This document shows, piece by piece, positions 1 through 64,000 of a stretch of DNA of 64,000 nt. How positions within the stretch are numbered: the first letter of the stretch is position 1; every line of letters begins with the position of its first letter. Source of the DNA: Aquipluma nitroreducens (lineage in GTDB: Bacteria > Bacteroidota > Bacteroidia > Bacteroidales > Prolixibacteraceae); contig NZ_AP018694.1 of NCBI RefSeq assembly GCF_009689585.1, positions 4,393,501-4,457,500 on the forward strand. Direction: 5' to 3'. Under the pieces are notes generated by a model. The model was not told where the DNA came from. It saw only the letters and a program-made list of their open reading frames with translations, and did not search any database. Both the position numbers and the translations under genes were made by a program.

Positions 1-207
1 TTTGTTTTCATGGTCGTAAGTATTAATTGTTTCCTGTTTCTGCTGAATTTTGAATAGAAACTCTAATCAGCACATAAGCTACTTCAAAAAATCTGCCAAT
101 TTTAATTTGATTATTTTGTTTGTTGAATATCAGTATGTTACAATATTTTACTTATTTCACTATCCAAAATCCATCCCAATTTTGATTAAGGTTTTGGAAT
201 AGTGCTT
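1..207. other. intergenic, downstream of hemL
   Basis: AT-rich stretch between the window edge and the hemL stop codon. I see no convincing ORF, RNA gene or strong terminator hairpin in it. Confidence 0.5.
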
Positions 208-1506
208 TTATCCCTTTAAGACCTTCAAAGCTTCGTAGGTTGCTTCAATGGTCTTATCAATTTTTTTCGATGTATGGGCAGCCGACATAAATCCAGCTTC
301 AAATTGCGATGGAGCCAGGTAAACGCCGCTTTCCAGGGCCATTTTAAAGTATTTAGCGTAGGTAACCGTGTTACATTTGAGTGCATCGGCAAAGGAATTT
401 ACTTGCTCCTCTTCGGTAAAGAAAAGTGTAAACATGGAGCCAACGCGGTTTACTACGCCCGGGAAATTCAAATCAGCCAGACATTTTTTGATGCCTTCGC
501 CCAGTTGAGCCGATTTATCTTCAAGCATATCGTAAAATCCATCCGTTTCATCCAGAATTTTCAATGCAGTTAATCCAGCAGCCATTGCCAATGGGTTTCC
601 TGAGAGTGTTCCGGCTTGATAAACAGGACCTTTTGGTGCCAGTTTATCCATGATTTCCTGTTTTCCACCATAAGCACCAACCGGAAGTCCGCCACCGATT
701 ATTTTTCCGAAGCAGGTGAGATCAGGGGTAATTCCAAGTATTTGCTGTGCGCCACCTTTTGAAAGGCGGAACCCGGTCATCACCTCGTCAAAAATCAAAA
801 CTGTTCCATATTTCGTGCAAAGGTCACGAACACCCTGAATGAATTCAGGTTCAGGAATTACCACACCCATATTACCGGTAACCGGTTCCAATATCAAAGC
901 TGCAATCTGTTCAGGATAACGATTGAATAATTCTTTTACTGAATCCAGATCGTTGTAGCCAGCAGTCAGGGTATCTCTTGCTGTTCCTGAAGTAACGCCC
1001 GGTGAATTAGGAGTTCCAAATGTCAGAGCGCCCGATCCGGCTTTAATCAAAAAACTATCGTTGTGACCGTGATAGCAGCCTTCAAATTTGATGACCAGTT
1101 CGCGGTTAGTATATCCGCGAGCCAGACGCAAAGCGCTCATCGTGGCTTCAGTTCCAGAGTTAACCATCCGAATGCTGTCGATCGAAGGAACCATCTTCTT
1201 GATTTGAAGAGCCATTTCGGTTTCGAGCAGGGTAGGTGCACCAAAACTGGTTCCCTTGGCTGCTGTTTTCTGAATAGCCATAATTACATCCGGATGGGCG
1301 TGACCTAAAATCATTGGACCCCAGGAGCCCACGTAATCAATGTATTCGTGACCATCGATGTCGAAAACTTTGGCGCCTTTGGCACTGGCAATAAACAATG
1401 GGTCTCCATCAACACTTTTAAACGAGCGAACCGGTGAATTAACTCCGCCTGGAATGTGTTTTTGTGCTTCCTGAAAAGCTGCGATGCTTTGGGTATAGTT
1501 TTTCAT
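208..1506 (-). CDS. hemL: glutamate-1-semialdehyde 2,1-aminomutase
   Basis: PLP-dependent enzyme converting glutamate-1-semialdehyde to 5-aminolevulinate, the second committed step of the C5 haem pathway in the cytoplasm. The 432 residues match the family length. Visible signatures are the N-terminal [11 protein letters not shown], the [13 protein letters not shown] region, DEVMTGFR (PLP-pocket aspartate) and [16 protein letters not shown], whose lysine should form the Schiff base. It is the last gene of the minus-strand hem cluster, 108 bp after hemB, and the gap carries a low-complexity spacer repeat. The start has no competing upstream Met. Nothing in it looks damaged. Confidence 0.97.
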
Positions 1507-1614
1507 GCTTTAATTTTTAATCAAGTTACGAGTTTCGGGATACGGGGTTTCGAGTCAACTGCTAACTGTGACTGAACACTGCGACTCTTTCCCCATGCTC
1601 CTTGCCCTTTGCTT

Positions 1615-2583
1615 TTACAGTTCTTTGATAATTTCCTGTGCGTGGTAAGTAATAATGATGTCGGAACCTGCACGTTTAATGGAAGTCAGAATTTCGCGAA
1701 CCATGCGTTTTTCATCGATCCATCCATTTGCTCCGGCAGCTTTTACCATCGCATATTCGCCGCTCACATTGTAGGCGGCTATAGGCATGTTGAAAGTTGT
1801 TTTTACACGCTGAATAATATCAAGGTAACTCAAAGCTGGTTTTACCATCACAATGTCAGCTCCTTCTTCAATGTCTAGAGCAACTTCGCGTAATGCTTCG
1901 TTGCCATTTGCCGGATCCATTTGGTAAGTGGCGCGGTTTCCAAATTTTGGAGCGCTGTCGGCGGCTTCGCGGAACGGACCATAAAATGCTGAAGCATATT
2001 TGGCCGAATAAGCCATAATTGGGGTGTTGTAAAAACCATTTTCGTCGAGCGATTTGCGGATAGCTCCAACACGTCCGTCCATCATATCGCTGGGTGCAAC
2101 CATATCAACACCTTCTTCAGCCATTGAAACCGATTGTTTTGCCAGTGTAACCAGCGTGAGATCGTTGTGAACGTCGCCATTAACAATGGTTCCGCAGTGA
2201 CCGTGTGATGTATATTCACAATTGCAAATATCGGCAATGATATATAAATCGGGCAAAGCGCTTTTTATGGCACGCACGGCCTGTTGTACAATTCCGTTGT
2301 GCTCGCAGGCCACAAGCCCGTGTTCGTCCTTGTGTTCAGGAATACCAAAAAGCAAAATTGCCTGAATTCCTAATCCATATAACCGGCGACATTCTTCAAC
2401 CAACAGATCGACTGAAAGGTTGAAATTGCCTGGCATGGAGGAAATTGGAATTCGTACGTTTGTTCCCGGACAAACAAAAAGCGGCATCACCAGGTCATCG
2501 CGGGTTAATATTGTTTCTCTGACTAAATTTCGTAAAACAGGAGTTTGTCTTAATCTTCTGAGTCTTGTAGTTGGGAAAGACAT
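1615..2583 (-). CDS. hemB: porphobilinogen synthase (delta-aminolevulinic acid dehydratase)
   Basis: Condenses two 5-aminolevulinate molecules to porphobilinogen. The 322 residues are the normal length. The zinc-type active site is seen as [12 protein letters not shown]; the two substrate Schiff-base lysines lie in [14 protein letters not shown] and in [12 protein letters not shown]. The gene begins 4 bp after the hemD stop, so the two are almost certainly co-transcribed and probably translationally coupled. The cysteine-rich metal loop indicates a Zn-dependent rather than Mg-only form; this is inferred from the family. Confidence 0.97.
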
Positions 2584-2587
2584 GGTT

Positions 2588-3373
2588 CTAATTGTTTAAA
2601 AGTTGTTTCTTCTGAAAATAATTGAGTATGGCTGAATGTATTCCTTGTGAATTCGCAGTTCCGGCAGTTATCAATGGTTCAATTCCATTGCGGATAACTT
2701 CGGCTGAGGTTGTTTGCCCAATGCAAACCAATCGGAGTTTTGTAGGGTCAATTTTCCCTGAAAGCAGTTGAAGTAAATTTTTGCAACACGATGGACTTGA
2801 AAGTACGATCATGTCGTACTGATCGTCCAATATGAGTTTTAATGCATTTTCGTTAATCGATTCAGGAAGAACGGTTTCGTAAAAAAGGATACGGGTGCAT
2901 TCGGCTTTTTTTGATATTTTGTCTTCAATAACAGTACGGGCTAAATTCCCAATAGGGAAGAGTACCCGATCACCAAAGTTTACCCGGTGAAAAAAATCTA
3001 CAACAAAATCCTCTGCCGTGTTTCCCAGATTTATAAATGAAGCCGATGTCCCGTAACATTCAAGCGAAGCGGCAGTTTTTTTTCCCACAACGCCAATTTT
3101 TAAATGCTCCGGAAGGCCATAATGATTTTGAAGTTCAAAAAGTCGGGCGAAAAAGTAGCGCAATCCGTTTGGGCTGGTAAAAACTACCCAATTAAACGAT
3201 TCGATATTTTTTAATTGTTGCCAGGCAAACTCGTCGAGAGGTAATGGCCTGACTTCAATAGTTGGCATCAAAATCAGGGTGGCTGAATCTTCAGATAACA
3301 GATTTTCAAGTTCAGCAGACTGACCGGCTGGCCGTGTTGATATAAATACTTTGTTTTCGAGTATTTTACCCAT
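2588..3373 (-). CDS. hemD: uroporphyrinogen-III synthase
   Basis: Cyclises hydroxymethylbilane to uroporphyrinogen III. HemD sequences are weakly conserved; support here is the length (261 aa), the two-lobed pattern with [11 protein letters not shown] at the N-terminus, [12 protein letters not shown] near residue 65, the [12 protein letters not shown] stretch (IVLSSPS) near 190 and the closing [14 protein letters not shown] segment, plus its place between hemC and hemB with gaps of 4-5 bp. The context makes the assignment firm although the sequence alone would give only moderate certainty. Confidence 0.93.
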
Positions 3374-3378
3374 TTGGT

Positions 3379-4317
3379 TTAGTGAGTATTGTTGCTTGAT
3401 TTAATTTGGTCTAAGATTTCTTTTGCTCCTTTTTCGAGCATTTTTTCAGCCATTTGAACTCCCAGGTCAGCTCCATTGGTCATTTCTCCTGATACGTCTT
3501 CCCGAATGTATTGCTTTCCGTCAATGGAAGAAACAAATCCGCTCATATTCAGGGTTCCGTTTTCAACCCTTGAATAACATCCAAGTGGAACTTGGCAACC
3601 ACCTTCAAGATGAGCCAGAAATGCACGTTCAGCAACCACCGTGTTCCAGGTATTCAAATGGTTTAATTTTTCCATTAATTCATCAACTTCAGGATCATTT
3701 AGCCGTGTTTCAATGGCAATGGCTCCCTGACTGACTGCGGGCATGATTACTTCCGGATCAATAATCTCGGTGATGTATTGTTCGAGTCCAAGGCGTTGAA
3801 GACCGGCTGCAGCCATAATCATGGCATCGCAATACCCATCTTCCATTTTCTGAAGGCGCGAGTTCACGTTTCCCCGAATATCTTTAATAACGATCTGGTT
3901 ATTTATTTTCAGAAGTCCTGCAATCCTGCGCAAACTAGATGTGGCAACAACATCGCCTGCTTTCAGGTCTGACATCTTTTTACCCTTTAAACTTACCAAT
4001 GCATCGCGGAATTCTCCACGCTCCAAAACTGCACCTAATTTTAGGCCATCTGGTAATTTGGTAGGAAGGTCTTTTAAACTGTGAACAGCCAGATCAACGC
4101 TTCCGTCTATCAGCTCATTTTCAATTTCTTTGGTGAATAACCCTTTGTCGCCGATTTTTGAGAGCGCAACATCGAGAATTTTATCTCCTTTTGTTTTAAT
4201 AATTTTCAGTTCAACCTGAAGTTCCGGAAAGATATTTTCGAGTGTTGCTTTTACTTTTTTAGCTTGATAGAGTGCCAGTTGGCTGCCTCTTGTGCCTATA
4301 CGTATCGTTTTTTTCAT
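3379..4317 (-). CDS. hemC: hydroxymethylbilane synthase (porphobilinogen deaminase)
   Basis: Polymerises four porphobilinogen units to hydroxymethylbilane. The 312-residue protein starts with the typical IRIGTRGSQLALYQA; the conserved HSLKDLPT, TSSLRR and DIRGNVNSRLQK motifs follow. The dipyrromethane cofactor cysteine lies in EGGCQVPLGCYS. It sits 46 bp after hemA and 5 bp before hemD, in the usual Bacteroidota order hemA-hemC-hemD-hemB. Confidence 0.97.
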   Translation of the reverse strand: MKKTIRIGTRGSQLALYQAKKVKATLENIFPELQVELKIIKTKGDKILDVALSKIGDKGLFTKEIENELIDGSVDLAVHSLKDLPTKLPDGLKLGAVLERGEFRDALVSLKGKKMSDLKAGDVVATSSLRRIAGLLKINNQIVIKDIRGNVNSRLQKMEDGYCDAMIMAAAGLQRLGLEQYITEIIDPEVIMPAVSQGAIAIETRLNDPEVDELMEKLNHLNTWNTVVAERAFLAHLEGGCQVPLGCYSRVENGTLNMSGFVSSIDGKQYIREDVSGEMTNGADLGVQMAEKMLEKGAKEILDQIKSSNNTH

Positions 4318-4363
4318 TCTGATCGTTCAAGAGCAAATCAACCGGATTTGCCTGTAAAATATT

Positions 4364-5617
4364 TTAGTCGAATTTAAATAAATCATTGATGATTTTTAAC
4401 GAATCGATATTTTTTCCGTTATCCGTTAAATTTTTTAGGTTTTTGATCAGCAAACGGGTGTATCGCTGGGTCAAATGTTGCGCATAATCATCTACGATTT
4501 CCTGCATTTCCGGAGTATTTACCTTGCGGTAGGTCGAAAGTTCTTCCTGATTTATGGCCTGGAAATTTGCGGTTATTGTGCTTATTGCCGGGCGAAGCGA
4601 ACGACTGGCCAGCCATTCAGAAAAATCGGCCACAACTTCGTCCAAAATAAGATGTGCTTTGGCTGCACTTTCCTTCTTGTTTTCAGTAGTCTGTTTAACT
4701 ATTTCCTGAAGGTCGTCAACGCCAAGTACTTCAACGTTTTCCAATTCAGCAACTGAAGTTTCGATATTGCGGGGAACCGAGAGATCAATATAGACTTGTT
4801 TGTGTCCGGGCCTGACCAATTGGTTTTGCTTAACCATTTCAGCAGTGATAACAGGTGTAGCAGAAGATGTTGCAATCATCACGATATCAAATCCGTGAAG
4901 GTATTTTCCGAATGTGTCAAACGAAATGGTCATTCCGTTGTATTTGGCGGCTGTTTTTTCTGCTTTTTCGATCGTACGATTGGCTACCCCAATCTGCTTA
5001 ACTCCCTTTTTGTGAATATTCTGAAGTGCCAGATTCCCGGTTTCACCAGCTCCAACCAATAAAACCGACTTGTCGGCAACTCCATTGAGAAGGTTGACAC
5101 ACATTTCCACCGCAGCACTACTTACTGAAGTAATTCCAAGCTTGATGCCTGTTTCCGTGCGGACACGTTTCCCTGCTTCGAATGATTTCTGGAAAAGTCG
5201 CATTAAAACGGCATCAGTAAGAGCCAGTTCAGTACAGGTAATGTATGCTTCTTTCACTTGACCAATAATCTGGTCTTCTCCAATGATCAGTGAATCGAGT
5301 CCTGAAACCACTTCGAATAAATGACGCACTGCTCCCGCATTTGAGCGATGATAAAAGTACTGCCAGCAATGATCAGTAATTCCTTTGAATTTTTTGATCG
5401 CTTCATAGATCAACTCAAATGCAGTCTGATTGTCATGTTTATCCTGCGAGAAATAAATTTCGGTCCGGTTGCATGTCGAAATGAGCACCAAATCAGCAAT
5501 GTCTGTTTCTTGCTGAAGTAGTTCTGAAAATGGAACAATTTCGTCTTTTGGAAATGAAAATAACTCACGGATCTCTAGTGGCGCTGTTTTATAGCTTATT
5601 CCTATCACCCCTATCAT
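4364..5617 (-). CDS. hemA: glutamyl-tRNA reductase
   Basis: NADPH-dependent reduction of Glu-tRNA to glutamate-1-semialdehyde, first step of the C5 route and usually its rate-limiting enzyme. The catalytic cysteine is in STCNRTEIYF, the NADPH-binding loop is VLLVGAGETGNLA, and a C-terminal dimerisation helix follows. I start it at the ATG at 5617, giving MIGVIGISYKTAPLEIRELF, because the family begins at this point; the ORF can be extended 15 codons to a GTG at 5662, but that extension (MHNCFSLAILIKDYF) is not family-like. It heads the minus-strand hem cluster. Confidence 0.96.
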   Translation of the reverse strand: MIGVIGISYKTAPLEIRELFSFPKDEIVPFSELLQQETDIADLVLISTCNRTEIYFSQDKHDNQTAFELIYEAIKKFKGITDHCWQYFYHRSNAGAVRHLFEVVSGLDSLIIGEDQIIGQVKEAYITCTELALTDAVLMRLFQKSFEAGKRVRTETGIKLGITSVSSAAVEMCVNLLNGVADKSVLLVGAGETGNLALQNIHKKGVKQIGVANRTIEKAEKTAAKYNGMTISFDTFGKYLHGFDIVMIATSSATPVITAEMVKQNQLVRPGHKQVYIDLSVPRNIETSVAELENVEVLGVDDLQEIVKQTTENKKESAAKAHLILDEVVADFSEWLASRSLRPAISTITANFQAINQEELSTYRKVNTPEMQEIVDDYAQHLTQRYTRLLIKNLKNLTDNGKNIDSLKIINDLFKFD

Positions 5618-5743
5618 AAAATAATCTTTTATCAGAATTGCTAACGAAAAACAATTATGCACAATAATAGTTGCAATTTCAGCTTAATTATAAGTTAAAA
5701 AATGCAAAATGCCTGAAAATGAAAAGTGTGCTAACTTTTTTTT

Positions 5744-6103
5744 CTAGCACCCTGATGGAGGAGGGCGTGAAAATTGGAATCCGGAGAAAAGGAATTCATG
5801 AACTTTTATGTTCCTGACCTGAAAAATAATAGTTCCCGTATCGGGAATAAATGCTGTAGTTTTAGCTTCAGGCTTTAAAATGGTATTCTGATTTTGAATC
5901 TTTTGGTCGTTGACCTGGAAATAATAAATCGAATGGTCTGTTGCTTTTTGTTTGACTTCGACGGGTATAGTAACCGATGAAACAGTTTCGATTGCCTCGT
6001 CTCCGTTGCTATTATTGAACATACCCATTGCGAAGCCGAAAAAATAAAATGCGGCTAGCAGCAAGTAAGGTAGAGGTGTCGATAATAGTCCTAAAAAAAA
6101 CAT
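5744..6103 (-). CDS. small predicted membrane protein, unknown function
   Basis: 119 residues. The N-terminus (PLPYLLLAAFYFFGFAMGMF, about residues 11-30) is one strong hydrophobic segment; the rest is polar, with a beta-rich appearance and the ending FQFSRPPPSGC. It lies on the same strand 126 bp ahead of the hemA start and could be the first gene of that transcript, though no shared promoter could be identified. I do not recognise a family function. The reading frame, strand and compositional fit with neighbours support a real gene. Confidence 0.7.
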   Translation of the reverse strand: MFFLGLLSTPLPYLLLAAFYFFGFAMGMFNNSNGDEAIETVSSVTIPVEVKQKATDHSIYYFQVNDQKIQNQNTILKPEAKTTAFIPDTGTIIFQVRNIKVHEFLFSGFQFSRPPPSGC

Positions 6104-6434
6104 TACTCAGAAATAAAGTTAAACAATTGGTCTTAAACGATTCGCCTGAAAAACGATCGTTTTGTTTGTTTATTGTGTCGCAAATGTAATAATAATGGAT
6201 GAATGGTGTGGTTTGATGGCATTGATATTTGTCAGTATGTTGCGATGCTGTGTTATAGCCATTCTGTCTGTGAAGTATCGATAAAAGTATGATGTTAGAA
6301 GTTGCAAAAAATATTAATGATTAGGTCAGATTGCATTTTAGTTCGAATAAAATTAAGAATACTCCGGTATGAAATAATTCTTATTCGCATCTTTGCAATT
6401 GTTTTGAACACTCATATACATTAAAATTAAGGAT
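6104..6434. other. divergent intergenic region ahead of the phosphate operon
   Basis: 331 bp between a minus-strand membrane protein and the plus-strand DUF47-PiT pair, so it should carry promoters for both. A box resembling the Bacteroidota -7 element (catctttg, near 6390) lies about 45 bp ahead of the DUF47 start, but it lacks the leading T and no clear -33 element accompanies it. No RNA structure was recognised. Confidence 0.35.
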
Positions 6435-7082
6435 ATGGATTTTTCAGGTTTACTTAAGTATTTTGTTCCTAAAGAAAAAAAGTTTTATGCGATGTTTAAT
6501 CAGGCTGCGGAAAATACTATTGAAGCCTCATCTGCATTGGTTAAGCTCATCAATTCGCCGGAATTGGAAGATCGCCGGTCAATCGGACTAGCCATTAAAG
6601 CAATAGAGAAAAAGGGGGATGAATTTACCAATCAGATTTTTGATGTATTAAACCGCTCTTTTATTACTCCATTCGATAGGGAAGACATCAATGAGTTAAC
6701 CTCAACAATTGATGATGTAGTAGATTTGATTTATAGTTTGTCAACAAAGATTGAGATCTACCGGTGTACCGTTTTCAGCTCGTTTATGAAAGATATGGTT
6801 GCCTTAATTTCTGACGGATGTCAGCTAATCAAAGTAGCTGTGGGTGGTCTTGATGATTTTAAGAGCTCCACTAAGGTTTTAAAGGCTTGTAAAGACATTA
6901 ATAAGCTTGAAAGTCGGGTAGATGAGTTTTATCACATGGCTATTTCGAGCCTTTTCGAAAACGAAAAAGATCCTATTGAATTAATCAAACAGAAAGAAAT
7001 TCTTCTGAATATCGAGAAGATCGCTAATAAGATGGAAGATGTTTCGGATGTAGTGAAAACTATTTTAGTTAAATACGCTTAA
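6435..7082 (+). CDS. DUF47 family (PhoU-like) phosphate transport regulator
   Basis: 215-residue all-helical protein of the DUF47/YkaA family, structurally related to PhoU. Typical segments are FYAMFNQAAENT near the N-terminus, GDEFTNQIFDVLNRSFITPFDREDI in the middle and KMEDVSDVVKTILVKYA at the end. Members sit next to PiT-type phosphate permeases and are thought to modulate them. Here the PiT gene follows 38 bp downstream on the same strand, which fits exactly. Confidence 0.92.
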   Translation: MDFSGLLKYFVPKEKKFYAMFNQAAENTIEASSALVKLINSPELEDRRSIGLAIKAIEKKGDEFTNQIFDVLNRSFITPFDREDINELTSTIDDVVDLIYSLSTKIEIYRCTVFSSFMKDMVALISDGCQLIKVAVGGLDDFKSSTKVLKACKDINKLESRVDEFYHMAISSLFENEKDPIELIKQKEILLNIEKIANKMEDVSDVVKTILVKYA

Positions 7083-7120
7083 TCAGGGTCTTTTTTAGTT
7101 CTAACTCTTTATTTCAGGCT

Positions 7121-8182
7121 ATGCTTACCATTTTAATTGTTACAATTGTTCTTGCCTTTGTTTTCGACTTGATTAACGGTTTTCATGATGCTGCCAATTC
7201 AATAGCAACTGTTGTTTCCACAAAAGTACTTGCCCCATTCCCAGCTGTCCTTTGGGCTGCGTTTTGGAATTTTGTCGCTTATTGGGTATTCGATCTCAAA
7301 GTAGCCAATACAGTTGCCAAAACGGTTGACAGCAGCGCGATTACGCTTCAGGTAATATTGGCTGGAATAATTGCCGCTATTATCTGGAATTTGTTGACGT
7401 GGTATTTTGGTATTCCTTCCTCCTCCTCACATACGTTAATTGGAGGTTTTGCAGGTGCCGCCGTGGCACATACCGGAACTTTTTCTGTTGTCAGTGAGGA
7501 AGTAATTGTAAAAACTGTCATTTTTATTTTCCTGTCGCCAATAATAGGAATGATCATTTCTTATTTGATAACACTTATTATACTTTGGAGTAGTCGAAGG
7601 GCTAATCCACACCATGCCAACAAATGGTTTCGAAAGGGACAAATCCTATCTTCAGGAGCATTAAGCTTAGGCCATGGCGGAAGTGATTCGCAGAAAGTTG
7701 TTGGTATTATAAGTGCTGCTATGTTGGTTTATATACATTCGTTGAATGCTCAGGGGTTGGCAGTTCCTGATTGGGTGCACGTGAGAGAAACTGTCGATGC
7801 AATGGGTAAAACACACTTACATGTACCGGCATGGATTCCAATTTCTTGTTATACTGCAATCTCTCTTGGAACTATGATGGGTGGTTGGCGAATTGTAAAA
7901 ACAATGGGTACGAAAATTACCAAAGTTACTCCTGTTGAAGGTGTTGCTGCTGAAACAGCCGGTGCTATTACTTTATTCGGCGTTTCTCAGGGGCTGGGTA
8001 TTCCGGTAAGTACAACTCACACCATTTCAGGAGCGATTATGGGTGTGGGGATGACCAAACGATTGTCGGCTGTTCGGTGGGGTGTTGCGAATAATTTACT
8101 TATTGCGTGGGTTTTAACTATTCCGGTAAGTATGCTTATTGCAGGATTGGTTTATTTGGCTATTACAGCTATGGGAATTTGA
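7121..8182 (+). CDS. pit: PiT family inorganic phosphate transporter
   Basis: 353-residue inner-membrane permease for phosphate (usually as a metal-phosphate with proton symport). The duplicated PiT signature is present twice: GFHDAANSIATVVSTK near the N-terminus and GVSQGLGIPVSTTHTISGAI near the C-terminus, with hydrophobic segments between and a short cytoplasmic loop around the GHGGSDSQK sequence. It is paired with the DUF47 gene. A short GCCC-GTT-GGGC hairpin lies just after the stop but lacks a good T-run. Confidence 0.95.
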   Translation: MLTILIVTIVLAFVFDLINGFHDAANSIATVVSTKVLAPFPAVLWAAFWNFVAYWVFDLKVANTVAKTVDSSAITLQVILAGIIAAIIWNLLTWYFGIPSSSSHTLIGGFAGAAVAHTGTFSVVSEEVIVKTVIFIFLSPIIGMIISYLITLIILWSSRRANPHHANKWFRKGQILSSGALSLGHGGSDSQKVVGIISAAMLVYIHSLNAQGLAVPDWVHVRETVDAMGKTHLHVPAWIPISCYTAISLGTMMGGWRIVKTMGTKITKVTPVEGVAAETAGAITLFGVSQGLGIPVSTTHTISGAIMGVGMTKRLSAVRWGVANNLLIAWVLTIPVSMLIAGLVYLAITAMGI

Positions 8183-8232
8183 TCTGAGCATGGCGTAGCA
8201 GTGCCCGTTGGGCGAAAATCAAACAGATATTG

Positions 8233-9477
8233 TTAGCTTTTCAGATACAGATTACTATCGCCGTAACTTAGGAATCGGTAATTATTTGTCAGAGCATGGT
8301 CGTAAATGGTTTGCCATTCATCACCTAAATAAGCCGAAATCAGCAGCAATAATGTGCTTTGTGGCTGATGGAAATTGGTAATCAATCCGTCAACTATCCT
8401 GAATTGATATCCGGGTGCAATGATGATTTGTGTTGATGCCGAAAGATATTCAGCCTGATTTCTTTCCAATAGTTGGATTAGCGCTTGCAATGCAATATTT
8501 GCCTCAATTGAGCTGGTTTCTGCCTGATAAGCTTCCCATTGCGTAACTTTCAAATCAGAAATACTCATTTCCGGATTTTGATGTGCCTGAAGTCCCAGCC
8601 AATAAAGACTTTCCAATGTGCGGACTGAAGTGGTGCCGACTGCAATTTTCTTTCCAGAGTGACCAATGAGTTTTTTTAGGAAATCCCGGCTAATGTATAA
8701 ATGTTCAGAGTGCATCTCGTGACCTGAAAGGATTTCGCTTTTTACCGGCTGAAACGTTCCAGCTCCAACGTGTAGCGTTAGTTCTGCCATTTCATGTCCA
8801 TCTTCGGTCAGGTGACTAAAAACTTTATCAGTAAAGTGCAGGCCCGCAGTTGGTGCGGCTACCGAGCCTTTTATTTTTGAATAAACAGTTTGATATCGCT
8901 CCAGATCGCTTTGTTCGGTTTCGCGGTTCAAATAGGGCGGAATGGGCAGCGAGCCGGCAGACTCAATGATTCTTGAAAACTCAAAATCAGGATTGTTCCA
9001 GCTAAATTGGATCAGACTTTTGTTATTCTCCGGATCGGTTTGTTCTGCACAAAGTTCAATTTCGGTTTCATCAATCGTGATGATCTTTCGCAGACGATCA
9101 CCTTTCCATTTTTTCTGATTGCCAATCATACATTTCCATACGCACGATTGAGTGGTCTGAAACGCGATCTGGTAATCAGACGGATCAACCGGGTCGAGGC
9201 AAAACAGTTCGATTTTGGCTCCGGTTTCTTTCTGAAAATGAAGCCTGGCGCGGATTACTTTCGTGTTGTTGAAAATCAGTAGACTGTTGGAAGGTAAAAA
9301 TTCAGGAAGGTTTTCGAATTGTGAATCCTGAATTAAGCCGTTCTTCCAAACGAGCAACTTCGACTGATCGCGCTCATCCAGCGGATATTTGGCGATTTTT
9401 TCGTCGGGCAGATCGTAAGCATAATCGCTAATTGAAATGCCCGTTACTTTCTCCAGTAGTTTATTTGTGCTTTCCAT
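8233..9477 (-). CDS. queA: S-adenosylmethionine:tRNA ribosyltransferase-isomerase
   Basis: Transfers and isomerises the ribosyl part of SAM onto preQ1-tRNA to make epoxyqueuosine. Key features are the N-terminal YDLPDEKIAKYPLDERDQSKLLV, the PTAGLHFT motif, HVGAGTFQPVKSE and the C-terminal NFHQPQSTLLLLISAYLG. I choose the ATG at 9477 (414 aa); the reading frame stays open upstream to 9525, but that segment overlaps a spacer repeat and is not family-like. The protein is somewhat longer than the E. coli enzyme (356 aa), as is common in this phylum. Confidence 0.95.
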   Translation of the reverse strand: MESTNKLLEKVTGISISDYAYDLPDEKIAKYPLDERDQSKLLVWKNGLIQDSQFENLPEFLPSNSLLIFNNTKVIRARLHFQKETGAKIELFCLDPVDPSDYQIAFQTTQSCVWKCMIGNQKKWKGDRLRKIITIDETEIELCAEQTDPENNKSLIQFSWNNPDFEFSRIIESAGSLPIPPYLNRETEQSDLERYQTVYSKIKGSVAAPTAGLHFTDKVFSHLTEDGHEMAELTLHVGAGTFQPVKSEILSGHEMHSEHLYISRDFLKKLIGHSGKKIAVGTTSVRTLESLYWLGLQAHQNPEMSISDLKVTQWEAYQAETSSIEANIALQALIQLLERNQAEYLSASTQIIIAPGYQFRIVDGLITNFHQPQSTLLLLISAYLGDEWQTIYDHALTNNYRFLSYGDSNLYLKS

Positions 9478-9489
9478 AGTTTTCAGCGG

Positions 9490-9575
9490 CCAAAAATACG
9501 CAAACTTTTGAATCTTGAATCCCAAGTCTTGAATCTTCTGGCTTCCGTCTTCCGACTTCGGACTTTTATCGTAGT
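9490..9575. repeat. low-complexity spacer with iterated CTTGAATC / CTTCCG(T/A)CTT words
   Basis: The queA-Smr intergenic space contains repeated short words (cttgaatc three times, cttcc/gactt near-repeats). It resembles other short spacers in the window (near 1530, 20285, 22575) where short related words are iterated. No function is assigned. Confidence 0.4.
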
Positions 9576-9596
9576 TTTGTGTAAAATTTTCAGAAA

Positions 9597-10640
9597 ATGA
9601 TAAAAGCAGGAGATAAGGTTCGGTTTTTGAATGCCGTTGGCGGCGGGGTGGTGAAATCGGTGATCAACAAAACCATGGTAAATGTTGAAGATTACGATGG
9701 CTTCGAAGTTCCAACCCTGATTAGTGAAGTGGTTGTTGTGGATGATGCAAATTCGATGAATTCAGAAAAACGTCATGCTAAAATCCGCGCCGATCAGAAA
9801 AAAGAAGCCGTAGAAGTAAAAAAAGAACAGCCCAAGGTTGAACCCAAATACATTGCCGGAAAAGATTCGCCCGATTGTTATTTTGCGTTTGTGCCCCAGA
9901 ACGAAGCAAATCCGGTTGAAGGTGAATTGAAAGTCTATTTGGTGAATAACAGCAATAATTTTGTGCTTTATAACTATAGCCACCTGAAGAATAAGGTTTA
10001 CCGCAGTGTCGAATCGGGCAAGATGAACCCTAACAGCAAGCGGTATCTCGAAAGTTTTACACGGATGGATTTGAATGAACTTCCCGATTTTCAGTTTCAG
10101 TTGGTGTTTTTCAGGGAAGAGTCGTCATCGCTCGAAAACCCTGTGGTAAAAAGTTTTCGTTTGAATCCGGTTAAGTTTTATCGACTAAATAGTTATGAGA
10201 AAACCAGGTACTTCACTCAGAATGCAATTGTTTTTTCTTTGCTCGAACCCGATATGGAAACTGAAGTTGCTAAACTTTCAGAGGCTGATATGACTCAGGT
10301 TGTACTCGAAAAAGAGGAGCCCAAGGTTGTTGTAAAGCGCACTGTCTCTCCTGATTTGGTTGAAATTGATCTGCACATTCACGAATTATTGGAAGATACC
10401 CGTGGTTTGGCCAATCACGAAATGCTCGAAGTTCAGTTGGGCCGATTCCGCAACGAACTGGAAACTGCAATTGCTAATGGAACACGACGGATTGTTTTTA
10501 TTCATGGTATCGGAAATGGAACGCTCAAGCAGGAACTTCGCAAAGAATTGAGCACCAAATACAAGAAATATTATTTTCAGGATGCCAGCTTTAAAGAATA
10601 TGGCTATGGCGCAACGATGGTGATTTTAAAAGGCAATTAG
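9597..10640 (+). CDS. DUF2027 and Smr domain protein
   Basis: 347 residues. The N-terminal part (MIKAGDKVRFLNAVGGGVV, about 1-60) looks like the small beta-barrel found in Bacteroidota DUF2027 proteins; a lysine/glutamate-rich linker (residues 60-85) leads to a beta-rich central domain. The C-terminal 90 residues are an Smr domain, with the IDLHIHEL start and the VFIHGIGNGTLK loop, as in the MutS2 C-terminus. Smr domains act as nicking endonucleases or ribosome-collision cleavage modules in other proteins; which applies here is unknown. Confidence 0.88.
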   Translation: MIKAGDKVRFLNAVGGGVVKSVINKTMVNVEDYDGFEVPTLISEVVVVDDANSMNSEKRHAKIRADQKKEAVEVKKEQPKVEPKYIAGKDSPDCYFAFVPQNEANPVEGELKVYLVNNSNNFVLYNYSHLKNKVYRSVESGKMNPNSKRYLESFTRMDLNELPDFQFQLVFFREESSSLENPVVKSFRLNPVKFYRLNSYEKTRYFTQNAIVFSLLEPDMETEVAKLSEADMTQVVLEKEEPKVVVKRTVSPDLVEIDLHIHELLEDTRGLANHEMLEVQLGRFRNELETAIANGTRRIVFIHGIGNGTLKQELRKELSTKYKKYYFQDASFKEYGYGATMVILKGN

Positions 10641-10662
10641 TAATCCTGTTGATCGAAGTAAT

Positions 10663-10716
10663 GGAAAAAAGTCATTAGTCATCAGAAAAATTTCCCAATG
10701 ACTAATGACTTTTTCC
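10663..10716. terminator. bidirectional terminator-like hairpin between convergent genes
   Basis: Long inverted repeat: left arm 10663-10682, right arm 10698-10716, loop of 15 nt. Core is GTCATTAGTCAT paired with ATGACTAATGAC, flanked by A-run and T-run, so it can terminate both the plus-strand Smr gene and the minus-strand map gene. Confidence 0.75.
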
Positions 10717-10722
10717 TGTTAT

Positions 10723-11496
10723 TTATTCGTATTCTCCAGTGACGTCAGTCAATACTTCAAATCCGGTTTCTGTAATCAGAATGGTATGTTCAAATTGCGC
10801 TGAAAGCTTGTTGTCAATCGTCCTGGCTGTCCACTTATCTGCTTTGTCAACAACGGCACTTGCCCGTCCTTGATTAATCATTGGCTCAATGGTGAAAGTC
10901 ATGCCAGGTTTCATGATTGGACCAGTATTCCTGCGCGAAGTATGGTCAATTTGCGGTTCTTCATGAAAATCAACTCCGCAACCATGCCCACAGAACTCGT
11001 AAACCACACTGAATCCTTTAGCTTTAGCGTATTTGCTGATGGCAAAACCAATGTTTCCAAACTGATTTCCGGGCCTAACTTGCTGTATGCCCAAATCTAA
11101 ACAATGTTTAGTCACCTCAATTAATTCCTGTGCAATCGGCGAAACTTCACCAACCGTGTACATTTTGCTGGTATCGCCATAGTAGCCATCCAGAATGGTT
11201 GTCACGTCTATGTTTAAAATGTCACCACTCTTTAAAATGGTTTTTTCTGAAGGAATTCCGTGACAAATCACTTCGTTGAGCGAAATACAGCACGATTTGG
11301 GGTATCCCCCATAACCCAATGTGGCAGGAATGGCGCCGTTTTCGCGAATGAAAGCTTCTATTTTTTGATCTAAAAATTCAGTTGAGACACCTTCTTTTAC
11401 AAATGGAGCAATAAATTCGAGCGTTTGGCCTGCGAGCTTGCTGCTTTTCCGGATCCCTTCAATCTGAGCCGGAGTTTTTATAATAATCTTTTCCAT
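10723..11496 (-). CDS. map: methionine aminopeptidase, type I
   Basis: Removes N-terminal methionine from nascent proteins. 257 residues, a type I enzyme without insert. Metal ligands are recognisable: the two aspartates in NIDVTTILDGYYGD, the histidine in GHGCGVDFHEEP, the glutamate in FTIEPMI and the one in QFEHTILIT. A candidate promoter (CAAA at 11543-11546 and CAAAAGTC at 11516-11523 on the plus strand, i.e. TTTG-N19-GACTTTTG on the minus strand) lies just upstream, interleaved with the promoter of the divergent thioesterase gene. Confidence 0.97.
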   Translation of the reverse strand: MEKIIIKTPAQIEGIRKSSKLAGQTLEFIAPFVKEGVSTEFLDQKIEAFIRENGAIPATLGYGGYPKSCCISLNEVICHGIPSEKTILKSGDILNIDVTTILDGYYGDTSKMYTVGEVSPIAQELIEVTKHCLDLGIQQVRPGNQFGNIGFAISKYAKAKGFSVVYEFCGHGCGVDFHEEPQIDHTSRRNTGPIMKPGMTFTIEPMINQGRASAVVDKADKWTARTIDNKLSAQFEHTILITETGFEVLTDVTGEYE

Positions 11497-11515
11497 GAAA
11501 CATTTAAAATTTGTG

Positions 11516-11546
11516 CAAAAGTCGTTAAATCGATTGGTAATTCAAA
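11516..11546 (-). promoter_or_regulatory. candidate Bacteroidota-type promoter for map
   Basis: Reading the minus strand: TTTG, 19-nt spacer, GACTTTTG. The Bacteroidota housekeeping consensus is TTTG about 19-21 nt before TAnnTTTG; one base of the -7 box differs. Confidence 0.5.
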
Positions 11547-11563
11547 ACTGAACAATAGATTTG
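11533..11563 (+). promoter_or_regulatory. candidate Bacteroidota-type promoter for the acyl-ACP thioesterase
   Basis: ATTG at 11533-11536, 19-nt spacer, TAGATTTG at 11556-11563, a perfect TAnnTTTG box, 28 bp ahead of the start codon. It overlaps the opposing map promoter, so the two may interfere. Confidence 0.6.
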
Positions 11564-11591
11564 CACAAAGGTTTAAAATATCTGTTTCCAA

Positions 11592-12335
11592 ATGGAAAAG
11601 TATCAGGAACAAATCAGCATTAAGTCCTATCACACGAATCAATACGGACAGGCATCCATTTCCTCATTGTTCAATATTCTGATTGAAGCCGCCTGGGCGC
11701 ATGCTCAGGTCATGGATTGGGGATACGACAGTTTGAAAAGTAATAATCTGTTTTGGGTATTGTCGCGCATGTATTTTCAGGTCGAAAAATACCCTTCCTG
11801 GCAGGATGAAATAACGCTGAATACCTGGTCGGCTGGAACGGATGGCATGTATGCTTACCGTGAATACATTGTTGAAAATGACAAAGGTGAAGTGATTTTA
11901 CGCGCCAGTTCTGCCTGGTTGATTTTGGATATGGAAACACGCAAAATATTCAGGTTAAATGATTTCAGAGATACTTTTCCAAAGCGAATTGATGCGAATG
12001 CCTGTCGGGCACCGAAACGGATAAAACCCGATGCTCATTCTGAAACTTTGAATTATTATCCAGTTTTATTTAGCGAACTGGATATTAATCAGCATTTTAA
12101 TAGTGTGAAATATGTGGAGCGAGTGCTGGACGATTTTGGGATAGATTTTTTGAATGCCCACGAACCTGCCGAGTTAGAAGTTAATTATCTGAAAGAAGGG
12201 CAGGCGGGCGACTGGATTGCTGTAACCAACACCAAACTATCAGAATCGGAAAGCCTGAATTGCCTGGTTCGCCAGTCGGATGGCGCCGATTTGTGCGTGA
12301 TGCGAATTGTTTGGAGGGAAAGAGTAAATTGCTAA
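11592..12335 (+). CDS. acyl-ACP thioesterase
   Basis: 247-residue double-hotdog acyl-ACP thioesterase (FatA/FatB-like bacterial family), releasing free fatty acids from acyl-carrier protein. The first hotdog carries IEAAWAHAQVMDWGYDSL and WVLSRMYFQVEKYPSWQDEI followed by TWSAG; the second contains the DINQHFNSVKYVERVLD helix with the catalytic Asn-His pair. Such enzymes are widespread in Bacteroidota and are thought to set membrane or sphingolipid acyl supply. It is transcribed divergently from map. Confidence 0.93.
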   Translation: MEKYQEQISIKSYHTNQYGQASISSLFNILIEAAWAHAQVMDWGYDSLKSNNLFWVLSRMYFQVEKYPSWQDEITLNTWSAGTDGMYAYREYIVENDKGEVILRASSAWLILDMETRKIFRLNDFRDTFPKRIDANACRAPKRIKPDAHSETLNYYPVLFSELDINQHFNSVKYVERVLDDFGIDFLNAHEPAELEVNYLKEGQAGDWIAVTNTKLSESESLNCLVRQSDGADLCVMRIVWRERVNC

Positions 12336-12337
12336 AT

Positions 12338-12404
12338 GGTTAAATTGTTGGTGGGTTTGTATGACCTTAATCTTTATAGCAATTAAACCATACAACAATT
12401 AACC
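12338..12404. terminator. imperfect inverted repeat between convergent genes
   Basis: Left arm 12338-12358 and right arm 12385-12404 form a long imperfect stem (GGTTAA / TTAACC outer, GGTTT / AAACC inner). It lies between the thioesterase stop and the HigA-like stop and could end both transcripts. Confidence 0.5.
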
Positions 12405-12410
12405 CCTTCA

Positions 12411-12710
12411 TTAAGCGGCATTTCCTTCTATTGGCTTAATTTCGTTCAATACATTTTCTTTTTGAGTTCCTTCTTCTTCCAAATCGTAATCATTTTGTAA
12501 CCCAAGCCAAAATCGAGGTGAATTTCCGAAAAATTTGGAAAGGCGAAGTGCTGTGTCTGCTGTGATTCTTCTGTTTCCCTTTATTATTTCGCTAACTCTG
12601 GTTTGAGGAATAAAAGTTTCTTTGGCCAGCCGGTAGGCTGAGATGCCAAGTGGAATTAAAAACTCTTCATTTAATATTTCTCCGGGGTGTATGTTTTTTA
12701 GCTTTTCCAC
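12411..12710 (-). CDS. higA: HigA-type XRE antitoxin, apparently without a toxin partner
   Basis: 99 residues with the VapI/HigA signature: HPGEILNEEFLIPLGISAYRLA at the N-terminus, then a helix-turn-helix (IPQTRVSEIIKGNRRITADTALRL) and the FFGNSPRFWLGLQNDYDL motif. HigA proteins normally follow a roughly 90-codon HigB RNase gene. The position where higB should be, upstream on the minus strand, holds only about 60 bp before an unrelated lipoprotein gene, so this copy looks orphaned or the gene acts as a stand-alone repressor. Confidence 0.9.
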   Translation of the reverse strand: MEKLKNIHPGEILNEEFLIPLGISAYRLAKETFIPQTRVSEIIKGNRRITADTALRLSKFFGNSPRFWLGLQNDYDLEEEGTQKENVLNEIKPIEGNAA

Positions 12711-12770
12711 ATCTGTTCTTTTTTATATGTTAGTCAAGGATTTTAACGTTAACCGGAACATTGATTCTTC

Positions 12771-13130
12771 CTAATTATTTATTTTTTCCGCTTTTATTAC
12801 ATAGATCCAAGGATAAGAAGGGCCCATTGCAGTGCATGCTCCTAATTCCGAATCTTGTATTTTTCTTATGTCAAGCTTGATTTTTATTCCAGATTGCTGC
12901 AGCTCAATAGGTAGGTTTTTTGCAATATAAATGCCGTCTAAAGTTGTGCTGCCAACAATCATTTTCACCTTATCCAGTTCAGAAGTAAATTTAATTGAAA
13001 ATACCCCACAATCCGGATTACTACCCAATACTTCTGCTTGAAGCTGGAATGTATTTGGGTCATTATTTTCTTCGTGACAATTCGAAAAAAGTAAAACGAT
13101 CAGGATTGAAATAAAAAGATTTGTTTTCAT
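12771..13130 (-). CDS. small lipoprotein, unknown function
   Basis: From the ATG at 13130 the product is 119 residues: MKTNLFISILIVLLFSNC is a lipoprotein signal with LFSNC as the lipobox, followed by an acidic stretch and a short beta-rich domain with two further cysteines (PDCGVFSI, LGACTAMG). An in-frame ATG 18 bp earlier (13148) would add six residues ahead of the signal and is less likely. I do not recognise the family. It lies between miaA and the HigA gene on the same strand. Confidence 0.75.
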   Translation of the reverse strand: MKTNLFISILIVLLFSNCHEENNDPNTFQLQAEVLGSNPDCGVFSIKFTSELDKVKMIVGSTTLDGIYIAKNLPIELQQSGIKIKLDIRKIQDSELGACTAMGPSYPWIYVIKAEKINN

Positions 13131-13188
13131 CGGAAGCAGTATTTTCAAAGTAGATGATTAGTTCATCCAAATGGTTGCTTAATCCCTT

Positions 13189-14118
13189 TTATATCTTTCT
13201 GTAACATTCCAATATCTTTTCAACCTTTTCATCCAAAGGCATAAATCCATCAAGCCAATGAATTTTTGTTCCTTGGTTTTCCATCCGTCGGAACCAGGTC
13301 ATCTGGCGTTTGGCAAACTGGTGAATGGCCACATTTAAACCGTCGAACATTTGTTGATATGTGAGTTGTCCGGTCAGGTGTTGAGTCATGTATTTATATT
13401 CCAGTCCGTAGTAAGTTAATTGTTCCGGAGTTAAACCGCTATCGAGTAACCGCTGAACCTCATCTAGCATTCCTTCTTTCAGTCGTTGTTTAAGTCGGCT
13501 GGTTATGCGTTTCCGGCGCGAATCACGATCAAATTTGACGCCAACCACCAAACTTCTGATTTCGGGCATTCCGGTGTCAATTTCAGGGTGAGTCAGGTAG
13601 TATTCTTCAATTTCGATGGCACGTATGACACGTTTCACACTTTCCGTATCGGTTTGGTTGTGCAGGTAGTTTTTGTAGCCTTTCAAAATCAATTCCAGTT
13701 CCCACAATAATTTATCGTCCAGTTCTTCGCGAAGTTTTTCGTTTACCGGAACCTGAATCAGCTTGTAGTTTTTCAGGATAGCTTCCAGGTATAAACCACT
13801 TCCGCCACACATCACCGGCAGTTTTCTGCGCTCGCTGATGTCGGCAAAAACCTTCAAAAAATCTTTCTGGTATTCATAAACATTGTACTCGTAACCCGCG
13901 TCAACAATGTCGATCAGATGATACGGAACCGGCTTGCCATCGACAATATAGTCGGCGTAATCCTTTCCTGTCCCGAGATCCATTCCGCGGTAAACCTGTC
14001 GTGAATCGGCAGAGATCACTTCGCCGTCGAGAGCCGATGCAACTTTGGCTGCTACGCTGGTTTTTCCTGAAGCTGTTGGCCCAAGAATGGTAATTAGGTT
14101 ATATTTTTCGTTGTGCAT
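13189..14118 (-). CDS. miaA: tRNA dimethylallyltransferase
   Basis: Adds a dimethylallyl group to A37 of tRNAs that read codons starting with U. 309 residues, the normal size. Seen: P-loop GPTASGKTSVAAKVA, DSRQVYRGMDLGTGK with the catalytic aspartate, GGSGLYLEAIL, and the FDGLNVAIHQFAKRQMTWFRR region near the C-terminus. The gene stands alone on the minus strand with no obvious operon partners. Confidence 0.96.
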   Translation of the reverse strand: MHNEKYNLITILGPTASGKTSVAAKVASALDGEVISADSRQVYRGMDLGTGKDYADYIVDGKPVPYHLIDIVDAGYEYNVYEYQKDFLKVFADISERRKLPVMCGGSGLYLEAILKNYKLIQVPVNEKLREELDDKLLWELELILKGYKNYLHNQTDTESVKRVIRAIEIEEYYLTHPEIDTGMPEIRSLVVGVKFDRDSRRKRITSRLKQRLKEGMLDEVQRLLDSGLTPEQLTYYGLEYKYMTQHLTGQLTYQQMFDGLNVAIHQFAKRQMTWFRRMENQGTKIHWLDGFMPLDEKVEKILECYRKI

Positions 14119-14302
14119 GAATTCAGAGGTTTTGGAAGTGCAAATTAAATGTATTTTTGCAATGCAAATTTAAATGTAAGTTTCAAACGGATGAATTTTG
14201 GCCACTAAGGCACAAAGACTCTAAGAAACTCCAAGGTTCATTTGTTTTTTTAGCTTCGTGCCTTTGTGGCATTAGATTAAATTTTGAGACTTTTACGATA
14301 GA

Positions 14303-14761
14303 ATGGTACACAAACCACAAAATATTAGCATTAAAAACAAAAAGGCTTTCTTCGACTACGAAATCCTCGAAACTTTCTATGCCGGAATTCAACTGGCAGG
14401 AACCGAAATTAAATCGATCCGTGGAGGCAAAGCCGGGTTGGTTGATTCGTATTGCTCATTTTGGGATAACCAGTTGTATGTGAAGAATATGCACATTGCC
14501 GAATACGATTTTGGTACCTGCAACAACCACATTGCCAAGCGCGACCGCAAATTACTCCTGAACCGCAAAGAATTGGATAAATTACAGAAGAAAACCAAAG
14601 AAGGCGGTATTACCATAGTTCCTTTAAAACTTTTCATCAACGATCGCGGATTGGCCAAGCTCGAAATATCGCTCGCCAAAGGGAAAAAGACCTACGACAA
14701 ACGCGAAACCCTGAAACTGAAAGACGATGCCCGCGAGATGGATCGGGCCAGGAAGCAATAG
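14303..14761 (+). CDS. smpB: SsrA-binding protein
   Basis: Partner of tmRNA in trans-translation; it binds the tRNA-like domain and rescues stalled ribosomes. 152 residues. Family landmarks: [38 protein letters not shown], the [18 protein letters not shown] stretch, and the basic C-terminal tail ([13 protein letters not shown]) that reaches into the mRNA channel. The ssrA RNA gene itself is not in the window. Confidence 0.96.
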
Positions 14762-14800
14762 TTTCGCAGGAATCAATACCAATTTTTCTAAATTAATACA

Positions 14801-15319
14801 ATGACCGAATATAAAACTTTCGAAACAGAGAGGCTTATCATAAAGCCAACCTTTGAAGAGGATGCTGAATTTATATTTGAGTTATTAAACTCTCCGAATT
14901 GGTTGAAGTACATTGGAAATCGGAATGTTACCTCGATAGAAAGTGCAAGGGAATACATCAAATTAAAAATGCTACCGCAGTTTGAACGACTTGGATTTGG
15001 CAATTACACTGTAATTCGGAAATCGGACCAGGCTAAAATGGGTGTTTGCGGATTCTACGACCGGGATGGACTTGATGGTCTGGATATAGGGTTCGCTTTT
15101 CTTCAAAAATATGAAGGAAAAGGTTATGGTTTCGAATCGGCAAATAAGTTAAAACAAGTTGCTTTTACTGAGTTTGGAATAACTGAGATCGTTGCCATTA
15201 CCACTCAGGATAACACGGCTTCTCAAAAACTGCTTGAAAAATTGGGTTTGACTCTTATCGGAACCACTAAAATTCCGAATGATAATGAAGAACTGCTTCT
15301 CTACAAAATCAGTAAGTGA
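14801..15319 (+). CDS. GNAT family N-acetyltransferase (RimJ/RimL type)
   Basis: 172 residues with the RimJ/RimL layout: TERLIIKPTFEEDAEFIFELL at the start, GVCGFYDRDGLDGLDIGFAFLQKY in the middle, and the acetyl-CoA loop YEGKGYGFESANKL followed by TTQDNTASQKLLEKLGL. Acceptor unknown: family members acetylate ribosomal proteins, small amines or antibiotics. It lies 39 bp after smpB on the same strand. Confidence 0.9.
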   Translation: MTEYKTFETERLIIKPTFEEDAEFIFELLNSPNWLKYIGNRNVTSIESAREYIKLKMLPQFERLGFGNYTVIRKSDQAKMGVCGFYDRDGLDGLDIGFAFLQKYEGKGYGFESANKLKQVAFTEFGITEIVAITTQDNTASQKLLEKLGLTLIGTTKIPNDNEELLLYKISK

Positions 15320-15339
15320 TAAAGTCAACGGTATAAAAA

Positions 15340-15368
15340 AAGCCTGATAGAATTGATCCATCAGGCTT
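15340..15368 (-). terminator. rho-independent terminator of the aminotransferase gene
   Basis: Stem AAGCCTGAT (15340-15348) with ATCAGGCTT (15360-15368), loop of 11 nt. On the minus strand the stem runs into seven T's (plus-strand A-run 15335-15341), so it ends the transcript of the minus-strand aminotransferase. Confidence 0.8.
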
Positions 15369-15393
15369 AATATGTAAAGTTTAAAAGAAAATC

Positions 15394-16587
15394 TTATTTC
15401 AAAGTGGCCAATGCAGCTTTAATGCGGTCAAGCGATTTGGTCAGGTCCGCTTCCGAAGCGGCGTATGAAATACGGATACATTCAGGAGCGCCAAATGCTT
15501 CGCCCGAAACAACTCCTGTAAAGGCATTCGACAGGATAAATAAGCCCATATCGTCTGCATTATTGATGGTTACAGTGCCATCCGACTTTCCGAAGAAGGA
15601 TGAAATGTCAGGAAAAACATAGAATGCGCCATCGGGTTTGCTGGTTTTAATACCAGGAATTTCGGCCAGTTTTGCCAGAACCAGATCGCGACGTTTATTG
15701 AATTGCTCAACCATTGCCTGCACTGTATCCAGCGGTGCGTTTAAAGCGGCAACCGAGGCAATTTGCGAAACTGAACATGGACCGGATGTATATTGTCCCT
15801 GTAATTTGTTGGCTGCTTTTGCCAACCAAAGTGGGGCTGCAATGTAGCCAATGCGGTAACCTGTCATGGCAAACGCTTTTGATACTCCATTAACAACAAC
15901 TACCTGATCTTTAATTTTGGCAAATTGAGCAATGCTTTCGTGTTTGATGCCATAAACGATATGTTCGTAAATTTCGTCTGAAATCACAATGATGTTTGGA
16001 TGTTTGGCAAAAATATCGGCAAAAGCTTTCAGTTCAGCTTTGGTATAAACGCTTCCGGTGGGGTTGCTCGGGCTGCTGAACAGGAACGCACGGGTTTTAG
16101 GCGTAATTGCAGCTTCCAATTGGGCTGGAGTGATTTTAAAATCGCTGTCAACAGTGGTTGGGATGATCACATTTACGCCTTCGTTCAGTTTGACCAACTC
16201 AATGTAAGTTACCCAGTAAGGCGCCGGAATAATCACTTCATCGCCTTTGTTGATTAAGCATTGCAACAAGTTGGCGATCGAGTGTTTCGCACCGTTTGAT
16301 ACAATAATCTGGTTGGTTGCATATTCCAGTCCATTGTCGCGTTTCAGTTTATCTGAAATGGCTTTCAGCAACGAAGCATAGCCCGGAACTGGTGAATACG
16401 TTGAATAGTTATCATCAATGGCCTTTTTTGCGGCGTCTTTGATGAAATCGGGGGTGTTAAAATCAGGTTCACCAACGCCAAGGCTGATCACGTCGATGCC
16501 TTTTTCTTTTAATTCGCGGCTTTTTTGGGCCACAGCCAGGGTGGCAGATTCCGATAAACAGGCTACTCTGTCTGAAACTCTCTCCAT
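15394..16587 (-). CDS. aspartate/aromatic aminotransferase family, PLP-dependent class I
   Basis: 397 residues, class I fold. Recognisable are GVGEPDFNTPDFI near residue 40, NGAKHSI, the SNPTGSVY motif, DEIYEHIVYG and the PLP lysine in NGVSKAFAMTGYRIGY, and the substrate-binding arginine in ECIRISYAAS. This subgroup (AspC/AAT-Ib) is generally annotated as aspartate aminotransferase and can also act on aromatic or prephenate substrates, so exact specificity stays open. It is monocistronic with a good terminator. Confidence 0.92.
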   Translation of the reverse strand: MERVSDRVACLSESATLAVAQKSRELKEKGIDVISLGVGEPDFNTPDFIKDAAKKAIDDNYSTYSPVPGYASLLKAISDKLKRDNGLEYATNQIIVSNGAKHSIANLLQCLINKGDEVIIPAPYWVTYIELVKLNEGVNVIIPTTVDSDFKITPAQLEAAITPKTRAFLFSSPSNPTGSVYTKAELKAFADIFAKHPNIIVISDEIYEHIVYGIKHESIAQFAKIKDQVVVVNGVSKAFAMTGYRIGYIAAPLWLAKAANKLQGQYTSGPCSVSQIASVAALNAPLDTVQAMVEQFNKRRDLVLAKLAEIPGIKTSKPDGAFYVFPDISSFFGKSDGTVTINNADDMGLFILSNAFTGVVSGEAFGAPECIRISYAASEADLTKSLDRIKAALATLK

Positions 16588-16699
16588 AACTGATATTTAA
16601 GTGGGTTTAATGTTTAATTTATTTTCGGGTGCAATATATGAAAAATACTAATTGCGTTGTTCTGTTGGTTTCAATTTGAAAATAAAATGCCTGAAAAAT

Positions 16700-17482
16700 T
16701 TACGATTTGTTATTAGTGCCATGCAAAGCTAAAAAATCATGCACTTTATGCTGTAACTTTTGATAATCCTTATAGTCAGAAACAACAAAAAGTTCTGACC
16801 CATGAATCAACTGATGAAGATTTTGTGCCATTTCGAAAGGATGGTTTATATCATTCGGTATTGAAACAATCAATGTAGGAACATCTATTTTTGCAATTTG
16901 TTCGCGTGATGGCAGATCGGAAGCTGCTCCTCCCAAATAGATTCGTGAATAATAAGGTGGCTCAAACCCCAGACGATTATCCAACAACCTTTGCCTGGTT
17001 CCGCGATAAATTTGCTCAAAAAAATCAGGTGGATCCTGACTCCATTGAATGATTCTTTTCAGGATTTCAGGAACAGTTTTTCCGTTGGTTTTGGATACGA
17101 TCTTTTTGTAAACTGCTATTACGTCGTTGCGCATTTCCCAGGCCGGGGGAGGAGTGACCAACACCAATGCCTTTACCCGCTCCGGAAACCGGACTGCGGC
17201 ATGAAGACTTGTGGCCGCTCCCATCGACAATCCGCCCATCACTACTTTGTCGTAATTTTGAGCGTTAAGAATGCACATTAATTCGTCAGTTAATGCGGGC
17301 CAGGAATAATCGCCATCAGTCGATTGATCGCAGTAATTGTACCTGACTACTGAAACCAGATCCTGTATCGAATTAAAATCTATTAATGAATAAACCGAAT
17401 CAGATTCTACGGAGTTCAGCATTCCATGAAGCCAGATAAACGGCTGGCCTTCTCCCTGTATATTTAATTGTGGCGTTTTCAA
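16700..17482 (-). CDS. alpha/beta hydrolase
   Basis: Alpha/beta fold with the oxyanion segment FIWLHGML, the nucleophile elbow GGLSMGAA and a closing VHDFLALH histidine; a TLIVSIPNDINHP segment supplies the likely acid. I choose the TTG at 17482 (260 aa, beginning MKTPQLNIQGEGQPF). The frame is open to a TTG at 17533, which would overlap the GroES-like gene by 8 bp, but those 17 codons fall in an interspersed spacer word (tactgcgactgctaact) and are not protein-like. Substrate unknown. Confidence 0.82.
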   Translation of the reverse strand: MKTPQLNIQGEGQPFIWLHGMLNSVESDSVYSLIDFNSIQDLVSVVRYNYCDQSTDGDYSWPALTDELMCILNAQNYDKVVMGGLSMGAATSLHAAVRFPERVKALVLVTPPPAWEMRNDVIAVYKKIVSKTNGKTVPEILKRIIQWSQDPPDFFEQIYRGTRQRLLDNRLGFEPPYYSRIYLGGAASDLPSREQIAKIDVPTLIVSIPNDINHPFEMAQNLHQLIHGSELFVVSDYKDYQKLQHKVHDFLALHGTNNKS

Positions 17483-17525
17483 GATTTTGTTTGTATTTCT
17501 GAATACTGCGACTGCTAACTGGACA

Positions 17526-17909
17526 CTATTCAAACAAACCTTCGTCGCGAATAAGCATCAAAATTGAAGAATGTGGCAGAATGATGAATTTTTCTTTGTT
17601 GAATTCAATTTCCCATCTACTCTTATTGAGGTAAACTGCCAGGTCGCCCGCTTTGGCCTGAAGAGGAACATATTGAACCTGCTCCTTCTTTTCTTTCCAG
17701 GGTTCGTCAACATCAGTCATGGCCGGAATCGGATACCCGGGACCGACTTTAACAATATAGCCGCTTTGTGTTTTTTCATTTTCCTGAACATTTGGCGGCA
17801 AATATAACCCAGAAGCGGTTTTTCCCTGTGGATTTTTAGGGCGTATCAATACACGGTCACCTATGAGTATAAACTTATCCAGGTCTTTTTCATCAATAAT
17901 GAGTGACAT
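17526..17909 (-). CDS. GroES-like (Cpn10 fold) co-chaperonin family protein
   Basis: 127 residues from the ATG at 17909. It contains the Cpn10 pattern: FILIGDRVLIRPKNPQGKTASGLYLP, a following mobile-loop-like stretch, then YIVKVGPGYPIP, the AGDLAVYLNKSRWEIEFNKEKFIILPHSSILML part. It is longer than canonical GroES (about 97 aa) and has an insertion around TDVDEPWKEKKEQVQY. No groEL is adjacent, so this is probably the stand-alone GroES-like paralogue seen in many Bacteroidota rather than the main GroES. The open frame reaches a TTG at 17936, but a TATCTTTG promoter box overlaps it. Confidence 0.85.
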   Translation of the reverse strand: MSLIIDEKDLDKFILIGDRVLIRPKNPQGKTASGLYLPPNVQENEKTQSGYIVKVGPGYPIPAMTDVDEPWKEKKEQVQYVPLQAKAGDLAVYLNKSRWEIEFNKEKFIILPHSSILMLIRDEGLFE

Positions 17910-17933
17910 TGCTGTTTCGTTTTGATTTTGCGA

Positions 17934-17941
17934 CAAAGATA
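17934..17941 (-). promoter_or_regulatory. candidate -7 box for the GroES-like gene
   Basis: On the minus strand this reads TATCTTTG, a perfect TAnnTTTG box 24 bp before the chosen ATG. No clear TTTG element at the -33 distance was found. Confidence 0.4.
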
Positions 17942-18124
17942 AGACAATCGGGTTTATTGATTCGCTTTTCAGATCTTTATAACTCTTTTTTAAAGCGAAA
18001 TTCTATTTATTCAATGCAAAATGTTATTTGTTTTATTTGACTTTTAAAAATATTTCAAATTCCATAAACTTTTAATTGTCAATAAATCAGTTGTTTATAT
18101 TTATGTTGAAAAATATTTTGAAAA
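17942..18124. other. AT-rich intergenic region
   Basis: Upstream part of the divergent space between the GroES-like and padR genes. Very AT-rich, with no ORF or hairpin of note; the promoter and operator elements for padR follow directly after it. Confidence 0.4.
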
Positions 18125-18157
18125 TATATGGTACTATGTGTTGCATGGTATCATATA
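18125..18157 (+). promoter_or_regulatory. candidate PadR operator (inverted repeat) over the promoter
   Basis: Left arm TATATGGTACTATG (18125-18138), 5-nt spacer, right arm CATGGTATCATATA (18144-18157); 12 of 14 positions are complementary. It overlaps the -33 element of the promoter at 18141-18172, a placement typical of repressor binding, and PadR proteins commonly autoregulate. Confidence 0.6.
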
Positions 18158-18172
18158 AAAGATATATATTTG
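18141..18172 (+). promoter_or_regulatory. candidate Bacteroidota-type promoter of the padR-pspC operon
   Basis: TTG at 18141-18143, 21-nt spacer, TATATTTG at 18165-18172 (perfect TAnnTTTG). It lies about 150 bp ahead of the PadR start, leaving a long 5' leader. Confidence 0.6.
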
Positions 18173-18307
18173 CAGTACAAATAACAATGTAACGGAAGGT
18201 ATAGGTTAAAAAAAAGAACTATACAGTTTGTAACCAAAACAAATAACTGATGTCATAGGAATTGAGAACAAACTTTTAAAAACAGAAAACCAAAAAACAA
18301 TAAAACA

Positions 18308-18314
18308 GAGGAGG
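18308..18314 (+). promoter_or_regulatory. strong Shine-Dalgarno sequence before padR
   Basis: GAGGAGG lies 8 bp before the padR ATG. Strong purine-rich sites are uncommon in this phylum, so this one is noteworthy. Confidence 0.55.
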
Positions 18315-18322
18315 AGAAAATC

Positions 18323-18652
18323 ATGAAACTGGAAAGCACAAAAGCACAAATGAGAAAAGGGGTACTCGAATACTGTATTCTGTCGGTTCTTGAGAACAAG
18401 CCTCTTTATGTTAGTGACATTGTTCAAAATCTGGAGAAGTCGGAATTGGTTGTTGTGGAAGGCACACTTTACCCAATGCTGACCCGGCTTAAAAACGAAG
18501 GCTACCTTGGATACCATTGGGAAGAATCGTTTCAGGGTCCACCACGAAAGTATTACGAATTGACCGAACCCGGAAAACTATTCCTGGCCGAACTCGGAAA
18601 ATTCTGGAAGGAATTGGTTGACGCCGTTTTTCGGATTAACTGCCAGCAGTAG
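18323..18652 (+). CDS. PadR family transcriptional regulator
   Basis: 109 residues with the PadR winged helix: MRKGVLEYCILSVLENKPLYVSDIVQNL, then the recognition part VVEGTLYPMLTRLKNEGYL, and the wing and tail QGPPRKYYELTEPGKLFLAEL. It is the first gene of an operon with two PspC-domain proteins, 46 bp ahead of the next start. A palindrome at 18125-18157 over its promoter is the likely autoregulatory site. Bacteroidota often carry this PadR-PspC arrangement, probably as an envelope-stress switch. Confidence 0.93.
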   Translation: MKLESTKAQMRKGVLEYCILSVLENKPLYVSDIVQNLEKSELVVVEGTLYPMLTRLKNEGYLGYHWEESFQGPPRKYYELTEPGKLFLAELGKFWKELVDAVFRINCQQ

Positions 18653-18698
18653 ACCAAAGTATTCAATAGAATCAGAAACAATTAAAACAATAGAAACC

Positions 18699-20279
18699 AT
18701 GAAAAAGACATTCACAATAAACATTAGCGGGAGCGTTTTCCACATCGAAGAAGATGCTTTTGAAAAACTACAGGATTATCTGAAATTGTTGAATCGCTTT
18801 TTTGAAACTCAAAAAGGTGGACAGGAAATTTTACAGGATATTGAATCGCGCATTGCTGAACTGCTTCAGGAAAAAATAAACTCAGGACAGGACGCTGTGA
18901 CAGACGAATGGGTTGACGAAGTGATGCAACGAATGGGAAACCCTGAAGATTTTATGGACCAGGAAGAACCTGAAAATACAGAAACTTCAGCAAAAGAATT
19001 GAAAGGCGAAAAAACAAAAAAACGAATGTACCGCGATAGCGAAAGCCGTGTTTTGGGTGGAGTTTGTTCCGGAATGAGCGCCTATTTCAATATTGACCCT
19101 GTATTTCTCCGGATACTTTTTGTATTGCTGGTTTTCGTCGGAGTTGGCATTTCAGCTATCGTTTACCTGATTTTATGGATTGTGGTTCCGAAAGCACGCA
19201 CAACAGCTCAACGGCTTGAAATGCGGGGTGAGGATGCGACCATTTCGAACATCCGGAAGACCGTTCAGGAAGAAGTAGATGAAGTAAAGAATAGTTTTTC
19301 GAAAATGAATCGTTCTGAATCGGCTCAAAAAGGTAGAGATATTGCGAATAAAGCTGGACAAGCTACAGTTCAGGTTGCTAAAGGTTTGGGGCGTGTTGTA
19401 GCGGTCTTCTTTGGAAGCTTATTTATTCTGACTGGATTTGTTGGGCTTATAGCTGCAATGGTTTCACTTGCCGTTGGAGGTACCGTATTTCACAGTTCGG
19501 CTTCAGGATTGAACTCTGGTGTTGATTTAAACGGATTTTTAAGCTATGTGGTTAGTCCGGGATTGGTTAGTGTGTCTATTTTATTGATGGTTTTGTTAAT
19601 CGGTATCCCTTTGCTGGCCATCCTTTTTGTCGGGACTAAATTGGTTTTCAGGTACAAAACAAATAACAAATTGATAGGCCTTGGCGCTTTTGGAATTTGG
19701 TTGGTGGCTTTGGTTGCTATGATCGGAGTCACTGCTGGTCAGGTCAATAATTTCAGTCAGAAAAACACCATTTCTTCAGTGAAACAGCTCAATTGCCAGA
19801 ATGTTAAAACGATTCGAATCGAGCTTGGAACTTTAGCTGAAAGTGTTGAAAATAGTTCGGATGTGCGATTCGATGATTTTACCCTGATCAAATCGAATGG
19901 CGAAAATGTATTGGCCGGAAACCCAAGCCTTCGTATAGAATCGACTACTGCGCCCGACTTTTCGGTGGTGATCAGCAAACAAGCTCGTGGACGAAATGCC
20001 ACCGAAGTCCAAAATAACCTGAATTTGATTCAGTACGAATTTACGAGCAAGGATTCTACGCTGACACTCAATCGTTTTTTTAACATCGGAAATCAGGCTA
20101 AATGGAGAAAGCAAGAAGTGAAGGTTACATTGAAAGTTCCAACAGGCAAACAGGTTTATCTGGTAAAAGATTTGGATCAGTTGCATTTCGATTTTGATAA
20201 TGTGAACAACATTTGGTCGAAGGAAATGACAGGTAAAACCTGGGTAATGACTCCCGAAGGACTTTCGATAAAAGAATAA
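18699..20279 (+). CDS. PspC domain membrane protein
   Basis: 526 residues from the ATG at 18699 (the frame is open further upstream into the padR gene, but the extension is not protein-like). N-terminal 90 residues: MKKTFTINISGSVFHIEEDAF plus a helical segment. Next a PspC domain (KRMYRDSESRVLGGVCSGMSAYFNIDP...) with its hydrophobic helix, then several membrane segments (AVFFGSLFILTGFVGLIAAM, VSILLMVLLIGIPLLAILFV, LGAFGIWLVALVAMIGVT), and a C-terminal extracytoplasmic beta domain of about 150 residues. PspC proteins sense membrane damage in enterobacteria; the role here is inferred. Confidence 0.88.
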   Translation: MKKTFTINISGSVFHIEEDAFEKLQDYLKLLNRFFETQKGGQEILQDIESRIAELLQEKINSGQDAVTDEWVDEVMQRMGNPEDFMDQEEPENTETSAKELKGEKTKKRMYRDSESRVLGGVCSGMSAYFNIDPVFLRILFVLLVFVGVGISAIVYLILWIVVPKARTTAQRLEMRGEDATISNIRKTVQEEVDEVKNSFSKMNRSESAQKGRDIANKAGQATVQVAKGLGRVVAVFFGSLFILTGFVGLIAAMVSLAVGGTVFHSSASGLNSGVDLNGFLSYVVSPGLVSVSILLMVLLIGIPLLAILFVGTKLVFRYKTNNKLIGLGAFGIWLVALVAMIGVTAGQVNNFSQKNTISSVKQLNCQNVKTIRIELGTLAESVENSSDVRFDDFTLIKSNGENVLAGNPSLRIESTTAPDFSVVISKQARGRNATEVQNNLNLIQYEFTSKDSTLTLNRFFNIGNQAKWRKQEVKVTLKVPTGKQVYLVKDLDQLHFDFDNVNNIWSKEMTGKTWVMTPEGLSIKE

Positions 20280-20282
20280 ATG

Positions 20283-20340
20283 TTTCGGGTTACGAGATAC
20301 GCGTTTCGGGTTTTTACCCGCAACGCGAAACCCGCAACAA
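20283..20340. repeat. interspersed spacer of cggg/acccgca words
   Basis: A short iterated sequence (cgggttacgagatacgcgtt..., acccgcaacgcgaaacccgc) that can form a hairpin. A related sequence lies at 22570-22637 and, weakly, at 1530-1560. It lies between the large and small pspC genes. Confidence 0.45.
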
Positions 20341-20399
20341 ACCAGTTCAAAGAGCAATTGAAACAACAGAAACAACAAAACAATTTAAAACTTAAAATC

Positions 20400-20603
20400 A
20401 TGAAACGGTTAACACGCTCAAACGACAAATTAGTGGCTGGTGTAATCAGCGGAATTTCAAACTATGTGAACCCTGAACTTGACCCTGTATTTTTACGACT
20501 GGCATTTGCCTGGATTACCTTTTTCAATCCGTACCTGATATTGGTATATTTCGGAATGGCTCTGATTCTACCCAAGGAACCCGTAAGCTATCCGCAACAA
20601 TAA
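20400..20603 (+). CDS. small PspC domain protein
   Basis: 67 residues from the ATG at 20400, almost exactly one PspC domain: KRLTRSNDKLVAGVISGISNYVNPELDPVFLRLAFAWITFFNP with a following hydrophobic segment and a short polar tail. The open frame upstream (from 20280) covers the spacer repeat and is not coding. It is the third gene of the padR operon and ends at a clear terminator, so a regulator plus long and short PspC proteins are made together. Confidence 0.88.
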   Translation: MKRLTRSNDKLVAGVISGISNYVNPELDPVFLRLAFAWITFFNPYLILVYFGMALILPKEPVSYPQQ

Positions 20604-20612
20604 TTAATAAAG

Positions 20613-20635
20613 AACCGGTTTAGGCCGGTTTTTTT
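20613..20635 (+). terminator. rho-independent terminator of the padR-pspC operon
   Basis: AACCGG (20613-20618), loop TTTAGG, CCGGTT (20625-20630), then a T-run to 20635. Confidence 0.8.
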
Positions 20636-20751
20636 ATGAGTTGAAAATATCATCAAACATAAATCTAATTGAGTGTAATGTTATCCATCAGTGCGGTACA
20701 AATGAACACAAATAGGTACTGAATGTTAACTAATATTAAGAAGGACAACAA

Positions 20752-20780
20752 TTGAGGACAGGTTTTATCCGTTATCTTTG
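20752..20780 (+). promoter_or_regulatory. candidate Bacteroidota-type promoter of the S41 protease gene
   Basis: TTG at 20752-20754, 18-nt spacer, TATCTTTG at 20773-20780; start codon at 20856. Confidence 0.5.
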
Positions 20781-20855
20781 TTATTCAGATAAATTTGAGA
20801 TTGGTTTGGAGTTGAATGGAGAAAAGGATACCAATCTGATTTAATACATACAATT

Positions 20856-22553
20856 ATGAGATTTAAAAATAAAATAGCAGGTATTTCAATTTTGCTGGGG
20901 GGGATGATGGTTGCAGGTATTGGCGAATTGAAAGCCCAGGATGTTCAGGAAAACACCATGAAATTCGGTCGGTTGCTTCGATTGGTGGATAGCTACTATG
21001 TTGATTCAACAAAAATTGGTGATTTGACTGAAAAAGCCATTGTCGAGGTTTTGCGAAATCTGGATCCCCACTCGGTTTATATCTCGAAAGAGGAAGTAGA
21101 AAAAATGAATGAACCTCTTCAGGGTAATTTTGAAGGAGTAGGTATCTCATTTAATGTTTTTCGCGATACTTTAATGGTTGTAACTACTATTCCTGGTGGT
21201 CCTTCTGAAAAAGTTGGACTTCGGGCGGGCGACCGGATCGTTCAGGTGGATGCGAAAAAAATAGCCGCAATCGGTTTGAAAAATACGGATGTTTACGACT
21301 TGTTGCGTGGTAAAAAAGGTACCAAGGTTGATTTAAAGATCAAACGAAAGGGAGAGCTAAACATTTTGGATTTCACCGTTATTCGCGATAAAATTCCAAT
21401 CAATAGTCTTGATGCATCGTACATGCTTAATGAGAATACCGGATACATTAAACTAAATAAGTTCTCGGCCACAACAACCAGTGAATTTTACGATGCGATT
21501 AAAGCGTTGAAATCCAACTCTAAGTTAAACAGTCTGGTGTTGGATTTACGTGGAAATGGCGGTGGATACCTGACCGCAGCGATTGAACTAGCCGATCAGT
21601 TTTTAACAGCCTACAAACTGGTCGTTTATACTTCAGGACTTCATGCTGAGAAAAAAGAATACAGCGCAACTCCGCTTGGAGAGCTTGAACAGGGGAAATT
21701 GGTCGTGTTAATCGATGAAGGTTCCGCTTCGGCCAGTGAAATTGTATCGGGTGCTATTCAGGATTGGGATCGCGGCGTTTTAATTGGCCGTCGTTCTTAC
21801 GGAAAAGGATTGGTTCAACAGCCTTTCCCATTGACCGATGGTTCGATGATACGATTGACAACTGCTCACTATTACACACCAAGTGGCCGATGCATTCAAA
21901 AGCCATATACCGATGGTGTTGAAGCCTATCAAAAGGATTATATGCACCGCATTGAGAACGGTGAACTTTTCTCGAAGGACAGCGTCGTTCAGAACAAGGC
22001 AGAGAAGTTTTTGACCAAAACAACCAAACGTACAGTTTATGGCGGCGGTGGAATTATGCCCGATTTGTTTATTCCGCTTGATACTTCAAAATATTACGTC
22101 TATTACAATACCCTGAATCGCAAAAATGTTGTGTACTCAGGTGTTCTTGACATTATGGATGCCAATCGGGATGCTTTTAAGCAAAAATATACTGATTTCA
22201 AAACCTTTAACGACAAGTTTGAGGTGACTGATGAAATGGTCGATAAAATTATTGCTGCAGGCGATAAAATTGATGCAGATAAAATTACCGATGATGTTGA
22301 TGGGACTCCGGTTGAGGCAAAACCAGAGAAAAATCAGAAGGAAGTGAAAAAAGAAAGCCCAAAACCCGATCAGAAGAGCATTGATTTTGCTCGTCCTTTA
22401 CTGAAAAAGCAAATGAAAGGTTTGATTGCCCGCGATCTGTTCTCAATTAGTGAATATTTCCAGATTATGAATGGCGACGATGAAGCGATTAAAAAAGCAG
22501 TTGAGGTAATCAACAAAAGGGGAGAGTACGAAAAAATACTTTCGGGGAAATAA
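20856..22553 (+). CDS. S41 family C-terminal processing peptidase
   Basis: 565 residues: a signal peptide (about 1-27, ending GIGELKAQ), a helical N-terminal part, a PDZ domain (PLQGNFEGVGISFNVFRD...PSEKVGLRAGDRI) and the S41 protease core with VLDLRGNGGGYLTAAIELAD. The catalytic serine is in DEGSASASEIVSGAI and the lysine in SYGKGLVQQPFPL. A long lysine-rich C-terminal region (after about residue 470) is extra compared with minimal CtpA. It acts in the periplasm, probably in protein quality control. The gene is monocistronic. Confidence 0.94.
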   Translation: MRFKNKIAGISILLGGMMVAGIGELKAQDVQENTMKFGRLLRLVDSYYVDSTKIGDLTEKAIVEVLRNLDPHSVYISKEEVEKMNEPLQGNFEGVGISFNVFRDTLMVVTTIPGGPSEKVGLRAGDRIVQVDAKKIAAIGLKNTDVYDLLRGKKGTKVDLKIKRKGELNILDFTVIRDKIPINSLDASYMLNENTGYIKLNKFSATTTSEFYDAIKALKSNSKLNSLVLDLRGNGGGYLTAAIELADQFLTAYKLVVYTSGLHAEKKEYSATPLGELEQGKLVVLIDEGSASASEIVSGAIQDWDRGVLIGRRSYGKGLVQQPFPLTDGSMIRLTTAHYYTPSGRCIQKPYTDGVEAYQKDYMHRIENGELFSKDSVVQNKAEKFLTKTTKRTVYGGGGIMPDLFIPLDTSKYYVYYNTLNRKNVVYSGVLDIMDANRDAFKQKYTDFKTFNDKFEVTDEMVDKIIAAGDKIDADKITDDVDGTPVEAKPEKNQKEVKKESPKPDQKSIDFARPLLKKQMKGLIARDLFSISEYFQIMNGDDEAIKKAVEVINKRGEYEKILSGK

Positions 22554-22569
22554 AAGGTAGTGAGAAAAT

Positions 22570-22637
22570 AATGTTGAGAGTTGCGCGATACGGGTTCCGA
22601 GGAAAACCCGCAACCTCTAACCTGCAACCCGTAACTT
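22570..22637. repeat. interspersed spacer of acccgca / gggtt words
   Basis: Short related words (aacccgcaacctctaacctgcaacccgtaac) resembling the spacer at 20283-20340. No gene or recognisable RNA. Confidence 0.4.
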
Positions 22638-22647
22638 GAATTTTTTT

Positions 22648-23256
22648 ATGGAACTAATAATCAAATGGCTTTCAGGAAATTACATTGAGCTCCTGGGAGC
22701 CATTTTAGGTATCGCCTATATCTTCTTTTCCATTCGGCAGAGCATTCTGACGTGGCCGGTAGGTTTGTTGACATCCGTTCTTTATGTCTGGGTATTTTTT
22801 GTGTCGAAGTTGTATGCCGACATGGGATTACAAATGTATTACGTGGCAATCAGCATTTATGGATGGTACGAATGGTTGCGCGGAAATCAATCCAATCATG
22901 CCGAACCCATCAAAGTGAGCCGTTTATCCCTGAAATTGGGCTTTATTCTTTCAATAGTCAGTGTATTCCTGTTTATCCTGATTTGGTTTATCCTGAAAAA
23001 CTACACCGATTCGCCCGTTCCGATGGCTGATGGGTTGGCAACTGCGCTCAGCATTGTGGCTACCTGGATGCTTGCGCGTAAAATCCTTGAACATTGGCTG
23101 GTCTGGATTTTTGTCGATGCGTTTTCCGTAGGATTGTTCTGGTACAAGGATCTTTTACCTACAGTTATCCTGTTTGTGGTGTACACCGTTATGGCTTATA
23201 TTGGTTACCGCGAATGGAAAAGGGAAAGCCCCCTCCAAACCTCCCCCGAGGGGTGA
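22648..23256 (+). CDS. pnuC: nicotinamide riboside transporter PnuC
   Basis: 202 residues from the ATG at 22648; an in-frame TTG 12 bp earlier is less likely. The protein is nearly all membrane helices and has the PnuC patterns NYIELLGAILGIAYIFFSI, LLTSVLYVWVFF, YYVAISIYGWYEW and the late HWLVWIFVDAFSVGLFWYKDL. PnuC proteins facilitate uptake of nicotinamide riboside. The kinase gene 115 bp downstream completes a short NAD-salvage pair. Confidence 0.94.
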   Translation: MELIIKWLSGNYIELLGAILGIAYIFFSIRQSILTWPVGLLTSVLYVWVFFVSKLYADMGLQMYYVAISIYGWYEWLRGNQSNHAEPIKVSRLSLKLGFILSIVSVFLFILIWFILKNYTDSPVPMADGLATALSIVATWMLARKILEHWLVWIFVDAFSVGLFWYKDLLPTVILFVVYTVMAYIGYREWKRESPLQTSPEG

Positions 23257-23370
23257 GGCTTCGCTTGTTGCATATAGGGAGCAGAAAATTTCGTAGTGGC
23301 TTAGTGTCTTGGTGGCAAAAAATGCAATGTTTACTGCAGTTTTCTCATGTACTCATGTACTTTTGTACTT

Positions 23371-23913
23371 ATGCATAATGCTCAAATAAAACAAATACGA
23401 ATTGCCGTAACTGGTCCTGAATCGACTGGGAAATCAACATTAAGCCAACAATTGGCTGAAGAATTTAATGGTCGGTTTATTCCTGAATTTGCACGTGAAT
23501 ACATCGGGAAGTTGTCGCATCATTATACATTCGAAGATGTTGAAGCCATCGCCAAAGCTCAGGTTGAACAATATCGCTTAACTAAAAGCAGTTCCGAAAA
23601 TCTCTTTTTTTTCGATACCTGGCTTATCATCACCAAAGTATGGTTTCTCTGGTCTTTTCAGAAAATGCCGGAATGGTTGGACCTTGAAATTCGCAACTGC
23701 AGGATGGACTTGTTTTTGCTTTGCCGACCCGATTTGCCATGGGAGGCCGATCCGGTTCGCGAAAATGGTGGAGAGAATCGTTTGAAGTTGTTTGAACTTT
23801 ACATCGGAGAATTGAAACATTATGGTTTTAACTTTGTTGAAATCGGCGGCGTAGGAGAGGAGCGCTTAAGCAATGCAATTGATGTCGTTCGCAATTTTTG
23901 TCGGTTGCAATAA
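23371..23913 (+). CDS. NadR-type nicotinamide riboside kinase, AAA-like ATPase
   Basis: 180 residues from the ATG at 23371 (an ATG at 23347 is in frame, but the family begins at the ATP-binding strand). Walker A is TGPESTGKSTLSQQLAE, followed by RFIPEFAREYIG, FFDTWLIITKVW (Walker B-like region) and the LLCRPDLPWEADPVREN lid, all typical of the NadR C-terminal ribosylnicotinamide kinase domain. The nucleotidyltransferase and HTH domains of full NadR are absent. Its place next to pnuC supports trapping of nicotinamide riboside as NMN after uptake. Confidence 0.9.
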   Translation: MHNAQIKQIRIAVTGPESTGKSTLSQQLAEEFNGRFIPEFAREYIGKLSHHYTFEDVEAIAKAQVEQYRLTKSSSENLFFFDTWLIITKVWFLWSFQKMPEWLDLEIRNCRMDLFLLCRPDLPWEADPVRENGGENRLKLFELYIGELKHYGFNFVEIGGVGEERLSNAIDVVRNFCRLQ

Positions 23914-24041
23914 AACTTTCAGCAGTTTGAGTTTGAATTCATCACTAAATATTTGATTTTTGCTGAATATCAAATTTCATTCGAATTCCTTGTCATTCGT
24001 GAAAATGAAAATATGTATTAATTGTAATAAATTCCTGTAAA

Positions 24042-24971
24042 ATGTCTTCCGAAATAAATATTGAACACAAAATGCGGAGCGCCGTTGAGCAGTTGGCCAA
24101 TCAGAATTCATTAAATCTGGTTTGCCACGAACACCGCATTGGAGAACCATTGCCCTCAATCGAAAAGTTGAATAAGTTTGTTGGAATTGTCCGCGAGATC
24201 TTATTCCCGGGATACTTTGGAAATACGAGTTTGCGTTCGAATACGATCAAACACTATATTGGGGTATATGTTGATGAGCTGTTTGAACTTCTTTCGGAAC
24301 AGATTCTGGCAGGTTTATGTTTTACCTGTGCTAATCCGGAGCAAGTTGATATGCAGGAACGGTCGAAGTTTGCGCAGGGACTGGCATCCGAATTTATTTC
24401 GTTTCTGCCTGAAATCCGCCGGTTGCTGGTAACCGATGTCGAGGCCGCATATCTGGGCGATCCGGCAGCCAACAGCCAAAGCGAAGTTATTTATTGCTAC
24501 CCGACCATCAGGGCAATTATCAACCATAGGGTGGCTCACCAATTGCTTAAATTGGGTGTACCGCTTATTCCACGTATCATTTCTGAAATGGGACATTCCG
24601 AAACTGGTATTGATATTCATCCGGGAGCGCAGATTGGCGAAGCCTTTACAATCGATCACGGAACTGGTGTAGTAATTGGTTCAACCTGTATTATTGGCAG
24701 CAATGTGAAATTGTATCAAGGCGTAACACTGGGTGCAAAAAGCTTTCCGCTCGATAAAGACGGTAATCCAATAAAAGGCATTCCACGTCACCCGATTGTT
24801 GAAGATAATGTGATTATTTACGCTCAGGCAACCATTTTAGGCCGAATCAGGATTGGAGCAAATTCAGTAATCGGTGGAAACGTATGGGTAACCAGTAGTT
24901 TGCCGCCAAACACCAAACTCGTTCAGTCGAAGGCCAAAGAAACTGATTTCAGCGACGGCGCCGGAATTTAA
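24042..24971 (+). CDS. cysE: serine O-acetyltransferase (EpsC/CysE type)
   Basis: 309 residues. The N-terminal half is helical (to about residue 170) and the C-terminal half is a left-handed beta-helix: GIDIHPGAQIGEAFTIDHGT with the catalytic histidine in the DHGTGVVIG turn, then KLYQGVTLGAKS and PRHPIVEDNVIIYAQATILG. It transfers acetyl from acetyl-CoA to serine, the first step of cysteine synthesis. This long form is the EpsC-type SAT common in Bacteroidota. A Crp-like regulator follows 24 bp downstream. Confidence 0.93.
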   Translation: MSSEINIEHKMRSAVEQLANQNSLNLVCHEHRIGEPLPSIEKLNKFVGIVREILFPGYFGNTSLRSNTIKHYIGVYVDELFELLSEQILAGLCFTCANPEQVDMQERSKFAQGLASEFISFLPEIRRLLVTDVEAAYLGDPAANSQSEVIYCYPTIRAIINHRVAHQLLKLGVPLIPRIISEMGHSETGIDIHPGAQIGEAFTIDHGTGVVIGSTCIIGSNVKLYQGVTLGAKSFPLDKDGNPIKGIPRHPIVEDNVIIYAQATILGRIRIGANSVIGGNVWVTSSLPPNTKLVQSKAKETDFSDGAGI

Positions 24972-24995
24972 TGGGTTTTTGCATAGGATACCAAA

Positions 24996-25559
24996 ATGAT
25001 AGAACTTATTCGTTTTATAAATCAGTTCGAAAAATTAGATCCAGAAACAGAAGAGGCTATTAAGAATTATTTCGAAGAAGTTACCTTCAGGAAAAATGAG
25101 TTTATCGTTGAAGAAGGACGGATTTGCACGAAGATTAATTTTATAAAATCAGGACTTGTTCGGCGTTTTTACCTTCAGGATGGCGAAGAAATAACGAAAT
25201 GGCTATATCACGACAATCATTGGATAGCTATACTTTCAAGCTATTTCAATCAAAAACCATCATTCGAATTCCTTCAGGCATGCGAAAATACAACGGTTTA
25301 TTCGTTGTCGTTCGAGAATGAACAAAAGTTACTTGAATACCCGCTTTTCTTCAAGTTTTACGCGCATTTTTTCAGGTATTCGTTAGCTGCGTTCGACGAA
25401 TTTCATTTTGTATTTGGATCGATGTCTGCTCAAAAGAAATATAAGTATTTGCTCGACAAATTTCCACTGCTGATCCGGAAGGCCAAACAAAAACACATTG
25501 CCTCGCTGTTAAATGTGAGCCAGGAAACATTAAGCCGGATTCGCGCTACAATTAATTGA
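24996..25559 (+). CDS. Crp/Fnr family transcriptional regulator
   Basis: 187 residues: an N-terminal cyclic-nucleotide-binding fold (NEFIVEEGRICTKINFIKSGLVRRFYLQ, about 30-110) and a short C-terminal helix-turn-helix (KQKHIASLLNVSQETLSRIRA). No cysteine cluster as in Fnr was seen, and the phosphate-binding arginine signature of cAMP binders is not obvious, so the ligand is open. Spacing of 24 bp to cysE suggests co-transcription. Confidence 0.9.
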   Translation: MIELIRFINQFEKLDPETEEAIKNYFEEVTFRKNEFIVEEGRICTKINFIKSGLVRRFYLQDGEEITKWLYHDNHWIAILSSYFNQKPSFEFLQACENTTVYSLSFENEQKLLEYPLFFKFYAHFFRYSLAAFDEFHFVFGSMSAQKKYKYLLDKFPLLIRKAKQKHIASLLNVSQETLSRIRATIN

Positions 25560-25624
25560 CATTACATCAAATAAACTCCTTTTAATTTCAGCAACATTTG
25601 CACTTTTAACTTAACAGAAATGCT

Positions 25625-26404
25625 ATGATTTCGAAAAGTGCAATAATTGGGAAAAAAGCTCAGATTGGAAAGAATGTCCAGATCGGGAATTTTGCGACAA
25701 TTGACGACGATGTTGTGATCGGCGCGAATACCCGGATTGGCAACTATGTCCATATTCAAAACGGAGCCAGAATCGGTGAAAACTGCCAGATTCATGCAAG
25801 TGCCGTGCTTGCAGGCGAACCACAGGATTTGAAATATAAAGGCGAATACACAACGCTGGAAATAGGCAATAACAACATCATCCGTGAATTTGTCACCATA
25901 AACCGGGGAACAGCTTCACGAGGAAAAACGGTGATCGGGCACAACAACCTGATCATGGCCAATTCGCACATTGGGCACGATTGTGTGATTGGCGATCATT
26001 GTGTAATTGGTTTTAACGTTGGAATGGCAGGTGAGGTCACAGTGTCTGATTGGGCAAATGTGAGTGGATTAACCGGGATTCATCAGTTTTCGAGGATTGG
26101 TACCCACGCTATGGTTGGAGGACTAAGCAAAATTGTTAAAGATGTTCCGCCTTATGTAATCGCTGCACGAGATCCGTTGACCTACGAAGGAATAAACTCC
26201 ATCGGATTAAGTCGTAGGGGATTCGAATCCTTTAAAATCAACGAACTGAAAGAGATTTACCGGATCATTTTTCAGGAAAGAAGAAATTTAACTCATGCAC
26301 TCGATCTGATTGAAACGAACTTTAAAGTGACTCCGGAACGTGATGAAATCATTCGTTTTATTCGAAACTCGAACCGCGGAATAATTAAAGGTTGCAAGGA
26401 ATAG
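25625..26404 (+). CDS. lpxA: acyl-ACP-UDP-N-acetylglucosamine O-acyltransferase
   Basis: 259 residues, left-handed beta-helix of hexapeptide repeats followed by a helical C-terminus (FESFKINELKEIYRIIFQERR). The catalytic histidine is in ANSHIGHDCVIGDHC and the EPQDLKYKGE and NTIREFVTINRGT regions match LpxA. It catalyses the first acylation of lipid A synthesis. It is here separate from lpxD and lpxC-fabZ, so a second copy elsewhere is possible. Confidence 0.93.
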   Translation: MISKSAIIGKKAQIGKNVQIGNFATIDDDVVIGANTRIGNYVHIQNGARIGENCQIHASAVLAGEPQDLKYKGEYTTLEIGNNNIIREFVTINRGTASRGKTVIGHNNLIMANSHIGHDCVIGDHCVIGFNVGMAGEVTVSDWANVSGLTGIHQFSRIGTHAMVGGLSKIVKDVPPYVIAARDPLTYEGINSIGLSRRGFESFKINELKEIYRIIFQERRNLTHALDLIETNFKVTPERDEIIRFIRNSNRGIIKGCKE

Positions 26405-26473
26405 AAACTTCTGCAAATATTTTAGACTTTTGTAGTTGGTTTTATTTTCGTTACATAACTTAAAAGAGATACA

Positions 26474-27634
26474 TTGAAAAATCAAAATTATACAGCCACC
26501 ACGTTGGCCGGACTTGAAGAAGTACTGGCTCAGGAATTAATCGAAATTGGCGCCGACGAAGTTCAGATTGGGCGGCGGTCGGTTTATTTTAGCGGCGACC
26601 AGAAAATGCTCTACAAGGCCAATTATTGTTTGCGTACCGCTTTGCGCATTCTGGTTCCGATTGATTCGTACAAAATCTATTCGGTTGACGATTTGTATCA
26701 GCGGGCAAAAAACTTCAAGTGGGAAGAGCTGTTTGACTGCGATCAGACTTTTGCAATTCAGAGTACCGTTTTTTCGGATTTGTTTGATAATTCGATGTAT
26801 GCTTCGTTGAAACTGAAAGATGCCATCGTCGATCGTTTCAGGTATAAATTTGACAATCGCCCAAATGTTGATTCCAAAAATCCGGATGTGCTGATCAACC
26901 TGCATATCAGCGCCGAGTATTGCACCATTTCGCTCGATAGCAGCGGCGAATCGTTGCATAAACGCGGTTACAGGGTAGGGCAGAACGAAGCTCCGATGAG
27001 CGAAGTTTTGGCTGCCGGACTGCTCCGACTATCGGATTGGGATTGCAAAAGCAATCTGATCGACCCCATGTGCGGATCGGGAACCATTGCCATCGAGGCA
27101 GCTATGCTGGCTAACGGAATTTATCCCGGAAGTATTCGCAAAAGCTTTGGGTTTAAGAACTGGCAAAGTTTCAATGCCGAGTTGTTTAAACGGATGGAAA
27201 ATGAAGTTCAGCCGGCAGAACAAGCACCTGTTCGGATTTCAGCGTCCGATATTTTACGCCGCAACATCGATATCGCATCTAAAAATGCCGATGAAGCTGG
27301 TGTTGGCTCTTTGATTGATTTTAAAATTTCCGATTTTAAAGTGCTTGAACCAGCTTCAGAAAAGCCTTTCCTGTTGTTCAATCCGCCTTATGGCGAAAGG
27401 TTGACTCCCGATGACACTAATTTTTACGGTATGATTGGCGAGCGCCTGAAACATCATTATACCAATGCCACGGTTTGGATCATCAGCACGCCGCAATGCC
27501 TCAAATCGATCGGATTGCGCCCTTCGCGCAAAATTCCAATCCTGAATGGTTCGTTGGAATGTAGTTTCCGAAAATACGAATTGTATTCGGGATCGAAAAA
27601 GTTTGTTGCCGGTAAGGATGGCGCCGAAGCCTAA
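26474..27634 (+). CDS. THUMP domain class I RNA methyltransferase (RlmL/YpsC type)
   Basis: 386 residues starting at a TTG (26474). There is no ATG nearby and the first residues (NYTATTLAGLEEVLAQELIEIGA) match the family start, so TTG is probably real; a purine-rich AAAGAGA stretch precedes it. The THUMP domain covers residues 1-160; the methyltransferase has DPMCGSGTIAIEAA (SAM loop) and NPPYGERL (N2-methylguanosine catalytic motif). Likely target is a guanine in 23S rRNA (G2445-type); this is inferred from the family. Confidence 0.92.
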   Translation: MKNQNYTATTLAGLEEVLAQELIEIGADEVQIGRRSVYFSGDQKMLYKANYCLRTALRILVPIDSYKIYSVDDLYQRAKNFKWEELFDCDQTFAIQSTVFSDLFDNSMYASLKLKDAIVDRFRYKFDNRPNVDSKNPDVLINLHISAEYCTISLDSSGESLHKRGYRVGQNEAPMSEVLAAGLLRLSDWDCKSNLIDPMCGSGTIAIEAAMLANGIYPGSIRKSFGFKNWQSFNAELFKRMENEVQPAEQAPVRISASDILRRNIDIASKNADEAGVGSLIDFKISDFKVLEPASEKPFLLFNPPYGERLTPDDTNFYGMIGERLKHHYTNATVWIISTPQCLKSIGLRPSRKIPILNGSLECSFRKYELYSGSKKFVAGKDGAEA

Positions 27635-28008
27635 ATTCGCTTCCTCTTTTGAACCACATAATCACATAGGTCACATCGAAAAAGAAGTAAGTAATGAGAA
27701 TAAAATAATGTCGTATTCCTTTTCTGTTTACTCCTAAATCCCCTAAAGCGGACTTAGTTCATTGACAATCGGTTGCGATGCTCACGGCTCAAGCCCCTTC
27801 AGGGGTTTGTGGTGAAAAAAATACGACAACAAATAGTTCGCAGAACTTAATATGGATCATGTTGAGAAACTGACACTGTTCTTCCCAATTTGCAATGGTT
27901 TTGTTCGAGGCGGTTGGTGCAAAATTGTAATTGGCACCTCTTGGCTGCGGATCTTTGATCCGTTTACCTGCTACATGTGATTGCAAATCGGCACTGGCAG
28001 GGTCCAAT
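27635..28008. other. repeat-containing spacer at the left edge of the accessory region
   Basis: Holds one copy of the CCCCTAAATCCCC repeat family (about 27731-27810). A minus-strand open frame (27789-28025) that overlaps the repeat gave no recognisable protein. No other signal was seen. Confidence 0.45.
27731..27810 (+). repeat. diverged copy of the CCCCTAAATCCCC interspersed repeat
   Basis: Starts with tcctaaatcccctaaagcggactt, followed by a ggttgcgatg block and ending in ccccttcaggggttt. It shares order and words with the copies at 45019, 45341 and 47226 but is diverged. Confidence 0.55.
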
Positions 28009-28359
28009 TTATATCCTTTGTCCAAAGGTCAGCAAATTATTGTCGGGGTCAAGTAATGCAAATTCTTTTTGTCCCCATGGTTTGTTTTGCAAATGTCCAT
28101 TGGGATGTATACTTGTTTTATTGTCAAGCAATGATTGATAAAGTTTGTCGATATCTTCAGTTCTGATATAAACCTGTCCATAGTTTTCTTTTGGGTCAAG
28201 ACCTTTAAACTCAAAAAAATGAATTTCTATATTGTCTTTACCAACGATTAAATAGTCGCCAAAGTCACCAAGCTCCTTAAAACTTAAATTGTTCAGGTAA
28301 AAGGCTTTGGTTAACGTTTTATCACGCATTGGTAATTTTGGATTAATGGCTGTGAGCAT
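28009..28359 (-). CDS. VOC superfamily protein (glyoxalase/bleomycin-resistance type)
   Basis: 116 residues with a single VOC beta-alpha-beta-beta-beta module pair: LPMRDKTLTKAFYLNNLSFKEL at the start, IEIHFFEFKGLDP in the middle, and the closing EFALLDPDNNLLTFGQ. These are metal-binding or ligand-sequestering proteins; some confer bleomycin resistance. No partner gene gives a hint, so substrate is unknown. It is the first gene of the accessory stretch of minus-strand genes. Confidence 0.85.
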   Translation of the reverse strand: MLTAINPKLPMRDKTLTKAFYLNNLSFKELGDFGDYLIVGKDNIEIHFFEFKGLDPKENYGQVYIRTEDIDKLYQSLLDNKTSIHPNGHLQNKPWGQKEFALLDPDNNLLTFGQRI

Positions 28360-28383
28360 ATTTATAAATTAATTTGGTTTCTG

Positions 28384-29145
28384 TTAAGCGACTATATTGG
28401 CAATGAGCATACCCGTATACCAAATCATCATGTTAATTGTCGACATCAGCATATAGGTAAGCGTTGTAAGTCCCAGTACTTTAATCAGGTTAAGCTTATT
28501 GAAGAACTGGGCGTAACACCAACACATCAATATAAAGTCTAAGGGCTGGATGAGAAGTGCATAACGCATTAAGTTCTCAGGATCAGTTTTGTTGTATACG
28601 ATAAATAGCACTGGAAACAATAGAAGGGCAACGACCAACACTAAACCCCTGTAGTACAGATTAAGTACTAGATGCTCAGCTAAATTGTATCCTTGTTTTT
28701 TAAATACCCAATATGAGGCCATGGTAGTGGTTAAAGCTAATAGCAATGCTGTATAGGCAAAATGATCTAAATTCCAGCGGATAGCTTTTTGGTAAAACTG
28801 AATTAGATTGCCATCTGCGTTTATTGGTTCAGCGCCAAAAGGATTATCAATGAAATAATGGTAAAGCAGCCCGTAGAAGGTTGCCAAAACAACTACAAAC
28901 GACAAGGGCTTGAAATGATGAATTCTTTTCCCGTTTATAAATTCCCGGATGGAATGTCCGGGTCTTCTCAGAAGCTGTTTAATGGTATAAAAAATACCAT
29001 TGTCGAAATGAAAAATTCCGTGCTGAATATCATGCCAGATGTAATGCAGGCTCAAATCAGGAGTATTTGCAGCCTGGCCGCAACGATTACAATACTTACC
29101 CTCGAAGGTGTGATTACAGTTTTTGCAAATGGTTGAATGCTCCAT
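28384..29145 (-). CDS. DUF3667 domain membrane protein
   Basis: 253 residues from the ATG at 29145. N-terminal zinc-ribbon-like CKNCNHTFEGKYCNRCGQ, then DLSLHYIWHDIQHGIFHFDNGIF and LLRRPGHSIREFINGKRIHHFKPLS, which are the DUF3667 signature, and about four to five hydrophobic segments. The open frame 20 codons upstream is not conserved-looking. Function is unknown; the family is widespread in Bacteroidota. Confidence 0.85.
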   Translation of the reverse strand: MEHSTICKNCNHTFEGKYCNRCGQAANTPDLSLHYIWHDIQHGIFHFDNGIFYTIKQLLRRPGHSIREFINGKRIHHFKPLSFVVVLATFYGLLYHYFIDNPFGAEPINADGNLIQFYQKAIRWNLDHFAYTALLLALTTTMASYWVFKKQGYNLAEHLVLNLYYRGLVLVVALLLFPVLFIVYNKTDPENLMRYALLIQPLDFILMCWCYAQFFNKLNLIKVLGLTTLTYMLMSTINMMIWYTGMLIANIVA

Positions 29146-29455
29146 ATTTGTTTGTTGAGTTTTATTTTGCCCAAAAGTTGCTGCATCCGCTGGCTGTATT
29201 GTCAATTGCCGGTTTCAAAGCACTTTTCACTCACATTGCAATCGTTTTTGTATGCCGACGCAGTTGTTTGAATTACAACAGCTGCGGCAAATAATTGCTT
29301 CAGGATATTGTGCTTTAACATTGATTAAAGTTAATTGGTTTAATTGGAAATTACTCCTTTCCCTTAAACAATCCAAACGATAAAAATGCGCGGGAGCAGG
29401 GGTGCTAATGTTCCGCTACAAGCAGGCGTAGTTTGCTGCTATGGGCTATTGTTTA
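29146..29455. other. intergenic region with hairpin and partial REP
   Basis: Contains an imperfect inverted repeat at 29254-29288 (GCCGACGCAGTTGTT with AACAGCTGCGGC), a partial REP-like piece GCGCGGGAGCAGGGG at 29388-29402, and a GCTAATGTTCCGCTAC word at 29404-29419 that resembles the opposite strand of the 19-nt core found elsewhere in the region. No ORF. Confidence 0.45.
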
Positions 29456-30274
29456 TTAGTCATTAATTTTTAGCTCATAAATTTTGGGCCAAAGCTTACC
29501 AGTCACGAAAATCCTGTCATTGATTGAGTCGTAAGCAATACCGTTCATTTCTAAGGAACCCGGGTTTATGTTTTTACATTCATCGGCCAAAGGAGTCAAA
29601 TCGATTTGACCGGTTACCTGGCCTGATGCCGGGTCAATTTTAACTATTGTATTTTTCGTCCAGATGTTAGCATAAATGTAACCTTTTATGTATTCCAGCT
29701 CATTTAGGTTTTCTTTCACATATCCGTTTTCAGTAACCGAAACTGATTTAATCACCTGTAAATTGTCGGGATCCAGATAAGTCAATTTAAATGTACCGTC
29801 GCTCATGATTAAATATTTTCCATCCGTTGTCATGCCCCAGCCTTCTTCACCCGGGAAAGTAAATTCACCTGTTTTCTTAAAGCTGGTTGCATCATAAATA
29901 AATCCAACCTTGGTTTTATAGGTAAGTTGAAATACTTTCCCATTTAAAAATGTTATACCTTCTCCAAAATACTTAACTCTGTCTAGCTTTACTTTGGCAT
30001 CAATTTTACCGGTCTTCAGGTCAACGATGCCAAACAATGATTCTGTCCAGGGTAATTCGGCGGGCGAACCAGTACTTTCGAATAAATCGCCATGGTGTAT
30101 CAGAAGCCCTTCGGTGAAAGAAATTGTGTCGTGCGGGTACGATTTCATGTAAACGAAATCGATGGTTGGAATGGGCTTGTTTGTTGTACTACTGTTGCCT
30201 GAATTGCTTCCGCCGCCAGTGCATCCAAACAGTAAAAACGCAATCAAAACAATCGAAATCAGTCTTATCGTCAT
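29456..30274 (-). CDS. glutaminyl-peptide cyclotransferase, lipoprotein
   Basis: 272 residues from the ATG at 30274. Signal with lipobox LLFGC (MTIRLISIVLIAFLLFGC) and a serine/glycine/threonine linker, then a beta-propeller-type glutamine cyclotransferase (SYPHDTISFTEGLLIH, LYESTGSPA-like FESTGSPAEL, FGEGITFLNGKVFQLTYK, EEGWGMTTDGKYLIMSDG, LNELEYIKGYIYANIW). Family members convert N-terminal Gln to pyroglutamate. The lipoprotein likely acts at the outer surface or periplasm. A partial REP sits between it and the gene upstream. Confidence 0.9.
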   Translation of the reverse strand: MTIRLISIVLIAFLLFGCTGGGSNSGNSSTTNKPIPTIDFVYMKSYPHDTISFTEGLLIHHGDLFESTGSPAELPWTESLFGIVDLKTGKIDAKVKLDRVKYFGEGITFLNGKVFQLTYKTKVGFIYDATSFKKTGEFTFPGEEGWGMTTDGKYLIMSDGTFKLTYLDPDNLQVIKSVSVTENGYVKENLNELEYIKGYIYANIWTKNTIVKIDPASGQVTGQIDLTPLADECKNINPGSLEMNGIAYDSINDRIFVTGKLWPKIYELKIND

Positions 30275-30304
30275 TGTTCTAAAATTATAATGTGTTGACG
30301 TAAA

Positions 30305-30328
30305 TACAATCGCGCGGGGGCAGGGGTT
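30305..30328 (+). repeat. partial REP-like element
   Basis: TACAATCGCGCGGGGGCAGGGG: one arm and tail of the REP-like hairpin family, between the hydrolase and cyclotransferase genes. Confidence 0.5.
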
Positions 30329-30333
30329 CATTG

Positions 30334-31116
30334 TCACTTGCTTAACTCATTAAGAAATTGAAGGGCAGTTGATGTGAATGGAACCTTGGCCTCATAAATT
30401 GGAACATGGTCACCGCCTGGAATAATCCATAAGGCGGCATTGGGTATGGAACGGTAAATACTTACCGGAATTTCAACCGGGAAAAAGTGGTCTCTGTCGC
30501 CATGCACAATGAGCGTACGAGCTGTAATGGTCGATAAACTTTGTGCATCGAAATTCATGTCGTCATTGTTTTTGTGTAATGCGTTGAACTGTGAAATGAG
30601 TTGACGAATCTGTTCGTCACCGCGTTTTGCGCACTCCCGATACATTTTCCGCACTTCAGGAGGCATCGTGTCAAAAGAAGCTCTGCGCATAATTGCCCTT
30701 GCTTGATCTGGGAAATGAGAAGTTGTGCTAATCAGAACCATTGAGTCGATGCGGCTTGGTTGGCTTGTAGCCATGTGAAGCAGTGTCATTGCACCAGTAC
30801 TCATTCCCATGGCAGAGAATTGATTAATTCCCAACTTTTCGAGCAAAAGGAACATGTCATTGGCTGCTTCCCGATGAGTGAATTTGTTTTCCGGATTGGT
30901 GGAGTAACCATGTCCGCGAAGGTCGGCAACAATCAGTCGAAAGTGCTCTGAAAGCTTGTCGATAAATGGATGCCAGTTCTGCGAACAACCACCAAACCCA
31001 TGCAAAAGCAACAGCGGCTTTCCTACTCCGTATTCTTCGTAGTAAATTTCAATGTTGCTGATTTGAATGGAATGTCCTTGTGTTGTTGTTCGTTTAGGTG
31101 CGTATGTTTTTGTCAT
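30334..31116 (-). CDS. alpha/beta hydrolase
   Basis: 260 residues. Alpha/beta fold: YEEYGVGKPLLLLHGFGGCSQNW (oxyanion region), VADLRGHGYSTNP, nucleophile elbow AMGMSTGAMTLLHM, then LIVHGDRDHFFPVEI with the acid and GGDHVPIYEA with the histidine. Substrate unknown; it resembles the common esterase/haloperoxidase group. The gene is followed (on its own strand) by a REP remnant and the cyclotransferase gene. Confidence 0.9.
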   Translation of the reverse strand: MTKTYAPKRTTTQGHSIQISNIEIYYEEYGVGKPLLLLHGFGGCSQNWHPFIDKLSEHFRLIVADLRGHGYSTNPENKFTHREAANDMFLLLEKLGINQFSAMGMSTGAMTLLHMATSQPSRIDSMVLISTTSHFPDQARAIMRRASFDTMPPEVRKMYRECAKRGDEQIRQLISQFNALHKNNDDMNFDAQSLSTITARTLIVHGDRDHFFPVEIPVSIYRSIPNAALWIIPGGDHVPIYEAKVPFTSTALQFLNELSK

Positions 31117-31137
31117 GAATTAATGTTTCTTATACTA

Positions 31138-31283
31138 TTGTTGCTAATCGCAGTTGTCGTATCCTTAGCGCGAACCGATAACCCTACAAGCAGAAGCAGG
31201 CTGCGAATCCCGAACTGCCCGAGCGGAAAGATGCCCACCGAAAACCACTACTGCCAACGGGTCGCTGAAATTAGCTGCTGTCG
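31138..31283 (-). other. spacer module after the SnoaL gene, with 19-nt conserved core (site A)
   Basis: The plus-strand core ACGGGTCGCTGAAATTAGC is at 31257-31275, 10-20 bp after the stop of the SnoaL gene reading the minus strand. The adjacent 31219-31246 segment is shared with site B near 35500. The far end (31138-31157) carries a GCTAAT word again. Unlike sites B and C its arms are not clearly complementary. Confidence 0.5.
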
Positions 31284-31292
31284 TTTTGTTAT

Positions 31293-31712
31293 TCACACTT
31301 TTTTTAATTCAGACAAAACCGTTTGTAAGGTATTAATGCCCCAATGTTCAATGTATTTTCCATCCTTTACTCGCACAATGTCAATTACATCAATTCTAAT
31401 TTTCTGTCCAGTGGGAGGAATGTCGAATAATTTGCCATTGTGCGTCCCTGCTATAGATTTTCTTGTCACCACCTTATCACCTTCAGCTATTTGTTCATAA
31501 ATTTCTACAGTCAAGTCAGGAAATGCTGGTCTTAAAACATTTGAAAATGTATTCCACATTCCGTCTGCGCCATTGGCTGCAGCAGGAGCTGTCCGGTTAA
31601 TGAAATCATTGTCCATAAGTTGTCTGAAAGTATCAAGATTTCCTTGTTCAATTACTTCTTTATTGAAACGTATAACAATTTCTTTGTTCTTTTCTAAAAT
31701 TTCAGTTGTCAT
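31293..31712 (-). CDS. SnoaL-like (ester cyclase / polyketide cyclase) protein
   Basis: 139 residues from the ATG at 31712 (the frame is open to 31769 with a basic, not family-like extension). Typical SnoaL/NTF2 fold: LEKNKEIVIRFNKEVIEQGN at the start, DFINRTAP, GADGMWNTFSNVLRPAFPDLTVEIYEQIAEGDKVVTRKSIAGTHNG and the ending VRVKDGKYIEHWGI. Family members are cone-shaped folds with varied catalysis, so a precise reaction cannot be given. Confidence 0.85.
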   Translation of the reverse strand: MTTEILEKNKEIVIRFNKEVIEQGNLDTFRQLMDNDFINRTAPAAANGADGMWNTFSNVLRPAFPDLTVEIYEQIAEGDKVVTRKSIAGTHNGKLFDIPPTGQKIRIDVIDIVRVKDGKYIEHWGINTLQTVLSELKKV

Positions 31713-31895
31713 CTTATTGATTTGTTTAACATTGTCTACTCGTATGGTGTAGCCCTTCTTTTTAGTCATTTCCTACTTCTAATGTTGTAGCCTTTGTCGT
31801 CAAAAGGTTGCAATTCTTCAATAAACATTTTTTCGAGTTGCATTATTTCCCTTCGATAGTCTATCGTTTTAGTGTCATCTACATAACATAGGAAG

Positions 31896-31994
31896 CTACA
31901 CGCAGGGCGGGGTAAAAACATCCAACCACTCAACAACAGCGAAGCTTATAAAATACACGCCTTCTGGGTTGTAAAATTTGTAGTTGCGGCTCAT
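31896..31994 (-). pseudogene. truncated REP-associated tyrosine transposase (RAYT) start, copy 1
   Basis: From ATG at 31994 it encodes MSRNYKFYNPEGVYFISF and on to VVEWLDVFTPP, the distinctive N-terminus of Bacteroidota RAYT (TnpA-REP, Y1 family) proteins, then stops after 32 codons. The rest of the transposase is missing. The start region and the preceding 130 bp, including a REP, are repeated at 35282-35481. Confidence 0.8.
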
Positions 31995-32077
31995 GATAGG
32001 ATACAATAACTAATATTGAACAAAAGTATGGAATAACTTTTAATTAACCACACGATACAATCGTGCGGGAGCAGGGG
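31911..32077 (-). repeat. direct repeat copy 1 (RAYT start plus upstream REP)
   Basis: About 167 bp nearly identical to 35313-35481; the copies differ at a handful of positions. They flank the ELWxxDGT gene. The core contains the RAYT start and its promoter region and ends in the REP hairpin (32051-32077). Confidence 0.85.
32051..32077 (+). repeat. REP-like hairpin
   Basis: CACGAT-ACA-ATCGTG stem followed by the conserved tail GCGGGAGCAGGGG. One of at least eight copies or partial copies between 29.4 and 45.6 kb. Confidence 0.8.
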
Positions 32078-32131
32078 CACACCCTGAGGCGCAGGAACAA
32101 TTGATACAGGCTAAAGTCTAGCTCCCGTCGT

Positions 32132-35053
32132 TTACTTTTTGATAATTTCCCCGTATTGAATGTTATTCCCAACATTTATCTGATAAATATATATACCCGG
32201 ACTATTTTCTTGTAAGTTGATGTGGAATAAATTGGATGTCATTATCTTTTTTATTAATAGTTTGCCGTTTATATCAAAGAGCGAAAATGTAGCAGGCAAC
32301 TTTCCATTCACAAATTCAATAGTAATTGGACCGGTTGTTGGATTTGGGAATACAACTCCTGTTTTATTGGGATCTGATACCTTTTCGATGCTAGACAAGA
32401 TTGGCTTATATTTTATAAGTTCGTTCCCTTTATCATCAATATTTGCTACGAAATAAAAATCTTCTCCTAGTTGAGTAAACCAGGTTCTCAATCCTGAAAC
32501 CTGATCCAGTTCTGAAATTTTTCTTGTTCCGTCACTTGTTCCATTCGACTCATATAATCTTTCATTTCCGCTTTCGTCAATAGCCTGAAAATACAATTTG
32601 TTATTAAGTGAAGTTAAGTGGCTTGGATGAAAATAACTGGCTCCGGTCAATGATTTTTTTAATGGCAATGTTCCGGTTATTGTGCCATCAGATTGCCATA
32701 ATTCTGTATCATCGTTTTCATTAAATGCGATAAAATATAATTTACCTGAAAGTTCTGTCATCGACACCGGATTGCCAGAACCTATACCCGGGCATATATC
32801 TTTTACCATTACAGTTCCGGTGGTAGTTCCATCGCTTTTCCATAGTTCTCTTCCGGAACCTTCACTTGCAGCTGAAAAATAAAGAGTTCCATTCACACTT
32901 TTTAGGAAAGCGGGAGTTCCTGACAAAGGTCCGGAATAAATATCTTTCACTAAACTTGTACCCGCATCTGTTCCATCACTTTTCCATAATTCAATACCAT
33001 TTGCTCCATCGTTTGCCGTAAAATAGAGCATTTCTTTGTAGTTAGTAAGATAGTCAACCGAACCTGAACTAGAACCTGAGTAAATATCTTTTACCAGGCT
33101 AGTGCCAGCCTCAGTTCCATCACTTTTCCACAGTTCATAGCCTGTTTCTGTTAGAGCACCAAAATAAAGCACTCCGTTAATGGCTATAAATTGCGTTGGA
33201 TTGCTTGAACCTTGACCAGTTAATACATCTTTTACTCTTGTTGTTCCAGCTTCAGTACCATCACTCTTCCAAAGTTCAGTTCCAGTTGTCTTATCGGTGG
33301 CTGCAAAATACAAAAGTCCGTTAAGAGTTGCATTGTCTTCGTCTGTAACGAAATTAAACCCGGAGCTGGGATGGATAATTTTCACCATTTTGGTTCCTTC
33401 AGTAGTTCCATTGCTACTCCAAAGTTCAATACCATCTGTTCCGTTTGTAGCGGTAAAAAAATACAATTTATTATAAACTGAAAACTGATGAGGATCGCCG
33501 GAACCGGAGCCAGGATAAATATCTTTTATCATTTTTGTTCCTGATGGAGTTCCATCACTAATCCATAGTTCAGATCCATTAGTGCCATCATTGGCACTAA
33601 AGAAAAATTTGCTATTCACCAATGTCAAGCTACCTTGAACTCCATCTGTTGTTCCTGAAGAGATATTTTTCACCATCATTGTTCCACCTTCAGTTCCATC
33701 ACTCTTCCATAATTCCTGACCTGTAACCCCATCATTGGCCGAGAAGAATACTACACCAGTTAATTTGTTGCCGACAATTAGTAAATTAGTTTGTGTCATA
33801 TTTCCAGTGGAAATATCCTTGAGCATTACGGTACCTTGGGTTGTTCCATCACTTTTCCATAATTCAGTTCCATGAACTCCGTCATTAGCAATAAATAATA
33901 ATGATTCGTTAAGACTGAATAGATTATATGGGCTTCCTGATCCAGTAGGATTAATATCTTTTACCAGAACGGTTCCAACTTCAGTTCCATCACTCTTCCA
34001 TAATTCACTACCATTAGAATCATTGTATGCATTAAAATACACTGATCCATAACAGGTTATTAAACCTGATGGATAACTTGAATTGGTACTAGATCCCGGA
34101 TAAATATCTTTAACCAAAACGGTGCCTGATTCAGTTCCATCACTTTTCCATAGCTCAGTTCCATGTACACCATTATTTGCCGAAAAATACGCTATCCCGT
34201 TTACATCACACAGGTTTGATATTGAACTGGGGAAATTCCCGGGATAAATGTCTTTAACCAAAACTGTACTTGATTCAGTTCCATCACTTTTCCACAACTC
34301 GGTTCCAGAGACTCCATTATTAGCTGTGAAAAATAATGTTGAATTCACAACAGTCAATAATGATGGATTTGCAGAACCCGATCCCGGATAAATGTCTTTG
34401 ACCCTAACCGTTCCAGCTTCGGTACCATCAGTCTTCCATAATTCATTTCCACTTGCGGCATCTTGATTGGTAAAATATAAATTTCCTTTACACTCGGTAA
34501 GATTCTTAATGATCGATGAATTCGATCCGGGAGTTATATCCTTTACGAGCGTAGTGCCGGTCTTTGTTCCGTCAGTTTTCCACATTTCACGTCCGTATTC
34601 AGAGTTAATTGCCGTAAAATATAGCATGCCATTAAAGTTAACGAGGAGAAACGGAGATCCTGATTCGAAAATACTGCCCGGATAAATATCTTTCACCATA
34701 CTTGTACCTGTTTCAGTCCCATCACTTTTCCATAACTCAGTTCCGGTTGTACTGTATGCATTAAAGTAGATTGTTCCATTAAGATTGATCAGATTTGATG
34801 GTGTTGAAGACGTTGTTCCCGGATAAATATCTTTCACCATATATGTTCCGGCCGAGGTTCCATCGCTGCGCCAGAGTTCACTGCCAAAAGCTGCGGTTGT
34901 ACATACAAAATACGATATGTTGCCAACGCTAACGAACCCGGTTGGAGATGAGGATGCTGGCTGTGTATTTATATCCTTTACAAGAGTTACTTGCCCTATA
35001 AGTAAACATGATATGGTTAATACAAGCATAATGGATAGAAAAGCTTTTTTCAT
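32132..35053 (-). CDS. ELWxxDGT repeat protein with T9SS sorting domain
   Basis: 973 residues: signal peptide (about 1-20, ending in LLIGQ), then about 16 canonical plus one degenerate repeat of roughly 45-50 residues built on ELWKSDGTxxGTxxVKDIYPG, and a C-terminal T9SS type A domain (VVFPNPTTGPITIEF...SPGIYIYQINVGN, residues about 900-973). The repeats form a large beta-propeller-like structure by family resemblance; ligand unknown. The protein should be secreted to or anchored on the cell surface. The gene is bracketed by the direct repeats at 31911-32077 and 35313-35481. Confidence 0.92.
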   Translation of the reverse strand: MKKAFLSIMLVLTISCLLIGQVTLVKDINTQPASSSPTGFVSVGNISYFVCTTAAFGSELWRSDGTSAGTYMVKDIYPGTTSSTPSNLINLNGTIYFNAYSTTGTELWKSDGTETGTSMVKDIYPGSIFESGSPFLLVNFNGMLYFTAINSEYGREMWKTDGTKTGTTLVKDITPGSNSSIIKNLTECKGNLYFTNQDAASGNELWKTDGTEAGTVRVKDIYPGSGSANPSLLTVVNSTLFFTANNGVSGTELWKSDGTESSTVLVKDIYPGNFPSSISNLCDVNGIAYFSANNGVHGTELWKSDGTESGTVLVKDIYPGSSTNSSYPSGLITCYGSVYFNAYNDSNGSELWKSDGTEVGTVLVKDINPTGSGSPYNLFSLNESLLFIANDGVHGTELWKSDGTTQGTVMLKDISTGNMTQTNLLIVGNKLTGVVFFSANDGVTGQELWKSDGTEGGTMMVKNISSGTTDGVQGSLTLVNSKFFFSANDGTNGSELWISDGTPSGTKMIKDIYPGSGSGDPHQFSVYNKLYFFTATNGTDGIELWSSNGTTEGTKMVKIIHPSSGFNFVTDEDNATLNGLLYFAATDKTTGTELWKSDGTEAGTTRVKDVLTGQGSSNPTQFIAINGVLYFGALTETGYELWKSDGTEAGTSLVKDIYSGSSSGSVDYLTNYKEMLYFTANDGANGIELWKSDGTDAGTSLVKDIYSGPLSGTPAFLKSVNGTLYFSAASEGSGRELWKSDGTTTGTVMVKDICPGIGSGNPVSMTELSGKLYFIAFNENDDTELWQSDGTITGTLPLKKSLTGASYFHPSHLTSLNNKLYFQAIDESGNERLYESNGTSDGTRKISELDQVSGLRTWFTQLGEDFYFVANIDDKGNELIKYKPILSSIEKVSDPNKTGVVFPNPTTGPITIEFVNGKLPATFSLFDINGKLLIKKIMTSNLFHINLQENSPGIYIYQINVGNNIQYGEIIKK

Positions 35054-35281
35054 GGGTTTGGATTAGTTTATATGATTTGTAGTAAATATAAGACTTTTTA
35101 TTTGGATATTCTATCGCTGGGTTTGATATATTGAGGTAAAAAAATGGCTGTATTTTTCTCGAAATGAAAATGTTATGGGTAGAAACTCCCACTCCCGCTT
35201 GATTGTATTAAATGGATGTGGCTGGTCATTATGCACCATGCAAAAATCTCCATTCCTTTTTCTTTTTGGCAATAATGCAGG
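35054..35281. other. upstream spacer of the ELWxxDGT gene
   Basis: AT-rich sequence with no recognisable gene; the promoter of the ELWxxDGT gene should be here but no clear TAnnTTTG box was seen on the minus strand. Confidence 0.35.
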
Positions 35282-35398
35282 CTATCGATGATTATGTTTT
35301 TGTATTCGTTGCGGGTAAATTACATCCAACCACTCAACAACAGCAAAGCTTATAAAATACACTCCTTCTGGGTTGTAAAATTTGTAGTTGCGGCTCAT
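35282..35398 (-). pseudogene. truncated RAYT transposase start, copy 2
   Basis: From ATG at 35398: MSRNYKFYNPEGVYFISF, then VVEWLDV, then diverged codons and a stop after 38 codons. Only the first 27 or so residues are RAYT-like. Together with copy 1 this shows that REPs of this family were mobilised by a RAYT that no longer exists in this window. Confidence 0.8.
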
Positions 35399-35481
35399 GA
35401 TAGGATACAATAACTAATATTGAACAAAAGTATGGAATAGCTTTTAATTAACCACGCGATACAATCGCGCGGGAGCAGGGG
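35313..35481 (-). repeat. direct repeat copy 2 (RAYT start plus upstream REP)
   Basis: Matches 31911-32077. The REP hairpin within it has changed from CACGAT/ATCGTG to CGCGAT/ATCGCG, a compensatory change in both arms. Confidence 0.85.
35455..35481 (+). repeat. REP-like hairpin, compensated stem
   Basis: CGCGAT-ACA-ATCGCG with the same GCGGGAGCAGGGG tail. Confidence 0.8.
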
Positions 35482-35497
35482 TCAAACCGAAAAGCAG

Positions 35498-35567
35498 CTT
35501 GAGCGGAAAGATACCCACCGAAAACCACCGAACCCGCACTTGACGGATAGCTGATGTTAGCGGTTCG
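35498..35567 (-). other. spacer module after the metallophosphoesterase gene, 19-nt core (site B)
   Basis: Core ACGGATAGCTGATGTTAGC at 35543-35561, flanked by arms CGAACCCGC (35529-35537) and GCGGTTCG (35560-35567) that pair with one bulge, making a hairpin with the core in its loop. The segment at 35498-35525 is shared with site A. It starts about 40 bp beyond the metallophosphoesterase stop. Confidence 0.55.
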
Positions 35568-35607
35568 TGCTTTTTTCTTTTTATTTTCACACTTTTTATA
35601 AAAATTA

Positions 35608-38601
35608 CTAAGGATTCAATTTTTTCCTAGCCATAATGGCATTAGGTTTAAAACCAGCAATTCTAATAATTTGGTCTTTTTTACTCTTCTCTACAAAATT
35701 TGTATAGAGGTGTTTTCTTACATAAACACGTAAAATACTTTGCGCTAAATAATTGTTTTCGACGTCTTTAAAAAGCTGTTTTAAATCATTTGTGTTAATG
35801 GAACCATAATAAGATTTTATTGCGAAGGTCACAATTTTCGCTGCAGAACTGTCAATTCTTCTAGAAACAGCTTCGAAAAGTTCATCACTCCCTTTTGTCC
35901 CAACGGCAAACATTAAATTCGTAAATGAATCCATACAAATTCTCCACGAAATATATTGCAAAAAGCTTAAAACCGTCTTTTCTATTTCTTTTATATCAAC
36001 ATTAGATTTCTTATTAAGCTTCTCTGAAATTGCTTCAATAAATAATTGTTTATCTTTTTCAATTAAATCAGCAAAGAATCCAACAAGCCTGAATCCTGTT
36101 CTATACGCAGACTCAACAAGTTCTTCAAGTTTACCTTTTTCAAAATCTCCTTTTTGGTTCTTAACAATTTGGCCTAATATCCTTATAGTACGAAAGGCTT
36201 GACTTATTTCTCTAAATTCAGGTGGCATAAGATCTTCCGAATGATGTTTATGATTACTTTTTCTTTCTTGATCATCCTTTCTTTTTAAACCTTTTTTTAC
36301 TTCTTGCTTTGGATCTCTTTCTTCAATAACGTCGTGCTGTATTCCTTTAACAAATTCGGCAATAAATTCAGTAAATGGATCAGCACGATCTAGAGTTATT
36401 GGTTTTGCATCTTCAAAAGGAAGTTCACTGGTAAAAATAATACTGTCTATAAGGAGTTGTGCTTTACTGTGATGAGAAAGAAAAATTAAAATATTTGCAT
36501 TTTTTTCAACATGAATATTATCACACAACTCCTCTATGAGGACTTTGTGTTTGTCAATGTTGGCTGAAATTTTTTGAGCGACCAAGTAATAATATATGTA
36601 CTTATAAGAAAATGAATAATATTCATCATCGAATTTGATAATATTAGCATTTGATAATAATCTCAGTACTTTGTCAAAAGAATGATTTGTATAGAATGAT
36701 TTCTTATAAATGACATAAAAATCTTCGAAGTCCAAAGGACTAAAAGTATCCTCTTTTTTGTCAAATAGAAAGAATGCCAACTCTTTCAATATGTTAAAAT
36801 AACTGGATAATTCATCTTTTAAGCCTTCTCTTACAAGACCGGCTGTTATTAATGCCTGATAGCAATGGGCATATGAAGTCTGGGAATAGTCATGAGGCAA
36901 AATTTGGGCATCTAAACCTTGGAGTAAGGTTAGTATGAATATAGGATAAGATGGCATCAAGCGATCGCCTAATAATGAATTTATTTCGTCTAGTCGTGCT
37001 TGTATATTCTTCAACAACTCATCCTCCCTGATAGTCATAACATTCTCACCAATTCGAAACCATTGCTCAATTATTTCACTCCTTTTTTCATGACCTAATG
37101 GCAATAATTTGTACTTATTAAAATCTTTTAGGGTAGTGGTTTCTTCAGTGGCAATATTTGAACCTAGAGAATTATTAACGGAAATAAAAATATAATCAAA
37201 ATGTGAACTTAAGTTTTCTAATAAGATAGCCTTATATTTAGTATTTAGAGATACTGTTTGAAGATTGTCTAAAAATAAAACTCTTTTGGGTTGTTGAAAA
37301 AACAATTCGGTATCATTACTATCATATTGTTCTTTCATTGCCTTCTTAACAATGTCTTTTGCGTCTGTATTGTTTAAATTTTTACCACGGATGTATATTG
37401 GTAGATAACCCGCTTCATATAGTTTTTTGTAAAGAACAAAAAACAATGTGGTTTTACCAGATTGATCTTCTCCTTCAATAATGGTTTTAAGGATAGTTTC
37501 ACTTTTTACTGAATACAATAGTTCTTCTGAATTAGGATATTGAACTACTTCTTTGTCTTCAATAGGTTCTAAATCTGGAAAAACAAAGATATCGGATAAC
37601 AATAATTTTTCTTTCCGAGAATGCTTCAAAGGTATCTTTAGAGTATCTAGTTTATTCTCAAAATCTTTATTTAGAATAAATTTCCTTGTTACTTTTTGAG
37701 TTAGTTCATAGGCCTCTTCATATTCGACTATGAATTCATTTGAAGACCATGAATGTACTTTAAATCTTGTTTTTTTATTCTTTAGATCTATCTCAATGTA
37801 TCCAAAGCCGGTTTCTTTTTGTTCCTCTTTTTGAAATGCTTTTCCTCCTGAAAAAATGACGTTATTACCCTTTTGAAATATATTTTTAGATTGACCTTTG
37901 TCGTGTTCATGACCAAATAGTACTATGTTTGAAGTATTTATAAGATGTTCTTCAAACCTAGATTTATTATTATTCTTCGTCCTAGGCGAAAGCCAATTTA
38001 ATGGATGATGAAATAGTGCAATGGTTAATTCTTCATTATCGTTCGAAAGAAATTTATTCTCTGGAATAACAATTCCCCCATACGTTTCATTTATATCTGA
38101 CATCCAACTGCTATTGTAACAATGGAACACAATTTTAAAATTAATGAGAGGGGTAAATTCCTTCTTAAAAGATACTTTGTCGTCTGGAATATTTTCAAGC
38201 ATTTCATTATAGAAATCCCAGTAATTATTTTGTACAACAAGTGCATCCTCGTAAAAATCTGGTTCAGTTAATACATCAACATGACAACATTTTAGAATTT
38301 CTTTTCTTGTTCCTTTAACGTCATCATAGCAGCAATCATGATTTCCAGGAACAAGAACAAGGTTTATTGGTAAAATACTTTTTTGAGGCTTTATTTTTTC
38401 TTTTAGAGCGGTAAGAAATAGTTTAACATTATCAAATTCTGCCTTTCTCCCAGATCTTGTAATATCTCCTGATATAACTATAAATAGGTTCGAAATCTGT
38501 TTGATTTCATAATCACATGAATTTGCAATTAAATCAACTTTGTATAAATAATTGTCTTTCTCAATATGTAAATCACTCAGATGTAGAATTCCTATTTTCA
38601 T
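35608..38601 (-). CDS. metallophosphoesterase fused to a P-loop NTPase and helical C-terminus
   Basis: 997 residues, a single-gene multidomain protein. Residues 1-260 are a calcineurin-like phosphoesterase: SDLH (9-12), GD (45-46), GNHD (86-89), HH around 198 and GHEH (230-233) supply the metal ligands. Residues 370-560 are a P-loop NTPase with Walker A GEDQSGKTT (377-385) and Walker B VLFLDN (441-446), consistent with a STAND/NACHT-like or AAA-like module. A charged linker (around 755-790) is followed by helical repeats to the end. This arrangement resembles bacterial immunity proteins in which a sensor NTPase controls an effector enzyme. It sits in the accessory region and the codon choice looks more AT-rich than neighbours. 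Function is inferred, not shown. Confidence 0.85.
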   Translation of the reverse strand: MKIGILHLSDLHIEKDNYLYKVDLIANSCDYEIKQISNLFIVISGDITRSGRKAEFDNVKLFLTALKEKIKPQKSILPINLVLVPGNHDCCYDDVKGTRKEILKCCHVDVLTEPDFYEDALVVQNNYWDFYNEMLENIPDDKVSFKKEFTPLINFKIVFHCYNSSWMSDINETYGGIVIPENKFLSNDNEELTIALFHHPLNWLSPRTKNNNKSRFEEHLINTSNIVLFGHEHDKGQSKNIFQKGNNVIFSGGKAFQKEEQKETGFGYIEIDLKNKKTRFKVHSWSSNEFIVEYEEAYELTQKVTRKFILNKDFENKLDTLKIPLKHSRKEKLLLSDIFVFPDLEPIEDKEVVQYPNSEELLYSVKSETILKTIIEGEDQSGKTTLFFVLYKKLYEAGYLPIYIRGKNLNNTDAKDIVKKAMKEQYDSNDTELFFQQPKRVLFLDNLQTVSLNTKYKAILLENLSSHFDYIFISVNNSLGSNIATEETTTLKDFNKYKLLPLGHEKRSEIIEQWFRIGENVMTIREDELLKNIQARLDEINSLLGDRLMPSYPIFILTLLQGLDAQILPHDYSQTSYAHCYQALITAGLVREGLKDELSSYFNILKELAFFLFDKKEDTFSPLDFEDFYVIYKKSFYTNHSFDKVLRLLSNANIIKFDDEYYSFSYKYIYYYLVAQKISANIDKHKVLIEELCDNIHVEKNANILIFLSHHSKAQLLIDSIIFTSELPFEDAKPITLDRADPFTEFIAEFVKGIQHDVIEERDPKQEVKKGLKRKDDQERKSNHKHHSEDLMPPEFREISQAFRTIRILGQIVKNQKGDFEKGKLEELVESAYRTGFRLVGFFADLIEKDKQLFIEAISEKLNKKSNVDIKEIEKTVLSFLQYISWRICMDSFTNLMFAVGTKGSDELFEAVSRRIDSSAAKIVTFAIKSYYGSINTNDLKQLFKDVENNYLAQSILRVYVRKHLYTNFVEKSKKDQIIRIAGFKPNAIMARKKLNP

Positions 38602-38702
38602 TATTTTTAAGTTTTTATCTAATTTTTTTTAATTCATTCCAAATCAAAAACAAGTTGTCTGCAAAAGCGCCTAGCATGACCGCCAACGTAGGAAGCTACA
38701 CA

Positions 38703-38736
38703 CTGCTGCCGCACGGGTAGCTGAAGTTAGCAGCAG
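38703..38736 (-). other. 19-nt core hairpin (site C) after the 149-aa secreted protein gene
   Basis: Core ACGGGTAGCTGAAGTTAGC at 38713-38731 in the loop of a hairpin with arms CTGCTGC (38703-38709) and GCAGCAG (38730-38736). It lies just 2 bp after the stop codon. The next block, tgtgtagcttcctacgtt on the minus strand, also occurs at 31885-31903. Confidence 0.6.
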
Positions 38737-38738
38737 AA

Positions 38739-39188
38739 CTATTTGGCATTGTCAAGATTTATATAAAAAAGTTTTGCAGCTTGTTCAATCTCATCATCAA
38801 GTTCTGTGTCAATTTTGAACGAATATAGAGTCCATTTGTCATTAGGCTTGTATAATTCGAATGTAAACCTCATTGGCTGTCTGTCATATTTTACCATATA
38901 AGAATAAAGAACGAAACTTTCTGAAAACTGTTTTTTTATTATAGGTTCGTAACCATAGTATTTCCCTACGTAATCAACGGTATAGCTACTTACTTCTTTT
39001 TTTAAATTGTCTATTGCGTCTTTTATTCTCGTTGTCCAAGGATTCGTTGCATAAAGCTCATCAAGTGCTTTACCAGAATCTTTGGGATATTCATCAAAAA
39101 ACTTATTAATTAATTCATCAGATGAAGATTGTGCGAATGTTGTTAATGAAATAATTGTCACAAAGATGATTAGGATTGTTTTTTTCAT
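38739..39188 (-). CDS. small secreted protein, unknown function
   Basis: 149 residues with a signal peptide (MKKTILIIFVTIISLTTFAQ, about 1-20). The mature part is charged and looks alpha/beta, with GKALDELYATNPWTTRIKDAIDNLKKEV and a C-terminal YSFKIDTELDDEIEQAAKLFYIN. I do not recognise it. It is in the same strand and spacing pattern as the other accessory genes, followed by the site C core hairpin. Confidence 0.7.
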   Translation of the reverse strand: MKKTILIIFVTIISLTTFAQSSSDELINKFFDEYPKDSGKALDELYATNPWTTRIKDAIDNLKKEVSSYTVDYVGKYYGYEPIIKKQFSESFVLYSYMVKYDRQPMRFTFELYKPNDKWTLYSFKIDTELDDEIEQAAKLFYINLDNAK

Positions 39189-39546
39189 ATTTATCTATTT
39201 TGTTGATGTGTCTGTTTGTTTTGCGACTAATGACCAAATAGCGGAAAGTTTACTGTGCTTTTCAACGGTTTTAATATTCAATAAACCCAAGTCCGCTATT
39301 CATTTAGATATTGTTTTTCAGGGATTTAAAGTTAAACAGTTATGTTTACATAACAAAACAATTGTTTTATTATTTTTTCAGCACTTTAAACAGTTCACTT
39401 TTTGTTGCCGCGCTTTACGCACAATTGTTAAAACCGAACCCAAGTTCTTCAACAGATCGCATCGGGCTTTGCAAATTGGTTGCGGCCTGCCCCTGCTACT
39501 GCAATAATGCCACACGATATAATCGTGCGGCAGCGTGGGCAGATGA
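39189..39546. other. intergenic with imperfect palindrome and REP
   Basis: Contains inverted arms AATAGCGGA (39237-39245) and TCCGCTATT (39292-39300), with inner GTTTA/TAAAC arms, and a REP hairpin at 39513-39540. No gene recognised. Confidence 0.45.
39513..39540 (+). repeat. REP-like hairpin
   Basis: CACGAT-ATA-ATCGTG stem and tail GCGGCAGCGTGGG; the tail variant differs from the GGGAGCAGGGG form. Confidence 0.75.
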
Positions 39547-39860
39547 AGTGTCCGACAATCGTACACCTGTTCGCGACGGAGGTGTGAACATGCCCGTCAA
39601 TAACTTCGACCTTCGCGACAGAGCAAGTGATGTCCGCGACAGCGACACGAACTTTCGCGGCAGAGTGATGGACATGTCCGACAACAGCTTTAACCTTCGC
39701 GACAGAGCAGTGTGCCTTCGCGACGGAGACACTGAGGTGCGCGACGGGGCAATGAACCTTCGCGACAGCAACATGAACCCTCGCGACAGCAACATGAACC
39801 CTCGCGACGGGGTAGGTGAGCTTCGCGACGGAGGGTTGAACCTGTCCGACCGGGTATTTT
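39547..39860. repeat. 21-bp tandem repeat (minisatellite), about 14 units
   Basis: Units of 20-22 bp, mostly 21, built on (T)TCGCGAC(A/G)G followed by about 12 variable bases often ending TGAACCT. Every unit holds the palindrome TCGCGA or a near variant. It is open in the plus frame as heptads like LRDSNMN and in the minus frame as LSRR-type heptads. Adjacent units at 39759-39800 are identical, showing recent expansion. It is not a CRISPR array (no alternating spacers of unique sequence). Whether it is translated is unknown. Confidence 0.8.
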
Positions 39861-39923
39861 CGTTCTGTTGCCGGGGTTAAGCTGTCATTTCCGCAAAAGC
39901 AGAAACCCCGCCTTTCGGCCTGG

Positions 39924-39951
39924 CCCCCTGCTACTGCGCGATTGCATCGCG
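39924..39951 (-). repeat. REP-like hairpin, inverted orientation
   Basis: CCCTGCTACTGCGCGAT, loop TGC, ATCGCG: reverse complement of the REP family with a fully paired CGCGAT/ATCGCG stem. The left end of the IS3 element begins 13 bp later. Confidence 0.75.
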
Positions 39952-40034
39952 TCGGATAGAAGGTTGACTCGTCCTGAAAAAAGTTTACAGATTAATACTT
40001 AAATCCTGATATAAGTTTACACAAGAAATTAATC

Positions 40035-40171
40035 CTAAGATTGGTTTACAATGGTAGGTTTTTTCTTGTAATAATTTTTCCATAATCTATTTGTTTTTAA
40101 ACCTTGTTGATGAACTTGACTTGGGTAATGATTTCCAATACTCATATGAGGCCTATCTTCATTATACAGAC
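40035..40171 (-). pseudogene. 3' part of the IS3 orfB transposase
   Basis: Encodes RLYNEDRPHMSIGNHYPSQV and on to the stop, the typical IS3 OrfB C-terminus. It is cut from the 5' part (42808-43608) by the IS66 insertion. Removing the insert and one copy of the 8-bp duplication gives one continuous 304-codon orfB. Confidence 0.9.
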
Positions 40172-40263
40172 GTAAGCATTCGGTAAACTCCGTTATATTT
40201 TCTTAGAAAACCAGCAACCCACTTTCAGAGGTTCTCTAAAATGTTCGGAGAACTTTGAGAGGC

Positions 40264-41946
40264 TTAGGAGATGGAACTGTTACAAATCTGGTTTTGAAGT
40301 TTGAAGTTGTGTGGAAGTAATTCGGCCAGATCCTTGCTGTAATCGTTATCGTAATTGTGGATGTTATTCAGAAAGTATACCAGCCACTCGCGGAAGTTTA
40401 CTTCGCTTGCCTTGCAACAGCCCAGCATGGAATACATGATTGCTGCATTTTCGGCTGCATCGTGGTTTCCACAGAACAACCAATTCTTCCGGCCTAGGGC
40501 AATTGGACGGATAGCATTTTCTCCGAGATTGTTGTCAATTTTCAACCGACCATCCAAATGGTATCGGGTCAACTTGTGGTAAATGTTATAGGTGTAGCGG
40601 ATAGCCTTTCCGATACGCCCTTTGGGCAAAACTTTGGGGTATTCATTTAGCAGCCATTTTTCGAAGGCTACCATAATAGGATAAGCCAAGCGGGAACGAA
40701 GATCGGCGCGCTCGTCATAAGAGAGTTGCTGCTGATCGGCTTGCCTCTCCACCTGATAGAGCAGTCCTATTTGCTCCAGCGCATAAGAAGCCCTGACTTT
40801 GTCCTCTGCCAAAGCCTCTTCAAATTTACGCCGGGCATGAGCCCAGCACCCAATGGGCAGAACGCCCTTTTTGTTTTCGTAAATATCGTAAACGGCATAA
40901 CCATCGGTCTGGATTACGCCTTGAAAATCCTTAAACAATTGCAGTGCGACCTTTTGTGCCCGGGAACCGTGGTCGTAATGAAAAAAGACCAGGTTGTCCA
41001 TAACCGCACGGATCATCCAGATGTATCCTTTTATCGTGGTGTGCTTTTCGTTATTTATAATCGGGATCGTTGTTTCATCGCTCTGTATATAATCCGAAGC
41101 CAGCACCAGCTCCTTTAACCGGTAATAAGTAGGCCTGATCAGGTCGGCTACATCCTGAAACCAGCCGTTAATGGTTGCAGGTGCAATGGATATACCCTGT
41201 TGTTTGAACATCTGGATCTGACGATAGAAAGGAAGATGGTTCACATATTTGTCGATGATAATATCAGCCAAAACACTTGCCCCGGCATAGCTTTTTGCTA
41301 TGGGAAGTACGGGCATGGGAGCTGTAATGATTTGCTTTTCCACATCCTGGCTTTTATCTTTCAACGCATATTTGTGGCGGATGATCCGGCGCACATACCA
41401 TCTGGCAGATTCGCGTTCCAGAACTTCTGTAATTTCCGGAGCCAGTTCTATCCAATTCTCGAGTTCAATGTGCTGTGGATAAATGTGGGTTTCTTCTCTC
41501 GGTAGACTTTCGGGCAGCGGTTTGCGTACCGGATGGTTTTTCTCCTTTACCTCTATAACACGGATGGTCTTGTACTTTTCGATCTCCTCTTTGGCACTGG
41601 TTGCAAGTTCCTTTTCTTCCGGAAGCAGGTCAAGTCCCTCAAAATCGAGCTTTCGTTGCAGGGGATCCTCATTGATATACCGTTCACTGGATTTGCCCCA
41701 GATCCTTCGCTGGAGCATCTCTATCTGTTGTTTCAGCTTGTTAATTGTTTCATCCAGTTGGCTGATTGCCCGATCTTTTTCGGTAATCAGCTGGTCTTTT
41801 CCGACAATTTGTTTTTGGTAAGTGGATCTTTCTGAATCGAAGTTTTCAAAGTTGGAAAGTTGACTTTTAAGCCTGGAAGTTTCCCTAAAAAGCCGGTCAC
41901 GTTCTTCCAGAATTTGCTGTAAAAAACCCTCTTCTTCAACTGTCAT
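40264..41946 (-). CDS. tnpC: IS66 transposase TnpC
   Basis: 560 residues, full length. N-terminal coiled coil (QQILEERDRLFRETSRLKSQL and onward, about 10-90) with the IS66 zinc-finger/helix region (RRIWGKSSERY), then the DDE transposase domain with YIQSDETTIPI, VIQTDGYAVYD and the C-terminal DNNLGENAIRPIALGRKNWLF. It catalyses DNA strand transfer of IS66 elements. Third gene of the element. Confidence 0.96.
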   Translation of the reverse strand: MTVEEEGFLQQILEERDRLFRETSRLKSQLSNFENFDSERSTYQKQIVGKDQLITEKDRAISQLDETINKLKQQIEMLQRRIWGKSSERYINEDPLQRKLDFEGLDLLPEEKELATSAKEEIEKYKTIRVIEVKEKNHPVRKPLPESLPREETHIYPQHIELENWIELAPEITEVLERESARWYVRRIIRHKYALKDKSQDVEKQIITAPMPVLPIAKSYAGASVLADIIIDKYVNHLPFYRQIQMFKQQGISIAPATINGWFQDVADLIRPTYYRLKELVLASDYIQSDETTIPIINNEKHTTIKGYIWMIRAVMDNLVFFHYDHGSRAQKVALQLFKDFQGVIQTDGYAVYDIYENKKGVLPIGCWAHARRKFEEALAEDKVRASYALEQIGLLYQVERQADQQQLSYDERADLRSRLAYPIMVAFEKWLLNEYPKVLPKGRIGKAIRYTYNIYHKLTRYHLDGRLKIDNNLGENAIRPIALGRKNWLFCGNHDAAENAAIMYSMLGCCKASEVNFREWLVYFLNNIHNYDNDYSKDLAELLPHNFKLQNQICNSSIS

Positions 41947-42017
41947 TTTTACTTGCTTTTGATGGCTTGAAGATACTAAATATCAACCGTATAGACAAGT
42001 TAAAAACCAAGTAAAAT

Positions 42018-42377
42018 CTACTGTTTCGAAGGTTTTTCCCATCTTTTTTTATTCATTTTTCCATCCGGTGAGGTACCCTGTACCATCAGCATCAACTCCT
42101 GCCAGCTGGCTTGAAACGTATTGGTACTTTCATCAAAAACCGGTAGTTTAAAACTGCCCGATTCCAGTTTCATGTGATAGATCACCAAACCACCGCATTC
42201 CAAGTGCAGGATTTTCATGCTGGTACACGGGCGGTTGATAAAGATATAAACATCCCCGTCCTGCACGTTGCGCCCCATCTGGTTGGTCACCATTCCGCTC
42301 AGGGTGTAAAAACTCCGGCGCATATCCGTTGGGTACGAATACAGGTAATACCGCATTGACGAAGTGAGGCTGAACAT
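42018..42377 (-). CDS. tnpB: IS66 accessory protein TnpB
   Basis: 119 residues with the family signature YYLYSYPTDMRRSFYTLSGMV and INRPCTSMKILHLECGGLVIYHMKLESGSF. TnpB of IS66 is required for transposition; its action is not known in detail. It begins 1 bp after tnpA ends. Confidence 0.95.
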   Translation of the reverse strand: MFSLTSSMRYYLYSYPTDMRRSFYTLSGMVTNQMGRNVQDGDVYIFINRPCTSMKILHLECGGLVIYHMKLESGSFKLPVFDESTNTFQASWQELMLMVQGTSPDGKMNKKRWEKPSKQ

Positions 42378-42378
42378 C

Positions 42379-42771
42379 CTACCGGCGCGTTAAAACCAAC
42401 AGCGACCGTAATATCTGTGGGTCGGGCAAACCGTTCAGCTTTAAACACACCCCATTCGGATAGCTAATCTCACAGGAGATGGTTTGGGGTCTGGCTCCCG
42501 ATGTTGAAAAGGTTGTCGATTGTACCTGCACCGGGGCTGGAACCCGCGACGACTGGGCTTGCCCACCATTCTCAAAAACCACCGGGATAAATCCACTTTT
42601 AGGTGGCAATAGTCCTTTTAGCTTGTGTTGCCAATAATAGAACTTAGCCTCATTCATTTGTTGATTGGCGCAATAATCCCGAATGGTCAGGCCCGATGCC
42701 AGAAACTCGTCATAGATGGCCCGGAATTTTTTCTCATTATACATGTCGTTTGTCTTTGAAGTAAAAAGCAA
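42379..42771 (-). CDS. tnpA: IS66 accessory protein TnpA
   Basis: 130 residues. Short helix-turn-helix-like region FRAIYDEFLASGLTIRDYCANQQMNEAKFYYWQHKLKG typical of IS66 OrfA, followed by a proline- and valine-rich tail. It starts the IS66 operon, 51 bp inside the right inverted end. Confidence 0.92.
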   Translation of the reverse strand: MLFTSKTNDMYNEKKFRAIYDEFLASGLTIRDYCANQQMNEAKFYYWQHKLKGLLPPKSGFIPVVFENGGQAQSSRVPAPVQVQSTTFSTSGARPQTISCEISYPNGVCLKLNGLPDPQILRSLLVLTRR

Positions 42772-42807
42772 ACTTATAGACTGACATGCAAAATTAGTTG
42801 ACGCACT

Positions 42808-43608
42808 TCAGCGAATGCTTACATACAGACGAACAGACTTGGCCAATAATAACCTTGCTTCGTATATTGATTTAACAGGACTGTCATTAAGATATTCGTC
42901 TTTTAATATTCCATTTAATCTCTCGGCAATTGCATTCTCTAAAGGATCACCGTTTTCTGTCATGCTAATTTGAATGTGATTTTCATTCAATAATCTTACA
43001 TACTCATTGCAGCAATATTGAACTCCTCTGTCGGAATGATGAATTAGGTTTAACTGGATATTCGGCCCTAATATCAGTTCGCTGAGTGCCATTTTAAGAG
43101 CTTCTATGGTTTCAACGGTTTCTAATGAAAGGGCAACATGATAGCCTACTACTTTGCGAGAAAATGCATCGGTTATAAAACTTATATAAACATAAATCCC
43201 ATTGATTTTCCAATACGTAATATCGCTCACCCAAAGCTGGTTCGGACCTGTTGGGACAAACCCTCGTATCAAATTCTTATATTTCCTGAGCCAATGATGC
43301 GACTGGGTGGTCTGTATCCGCCTCGTCCTTTTTCTTACAAGCATGTGGTTTGATGACAACAAGTCAAATAAAGCATCCCGGCCCATCTTGATTTGATGGT
43401 CTATCATAAACTTACAAAGCTTGTCATGCAACTTACGTGTACCCATTCTTTTGTGGCCTTCCCGGATTTTTGAGACTTCTGATAGCAATATATCTTCTTC
43501 TATGCTAACTTCCATACCTTTCCATCCATTTTGATAGTATGCCTGCCTGGTTAAACCAAACCATCCACATAGCTTGGCAAGGCCTATGTGTGAAAAATTA
43601 GTCTTCAT
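42808..43608 (-). pseudogene. 5' part of the IS3 orfB transposase, truncated by IS66
   Basis: 266-codon ORF ending in codons read from the IS66 end. It has the helix-turn-helix-like IS150-type N-terminus, HHSDRGVQYCCNEYVRLL and the SMTENGDPLENAIAERLNGILKDE segment of the integrase core (catalytic Asp and Glu present), but lost the C-terminal Asp-rich RPHMS part, found at 40035-40171. Confidence 0.92.
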
Positions 43609-44045
43609 TTCTTCAATGGTTTGGTATTGACTTTTTTTCTGATAGAAATGTTAAATTCTTTCTCAGCAATGTCAATCATAGTCGAGAATGCAACTGCTTT
43701 CATTTCTGCATCCCTCAACTGGGATTCCAACTCAAGGTTCCTTTTTTTCAATTGAAGATTTTCAAATGAGTCGCCAATTGATGCAACAACAGTATTCTTT
43801 CTAGCCATAACGCCATTATTTTCAACGAAGTTAGGCCTTCTTGTTGGAAGTTTGGTATTGTAACCTAATTTGCGCATCCAGCGCAGCAATTGCCCATGTT
43901 CTTCTTCTTCGCCTGTGTACTTTTTCCAGATTTCTTGCTTGGTACACTTGCATGAAATCATTTCTTGAATAATCTGGTGACGTTCCGAATCGGTAAAATA
44001 ATTACCCCTTTTTAATCCTGAAATAGCTTTACTTTTCTCTTCCAT
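43605..44045 (-). CDS. IS3-family OrfA
   Basis: 146 residues, with an N-terminal helix-turn-helix (YFTDSERHQIIQEMISCKCTKQEIWKKYTG) and a leucine-zipper-like C-terminal helix (NLELESQLRDAEMKAVAFSTMIDIAEKEF). The stop overlaps the orfB start as ATGA (43605-43608), so coupling, rather than the usual -1 frameshift, may produce OrfB. Confidence 0.88.
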   Translation of the reverse strand: MEEKSKAISGLKRGNYFTDSERHQIIQEMISCKCTKQEIWKKYTGEEEEHGQLLRWMRKLGYNTKLPTRRPNFVENNGVMARKNTVVASIGDSFENLQLKKRNLELESQLRDAEMKAVAFSTMIDIAEKEFNISIRKKVNTKPLKK

Positions 44046-44101
44046 TTTACACTTTTTAGTGTAAACCTATTTTAGGACAAGTCAGGTTTTTGATCATGCC
44101 A

Positions 44102-44128
44102 CACGATACAATTGTGCGGCAGCGTGGG
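44102..44128 (+). repeat. REP-like hairpin, G-U variant
   Basis: CACGAT-ACA-ATTGTG: one arm has a T that still allows a G-U pair. Tail GCGGCAGCGTGGG. Confidence 0.7.
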
Positions 44129-44180
44129 AATGCCTCAGGCGAAAGAGCGGGGAATTTCCATCGTTAACCACAAAAACTAA

Positions 44181-44873
44181 CTATGTCGGTTGTTGCTCAT
44201 CCACTTGTTTTTCCCTGGGGTGCGAGGCCGGTTCAACCACCGAGCGAGCCTGGCAATAGGCATTGTAAAATTCACTTTCACGTGTTCTGAACCGCAGCAT
44301 GAGGTTGTCGAGTTGGTTGGTCAGCATTTTTTTTGTTTCCGACACCAGGTTATCCACCTCCGAATTGGCCGACGAGCTTTGAACGGTTATTTTACGGGGT
44401 GCGCCCACCATCGATACAAATTGGGTGCAAAGCGTTTCGGCTTCGGCAAGCATATCTTCGGTTAAAGCATAGCCGCCCAGTTGGGGCTGTAACTCACGCA
44501 CGAGATCCAGAAAGGTTGTAACCTTGGGTTCGATGTCGGTTTCGCGTTTGCGGGCAAAACTCTTGGTTAAAAGTTTCACTTTTTGCAGCAATTCCTTTTG
44601 CCCGGTGGCTTCGGCATACGAAATAACAATTCCGCCCAGCACTTCAATGCTCTCTTCAAGCAATTCTTTGGTTTTGTCTTTTCCGGCGGTAACCGGATTG
44701 CTCAGCGACGACGATTTTTTCTTGTTCAAATCCCTGATCAGGGCAATATTGACGCCCAGTTTTTCTTTTAGCAAACCAATGGCAGTTATGGGTTCCCATT
44801 TCGATTGGTAATTGCTTAAACATTCCAATGTTGTATCGAACATCCGGAATTCTTTTGATTGTGTTTTGTTCAT
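44181..44873 (-). CDS. conserved-looking hypothetical protein, helical, unknown function
   Basis: 230 residues from the ATG at 44873. It looks mostly alpha-helical, with SKEFRMFDTTLECLSNYQSKWEPI, the RELQPQLGGYALTEDMLAEAE region and FRTRESEFYNAYCQARSVVEP near the end. No signal peptide and no membrane segment. It resembles an uncharacterised Bacteroidota protein type by my recollection only. The 21-bp tandem repeat was its neighbour before the IS3 insertion (excision of 39965-44084 would leave about 0.3 kb between them). Confidence 0.75.
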   Translation of the reverse strand: MNKTQSKEFRMFDTTLECLSNYQSKWEPITAIGLLKEKLGVNIALIRDLNKKKSSSLSNPVTAGKDKTKELLEESIEVLGGIVISYAEATGQKELLQKVKLLTKSFARKRETDIEPKVTTFLDLVRELQPQLGGYALTEDMLAEAETLCTQFVSMVGAPRKITVQSSSANSEVDNLVSETKKMLTNQLDNLMLRFRTRESEFYNAYCQARSVVEPASHPREKQVDEQQPT

Positions 44874-45018
44874 TTTAAGGGTGTTAAAAATTAGTAACAT
44901 AAGTTACGGCGAAAAACACACTCAAGTCAAGTCTGATTTTAATTAAAATGATAAATATGTTGTAAAATATAAAGAAGCACAAAATATGTACTGAGAATGA
45001 AATGATTGGGGCATTCAC

Positions 45019-45093
45019 TTTGAATCACCCCTAAATCCCCTGAAGGGGACTTCCTCACTACTAACAAAGGTTGGCGATGTTCGGCGTGTGAGG
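45019..45093 (+). repeat. CCCCTAAATCCCC interspersed repeat, copy 2
   Basis: CACCCCTAAATCCCCTGAAG, followed by GGGACTTCCTCACTACTAAC and GGTTGGCGATGTTCGG. Short palindromic head (CCCCTGAAGGGG). Confidence 0.8.
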
Positions 45094-45171
45094 AGGCTGT
45101 CCAAAACGAAGTTTTGAGTTTTTAATTGCTTATAATTTGTAAGTAACTGCATGGCTAAAGCCCTAAAATCC

Positions 45172-45340
45172 CAATGTCATATAATTTAAGAAATCCATCA
45201 TTTACTTGTCCGTCCGCTAAAGCGAGACGGCAAAGGATAAACGTATTTCAAATCAACGATTTCTTAAGGCAAAGCTAAACCTATCCTTTGCCGTTGGCTT
45301 CAGCCAACGGACATTGAATCGGACAAACTACATGACATTG
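45172..45340. repeat. nested inverted-repeat element, MITE-like
   Basis: Outer arms CAATGTCAT (45172-45180) and ATGACATTG (45332-45340); inner arms CGGCAAAGGATA (45228-45239) and TATCCTTTGCCG (45282-45293); inside the right part a perfect CCGTTGGCT-TC-AGCCAACGG palindrome (45291-45310). Confidence 0.65.
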
Positions 45341-45433
45341 CCCTAAATCCCCTTAAGGGGACTTCCTCACTACTTACAAAGGTTGGCGATGTTCGAAGTG
45401 TGAGCCCCCTTCAGTGGGTTGGGGGTAAAATTG
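45341..45433 (+). repeat. CCCCTAAATCCCC interspersed repeat, copy 3
   Basis: CCCTAAATCCCCTTAAGGGG, GACTTCCTCACTACTTACAA, GGTTGGCGATGTTCGAAG and the tail CCCCCTTCAGTGGGTTGGGG. Most complete of the copies, matching the inverted copy at 47226-47329. Confidence 0.85.
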
Positions 45434-45462
45434 CGCCCTGCTACTGCGCGATTGCATAGCGC
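45434..45462 (-). repeat. REP-like hairpin, inverted
   Basis: CCCTGCTACTGCGCGAT-TGC-ATAGCGC, one mismatch in the stem. Paired with a direct-orientation copy 26 bp downstream. Confidence 0.7.
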
Positions 45463-45488
45463 AGTAAAGAAGTTGTTAAATAATGCCA

Positions 45489-45514
45489 CACGATACAATC
45501 GTGCGGCAGCGTGG
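45489..45514 (+). repeat. REP-like hairpin
   Basis: CACGAT-ACA-ATCGTG with tail GCGGCAGCGTGG. Together with the inverted copy at 45434 it forms a BIME-like pair. Confidence 0.75.
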
Positions 45515-45526
45515 TGGGCCTGCGCT

Positions 45527-46267
45527 TTACAGGTGCTTAGCACTTTTAGCCCAAAGCAAATATTTCAGCGATAGCCCGAGGCGTTGAGTGTGGATGCTCT
45601 CATATTTTCGCCATTCACAGAATAGATTGGGTACACCGTATTGGTATTCGGCATTTATCGAAAGCTTATTAAATTCAACACCAAACCGAACAATCGGGCC
45701 GAAATCGAATCGTTTAATATTGGATTGATGTAAACTTTGAACGAGGACTTTGGTTGGATCTTCATCGGGGTTCCAGCTTGATTTCGACCAGTAAAAATCT
45801 TCGTTAAAATGAGTAGTTGTAGTTCCTGAGTGGATGTTTCCTTCAAATTTTCCACCAAATCCATAAGCCAGGTAGGGGCCAACTCCAAACAGCACATTCA
45901 TCTTTTTAAATCCTAGTTTGAACTCCGGAACGATGGGCATTTCGATGTAGTTTAGCGAAACGTCGACATCAGAAACCTGATAAACCAGATGATCTTGTCC
46001 CGTAGCTTCCTGATCAACAGTTTGCTGGAACCCTTTTTTCGAAAATAAAAGATCGGTAGTGAGGAAAACCTTATCATTCAGTTTTAGTTCAGATGCTAGA
46101 CCCACGCGATAGGCGGTTTTCCCTTGAATACCGTAGTCGTTTGCTGTTGAACGATGGATGTTCAGTTTGGTATAGTCCATACCTCCGGTTACACCAATTT
46201 TGAACTGTGCTTGTGCAACAATTGAATACAAAAGAATAATCGATAAGCAAATAAGGTGGTTTTTCAT
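45527..46267 (-). CDS. outer-membrane beta-barrel protein (porin-like family)
   Basis: 246 residues: signal peptide (MKNHLICLSIILLYSIVAQA, about 1-20), then FKIGVTGGMDYTKLNI and alternating hydrophobic strands, with FGVGPYLAYGFGGKFEG and LKYLLWA at the end. This is the common PorT/OMP_b-brl type of 8-10-strand barrel in Bacteroidota. No T9SS domain is seen. Ligand or role unknown. Confidence 0.82.
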   Translation of the reverse strand: MKNHLICLSIILLYSIVAQAQFKIGVTGGMDYTKLNIHRSTANDYGIQGKTAYRVGLASELKLNDKVFLTTDLLFSKKGFQQTVDQEATGQDHLVYQVSDVDVSLNYIEMPIVPEFKLGFKKMNVLFGVGPYLAYGFGGKFEGNIHSGTTTTHFNEDFYWSKSSWNPDEDPTKVLVQSLHQSNIKRFDFGPIVRFGVEFNKLSINAEYQYGVPNLFCEWRKYESIHTQRLGLSLKYLLWAKSAKHL

Positions 46268-46349
46268 ATAATTGTTTTTATGGTTTTATTTGAAAACGAT
46301 TATGTTTGATTTTTATTATGGTTTGTCGTATTTTATTGGCATCACAAAA

Positions 46350-46389
46350 AAAAGGATCCGATCTTTCAAAACAAAGATCGGATCCTTTT
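46350..46389 (-). terminator. strong hairpin terminator downstream of aroE
   Basis: 17-bp perfect stem, 46350-46366 with 46373-46389 (core GGATCCGATCTTT / AAAGATCGGATCC), 6-nt loop, and an eight-T run on the minus strand. It could also stop plus-strand reading. Confidence 0.9.
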
Positions 46390-46408
46390 CTTCACAGTTC
46401 TAATATTT

Positions 46409-47158
46409 TTAGCTGTTCCAAATCTCCCAGGCACGCAGGGCTTGCAGGTGAAGCATTTCCAGTCCGTTTTTGGTTTTAGCTCCCTGCGCTTTTCCTTTTT
46501 TCAGGAACAAAGTTTCTTCCGGATTGTAAACCAAATCGAACAACACATGGTCGGAAGTGATCGACTGGTAAGGAATATCGGGGCATTTGTCCACATTTGG
46601 AAAAGTTCCGATTGGAGTGGCGTGTATAATGATCAGGTATTCTTTCAACAATTCATCTGTAATCTGATTGTACCTGATTTCTTTCTCGAAAAGCTGATCC
46701 TCGATTGAAGCTGAAACAAATTCGATCTGTAGCTTATTCAGGATGTGTTTAATGGCTTTCGAAGCGCCGCCTGTTCCCAGAATCAGTGCTTTTTTGTGCT
46801 TTTCTTCGAGCATCGGGCGAAGCGAATTTTCAAATCCATAAACATCGGTATTGAATCCTTTCAGATGACGCTTACCATCGTTTGTGGTAATTTTAACCGT
46901 ATTCACAGCTCCAACCTGTGCGGCTTCGGCATCAATTTCGTCGAGAAAAGGCATGATTTGTTGCTTGTACGGAATGGTGCAATTTAATCCGCAGATGGTT
47001 TTGTCGCCGTCGAAAATGCCCGGAAATTCGTCGATGCTGTCGAGTTCGAAATTCACATATTCATGTTCGGGCAGGTTTTCTTCGGCAAATTTTTCAGTAA
47101 AGAAATTCCGTGAGAACGAATATCCCAGCCGGTGTCCGATTAATCCAAATGTTTTCAT
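46409..47158 (-). CDS. aroE: shikimate dehydrogenase
   Basis: 249 residues from the ATG at 47158; the open frame begins 57 bp earlier but the family starts with MKTFGLIGHRLGYSFS. Substrate loop GHRLGYSFSRNFF, catalytic lysine in LNCTIPYKQQ, FNTDVYGF, and NADP loop ILGTGGASKAI. NADPH-dependent reduction of 3-dehydroshikimate in the aromatic pathway. Normal size for this phylum; no neighbours of the pathway in the window. Confidence 0.95.
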   Translation of the reverse strand: MKTFGLIGHRLGYSFSRNFFTEKFAEENLPEHEYVNFELDSIDEFPGIFDGDKTICGLNCTIPYKQQIMPFLDEIDAEAAQVGAVNTVKITTNDGKRHLKGFNTDVYGFENSLRPMLEEKHKKALILGTGGASKAIKHILNKLQIEFVSASIEDQLFEKEIRYNQITDELLKEYLIIIHATPIGTFPNVDKCPDIPYQSITSDHVLFDLVYNPEETLFLKKGKAQGAKTKNGLEMLHLQALRAWEIWNS

Positions 47159-47225
47159 ATCTGTTAATAGTTTAATAATCAGTATCAGGTATCCAGATTT
47201 AAATATCAGGAACAATTTATTGTCG

Positions 47226-47329
47226 CAATTTTACCCCCAACCCCCTGAAGGGGGCTAGTGCTTCGAACATCGCTAACCCTTGTAAGTAGCGAGGAAGTCC
47301 CTTTCAGGGGATTTAGGGGTGATTCAAAG
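47226..47329 (-). repeat. CCCCTAAATCCCC interspersed repeat, inverted copy
   Basis: Reverse-complement of the 45341 copy, from CAATTTTACCCCCAACCCCC through to GGGATTTAGGGGTGATTCAA. Lies between aroE and the ABC-F gene. Confidence 0.85.
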
Positions 47330-47462
47330 CGAATGCGACATTTATTCATTCATATTCCTTAATTATCAGGAATCAAGATTTTTCTCTTTTTTCTTGATAC
47401 TTGCGTCTTGTATCCATTTTTCTATATCTCCTGCCAACTGCGACTCACCATTGATCATTTTA

Positions 47463-49325
47463 TTAGGCCAGTTCGCTCAGTTCCAGCCAGCGCATTTCCT
47501 TTTCTTCAAGCAAATCTGTAATTTCTCCAAACCGGTTCGATTTTTCGTGCAACTCAGCGTTTGTCAGTTCTCCAGAATTGAGTTCTTCACTGATCGTTGC
47601 TTTTTCGGTTTCCAGCGATTCAATATCTTTTTCAAGTTGTTCCAGCTCTTTCTTCTCGTTGAAAGTCAACTTCCGTTCCTTCTCTTTGGCCGGTTTTTGA
47701 GGGGCTTTGGGTTCAGGCTTTTTCAGTTTCTTTTCCTGTTCTTCTTCCTCCAGTTGTTTGTTTCGCCAAAGGGTATAGCTGCCCGGAAAATCCTTTATAT
47801 TTCCATCGCCGTTAAATACAAACAAATGATCGACAATTTTGTCCATAAAATACCGGTCGTGCGAAACAATAATGACGCAACCCTGAAAAACGCGAAGGTA
47901 TTCTTCCAGAACAGACAGAGTCATTATGTCCAAATCGTTGGTGGGCTCATCCAGAATCAGAAAATTCGGGTTGGTCATCAGGATGGTACACAAATACAAC
48001 CGCCGTTTTTCGCCTCCTGAAAGCTTCTCGACAAACGAATATTGCGTGTCGGGAGGAAACAGAAAGGTTGTCAGCAACTGGGAAGCAGTCAGTTTTCTGC
48101 CGTCGTCGAAATTGATGACTTCGGCAATTTTATTCACCACATCAATCACTTTATCGCCAGGGTTGAAATCGATTCCGGTTTGCTGGTAATAGCCAAAACG
48201 AATGGTTTGCCCAATCTCAATTGTACCACTGTCGGTTGGAAGATTTCCGGTCACAATATTCAGGAATGTTGACTTCCCGGTACCGTTTTTACCCACAATC
48301 CCCAATTTTTCGCCACGCTGAAATTTGTACGTTAAATTTTTAATCAGGCACAGTTCGCCGTAGCTTTTGCTGATGTTTTCCAGATCGAGAATTTTATTCC
48401 CAATCCGCGACGAATTCATGCTCAGTTCAATGTTATTCTCGTTCAGGTTTTGACCGGCTTTTACAATCAGGTCGTCTACACGATCCATCCGGTATTTTGC
48501 TTTATGTCCACGGGCCTGTGGCATTCGGCGCGACCATTCCAATTCGGTGCGGAGTAAGTTTTTTGCCTTTTCAACGCTCGTTGCTGTCGATTCCATCCGC
48601 TCCTGACGTTTTTCCAGGAAATACGAATAATTTCCACGGTGCCGGTAAATGGTGTTGCCTTCCATTTCCAGAATTTCGTTGCACACCCGATCGAGAAAAT
48701 ACCGGTCGTGAGTCACCATAAAAAGAGTGATTTTGGTCTTCTCCAAATAATTTTCCAGCCATTCGATCATGTCCAGATCAAGGTGGTTGGTTGGTTCGTC
48801 CAGCATCAGCAAATCGGGTTCATTGATCAGCACATTGGCCATTGCAACACGCTTTTTCTGTCCACCTGAAAGTTCTGAAATACGCTGATCGTAATTAAAA
48901 ATCTTTAATTGAGTCAGGATTTGCTTCACTTTAAACTCATAGTCCCAGGCCTGATGGCTTTCCATCAGTTCGGTATATTTGGTAATGTCTTCCTTCCGAT
49001 TGTGCAGCACGGCATCTTCAAAATTGCGAATGGTTTCCACCATTTCATCGGCTGATTGAAAAACCGCTTCAAAAACCGTTTGATTATCGTCTAAATCGGG
49101 TATTTGCTTGAGGTATCCTATTTTAATGTCGCCGGTTTTGGTAATCTGCCCGAATTCCGGAGTATCGTTTCCGGCCAGAATTTCCATGAGCGTGGTCTTT
49201 CCGGTGCCATTGCGTGCAATGAGAGCCACTTTTTGCTGTTCGAATATGGTGAATGAAATATTTTCGAAGAGTAACTGATCGCCAAATCGCTTCGATAAAT
49301 TTTCAGCCTGTAAATACGGAGTCAT
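47463..49325 (-). CDS. ABC-F family ATPase (Uup-like)
   Basis: 620 residues, two tandem ABC domains without membrane parts. First: IARNGTGKTTLME, LSGGQKKRVAMA, LLMLDEPTNHLDLD; second: VGKNGTGKSTFLN, LSGGEKRRLYLC, FLILDEPTNDLDIM. A linker of about 80 residues and a charged coiled-coil C-terminus (EEEEQEKKLKKPEPKAPQKP and the following helices) match the Uup subclass. ABC-F proteins act on ribosomes (E-site) or DNA repair; resistance activity is not implied. Monocistronic. Confidence 0.95.
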   Translation of the reverse strand: MTPYLQAENLSKRFGDQLLFENISFTIFEQQKVALIARNGTGKTTLMEILAGNDTPEFGQITKTGDIKIGYLKQIPDLDDNQTVFEAVFQSADEMVETIRNFEDAVLHNRKEDITKYTELMESHQAWDYEFKVKQILTQLKIFNYDQRISELSGGQKKRVAMANVLINEPDLLMLDEPTNHLDLDMIEWLENYLEKTKITLFMVTHDRYFLDRVCNEILEMEGNTIYRHRGNYSYFLEKRQERMESTATSVEKAKNLLRTELEWSRRMPQARGHKAKYRMDRVDDLIVKAGQNLNENNIELSMNSSRIGNKILDLENISKSYGELCLIKNLTYKFQRGEKLGIVGKNGTGKSTFLNIVTGNLPTDSGTIEIGQTIRFGYYQQTGIDFNPGDKVIDVVNKIAEVINFDDGRKLTASQLLTTFLFPPDTQYSFVEKLSGGEKRRLYLCTILMTNPNFLILDEPTNDLDIMTLSVLEEYLRVFQGCVIIVSHDRYFMDKIVDHLFVFNGDGNIKDFPGSYTLWRNKQLEEEEQEKKLKKPEPKAPQKPAKEKERKLTFNEKKELEQLEKDIESLETEKATISEELNSGELTNAELHEKSNRFGEITDLLEEKEMRWLELSELA

Positions 49326-49434
49326 ATTTTTTTCTGCAAAAATAATAATTTACGCCAACCAAAATGAACTCAGTTCAAAGACTCGGTGTTTAGCGGTTTT
49401 TGTTTAAGTTTGAAATTCAAAAATCAGGATTGAA

Positions 49435-50091
49435 ATGGAAAAGAAAGAATTGTTTGAATACGTGATTCGCTATTTTCAGAAAGAAATGCCCATCGCCGAA
49501 ACTGAACTCAACTACAAAACCCCATACGAATTGCTTGTGGCTGTTATTTTATCGGCTCAGTGTACCGACAAGCGGGTGAATCAGATCACTCCTGATTTGT
49601 TAAAGCGGTTTCCTACTCCTGAAAAGATGGCTGAGGTTGAGTCGGATGAAGTTTTCGATTACATCCGGTCCTGTTCGTATCCAAACAACAAGGCCAAACA
49701 TTTGGTTGGAATGGCTCGTATGCTGGTTTCCGATTTTGGTGGCGTTGTTCCCGACGATATTGACGAATTGCAAAAATTGCCCGGAGTGGGACGAAAAACG
49801 GCCAATGTAATAGCTTCGGTGGTTTTTAATAAACCAGCGATGGCTGTCGATACGCATGTTTTCAGAGTGGCCGCCAGGATTGGATTGAGTGTCAATTCGA
49901 AAACTCCACTGGAAACCGAAAAACAGTTGGTCGAGTTCTTTCCTGAAGAAATATTGCCATTGGCCCACCACTGGTTAATTTTGCACGGAAGATATGTTTG
50001 TCTGGCTCGTTCTCCGAAGTGTGAAAAGTGCGGATTGACTGATGTTTGTGTGTATTTTAAATCGAAAGCGGGATCAGGTTCAGCAGTTTAG
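49435..50091 (+). CDS. nth: endonuclease III
   Basis: 218 residues, base-excision-repair DNA glycosylase/AP lyase. Helix-hairpin-helix LPGVGRKTANVIASVVF with the catalytic lysine in GVGRKTANV and the aspartate in VDTHVFRVAARIGL; [4Fe-4S] cysteines fit CLARSPKCEKCGLTDVC (C-X6-C-X2-C-X5-C). Divergent from the ABC-F gene. A TAAGTTTG box lies upstream (49405-49412) without a clear partner. Confidence 0.96.
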   Translation: MEKKELFEYVIRYFQKEMPIAETELNYKTPYELLVAVILSAQCTDKRVNQITPDLLKRFPTPEKMAEVESDEVFDYIRSCSYPNNKAKHLVGMARMLVSDFGGVVPDDIDELQKLPGVGRKTANVIASVVFNKPAMAVDTHVFRVAARIGLSVNSKTPLETEKQLVEFFPEEILPLAHHWLILHGRYVCLARSPKCEKCGLTDVCVYFKSKAGSGSAV

Positions 50092-50156
50092 CTTGATGGG
50101 TGAACACGCTTAATCTTAAATGATTTCATTTTGTCTGAAATTACTTTTGCAATTTT

Positions 50157-50186
50157 TTTGATTTTTTGTCAAACTTCGTACTTTTG
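50157..50186 (+). promoter_or_regulatory. candidate Bacteroidota-type promoter of the ferredoxin gene
   Basis: TTTG at 50157-50160, 18-nt spacer, TACTTTTG at 50179-50186; start codon 30 bp downstream. Confidence 0.55.
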
Positions 50187-50215
50187 CCCAATATAAAACC
50201 TAAAAAAATTGAGTT

Positions 50216-50386
50216 ATGGCTTATAAAATTTCAGAAGAATGTATTGCATGTGGTACTTGCATTGACGAATGTCCTGTAGAAGCGATTTCTGAGGGAGATA
50301 TCTATAAAATTGATGCAGATCTTTGTACTGATTGCGGATCATGCGCCGAAGTTTGTCCGGTTGATGCAATTTCAGTTGCAGAGTAA
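50216..50386 (+). CDS. 2[4Fe-4S] ferredoxin
   Basis: 56 residues, MAYKISEECIACGTCIDECP to DAISVAE. Two classic CxxCxxCxxxCP motifs: CIACGTCIDECP and CTDCGSCAEVCP, the clostridial-type low-potential ferredoxin. It lies in its own transcription unit with a good promoter and terminator. Probably a general electron carrier (e.g. for pyruvate or 2-oxoacid oxidoreductases); no partner enzyme is adjacent. Confidence 0.96.
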   Translation: MAYKISEECIACGTCIDECPVEAISEGDIYKIDADLCTDCGSCAEVCPVDAISVAE

Positions 50387-50408
50387 TTTCCGGTCGACAT
50401 AAAGCTAA

Positions 50409-50444
50409 AAGAAGCTGATCTTTAGAGTTCAGCTTCTTTTTTTT
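50409..50444 (+). terminator. rho-independent terminator of the ferredoxin gene
   Basis: AAGAAGCTGA (50409-50418) with TCAGCTTCTT (50429-50438), 10-nt loop, T-run to 50444. Confidence 0.88.
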
Positions 50445-50505
50445 GCGCATTCTGCAACTATCTGGTCTGATTTTTGTCTTTTGAATAGATAGAAAAGCGT
50501 TGACT

Positions 50506-50886
50506 ATGAAAACAATTTTTACGATTATATTTTTATTTGTCTCAATTATAAGTACTTATTCGCAAACTAAACCTTTGGTGAGTCAAAAAGACGGCGCTTT
50601 AGTTTCAGGAATAATTACCGAAAATCAAACATTTTTTATCAAAAAGATATTTCCTAACCCTGTAAAAGATATCGTTACCGTTGATGTAAATACTGTAAGT
50701 TCGGGAAATATACAAGTCAGCCTATACAATATTCTGGGCACAGAAGTTAAAAAATTTGAGCCAATTTATCTTTCACAGGGAGAGCAGCAATTTCAACTGG
50801 ATTTATCAATCCTAAAGCAGGGGATTTATATTCTTAAAGTGAATATGTCAGGACAGGTTTTTTCGCAGGTCGTAAAGAAAAGCTAA
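50506..50886 (+). CDS. minimal T9SS cargo: signal peptide and sorting domain only
   Basis: 126 residues from the ATG at 50506: signal (MKTIFTIIFLFVSIISTYSQ), about 25 residues of linker, then a full T9SS type A C-terminal domain (KKIFPNPVKDIVTVDVN ... GIYILKVNMSGQVFSQVVKKS). There is almost no passenger domain. It may be a truncated gene remnant or a small secreted protein in its own right; the frame is intact. Confidence 0.8.
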   Translation: MKTIFTIIFLFVSIISTYSQTKPLVSQKDGALVSGIITENQTFFIKKIFPNPVKDIVTVDVNTVSSGNIQVSLYNILGTEVKKFEPIYLSQGEQQFQLDLSILKQGIYILKVNMSGQVFSQVVKKS

Positions 50887-51159
50887 TTTTATCGGTTTAG
50901 CTTATTATTGTTTTAAGTCACGGGAATACAACTTTCTTCTCTTCCCGAATTCTTCTATCCCAATTTCCGATAAATATACTTATTGCTACAGGAATAATTG
51001 TGCATATATTTTTGCACTGCCAAATGCTGCACTAAATGCCAGTCCGTTTTTTTAGCTAAAACCTGAAGATGTTGCAGGTCGAATTATTTGATTTGGTCTA
51101 TTTTGGAAAATGATATTTAGCAGTTATATTTATCCGACTATAAACCAACTAACACTAAC

Positions 51160-52050
51160 ATGGAAAATAATCTGTCTCGTCGTATTTTTCTGCAACGAAG
51201 CCTTGTTGCTGGCATTGGCCTTTCTTTGATTGAACCTCTATCTGTATTCGCTAAAGCTAAAGAATCGGGAATGAAATTAGGCTTGGTAACCTATCAGTGG
51301 GCTAAAGACTGGGATTTGCCAACACTAATTGCGAATTGCGAGCAAACCGGTTTTTTAGGTGTCGAACTTCGCACCGGACATGCTCATGGTGTTGAAACAT
51401 CATTAACTGCCAATGAACGATCTGAGGTTAAAAAACGATTTGCCGGTAGCGCCGTTACTTGTCTGGGTTATGGTGCAAATTTCGAATATCACAGTCCCGA
51501 TCAGGCTGAGCTTCGAAAGAATATTGATCAGACGAAAGAATATATTGTACTTTGTAAAGACATTGGCGCTACCGGTATAAAAGTAAAACCGAATAACCTG
51601 CCCAAAGAAGTTTCAAAAGAGAAAACAATCGCCCAGATTGCTGCTTCATTGAATGAAGTTGGCCGGTTTGCCAAAGATTATGGGCAGTTGGTTAGGGTAG
51701 AGGTTCATGGAGAATTAACTCAGGAAATTCCAAACATGAAAGCTATTTTTGATCAGGTGACCGAAAAAAATGTAAAGATGTGCTGGAATTGTAATGATCA
51801 GGATTTGCTGCCACCCGGATTCGAAGCCAACTTTAATTCGGTAAAAAAATGGTTTGGCGACACTGTGCACGTTCGGGAATTTAATGTTGGTGAATATCCA
51901 TACCAGCAACTCCTGAATCTATTTACCGGTATTAGATACGATGGCTGGATCTTGCTTGAAGCCCGCACAGAACCTGCTGATAAAATCTCTGCAATGAGAG
52001 AACAGCTCAGTTTGTTTAATTCTATGCTTTCCAATGCAAAAAAAGGATAA
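51160..52050 (+). CDS. sugar phosphate isomerase/epimerase-like protein with Tat-type signal
   Basis: 296 residues. N-terminus NNLSRRIFLQRSLVAGIGLSL has an SRRxFLQ twin-arginine motif and a hydrophobic stretch, so export by Tat is likely. The rest is a xylose isomerase-like TIM barrel (GLVTYQWAKDWDLPTLIANCEQTGFLGVELRTG near residue 40-70, EVHGELTQ and CWNCNDQD, late ILLEARTEPAD). Substrate is unknown. Ends at a terminator. Confidence 0.85.
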   Translation: MENNLSRRIFLQRSLVAGIGLSLIEPLSVFAKAKESGMKLGLVTYQWAKDWDLPTLIANCEQTGFLGVELRTGHAHGVETSLTANERSEVKKRFAGSAVTCLGYGANFEYHSPDQAELRKNIDQTKEYIVLCKDIGATGIKVKPNNLPKEVSKEKTIAQIAASLNEVGRFAKDYGQLVRVEVHGELTQEIPNMKAIFDQVTEKNVKMCWNCNDQDLLPPGFEANFNSVKKWFGDTVHVREFNVGEYPYQQLLNLFTGIRYDGWILLEARTEPADKISAMREQLSLFNSMLSNAKKG

Positions 52051-52412
52051 TAAATAGTTCTCATTTTATATTTAGCTAAAACCTATCGTTTATCGGTAGG
52101 TTTTTTTTGTCTCTGATTTTTGATTCGGCGAAGGCTGGATTTCGGCTTATTTCGGTTTTTTTCATCTTTTTTTGAACTATTTTGCCTGTTTCAGAGCGAT
52201 AAAATGCGAAAATTGAATTTTTATGAACTGAAGTGATGATATATTCAACAGATGTAAAAAATATATGCAGTTGTGTTAAGTGATAGTAAATGAGATTGAT
52301 AGATTCAATTTGGTGTATATGTGTTGAAAAAATATACAATATGCTCTGCTTTGTTTTTAATCGTATAATAGTTAAAGTGCAGTATTATAGGCTTTTGTGT
52401 TGTGTTTTCTAA
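52051..52412. other. upstream region of the redox operon
   Basis: Terminator of the previous gene, then AT-rich DNA with a TGTATAT/ATATACA inverted pair (52312-52318 and 52332-52338) about 80-100 bp upstream of the sigma-54-like promoter, a distance usual for enhancer sites. Confidence 0.4.
52078..52109 (+). terminator. terminator of the sugar isomerase-like gene
   Basis: AAAACCTATCG with CGGTAGGTTT (one G-U-type mismatch), 5-nt loop, followed by eight T's. Confidence 0.75.
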
Positions 52413-52413
52413 G

Positions 52414-52430
52414 TTGGCACTGGATTTGGA
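52414..52430 (+). promoter_or_regulatory. candidate sigma-54 (RpoN) promoter of the redox operon
   Basis: TTGGCAC (52414-52420), 5-nt spacer, TTTGG (52425-52429): the -24 element is perfect (TGGCAC) and the -12 element has the right spacing but ends GG where GC is expected. It lies 35 bp ahead of the first start codon. The downstream operon encodes an NtrC-type activator, which fits. Confidence 0.65.
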
Positions 52431-52464
52431 TTCCCTTGTATTATCATTTTAAAAGGGAAAAATC

Positions 52465-54156
52465 ATGAAAACCAGGATCTTTTTAATCGTCGCATTTCTT
52501 CTATTAAATTGCCTTTATTCAAAAAGTAAAGAAGCTTCTTCGGGAGGTTCTGATTCGTTGTCAGGTTCAATAAATGTAACTACTTCTCCGGAATTGTACG
52601 ACCTGACGATGAAGTGGGCAAATGAATACAGCAGACTGAATCCAACACAGAAAATCACTGTGAGTAAAGCTTCAGAAAATACGGTTTCAGAAATAATTAG
52701 TTCCGGAGAATTGGGGATCGTATCTGAAGAGTTCTATCATAAATTAAACAATTCTTCAACGCGGAGTATGGTTGTTGGTCGGGATGTGATTGTTCCGGTT
52801 ATGAGCTCCAAAAATCCTCTATTGAACGAGATTTGTCTTAAAGGGATTACAACAAAAGATTTGTCACAAATTATTTCAAACCCTGAAAATAAAAGTTGGG
52901 GAGATCTCATAGGTGGTGCTCAAAAGACTCCAATCCATTTTTATACAGCCAACGATCAATCAGCCGTATCGGTATTGAGAAGTTTACAGAATTTGCATCA
53001 ACCATTCAGTACTGGGATTCAAACAGCTGGCACAGCCGAAATGATTCTGGCCATTCAAAACGATCCGAATGCTCTCGGCTTTTTTAACCTGACACAAATT
53101 GCTGACCCAAACAATAAAAATCTTCTGGAAGGATTGAGATTCGTTCCGATCGATAAAAACGGGAATGGAAAGATCGATTACATGGAAAACATATACACCG
53201 ATATTGAATCGTTCTCAAGAGGTGTGTGGATCGGAAAATACCCAAAAGCTTTAACATCCAATATTTATTCTGTTTCGTCGTCGAATCCAAATAACACTTC
53301 AGAAGTTGCATTTCTGAAATGGGTGCTCACCGATGGCCAGAGTTTCCTGAATGAAAATGGTTATAGCAATCTAGTTTACAATGAACGACTTGCCCAATTG
53401 GGAAAATTCGGACAGCCAGATTTGTATGCCACTGTTCCCGTTGAACGTACAAGTTCATTGTTGTCAGTGTTGCTTTTGATCTTGGTTTTCATTGTTATAA
53501 CAGGTGTTGTTGTTGAGTTGGTTTTTAGGGCATTTAGAAAAAGAAGTAAAGCCAGTCATGACTTTAAGCCAGTCTCAATGGGTGTTTTCAATGAAGAATC
53601 AGTAATTATTCCTAAAGGACTTTACTTTGGGAAAACTCACTCCTGGGCATTCATGAAAAAAAATGGGTCAGTAAAGATTGGAATTGATGATTTTCTGCAA
53701 CACATCACCGGCACGATTACCCGGGTTGAGTTAAAGCGTGCAGGTGAAACGGTTAAGAAAGGAGAGCTCCTGATGTCGATCATTCGGAAAGGAAAACTCC
53801 TGAACATTTATTCACCCATTTCAGGAACGATTACTGAAGTCAATGAAAATCTGGAATACAACTCTTCATTGCTAAATTCATCTCCATATTCTGAAGGTTG
53901 GGTCTATCTGATTGAGCCATTGAATTGGGGGCTTGAAATCCAGTATTTGTTGATTGCTGAGAAATATAAGGAAGCATTAAAGGATGAATTTGCTCGATTA
54001 AAAGACTTTTTTACATCGTTGATAAAAGCCAATTCTCTTGATTTTGCTTACGTTACCATGCAGGATGGCGGAGAACTTACTGACAATCCATTGGCTGAGC
54101 TTGAACCTGAAGTTTGGGATGATTTTCAGACAAAGTTTATTGATGCTTCAAAATAA
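52465..54156 (+). CDS. substrate-binding protein fused through a membrane helix to a GcvH-like domain
   Basis: 563 residues. Signal peptide (about 1-22) is followed by a PstS/ModA-like periplasmic binding domain to about 330 (VTTSPELYDLTMKWANEYSRL, ...DVIVPVMSSKNPL, FFNLTQIADPN). A strong membrane helix (LLSVLLLILVFIVITGVVVELVF, 333-358) leads to a cytoplasmic domain (about 378-520) with the glycine-cleavage H fold: KTHSWAFMKKNGSVKIGIDDF, LLMSIIRKGKLLNIYSPIS, ending SEGWVYLIEPLNW. The lipoyl-lysine ESVK motif is not conserved; see findings. The C-terminal tail QDGGELTDNPLAELEPEVW is shared with the protein at 56377. First gene of the redox operon. Confidence 0.8.
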   Translation: MKTRIFLIVAFLLLNCLYSKSKEASSGGSDSLSGSINVTTSPELYDLTMKWANEYSRLNPTQKITVSKASENTVSEIISSGELGIVSEEFYHKLNNSSTRSMVVGRDVIVPVMSSKNPLLNEICLKGITTKDLSQIISNPENKSWGDLIGGAQKTPIHFYTANDQSAVSVLRSLQNLHQPFSTGIQTAGTAEMILAIQNDPNALGFFNLTQIADPNNKNLLEGLRFVPIDKNGNGKIDYMENIYTDIESFSRGVWIGKYPKALTSNIYSVSSSNPNNTSEVAFLKWVLTDGQSFLNENGYSNLVYNERLAQLGKFGQPDLYATVPVERTSSLLSVLLLILVFIVITGVVVELVFRAFRKRSKASHDFKPVSMGVFNEESVIIPKGLYFGKTHSWAFMKKNGSVKIGIDDFLQHITGTITRVELKRAGETVKKGELLMSIIRKGKLLNIYSPISGTITEVNENLEYNSSLLNSSPYSEGWVYLIEPLNWGLEIQYLLIAEKYKEALKDEFARLKDFFTSLIKANSLDFAYVTMQDGGELTDNPLAELEPEVWDDFQTKFIDASK

Positions 54157-54203
54157 GGCTAAACATTATTTCAGGACTTAACTACCAAATAAATCATAAA
54201 GCT

Positions 54204-55061
54204 ATGAGTATAAATCGAAGAGGCTTTTTTGGCCTGCTGGGTGCAACCGGTATTACCCTTGCCATTGGTAAAAATACATTTGCATCGCCTAAGGATAAAA
54301 GTAATGTTGAGTTTTTCGGAGTTTTGTACGATTCAACCCGTTGCGTGGGCTGTCGAACCTGCGAATATGAATGTGCAGCTGCACATGCGCTTCCCGAACC
54401 ATTATCAGAAGTTGAACCAATTCGCAAAACAAATGAGACCTGCAATACCGTGGTTAATACATTTCAAACTACCAAAGGTGAGGTTTACATCAAGCGTCAG
54501 TGCATGCATTGCAACGAACCTGCCTGCGATGCTGCTTGCCTGACACAAGCCATGCATAAGAATGAAACAGGGCCCGTTACCTGGAATGGCGATAAATGTA
54601 TGGGATGTCGCTATTGTATGGTATCCTGTCCGTTTGATAGTCCTAAGTTTGAATTTCACAGTACAAATCCCAAAATTCAGAAATGTGATATGTGTTTCGA
54701 CCGGCAAAAAGCAGGTGAGAAACCGGTTTGTGTGACGAACTGCCCCAATGACGCGCTAATGTTTGGCACACGACGTGATTTGATTAAAGAGGCCCGTCGG
54801 AGAATCTACGAAAAACCTGATTTATACACAGATCACATTTATGGTGAACACGAGGTAGGAGGTACTGGATGGCTTTACCTTTCTCCGGTTCCGTTTGAAG
54901 AACTTGGTATGAATACCAACCTGCAACAATCATCTTATCCGTCATTGACTAAAGGATTCCTGTATAGTGTTCCTTCAGTCGATTTACTGCTACCACCGCT
55001 TTTGCTGGGCATTTACACAGCGACCAAAAACAAACAACATAAAGAAGACGACAATGAATAA
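54204..55061 (+). CDS. HybA-like 4[4Fe-4S] electron-transfer protein, Tat-exported
   Basis: 285 residues. Twin-arginine signal NRRGFFGLLGATGITLAIG (about 4-28). Cysteine motifs for four clusters: CVGCRTCEYECAAAH, CMHCNEPACDAAC, CMGCRYCMVSCPF and CDMCFDRQK with CVTNCPNDAL. A C-terminal hydrophobic segment (SVDLLLPPLLLGIYTA) anchors it. In CISM complexes this subunit carries electrons between a catalytic subunit and an NrfD-type membrane partner; that partner is the next gene, overlapping by 8 bp. Confidence 0.93.
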   Translation: MSINRRGFFGLLGATGITLAIGKNTFASPKDKSNVEFFGVLYDSTRCVGCRTCEYECAAAHALPEPLSEVEPIRKTNETCNTVVNTFQTTKGEVYIKRQCMHCNEPACDAACLTQAMHKNETGPVTWNGDKCMGCRYCMVSCPFDSPKFEFHSTNPKIQKCDMCFDRQKAGEKPVCVTNCPNDALMFGTRRDLIKEARRRIYEKPDLYTDHIYGEHEVGGTGWLYLSPVPFEELGMNTNLQQSSYPSLTKGFLYSVPSVDLLLPPLLLGIYTATKNKQHKEDDNE

Positions 55062-56277
55062 TCGGGTCTACTCCTTAGAAAATGAAAAAGAACATAAATT
55101 CAGATGGAAATTTTTGTTTAGCGAATTAAAGCCGAAAGGTAAATGGCTTACACCATTTAATATAATCTCAATTCCAATTATACTTTTAGGTATTTTCCTA
55201 ATTGTAATACGTTTCTGGAAAGGGCTGGGATCTGTTACGAACCTTACTCAGGATGTTCCGTGGGGATTATGGATCGGGTTTGATGTCGTTACAGGTGTTG
55301 CATTTGCCGGAGGTGCATATGTGGTCACTTTTATGGTTTACGTTCTGAATATGAAAAAATATCATCCGATTGTAAGGGCTACTGTACTGAACGGCTTTCT
55401 GGCTTACGCGTTTTACACAGGTGCATTACTGCTCGATTTAGGTCGGCCATGGCATGTTGTAAATCCTGTAATCGGGAATAGTTATGGAACCAGTTCTGTA
55501 TTGTTTTTAGTTGCCTGGCATTTTATACTTTACATGCTTGCCGAACTGATCGAGTTTTCGCCTGCTATTGCCGAATGGCTGGGATCGCGCCGAGCCCAAC
55601 GGATTCTTTCAGGAATGACCATTGCCGCTGTTATTTTCGGTATTACCTTGTCAACCCTGCATCAATCAGGTTTAGGAGCGCTTTATCTGATGGCCAAAGA
55701 AAAAATACATCCACTGTGGTATTCCGAGTTTATCCCTATTCTGTTTTTGGTTTCGAGTATTTTTGCCGGACTTTCAATGGTCATTTTTGAAGGGTCAATC
55801 AGTCACAAGGTATTTTCTGACCAAATCAGTGGAAAGAATCACCACTCGCAAAATGGTATCATTCACGGATTATCAAAAATATGTGCAGTTGCCATGTTTG
55901 CATATTTTTGTTTGCAATTCCTTGTTTTTCTTCATACCAAACGATGGGGTTTGTTAAATACTCCAATGGGCTATTGGTTTTTGCTTGAAATGATCGGATT
56001 TGTATTTATTCCAATGGTTATGTTTTTTTACAGCTATCGGACAAGTAATATTTTCCTGATACGATTTGCTGCAATCTTAACCATGATTGGAGTGGTACTA
56101 AATCGTTTGAATGTTACAGTGATTGGTTTCAGATGGGATGCGGCGGTACACTATGTTCCATCCTGGATGGAGATTGTTGTTACATTGGCCGTTATTTTTA
56201 CTGAAATCTGGATATTCAGGTGGGTTATTCGTCGCATGCCGGTGCTTAGGGAATCGCCTGCATGGGCTAAAGAATAA
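55054..56277 (+). CDS. NrfD/HybB-like membrane quinone-interacting subunit
   Basis: 407 residues from the ATG at 55054, which overlaps the ferredoxin stop by 8 bp. Multiple hydrophobic segments (about 9-10) typical of the NrfD/PsrC/HybB family: PWGLWIGFDVVTGVAFAGGAY, the LLDLGRPWHVVN segment, FYSYRTSNIFLIRFAAIL, and WMEIVVTLAVIFTEIWIF. The glycine-rich PWGLWIGFDV signature is diagnostic. These proteins exchange electrons with quinones. No Mo-bisPGD catalytic subunit lies nearby. Confidence 0.92.
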   Translation: MNNRVYSLENEKEHKFRWKFLFSELKPKGKWLTPFNIISIPIILLGIFLIVIRFWKGLGSVTNLTQDVPWGLWIGFDVVTGVAFAGGAYVVTFMVYVLNMKKYHPIVRATVLNGFLAYAFYTGALLLDLGRPWHVVNPVIGNSYGTSSVLFLVAWHFILYMLAELIEFSPAIAEWLGSRRAQRILSGMTIAAVIFGITLSTLHQSGLGALYLMAKEKIHPLWYSEFIPILFLVSSIFAGLSMVIFEGSISHKVFSDQISGKNHHSQNGIIHGLSKICAVAMFAYFCLQFLVFLHTKRWGLLNTPMGYWFLLEMIGFVFIPMVMFFYSYRTSNIFLIRFAAILTMIGVVLNRLNVTVIGFRWDAAVHYVPSWMEIVVTLAVIFTEIWIFRWVIRRMPVLRESPAWAKE

Positions 56278-56376
56278 AATCGATTAATCGACGACGGTTC
56301 TCTGAACTGGTTGAAATAGATAAAAGAAATTAATCAGCTGTCGCAATTATTTGAGCGATGGCACAAAATAATCGCA

Positions 56377-57147
56377 ATGGAAGGATTTACTTACAACAAC
56401 ATTTTCGAAATGAAAGGGATTGAATATTTGGCGATCGTTGCATTTTTCGCTATTCTGATTCCATTCTGGATATTTTTAAATAAAGAGGTGAAAACAAAGA
56501 AGAATGCTCAGAAATCGTTAGGAACTCTTACTCCTGATTCACTGAAAATTCCTCATGGATTGTTTTTTAGCCGGTTTCATACCTGGACTCACCTCGAAAG
56601 ATCTGGAGTTGCAAAAGTTGGACTCGATGATCTGTTGGTACACATTACCGGAGAAGTCACATTCAACAGACTTTTAGATTCGGGTGATCGGATTAAAAAA
56701 GGTGATTTTTTAGGCGAAATAGTTCAGAACGACAAACGGCTCAAAGTTTATTCGCCTATTTCCGGAAAAATAATGGAAACGAATTCAGTGCTCATTAAAA
56801 ATCCTGAATTGATGAACGAAGATCCCTACCTGAAAGGGTGGATATACAAAATTAAACCCACAAGTTGGGTGACCGATACGCAATCGTACTTTCTTGCCGA
56901 GGATGCCAGCCTATGGGCAAGGCAAGAGTTGACCAGATTCAAAGATTTTTTGAGCGAATCGATTGTTAAATATTCGCCTGACCCTTCGTCTGTAGTTTTG
57001 CAGGATGGTGGTGAATTGCGTGATCAACCGCTTTCAGAACTTTCAACTGAGATCTGGCAGGATTTCCAAACGGAATTTATGAGTAAAAAAGTATTGTGCC
57101 GACGCAAAAGCTGTTTTCGGGAACCAGATAAGTTAAAAAACGATTGA
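56377..57147 (+). CDS. membrane-anchored GcvH-like protein
   Basis: 256 residues: an N-terminal membrane helix (GIEYLAIVAFFAILIPFWIFL, about 14-34), then a GcvH-like domain (HTWTHLERSGVAKVGLDDLL, EIVQNDKRLKVYSPIS, NEDPYLKGWIYKIKPTSW) and the shared tail VLQDGGELRDQPLSELSTEIW. It is the paralogue of the C-terminal half of the protein at 52465. The last 20 residues (SKKVLCRRKSCFREPDK...) look unlike the rest. The lipoyl-lysine position is again not canonical. Confidence 0.8.
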   Translation: MEGFTYNNIFEMKGIEYLAIVAFFAILIPFWIFLNKEVKTKKNAQKSLGTLTPDSLKIPHGLFFSRFHTWTHLERSGVAKVGLDDLLVHITGEVTFNRLLDSGDRIKKGDFLGEIVQNDKRLKVYSPISGKIMETNSVLIKNPELMNEDPYLKGWIYKIKPTSWVTDTQSYFLAEDASLWARQELTRFKDFLSESIVKYSPDPSSVVLQDGGELRDQPLSELSTEIWQDFQTEFMSKKVLCRRKSCFREPDKLKND

Positions 57148-57207
57148 TTTTTTTTGATGAAATTGTCTGTCTAAAAGTTCTAAATGATTGATAATTTGGT
57201 GTCTGAT

Positions 57208-57239
57208 AAGAAAGCGATGAGAGAAATCATCGCTTTCTT
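57208..57239 (+). terminator. hairpin terminator after the GcvH-like gene
   Basis: AAGAAAGCGATGA (57208-57220), loop GAGAAA, TCATCGCTTTCTT (57227-57239) then GATTTTT. It separates the redox operon from the two-component genes. Confidence 0.85.
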
Positions 57240-57380
57240 GATTTTTACTTCTGCGAATGAGTCTTATAGTCATTAAACATACAATTCGCTGAAACAAAAT
57301 CGGATAGTTGAGGCTGAATTTAAAATTTTGAGACTAAATTAGCATTCAGTAAATGGCTTTAAAATTTAATCCTATTTTTC

Positions 57381-59054
57381 ATGAATTGGTTTAAAAGAGT
57401 AGCAAAAAAAAATATTGCAGGAAGTCCAATAATTAGTCATTATGTGAAATTTCGCTCTTCAATTTACGGGAGAGTTGTTTTTATAATTGCTATTTTATCT
57501 GTTTTCCTTTTTGTATCATTCAATATTATTTTCCAGTCGGTTAACGAACAATATCTGAATACAATTATTCGTCAGAGCGGTAATAATATTGGATCAATTG
57601 TAGAAGGAGCGTTGTATCATTCGATGCTCCAGAACGATAAAAGTGCCCTTCAGAATACACTCGATATTATCAATACACTGCCTGGAATTGATGAGGTAAA
57701 CATGTATGATAGCCGTGATAGCCTGGTTTATTCATCATTTACTACCGATCCAAACGATAGTCACGCCGACCCGAATTGTCTCAGCTGCCATTCCAATATC
57801 CGGTCTTTGTTTCCGGGGACGGAGAAGTCGTATAAAATTATCGATATTAATACGGATTGTCTGATGAATAAAAGTGATAATGGCAGCAGACATTTGCTTA
57901 TTCGGTCGCCTATCATGAACGAAAGATCGTGTTATGTCAGTTCTTGTCATGCGCACGAGGCGACCGATACCTTGCTAGGTTCTCTTGTTATTAAAATTCC
58001 ACTTGAAGCTCAGGACAAAGCCATTCAGAAATCATCAACCGAGTTTTTCTTTTTGGCCATTTTGGCAACCATGCTGCTTGTTTCATTTTTGTTACTCTTC
58101 ACCCGTAAGAAAATTAAGAATCCGCTGAATGAATTGGTTAAGGTGAGCGTTGCAGTTGCCAATGGTGATACTAGTACCCGCCTTGATATAAAACCGAATC
58201 AGCTGGACGATATGCGGGTAGTTTCCGAAGCGTTTAACGACATGTTGGATAATCTACAAACTGCAACTGTTGAGTTGGAAAACTGGTCGCAGCAATTGGA
58301 ATATAAAGTTCAGAAAAAATCGGAGGAACTGGGTGCCGCTCAAAATGAACTGATGCATGTTGAGCGATTGGCTTCTTTGGGAAAATTATCATCATCTGTT
58401 GCACACGAAATCAATAATCCTTTATCCGGAATTTTGATTTACACAAAATTGCTTATGAAGCAGGTTGGTAATCCTGAACTGTACGCCTCCAAACGAGAGT
58501 CGATGCTTAAACATTTACGGTTGATTGAATCGGAAACAAAGCGTTGCGGCGACATTGTAAAAGGATTGCTTGATTTTTCGAGGAAAGATCAGAACGATTT
58601 TGAACCTAAACATTTACATGAAATATTGAAGGAAACTTATGAGTTAATGACTCATCCGATCAAAATTGCCGACATCAAATTTGAATACGATTTTGCAGCT
58701 AGTTCAGACCTGATTTATTGTAATCCGAACCAGATTAAACAGGCTTGTATTGCGATTCTGGTCAATGCTTCTGAAGCGATTAAGGAAAACGGTGAAATCA
58801 CGATCAAAACCAGGAATTTGGATGAGGAAACCATTTGTATTGATATTTCAGACAATGGTTTAGGTATTGCTGAAGAAGACATTTCCCATATTTTCGAACC
58901 GTTTTTCTCGACAAAACAAGATGTAAGCGGCATTGGTTTAGGCCTTGCGATTGTTCATGGCATTATTCAAAACCATAAAGGTAAAATTCAGGTAAACTCC
59001 GAGTTAGATCGGGGAACAACTATTTCAGTAAATTTACCATTGATAAAAAGTTAA
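57381..59054 (+). CDS. sensor histidine kinase with periplasmic haem-c-type motifs
   Basis: 557 residues. Membrane helices at about 32-51 and 221-240 enclose a periplasmic domain with CLSCH (133-137, a c-type haem motif) and CYVSSCH (184-190, CX4CH). A HAMP-like segment follows (about 241-295), a coiled coil, the HisKA domain with phosphoacceptor His342 in [13 protein letters not shown], and a HATPase domain with [19 protein letters not shown] and [12 protein letters not shown]. Likely a redox- or ligand-sensing kinase for the regulator encoded next, 12 bp downstream. Confidence 0.9.
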
Positions 59055-59060
59055 GGAGAT
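59053..59060 (+). promoter_or_regulatory. ribosome binding site of the response regulator
   Basis: TAAGGAGA immediately after the kinase stop, 7 bp before the ATG. A strong site for this phylum. Confidence 0.5.
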
Positions 59061-59066
59061 TGACGA

Positions 59067-60410
59067 ATGGCAAAAAAGATTTCAATATTGATCGTTGATG
59101 ATGAAGAATCGGTAAGAGATTCCTTATACAATTGGTTTCTTGAAGATGGATTTCATGTTGAATGTGCTGAAAACGCCAAAAGAGCGCTGACTATTCTTGA
59201 ATCTGACCAGTTTGACATCATTCTTGCTGACATTAAAATGCCGGGAATGGACGGTCTTGAAATGCTTCGGAGAATTAAATTAATTAAGCCTGATTCAATT
59301 GTTATTGTTATGACAGCATTTGCAACTGTAGATACAGCTGTAAAAGCACTGAAAGATGGAGCTTACGATTATGTAACCAAACCTTTTGATCCGGACGATT
59401 TGACTCATTTGATTCGAAACGCCACCAAACAAATCTCTCTGGTTGAGGAAAATGAAACATTAAAGCAAAAAGTAACTTCACTCGAAAATGTGGAAGACCT
59501 GATCGGAAAGAGTGAGGCTATGAAAGGCGTATTAAAGCAGGTTGAAAGCGTGGCCCAAACCAATTCTTCTGTTATTATTACTGGCGAAAGTGGCACAGGG
59601 AAGGAGCTTATTGCCCGTGCTATTCATGCCAATTCTCCACGAAAATTTTTCCCTTTTGTGAGTGTTCATTGCGGTGCATTAACCGAAAGTTTGCTTGAAA
59701 GTGAGTTGTTTGGTCACGAAAAGGGAGCTTTTACCGGTGCCATGTATAATCGTAAAGGCCGGTTCGAGATGGCTGACAGCGGTTCTATATTTTTAGACGA
59801 AATAGCAACGATTTCAACAAAAATGCAGGTTGAATTGCTTCGGGTTTTGGAATCAAAAACATTTATGCGGGTCGGTGGAAATAAGGAAATCAGTTCCGAT
59901 TTCAGGGTAATTTGTGCCACCAACAAAGATTTGAAAAGCATGGTTGAAAAGGGAACTTTCCGTGAAGACCTTTTTTACCGTTTAAATGTGGTAAACATCC
60001 AAATTCCGCCTCTGCGCGATCGCAAAGATGATATCCCATTATTGGTCAATTACTTTATAAACAAATATTGTACATCAATGAATAAACCTCCTGCATCAAT
60101 CGATCAGGCGGCATTAAATCGAATTCAGGAGTTTAATTTCCCTGGAAATATTCGCGAGCTTGAAAACATGATTGAGCGAGCCATCGTTGTCGGTAACGGG
60201 AAGAAAATAACGTTGAAAGATCTTCCGTTGGAAAAGACTTTTGTAAGTAATTCAGCCGAAAGTCTCGACGATTTTGAAAGGGCATTCATCCTTCAGATTC
60301 TTACTAAATACGAATGGAATATTTCGCGCACTGCCCGTGCATTAAAAGTTGATCGGGTGACTCTTTACAACAAAATCAAGAAATACGATTTGAAGTTGGC
60401 AGATCAATAA
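59067..60410 (+). CDS. sigma-54-dependent response regulator (NtrC family)
   Basis: 447 residues: receiver domain (1-120, phosphoacceptor Asp55 in ILADIKMPGMDG), AAA+ domain with Walker A GESGTGKELIA and the sigma-54 contact motif GAFTGAMYNRKG, and a C-terminal Fis-type helix-turn-helix (WNISRTARALKVDRVTLYNKIKK). It activates RpoN promoters on phosphorylation. The likely target is the sigma-54-type promoter at 52414 in front of the redox operon. Confidence 0.95.
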   Translation: MAKKISILIVDDEESVRDSLYNWFLEDGFHVECAENAKRALTILESDQFDIILADIKMPGMDGLEMLRRIKLIKPDSIVIVMTAFATVDTAVKALKDGAYDYVTKPFDPDDLTHLIRNATKQISLVEENETLKQKVTSLENVEDLIGKSEAMKGVLKQVESVAQTNSSVIITGESGTGKELIARAIHANSPRKFFPFVSVHCGALTESLLESELFGHEKGAFTGAMYNRKGRFEMADSGSIFLDEIATISTKMQVELLRVLESKTFMRVGGNKEISSDFRVICATNKDLKSMVEKGTFREDLFYRLNVVNIQIPPLRDRKDDIPLLVNYFINKYCTSMNKPPASIDQAALNRIQEFNFPGNIRELENMIERAIVVGNGKKITLKDLPLEKTFVSNSAESLDDFERAFILQILTKYEWNISRTARALKVDRVTLYNKIKKYDLKLADQ

Positions 60411-60419
60411 ACTTGCCAA

Positions 60420-60950
60420 ATGAACCTGCAAACCATTACTTTAGTTTCGTTCGGTTTCTTCGAAAAAGACATTTTAGAGAAGACAGCAGTGGCTGTGATT
60501 GAGGAATATCATTGCTCTGTCATTATTAAAGATGGACATCTGGATTTAAGTGAATATTACGATGCACCCCGTAGGCAATATGATGCGAACGCCTTGCTGA
60601 AACAGGTTCATTCCATGTCGTTCCCGGAATCGGATAAGAATCTTGGGATATTTAATGTCGATCTTTTTATTCCGATATTGACTTTTATTTTTGGACAAGC
60701 TTTTTTGGGCGGACAAACTGGGATTGCTTCGCTTTACAGGCTTAGTAATGAGCGGTATGGTATGGTTCATGACGAATTGTTGATGCTTGAACGGTTCAAA
60801 AAGGAGGTTATACACGAACTCGGACATACATTTGGTTTAATTCACTGTCAAAGTCCGATGTGTGTTATGCGTTCGAGTACTTATGTTGAAGACATTGACC
60901 AGAAAAGCGTGCATCTCTGCCGCGATTGCAAGTCTAAATTGGACATTTGA
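60420..60950 (+). CDS. amzA: archaemetzincin, zinc protease
   Basis: 176 residues. Metzincin zinc motif HELGHTFGLIHCQSPMCVM followed by RSSTYVEDIDQKSVHLCRDCKSKL with the structural CxxC, exactly the archaemetzincin arrangement. No signal peptide, so cytoplasmic. It starts 9 bp after the response regulator and is therefore co-transcribed. Substrates are not known for bacterial archaemetzincins. Confidence 0.92.
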   Translation: MNLQTITLVSFGFFEKDILEKTAVAVIEEYHCSVIIKDGHLDLSEYYDAPRRQYDANALLKQVHSMSFPESDKNLGIFNVDLFIPILTFIFGQAFLGGQTGIASLYRLSNERYGMVHDELLMLERFKKEVIHELGHTFGLIHCQSPMCVMRSSTYVEDIDQKSVHLCRDCKSKLDI

Positions 60951-61591
60951 ATTGCAATTCTGATGAATTTTAAACGAAGCCTTAACTTTTAAATTATTTC
61001 CATGTTTCCACTTTTGAAGTCATCGTGGAGCTAAGATTCGCAACTGACTGTTAAGAAATAAAAAGAGAGCTATTCCTAACTTTCCATTAGGAAACCCAAG
61101 TGGAAAAATGTCAAACTTTTTGCTTGAAGATTTTCAAATTATGAACTAGTTAAAGTAATCATCAAGTACGTTTGACAAGTACCAGCCCCCCACTTGAATA
61201 TATTGAAAGATGAATTGGCCTGGGCCAGGAAATATGCCTAAGAAAAATTCTTAACCTCATAAGACATTTAAATAGTTATAGTACCGGAATTGGTATTCAT
61301 CCAGGTTAAAGTATCCGGTAAACTTAACTTTAGACCCCCATAATCTTCGGCAATAACCCTTGTGAAAATAAGCTATTTTCCTTGAGACTTTCTAGTAATG
61401 ATTGGAGCCATTCCGGTCGTCTGGATTTCTGTTTGCAAAATTTGTAAAATAAACAGATAAAAAGATGCTTTAAATTGAAATGTAAGCAGCGTTTTTGAGT
61501 TTCGTTCCGTACTCCTTATAGAAACACTTGTTAAAAGGCCTTTAACAGAAAACACTGAAAACATTTTTATTCATTTATTAAAACAAAAGCC
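60951..61591. other. 641-bp intergenic region
   Basis: No convincing ORF on either strand and no clear terminator or RNA. A short inverted pair GTACTTGTCAAACGTAC occurs near 61168-61186. The promoter of the CHRD operon should be in it, but no TAnnTTTG or sigma-54 element was found. Confidence 0.4.
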
Positions 61592-62092
61592 ATGAAAACA
61601 ATTGTGAAACTTCTGATGATTAATCCGCAGTCATGCGGCGTATTTCTTCTCTTCCTTCTTATCGGAGTTGCATCGTGCAATAAAACAGACACTACCGAAA
61701 TGAGCAGTACGGTTAGCTATTCAGGTACTTTTGTCAAGTCGGCCGATACGGTTGTCACTTCAGCCACTGGAACAGTTTCTGCCACGTTTGATTTAACGTC
61801 CATGGTCTTATCTTATACGGTTACCTGGAGCGGTTTAACATCAAATGCGGCAAATATGCATTTTCACGATGCTGGTCCGGTTATCTACCCCATTATGGGT
61901 TTTGCTGAAGCGAGCTCTGGCACACTATCCGGTTCTGTAACCCTAACTGCTGGCCAGGCTTCTGATCTGGCTTCCGGGAAAATTTATGTGCAAATCCATA
62001 CAGTGAATATTCCGTCGGGTGAGATTTTAGCCAATCTGTCGCAAACTGGCAGCAGTTACACACCTCCTTCAGGAGGTGGTTACGGATACTGA
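61592..62092 (+). CDS. CHRD domain lipoprotein
   Basis: 166 residues. Lipoprotein signal with GVASC as lipobox (about residues 22-29), then a CHRD domain: VSYSGTFVKSADTVV, LTSMVLSYTVTWSGLTSNAANMHFHDAG, and GKIYVQIHTVNIPSGEILANL. CHRD domains are extracellular and of unclear function. The last 15 residues are serine/glycine/tyrosine-rich. First gene of a unit with the cytochrome, YceI and barrel genes. Confidence 0.88.
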   Translation: MKTIVKLLMINPQSCGVFLLFLLIGVASCNKTDTTEMSSTVSYSGTFVKSADTVVTSATGTVSATFDLTSMVLSYTVTWSGLTSNAANMHFHDAGPVIYPIMGFAEASSGTLSGSVTLTAGQASDLASGKIYVQIHTVNIPSGEILANLSQTGSSYTPPSGGGYGY

Positions 62093-62175
62093 TGAAAAGC
62101 CCATGCAACATGTCCTGGTAATTGCTTAAGCCAGGGCATATGCCCCCATGTTTCAGATTTAAAAGACTAACAGTT

Positions 62176-62550
62176 ATGAAAATAAAAAGTAAACTTATTG
62201 CTGCACTGATTGCCCTTTTGTTGTTCGGCTGTATCAATATGGCTCCTGAAAAGCTTGATGAAAACCCGGAACAACCAGGATGCACGCCTCAATTTCCTGA
62301 CATGAATGTGACCTACAATAACTATGTAAAAAAAATTATTACACGCTATTGCATCACATGTCATCAGGGAGGTAATTCTCCCGGGCCCGGAAATTTTTCG
62401 ACCTACAACGGAGTTCGGATTTACGCCGATTTCTTCGCTGTCCGGGTTATTCAGGATCGCGCTGATATGCCACAGGGAAACGCACCTCTTCCAAAATATG
62501 TAAGAGATTCGTTGAATATCTGGATTAATAACTGCTCACCCGAAAATTAA
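62176..62550 (+). CDS. c-type cytochrome lipoprotein
   Basis: 124 residues from the ATG at 62176. Lipobox LLLFGC near residue 20. Haem motif CITCHQGG (CxxCH) around residue 60 and a methionine in DRADMPQGN as a possible axial ligand. A small monohaem cytochrome fold is likely, in the periplasm or on the outer membrane. It lies between CHRD and YceI genes. Confidence 0.85.
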   Translation: MKIKSKLIAALIALLLFGCINMAPEKLDENPEQPGCTPQFPDMNVTYNNYVKKIITRYCITCHQGGNSPGPGNFSTYNGVRIYADFFAVRVIQDRADMPQGNAPLPKYVRDSLNIWINNCSPEN

Positions 62551-62562
62551 TAAACAAAACTT

Positions 62563-63141
62563 ATGAAGACTTTGATAACGATCATCATGCTTATTGTGAG
62601 CTGTGCAGTTCAGGCACAGATAGTTACATCGCGTAATGCGAAGCTTAGTTTTTTTTCAGAAGCCCCAATTGAAAACATCAGTGCTGAAAGCAATACGGGA
62701 GTTTCAGCACTGGATCTGTCAACTAAAAGCGTCTATTTTAAGGTTTCAATGCGCTCTTTTCTATTTAAAAAAAGTTTGATGCAAGAGCATTTTAATGAGA
62801 ATTACATGGAAAGCGACAAGTATCCGTACGCCGAGTTTAACGGAAAAATAAATGAACCGATCGATCTCACGAAGGAAGGAATCTACCCGGTGACCGTTCA
62901 GGGAGACCTGAACATTCATGGTGTGACTAAAAACTACAATGTAAAAGCAGAACTGAAAGTGAGGGGAGGAGAAATTACGGCAAACTCTACCTTTCCGGTT
63001 AAACTGGCCGATCATGGCATTAAGATTCCGCGTTTGGTCATAAAGAATATTGCTGAAATTGTGCAGGTCACTGTTGCAGCTCAATATAAAGCGGAATCAA
63101 AAGAAGCCGCTCAAAGTTATTCGTCACCGAAAAAAAAATAA
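62563..63141 (+). CDS. YceI family protein
   Basis: 192 residues with a signal peptide (MKTLITIIMLIVSCAVQA, about 1-18). YceI signature: VSMRSFLFKKSLMQEHFNENYMESDKYPYAEFNGKI and VTVQGDLNIHGVTKNYNVKAEL. YceI proteins bind isoprenoid quinones or polyprenyl lipids in a lipocalin-like barrel. Starts 12 bp after the cytochrome. Confidence 0.92.
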   Translation: MKTLITIIMLIVSCAVQAQIVTSRNAKLSFFSEAPIENISAESNTGVSALDLSTKSVYFKVSMRSFLFKKSLMQEHFNENYMESDKYPYAEFNGKINEPIDLTKEGIYPVTVQGDLNIHGVTKNYNVKAELKVRGGEITANSTFPVKLADHGIKIPRLVIKNIAEIVQVTVAAQYKAESKEAAQSYSSPKKK

Positions 63142-63160
63142 CAGCACTAATCGATACACC

Positions 63161-64000
63161 ATGAGAACATTTCCACTATTAATATTATTTGTATTTGTTT
63201 GCAGCCTTTCGCTAATGGCTCAAAATGATTTAAGCAAAATGTTTGACGAACCAGTTCAGGCTAAAGAGCATATTCCGGTAACTGCAACCTTTAAGTCGCC
63301 GCAAATCATCAACGGGCAATCCAATGAAACAATGCACAAACACGATTTGCTTTTTGTGGTGATGCACCGGTTTGGTGACATTGCAGGAAGCTACGGGGGA
63401 ATGCAAACCTTTTATGGACTGGATAATTCTTCAGATATCCTTATTGGTTTTGATTATGGTATTTCCGATCGGTGGAGTTTTGGCATCGGAAGAACCAAAG
63501 GCGCGCCGAATGGTACGAATACCAGCCAGAAGCAATTGTTCTATTTGAAAACCAAGTATAGGCTATTGAGGCAATCAATTGATAATAGCATACCTTTTTC
63601 GGTAACTTTATTCGGTAACAGTGTTACCTCGGGAATGGACAGGCTGAACCTGATTACCTCCGACGCTGATTTTCAAAAATTCTCCGACCGGATGAGCTCT
63701 GTTACGCAGGTCATTATTGCCCGGAAATTCAACGATAACTTCTCACTTGCCTTGTTGCCAACTTATGTCCGGAGGAATTATGTATCCTATATGGACATGA
63801 ATAACCTTTACGGGCTGGGAATTGGCGGACGGCTGAAAGTGACGCACCGGATGACTGTTGTTGCCGATTATTTTTTGAGTTTCAGAAGTCAGGAGAGCAA
63901 AGATTATTTCCTTCAGCAAAGTGGATTCAGGTTTTACAATCCTCTTGGAATTGGCCTTGAAATGGAAACAGGCGGACATGTCTTTAATTTCATTTTTACC
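63161..64000 (+). CDS. DUF5777-like beta-barrel protein, truncated by the window end
   Basis: 280 codons visible without a stop. Signal peptide (about 1-21, VCSLSLMAQ), then FKSPQIINGQSNETMHKHDLLFVVMHRFGDIAGSYGGMQTFYGLDNSSDILIGFDYGISDRWSFGIGRT, typical of the DUF5777 outer-membrane barrel linked with YceI and cytochromes. Only the C-terminal end is missing. Confidence 0.82.
   Translation, partial: MRTFPLLILFVFVCSLSLMAQNDLSKMFDEPVQAKEHIPVTATFKSPQIINGQSNETMHKHDLLFVVMHRFGDIAGSYGGMQTFYGLDNSSDILIGFDYGISDRWSFGIGRTKGAPNGTNTSQKQLFYLKTKYRLLRQSIDNSIPFSVTLFGNSVTSGMDRLNLITSDADFQKFSDRMSSVTQVIIARKFNDNFSLALLPTYVRRNYVSYMDMNNLYGLGIGGRLKVTHRMTVVADYFLSFRSQESKDYFLQQSGFRFYNPLGIGLEMETGGHVFNFIFT

Follow-up and report, generated by a model that had tools for sequence, protein, structure and literature searches.

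Gene set, conservation and promoter region

The locus lies in a window of 64,000 nucleotides (the whole stretch of DNA analyzed here, positions 4,393,501 to 4,457,500 of contig NZ_AP018694.1 of Aquipluma nitroreducens) and consists of seven open reading frames on the forward strand, each of which was found where an initial annotation, made from the letters alone, had placed it. Pfam assigned to the encoded proteins, in gene order, PBP_like_2 and GCV_H domains, a 4Fe-4S ferredoxin domain, an NrfD domain, a second GCV_H domain, the HAMP, HisKA and HATPase domains of a kinase, the domains of an NtrC-type regulator and a peptidase of family M54, in agreement with that annotation. Gene spacing and a hairpin make plausible the "one transcript" proposed initially for the first four genes. 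The terminator-like hairpin (57207..57240, forward strand; folding energy −19.7 kcal/mol, z −5.2) corresponds to the previously noted terminator and separates the structural genes from the regulatory genes, which begin with the kinase.

Relatives of the locus were collected by one scan of genome contigs, and the best 80 of 115 were analyzed. All seven genes were present in 52 of these 80 loci, and the gene order was identical in 51 of the 52 complete loci with differing flanking genes, which is more than chance. Conservation of order across genomes had been proposed as a check on the initial annotation, and its outcome supports the claimed membrane module for electron transfer that comes with a sigma-54 two-component system of its own. 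Among neighbour families, the two found most often occurred in only 8 loci each of the best 80 of 115, so no gene beyond the seven can be assigned to the module in Bacteroidales. The relatives were mostly metagenome-assembled genomes, with Draconibacterium orientale and Maribellus strains among the matches listed, and the carriers include many environmental Bacteroidota. The core of GcvH-like, HmcBC-like, kinase, regulator and archaemetzincin genes is also kept in other classes of the phylum, where kinase, regulator and protease were retained with the module in 12 of 20 stretches; a strong archaemetzincin match was found in 34 genomes, 32 of which had GcvH-like genes of the module type. The 16 plasmid records matched at less than 60 percent identity, and no description of the seven-gene module was found in the titles and abstracts listed by searches of the open-access literature.

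Pattern matching located a sigma-54 (−24/−12) promoter, TGGCACTGGATTTGG (52415..52429, forward strand), and no other site in the window fits TGGCAY-N5-TTGR exactly. When a 510-base stretch was scanned allowing at most two mismatches, a sigma-54 site was found in 58 of 67 relatives, compared to 204 of 1000 random stretches. Upstream of the promoter lie two putative activator-binding sites, both inverted repeats at phased positions on the forward strand: GTGATGATATATTCAACAG (52233..52251), at −182 from the −24 element, a position common to many relatives, and GTGTTGAAAAAATATACAA (52321..52339), at −94. Such putative sites exceed chance, since 167 were counted in promoters and 4 in controls (one shuffle per promoter), and we infer that the NtrC-type regulator binds these repeats. 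A regulon in trans was considered and rejected: patterns that combined the promoter with a single activator half-site at a set spacing, and so would miss promoters spaced otherwise, gave 13 and 10 genome matches, with activator sites over threshold at this operon alone. Used by itself, the activator pattern proved too degenerate (151 genome matches on both strands, compared to 88 for the control), and from its matches 30 listed places, representing 23 loci, were scored. Among the genome's pattern matches, the activator/promoter architecture was found at this operon alone.

The HmcB-like and HmcC-like subunits and their probable partners

The second gene (54204..55061, forward strand) encodes a 285-aa HmcB-like protein with four [4Fe-4S] clusters, identified from NCBIfam scores and cluster cysteines, which in the window starts with a Tat-type signal. 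The third (55054..56277, forward strand) encodes, from the ATG at 55054, a 407-aa HmcC-like membrane protein of the NrfD family, identified from NCBIfam scores and the mapping of HybB residues. Both had been described as HybA/HybB-like. This homology stands, but the closest families are others: the iron-sulfur protein scored 327 bits against HmcB (NF045715; cut-off 420) and 223 bits against HybA (cut-off 263), while the membrane protein scored 400 bits against HmcC (NF045714; cut-off 550) and 259 bits against HybB (cut-off 450). All four scores are below their cut-offs, and as this includes both Hmc equivalogs, the pair is Hmc-like rather than Hmc. By domain score, the membrane protein belongs to the NrfD superfamily (PF03916, 57 bits; cut-off 25.8).

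The cysteines of a four-cluster ferredoxin of the HybA/HmcB kind are almost completely conserved, with 15 of the 16 present in 79/79 sequences and the remaining one in 78/79. According to a review of the NrfD family (PMC8076601), HybB D109 is the quinone protonation residue, S129 is a serine that occurs in all quinone-interacting members, and R329 links the half-channels, of which there are two; H2 oxidation is lowered when R89, Y99, E148 or H184 is mutated. Each of these seven positions is kept in 79 to 80 of 80 NrfD-family relatives, D109, S129 and R329 in all 80. The quinone site of HybB has six listed residues, of which S105, E133 and S190 differ in 80/80 and D58 in 14/80, and 13 of the 19 listed half-channel residues are kept in at least 72/80. 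The HmcC-like protein is 27.7 percent identical to HybB, and a search by sequence found no related solved structure.

In line with the initial statement that the window has no catalytic subunit, none of the Mo or NiFe kind was detected beside the module: when the ORFs of 100 loci were searched by BLAST (E 1e-5, without positive control), nothing matched E. coli HybC or HybO, nor the PsrA-like and NarG-like proteins of this genome. A catalytic subunit encoded just outside the module in relatives, which would have counted against the initial annotation, was therefore not encountered in the flanks as far as these searches ran. The expectation of a molybdopterin or hydrogenase partner is not supported, as the nearest families are HmcB and HmcC, and their partner is the multihaem cytochrome HmcA. 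NCBIfam naming likewise gives HmcA as a multihaem cytochrome. That a catalytic subunit seems to be missing is thus largely a question of nomenclature. In the relevant portion of the Melioribacter roseus genome paper (PMC3534657), NrfCD pairs without a molybdopterin subunit are described as passing electrons to periplasmic multihaem cytochromes.

The ORFs of the window place no multihaem cytochrome among the seven genes. In 5 of 20 stretches from other classes (sister clusters), however, HmcB-HmcC is adjoined by a cytochrome with 13 haems, and the one examined belongs to class III. In this genome, a tetrahaem c554-like protein, a CbcL-like multihaem/b protein and a NapC-like 6-haem protein are encoded in one separate cluster. 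Homologues of these three lie within or next to the module cluster in 5 of 100 loci (tetrahaem in L039, L138, L150 and L154; CbcL-like in L039, L147 and L150; NapC-like in L154), and none was found nearby in the other 95. Co-occurrence was evaluated in 149 genomes of the order, in 19 of which the module was recognized by a match to the GcvH tail. The tetrahaem protein was found in 11 genomes, 10 with the module (p 9e-10), and the CbcL-like protein in 12, again 10 with the module (p 5e-9), where both p values ignore kinship and genome completeness. Of the 19 module genomes, 9 had no tetrahaem match, 9 no CbcL-like match and 8 neither, and four of these eight (G487, G496, G522 and G526) also had no PF09699 match at E 1e-3. 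The "unknown partner" of the initial annotation can be narrowed to multihaem cytochromes, with no single obligatory cytochrome.

GcvH-like proteins, kinase, regulator and archaemetzincin

The first gene (52465..54156, forward strand) encodes a 563-aa protein comprising a PstS-like binding domain, one membrane helix, a GcvH-like domain and a C-terminal tail, and the fourth (56377..57147, forward strand) a 256-aa membrane-anchored GcvH-like protein with the conserved tail LQDGGEL...W..FQ.EF. Both descriptions follow from Pfam and structure models, which predicted PstS and H-protein folds for the former (pLDDT 78.6, pTM 0.49) and an H-protein fold for the latter (pLDDT 79.7). The GcvH-like assignment made initially is retained, but the lipoyl lysine is gone: its alignment column holds K in 1/76, 0/68 and 2/34 sequences, and the domains score 71.3 and 81.7 bits against curated gcvH (cut-off 115.85). 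By the positive-inside rule, applied by eye, both GcvH-like domains are predicted to face the cytoplasm. The binding domain scores far below the curated PstS cut-off (TIGR02136, 44.7 bits; cut-off 206.6), and phosphate binding is doubtful given its poor sequence conservation.

The histidine kinase (557 aa; 57381..59054, forward strand; Pfam, alignment) carries N-terminal haem-c motifs, CXXCH in 64/64 and CX4CH in 61/64 aligned sequences including that of the window, in line with its earlier description as a haem-motif kinase, and these motifs make redox sensing plausible. The following gene (59067..60410, forward strand) encodes a 447-aa sigma-54 response regulator of the NtrC family with receiver, AAA+ and Fis-type HTH domains (Pfam), in keeping with the initial claim of an own two-component system. 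The last gene (60420..60950, forward strand) encodes a 176-aa archaemetzincin (peptidase M54; NF033823, 161.7 bits, cut-off 145) with an intact HEXXHXXGXXHCX4CXM...CXXC motif, found in 53/56 and 12/12 sequences. No signal peptide was evident by eye, and the titles and abstracts listed by searches of the open-access literature yielded no archaemetzincin tied to a two-component or electron-transfer locus.

Proposed function and comparison with known systems

Overall, we consider that the locus encodes, with a probability of roughly 0.6, an inducible and self-contained module of the Hmc/NrfCD kind for electron transfer between quinones and periplasmic cytochromes. What the computation shows is which genes are present and how well they are conserved, how the promoter is built, that cysteines and other residues are retained, that the lipoyl lysine is lost, and that the module is associated with cytochromes. 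In this module, the NrfD-family protein would exchange electrons, and probably protons too, with the menaquinone pool, and at the periplasmic face the Tat-exported four-cluster protein would pass electrons, presumably in this direction, to c-type cytochromes with several haems, the likeliest partners here being the tetrahaem c554-like, CbcL-like and NapC-like proteins. The kinase, which may detect either a haem ligand or the redox state of the periplasm, would phosphorylate the regulator, whose presumed action on the phased inverted repeats would fire the sigma-54 promoter. The two lipoate-free GcvH-like proteins may be cytoplasmic docking or control adaptors, and the archaemetzincin may cleave a module protein within the same control path. 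The reading is supported by HmcB and HmcC as top curated families, by the retained cluster cysteines and seven mapped HybB residues, by the 13-haem cytochromes of sister clusters together with tetrahaem/CbcL-like co-occurrence and the absence of Mo/NiFe homologues by BLAST, and by the activator/promoter architecture at this operon and the invariant CXXCH of the kinases. Against it stand the 8/19 carriers without tetrahaem or CbcL-like protein, the 95/100 loci without nearby homologues, the three HybB quinone-site residues replaced in all relatives, and the HmcB-like proteins of other classes, most of which start without a Tat signal.

In the sister cluster L152, a haem-motif kinase lies next to two receiver proteins, each of which ends in a GcvH domain. 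On a rather improbable reading, in which this GcvH domain would itself be the receivers' output, a dedicated lipoate-free GcvH-fold switch would couple the haem-sensing two-component system to the activity as well as the expression of the quinone-reactive membrane complex and would be reset by archaemetzincin proteolysis. The same cluster favours an alternative clearly less probable than the main reading, a redox signalling device with little electron flux, in which HmcB/HmcC would inform the GcvH-like proteins and kinase of the state of the quinone pool; kinase, regulator and protease stay with the module in other classes, and no second regulator target was found in the genome with the patterns used. 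However, conservation extends to the cluster cysteines, the residue that protonates quinone and those half-channel residues that were tested, and sister clusters as well as some relatives have multihaem cytochromes adjoining HmcBC, which fits electron flux. It is distinctly unlikely that the module is a transmembrane conduit whose GcvH-like domains would dock a soluble oxidoreductase, by analogy with LbpA/Hdr-like systems, and couple it to the quinone pool. Both domains appear cytoplasmic, HmcB has no Tat signal in 10/12 complete modules of other classes, where its clusters would consequently sit in the cytoplasm, and according to the consulted portions of PMC6067878 the GcvH-like LbpA serves Hdr-like enzymes, whose pathway requires such a protein. 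The same portions state, however, that LbpA retains the lipoyl lysine that is nearly absent here, and no neighbour family exceeds 8 of the best 80 of 115 loci, while the HmcB of the window has a Tat-type start. The initial view of an orphan CISM/hydrogenase module with its Mo or NiFe subunit encoded elsewhere is very improbable despite the HybA/HybB homology and Tat-type start, as none of the four catalytic queries matched by BLAST in 100 loci and the two examined of this genome's three molybdopterin matches lie in loci with, as judged by eye from ORF starts, their own iron-sulfur and membrane-anchor genes.

The preferred Hmc/NrfCD-type module joins, in one testable locus, a role for a bacterial archaemetzincin and one for lipoate-free GcvH-like proteins, and it bears on how Bacteroidota NrfD-type subunits without an adjacent terminal reductase may reach multihaem cytochromes. 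With Draconibacterium orientale and Maribellus strains among the carriers, it would be open to deletion and assay if these are genetically tractable. Should the GcvH fold prove to be a control element, respiratory complexes would gain a regulatory part absent from the portions of literature compared.

Compared on HmcB/HmcC only, the module resembles the Hmc complex of sulfate reducers in the top curated families of its iron-sulfur and membrane subunits, and the 13-haem cytochrome of sister clusters (class III in the one examined) takes the place of HmcA. It differs in scoring under both equivalog cut-offs, in having no multihaem cytochrome among the seven genes, and in adding GcvH-like proteins, a haem-motif kinase, a sigma-54 regulator and an archaemetzincin. 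Melioribacter roseus Mros1571-1572 and the NrfCD of an MBNT15 bacterium likewise pair an iron-sulfur with an NrfD protein without a CISM catalytic subunit and were proposed to feed multihaem cytochromes (PMC3534657, PMC9386147), but the excerpted descriptions, on which this comparison is based, mention no GcvH-like protein, kinase/regulator or archaemetzincin. With HybA/HybB of hydrogenase-2 the module shares the 16 cluster cysteines and R89, Y99, D109, S129, E148, H184 and R329 of HybB, yet its membrane protein is 27.7 percent identical to HybB, and BLAST found no HybO/HybC homologue in the 100 loci. Its two GcvH-like proteins have the predicted H-protein fold of GcvH/LbpA lipoyl proteins but are membrane anchored, devoid of the lipoyl lysine and extended by a C-terminal tail. 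Finally, the peptidase passes the M54 family cut-off with an intact metal motif, but differs in being here a stable member of a two-component/electron-transfer locus.

The seven-gene unit and its flanks

The module consists of seven head-to-tail open reading frames on the + strand (52465-60950), and the domains of the encoded proteins were assigned using Pfam and NCBIfam. Its first four genes encode a PstS-like/TM/GcvH-like fusion (563 aa), a Tat-type iron-sulfur protein with four clusters (HmcB-like, 285 aa), an NrfD-family membrane protein (HmcC-like, 407 aa) and a second GcvH-like protein that is membrane-anchored (256 aa). Between these and the last three genes lies a terminator-like hairpin (57207-57240; -19.7 kcal/mol, z -5.2). 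The last three encode a histidine kinase (557 aa) carrying CXXCH and CX4CH motifs, an NtrC-type regulator (447 aa) and an archaemetzincin (176 aa). Relatives were gathered by searching a single genome of each species for the NrfD-family protein, and the best 80 of 115 loci were kept; by title, nearly all are Bacteroidetes or Bacteroidales metagenome genomes, while two are titled Chlorobiota and Draconibacterium and Maribellus strains are also represented. All seven genes were present in 52 of these 80 loci and stood in identical order in 51 of the 52, in agreement with the single module proposed in the initial annotation; the one complete locus with another order (L034) carries the kinase-regulator-protease block upstream. 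Most of the 28 incomplete loci are truncated close to a contig end, and in at least four (L043, L048, L049 and L069) contig ends cannot account for the absent downstream genes. Since the flanks are not conserved (the most widespread neighbour families reach 8 of the 80 loci) and the seven genes are kept together, they form a discrete unit.

The absence of a catalytic subunit, claimed at first for the window, holds by BLAST for the flanks of the relatives as well. Queries with PsrA-like, NarG-like, HybC and HybO sequences found no match among the ORFs of 100 loci (the best 80 of 115 and 20 stretches from other classes); the flank covered in the 80 loci totals 660 kb, and 41 of them have 3 kb or more on each side. 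The module's own genome (GCF_009689585.1) has three molybdopterin matches, and at the two loci inspected, with a NarG-like and a PsrA-like gene, iron-sulfur and membrane genes adjoin the molybdopterin gene, as judged by eye from ORF starts. On contig 1 of this genome two NarG matches with equal scores lie 17.3 kb apart (4756124 and 4773454), representing either a duplication or an assembly artefact.

Promoter and protein features

A sigma-54-type promoter with phased repeats precedes the operon. Within 510 bases around the gene-1 start, a sigma-54-like site (at most two mismatches) was found in 58/67 relatives compared to 204/1000 random stretches of equal length, and upstream of the kinase in 13/66 relatives, which is not above the random rate. 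We aligned 61 promoters (60 relatives and the window) on this site, and the conservation of the site's own columns follows from their having been selected by it. The inverted repeat GTGTTGA-N5-TCAACAC was present in all 61 (4 of 14 mismatches allowed), with 167 sites compared to 4 in a control of one mononucleotide shuffle per promoter. Repeat positions cluster at about -182, -163 and -94, or are jointly displaced by one turn of the helix (about 10 bp), and some sites fall at about -70 or -60; the window promoter carries repeats at -182 and -94. A search of the own genome for the repeat joined to a sigma-54 promoter returned this operon only, within the limits of the patterns used. Of the clusters in the other-class stretches, 8 of the 15 that are type-1 or partial match a relaxed sigma-54 pattern close to their first structural gene and none of the six of the sister kind described below does (uncontrolled counts), and similar inverted repeats were observed, also uncontrolled, in some of these stretches.

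The homology behind the original HybA/HybB-like label was borne out, but the top-scoring NCBIfam families are HmcB (327 bits vs 223 for HybA) and HmcC (400 bits vs 259 for HybB), all four scores being under cut-off. The iron-sulfur and key quinone/proton residues are conserved. Of the 16 HmcB cluster cysteines, 15 are kept in 79/79 sequences and the remaining one in 78/79. According to a review of the NrfD family (PMC8076601), mutating HybB R89, Y99, E148 or H184 lowers H2 oxidation, D109 is the quinone protonation residue, S129 a shared serine and R329 the central arginine; the equivalents of all seven are kept in 79-80 of the 80 HmcC-like proteins. Other residues listed there speak against full conservation: at the quinone site, 80/80 have lost S105, E133 and S190 to replacement and 14/80 have lost D58, and of the half-channel residues 13/19 are kept in at least 72/80.

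Both GcvH-like proteins were modelled with the H-protein fold (pLDDT 79.7 for the 256-aa protein and 78.6 for the 563-aa fusion), and both have lost the lipoylation site: the lysine column holds K in 1/76, 0/68 and 2/34 sequences, and most Bacteroidales sequences have G at this position, followed by K. Charged helix flanks, read by eye under the positive-inside rule, suggest that the GcvH-like domains of both helix-anchored proteins are cytoplasmic. The binding domain of the fusion is PstS-like and poorly conserved; an EF-hand-like loop within it (DKNGNGKIDYME, residues ~230-241 of the 52465-54156 protein) is mostly kept in relatives. The kinase haem motifs are conserved (CXXCH in 64/64, CX4CH in 61/64), and the archaemetzincin motif is intact in 53/56 sequences.

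Multihaem cytochromes and spread beyond the order

The module is associated with multihaem cytochromes. Two clusters of these occur in the own genome. The products of one (L173) are a c554-like tetrahaem protein (163 aa), a NapC-like 6-haem protein (500 aa), a 7-haem protein and a 960-aa protein that has 19 CXXCH motifs and ends in a b-type domain; we call this last protein CbcL-like after the description in PMC6295460. Elsewhere in this genome (L174, 6501-10564), neighbouring proteins with 20 and 33 CXXCH motifs adjoin an iron-sulfur-like protein gene. Among 149 genomes of the order Bacteroidales, 19 have the module, as defined by a GcvH-tail match at E 1e-25. With phylogeny ignored, the tetrahaem protein occurs in 11 genomes, of which 10 carry the module (p 9e-10, or 6e-9 when the own genome is omitted), the CbcL-like protein in 12, of which 10 carry it (p 5e-9, or 3e-8), and a PF09699 match in 29, of which 15 carry it (p 1e-9, or 6e-9). 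L173 cytochrome homologues lie inside or adjoining the module or sister cluster in 5/100 loci, tetrahaem in L039, L138, L150 and L154, CbcL-like in L039, L147 and L150, and NapC-like in L154. Since 95/100 loci have no L173-type cytochrome nearby and 8/19 module genomes have neither the tetrahaem nor the CbcL-like protein (four of these eight also without a PF09699 match), the partners vary or lie elsewhere. A DUF5777 membrane barrel adjoins the module in the window (63155-64000), with homologues adjoining the CbcL-like cytochrome cluster (L173, 13161-14081) and, in L039 (272-1135), upstream of the module.

Across the phylum, the GcvH-plus-tail alignment matched 53/395 genomes with E no higher than 1.3e-23. 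Ordinary GcvH proteins give weaker scores, and receiver-sized frames account for some of the 53 matches. Archaemetzincin (PF07998) matched below E 1e-19 in 34 genomes, 32 of them within the 53 (Fisher 1e-30, phylogeny ignored). The other two (G184 and G373) belong to one genus, G025 (archaemetzincin at E 1.1e-19) likewise has no GcvH match, and 21 of the 53 have no archaemetzincin match below E 1e-19. Twenty stretches were fetched around GcvH-tail matches, hand-picked from the stronger ones, and 12 combine HmcB and HmcC with the kinase, the regulator and the archaemetzincin. Our own profiles found two or three GcvH-like genes in 10 of these twelve and one in two; the proteins are 208-301 aa and therefore have no PBP fusion. 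Five stretches (L149, L150, L151, L152 and L157) hold the sister cluster of HmcB, HmcC, a 13-haem cytochrome, a CXXCH kinase and receiver-type proteins, and a variant with a 5-CXXCH frame occurs in L153. In L152, the only sister cluster put to Pfam, the cytochrome is class III and both receiver proteins end in a GcvH domain; these fusions (12038-12844 and 12888-14048, one of them having a membrane helix, judged by eye, at its N-terminus) adjoin HmcB-HmcC, the 13-haem cytochrome and the haem-motif kinase. In trees, the window HmcB and HmcC group with L146, L147 and L153, separate from the non-Tat HmcB/HmcC of other-class modules. A Tat-type start is present in HmcB of Bacteroidales and of sister clusters, and is missing in the modules of L138-L143, L145, L151, L154 and L156. 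Judged from these N-termini, the iron-sulfur protein may have switched membrane sides within one module type.

Proposed working and known counterparts

We propose that the haem-motif kinase would sense the periplasmic redox state and the regulator would switch on the four structural genes, HmcBC then connecting menaquinone and multihaem cytochromes, with electron flow perhaps in one direction or the other. The GcvH-like proteins could serve as cytoplasmic adaptors, and the protease may trim one module component. In Hdr-like sulfur oxidation a GcvH-like protein also serves an electron-transfer pathway, but that protein retains the lipoyl lysine according to PMC6067878, whereas those of the module do not. 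NrfCD pairs without a Mo subunit have been proposed to feed multihaem cytochromes in Melioribacter roseus (PMC3534657) and in an MBNT15 bacterium (PMC9386147). For the seven-gene module itself, we found no description in the open-access literature.
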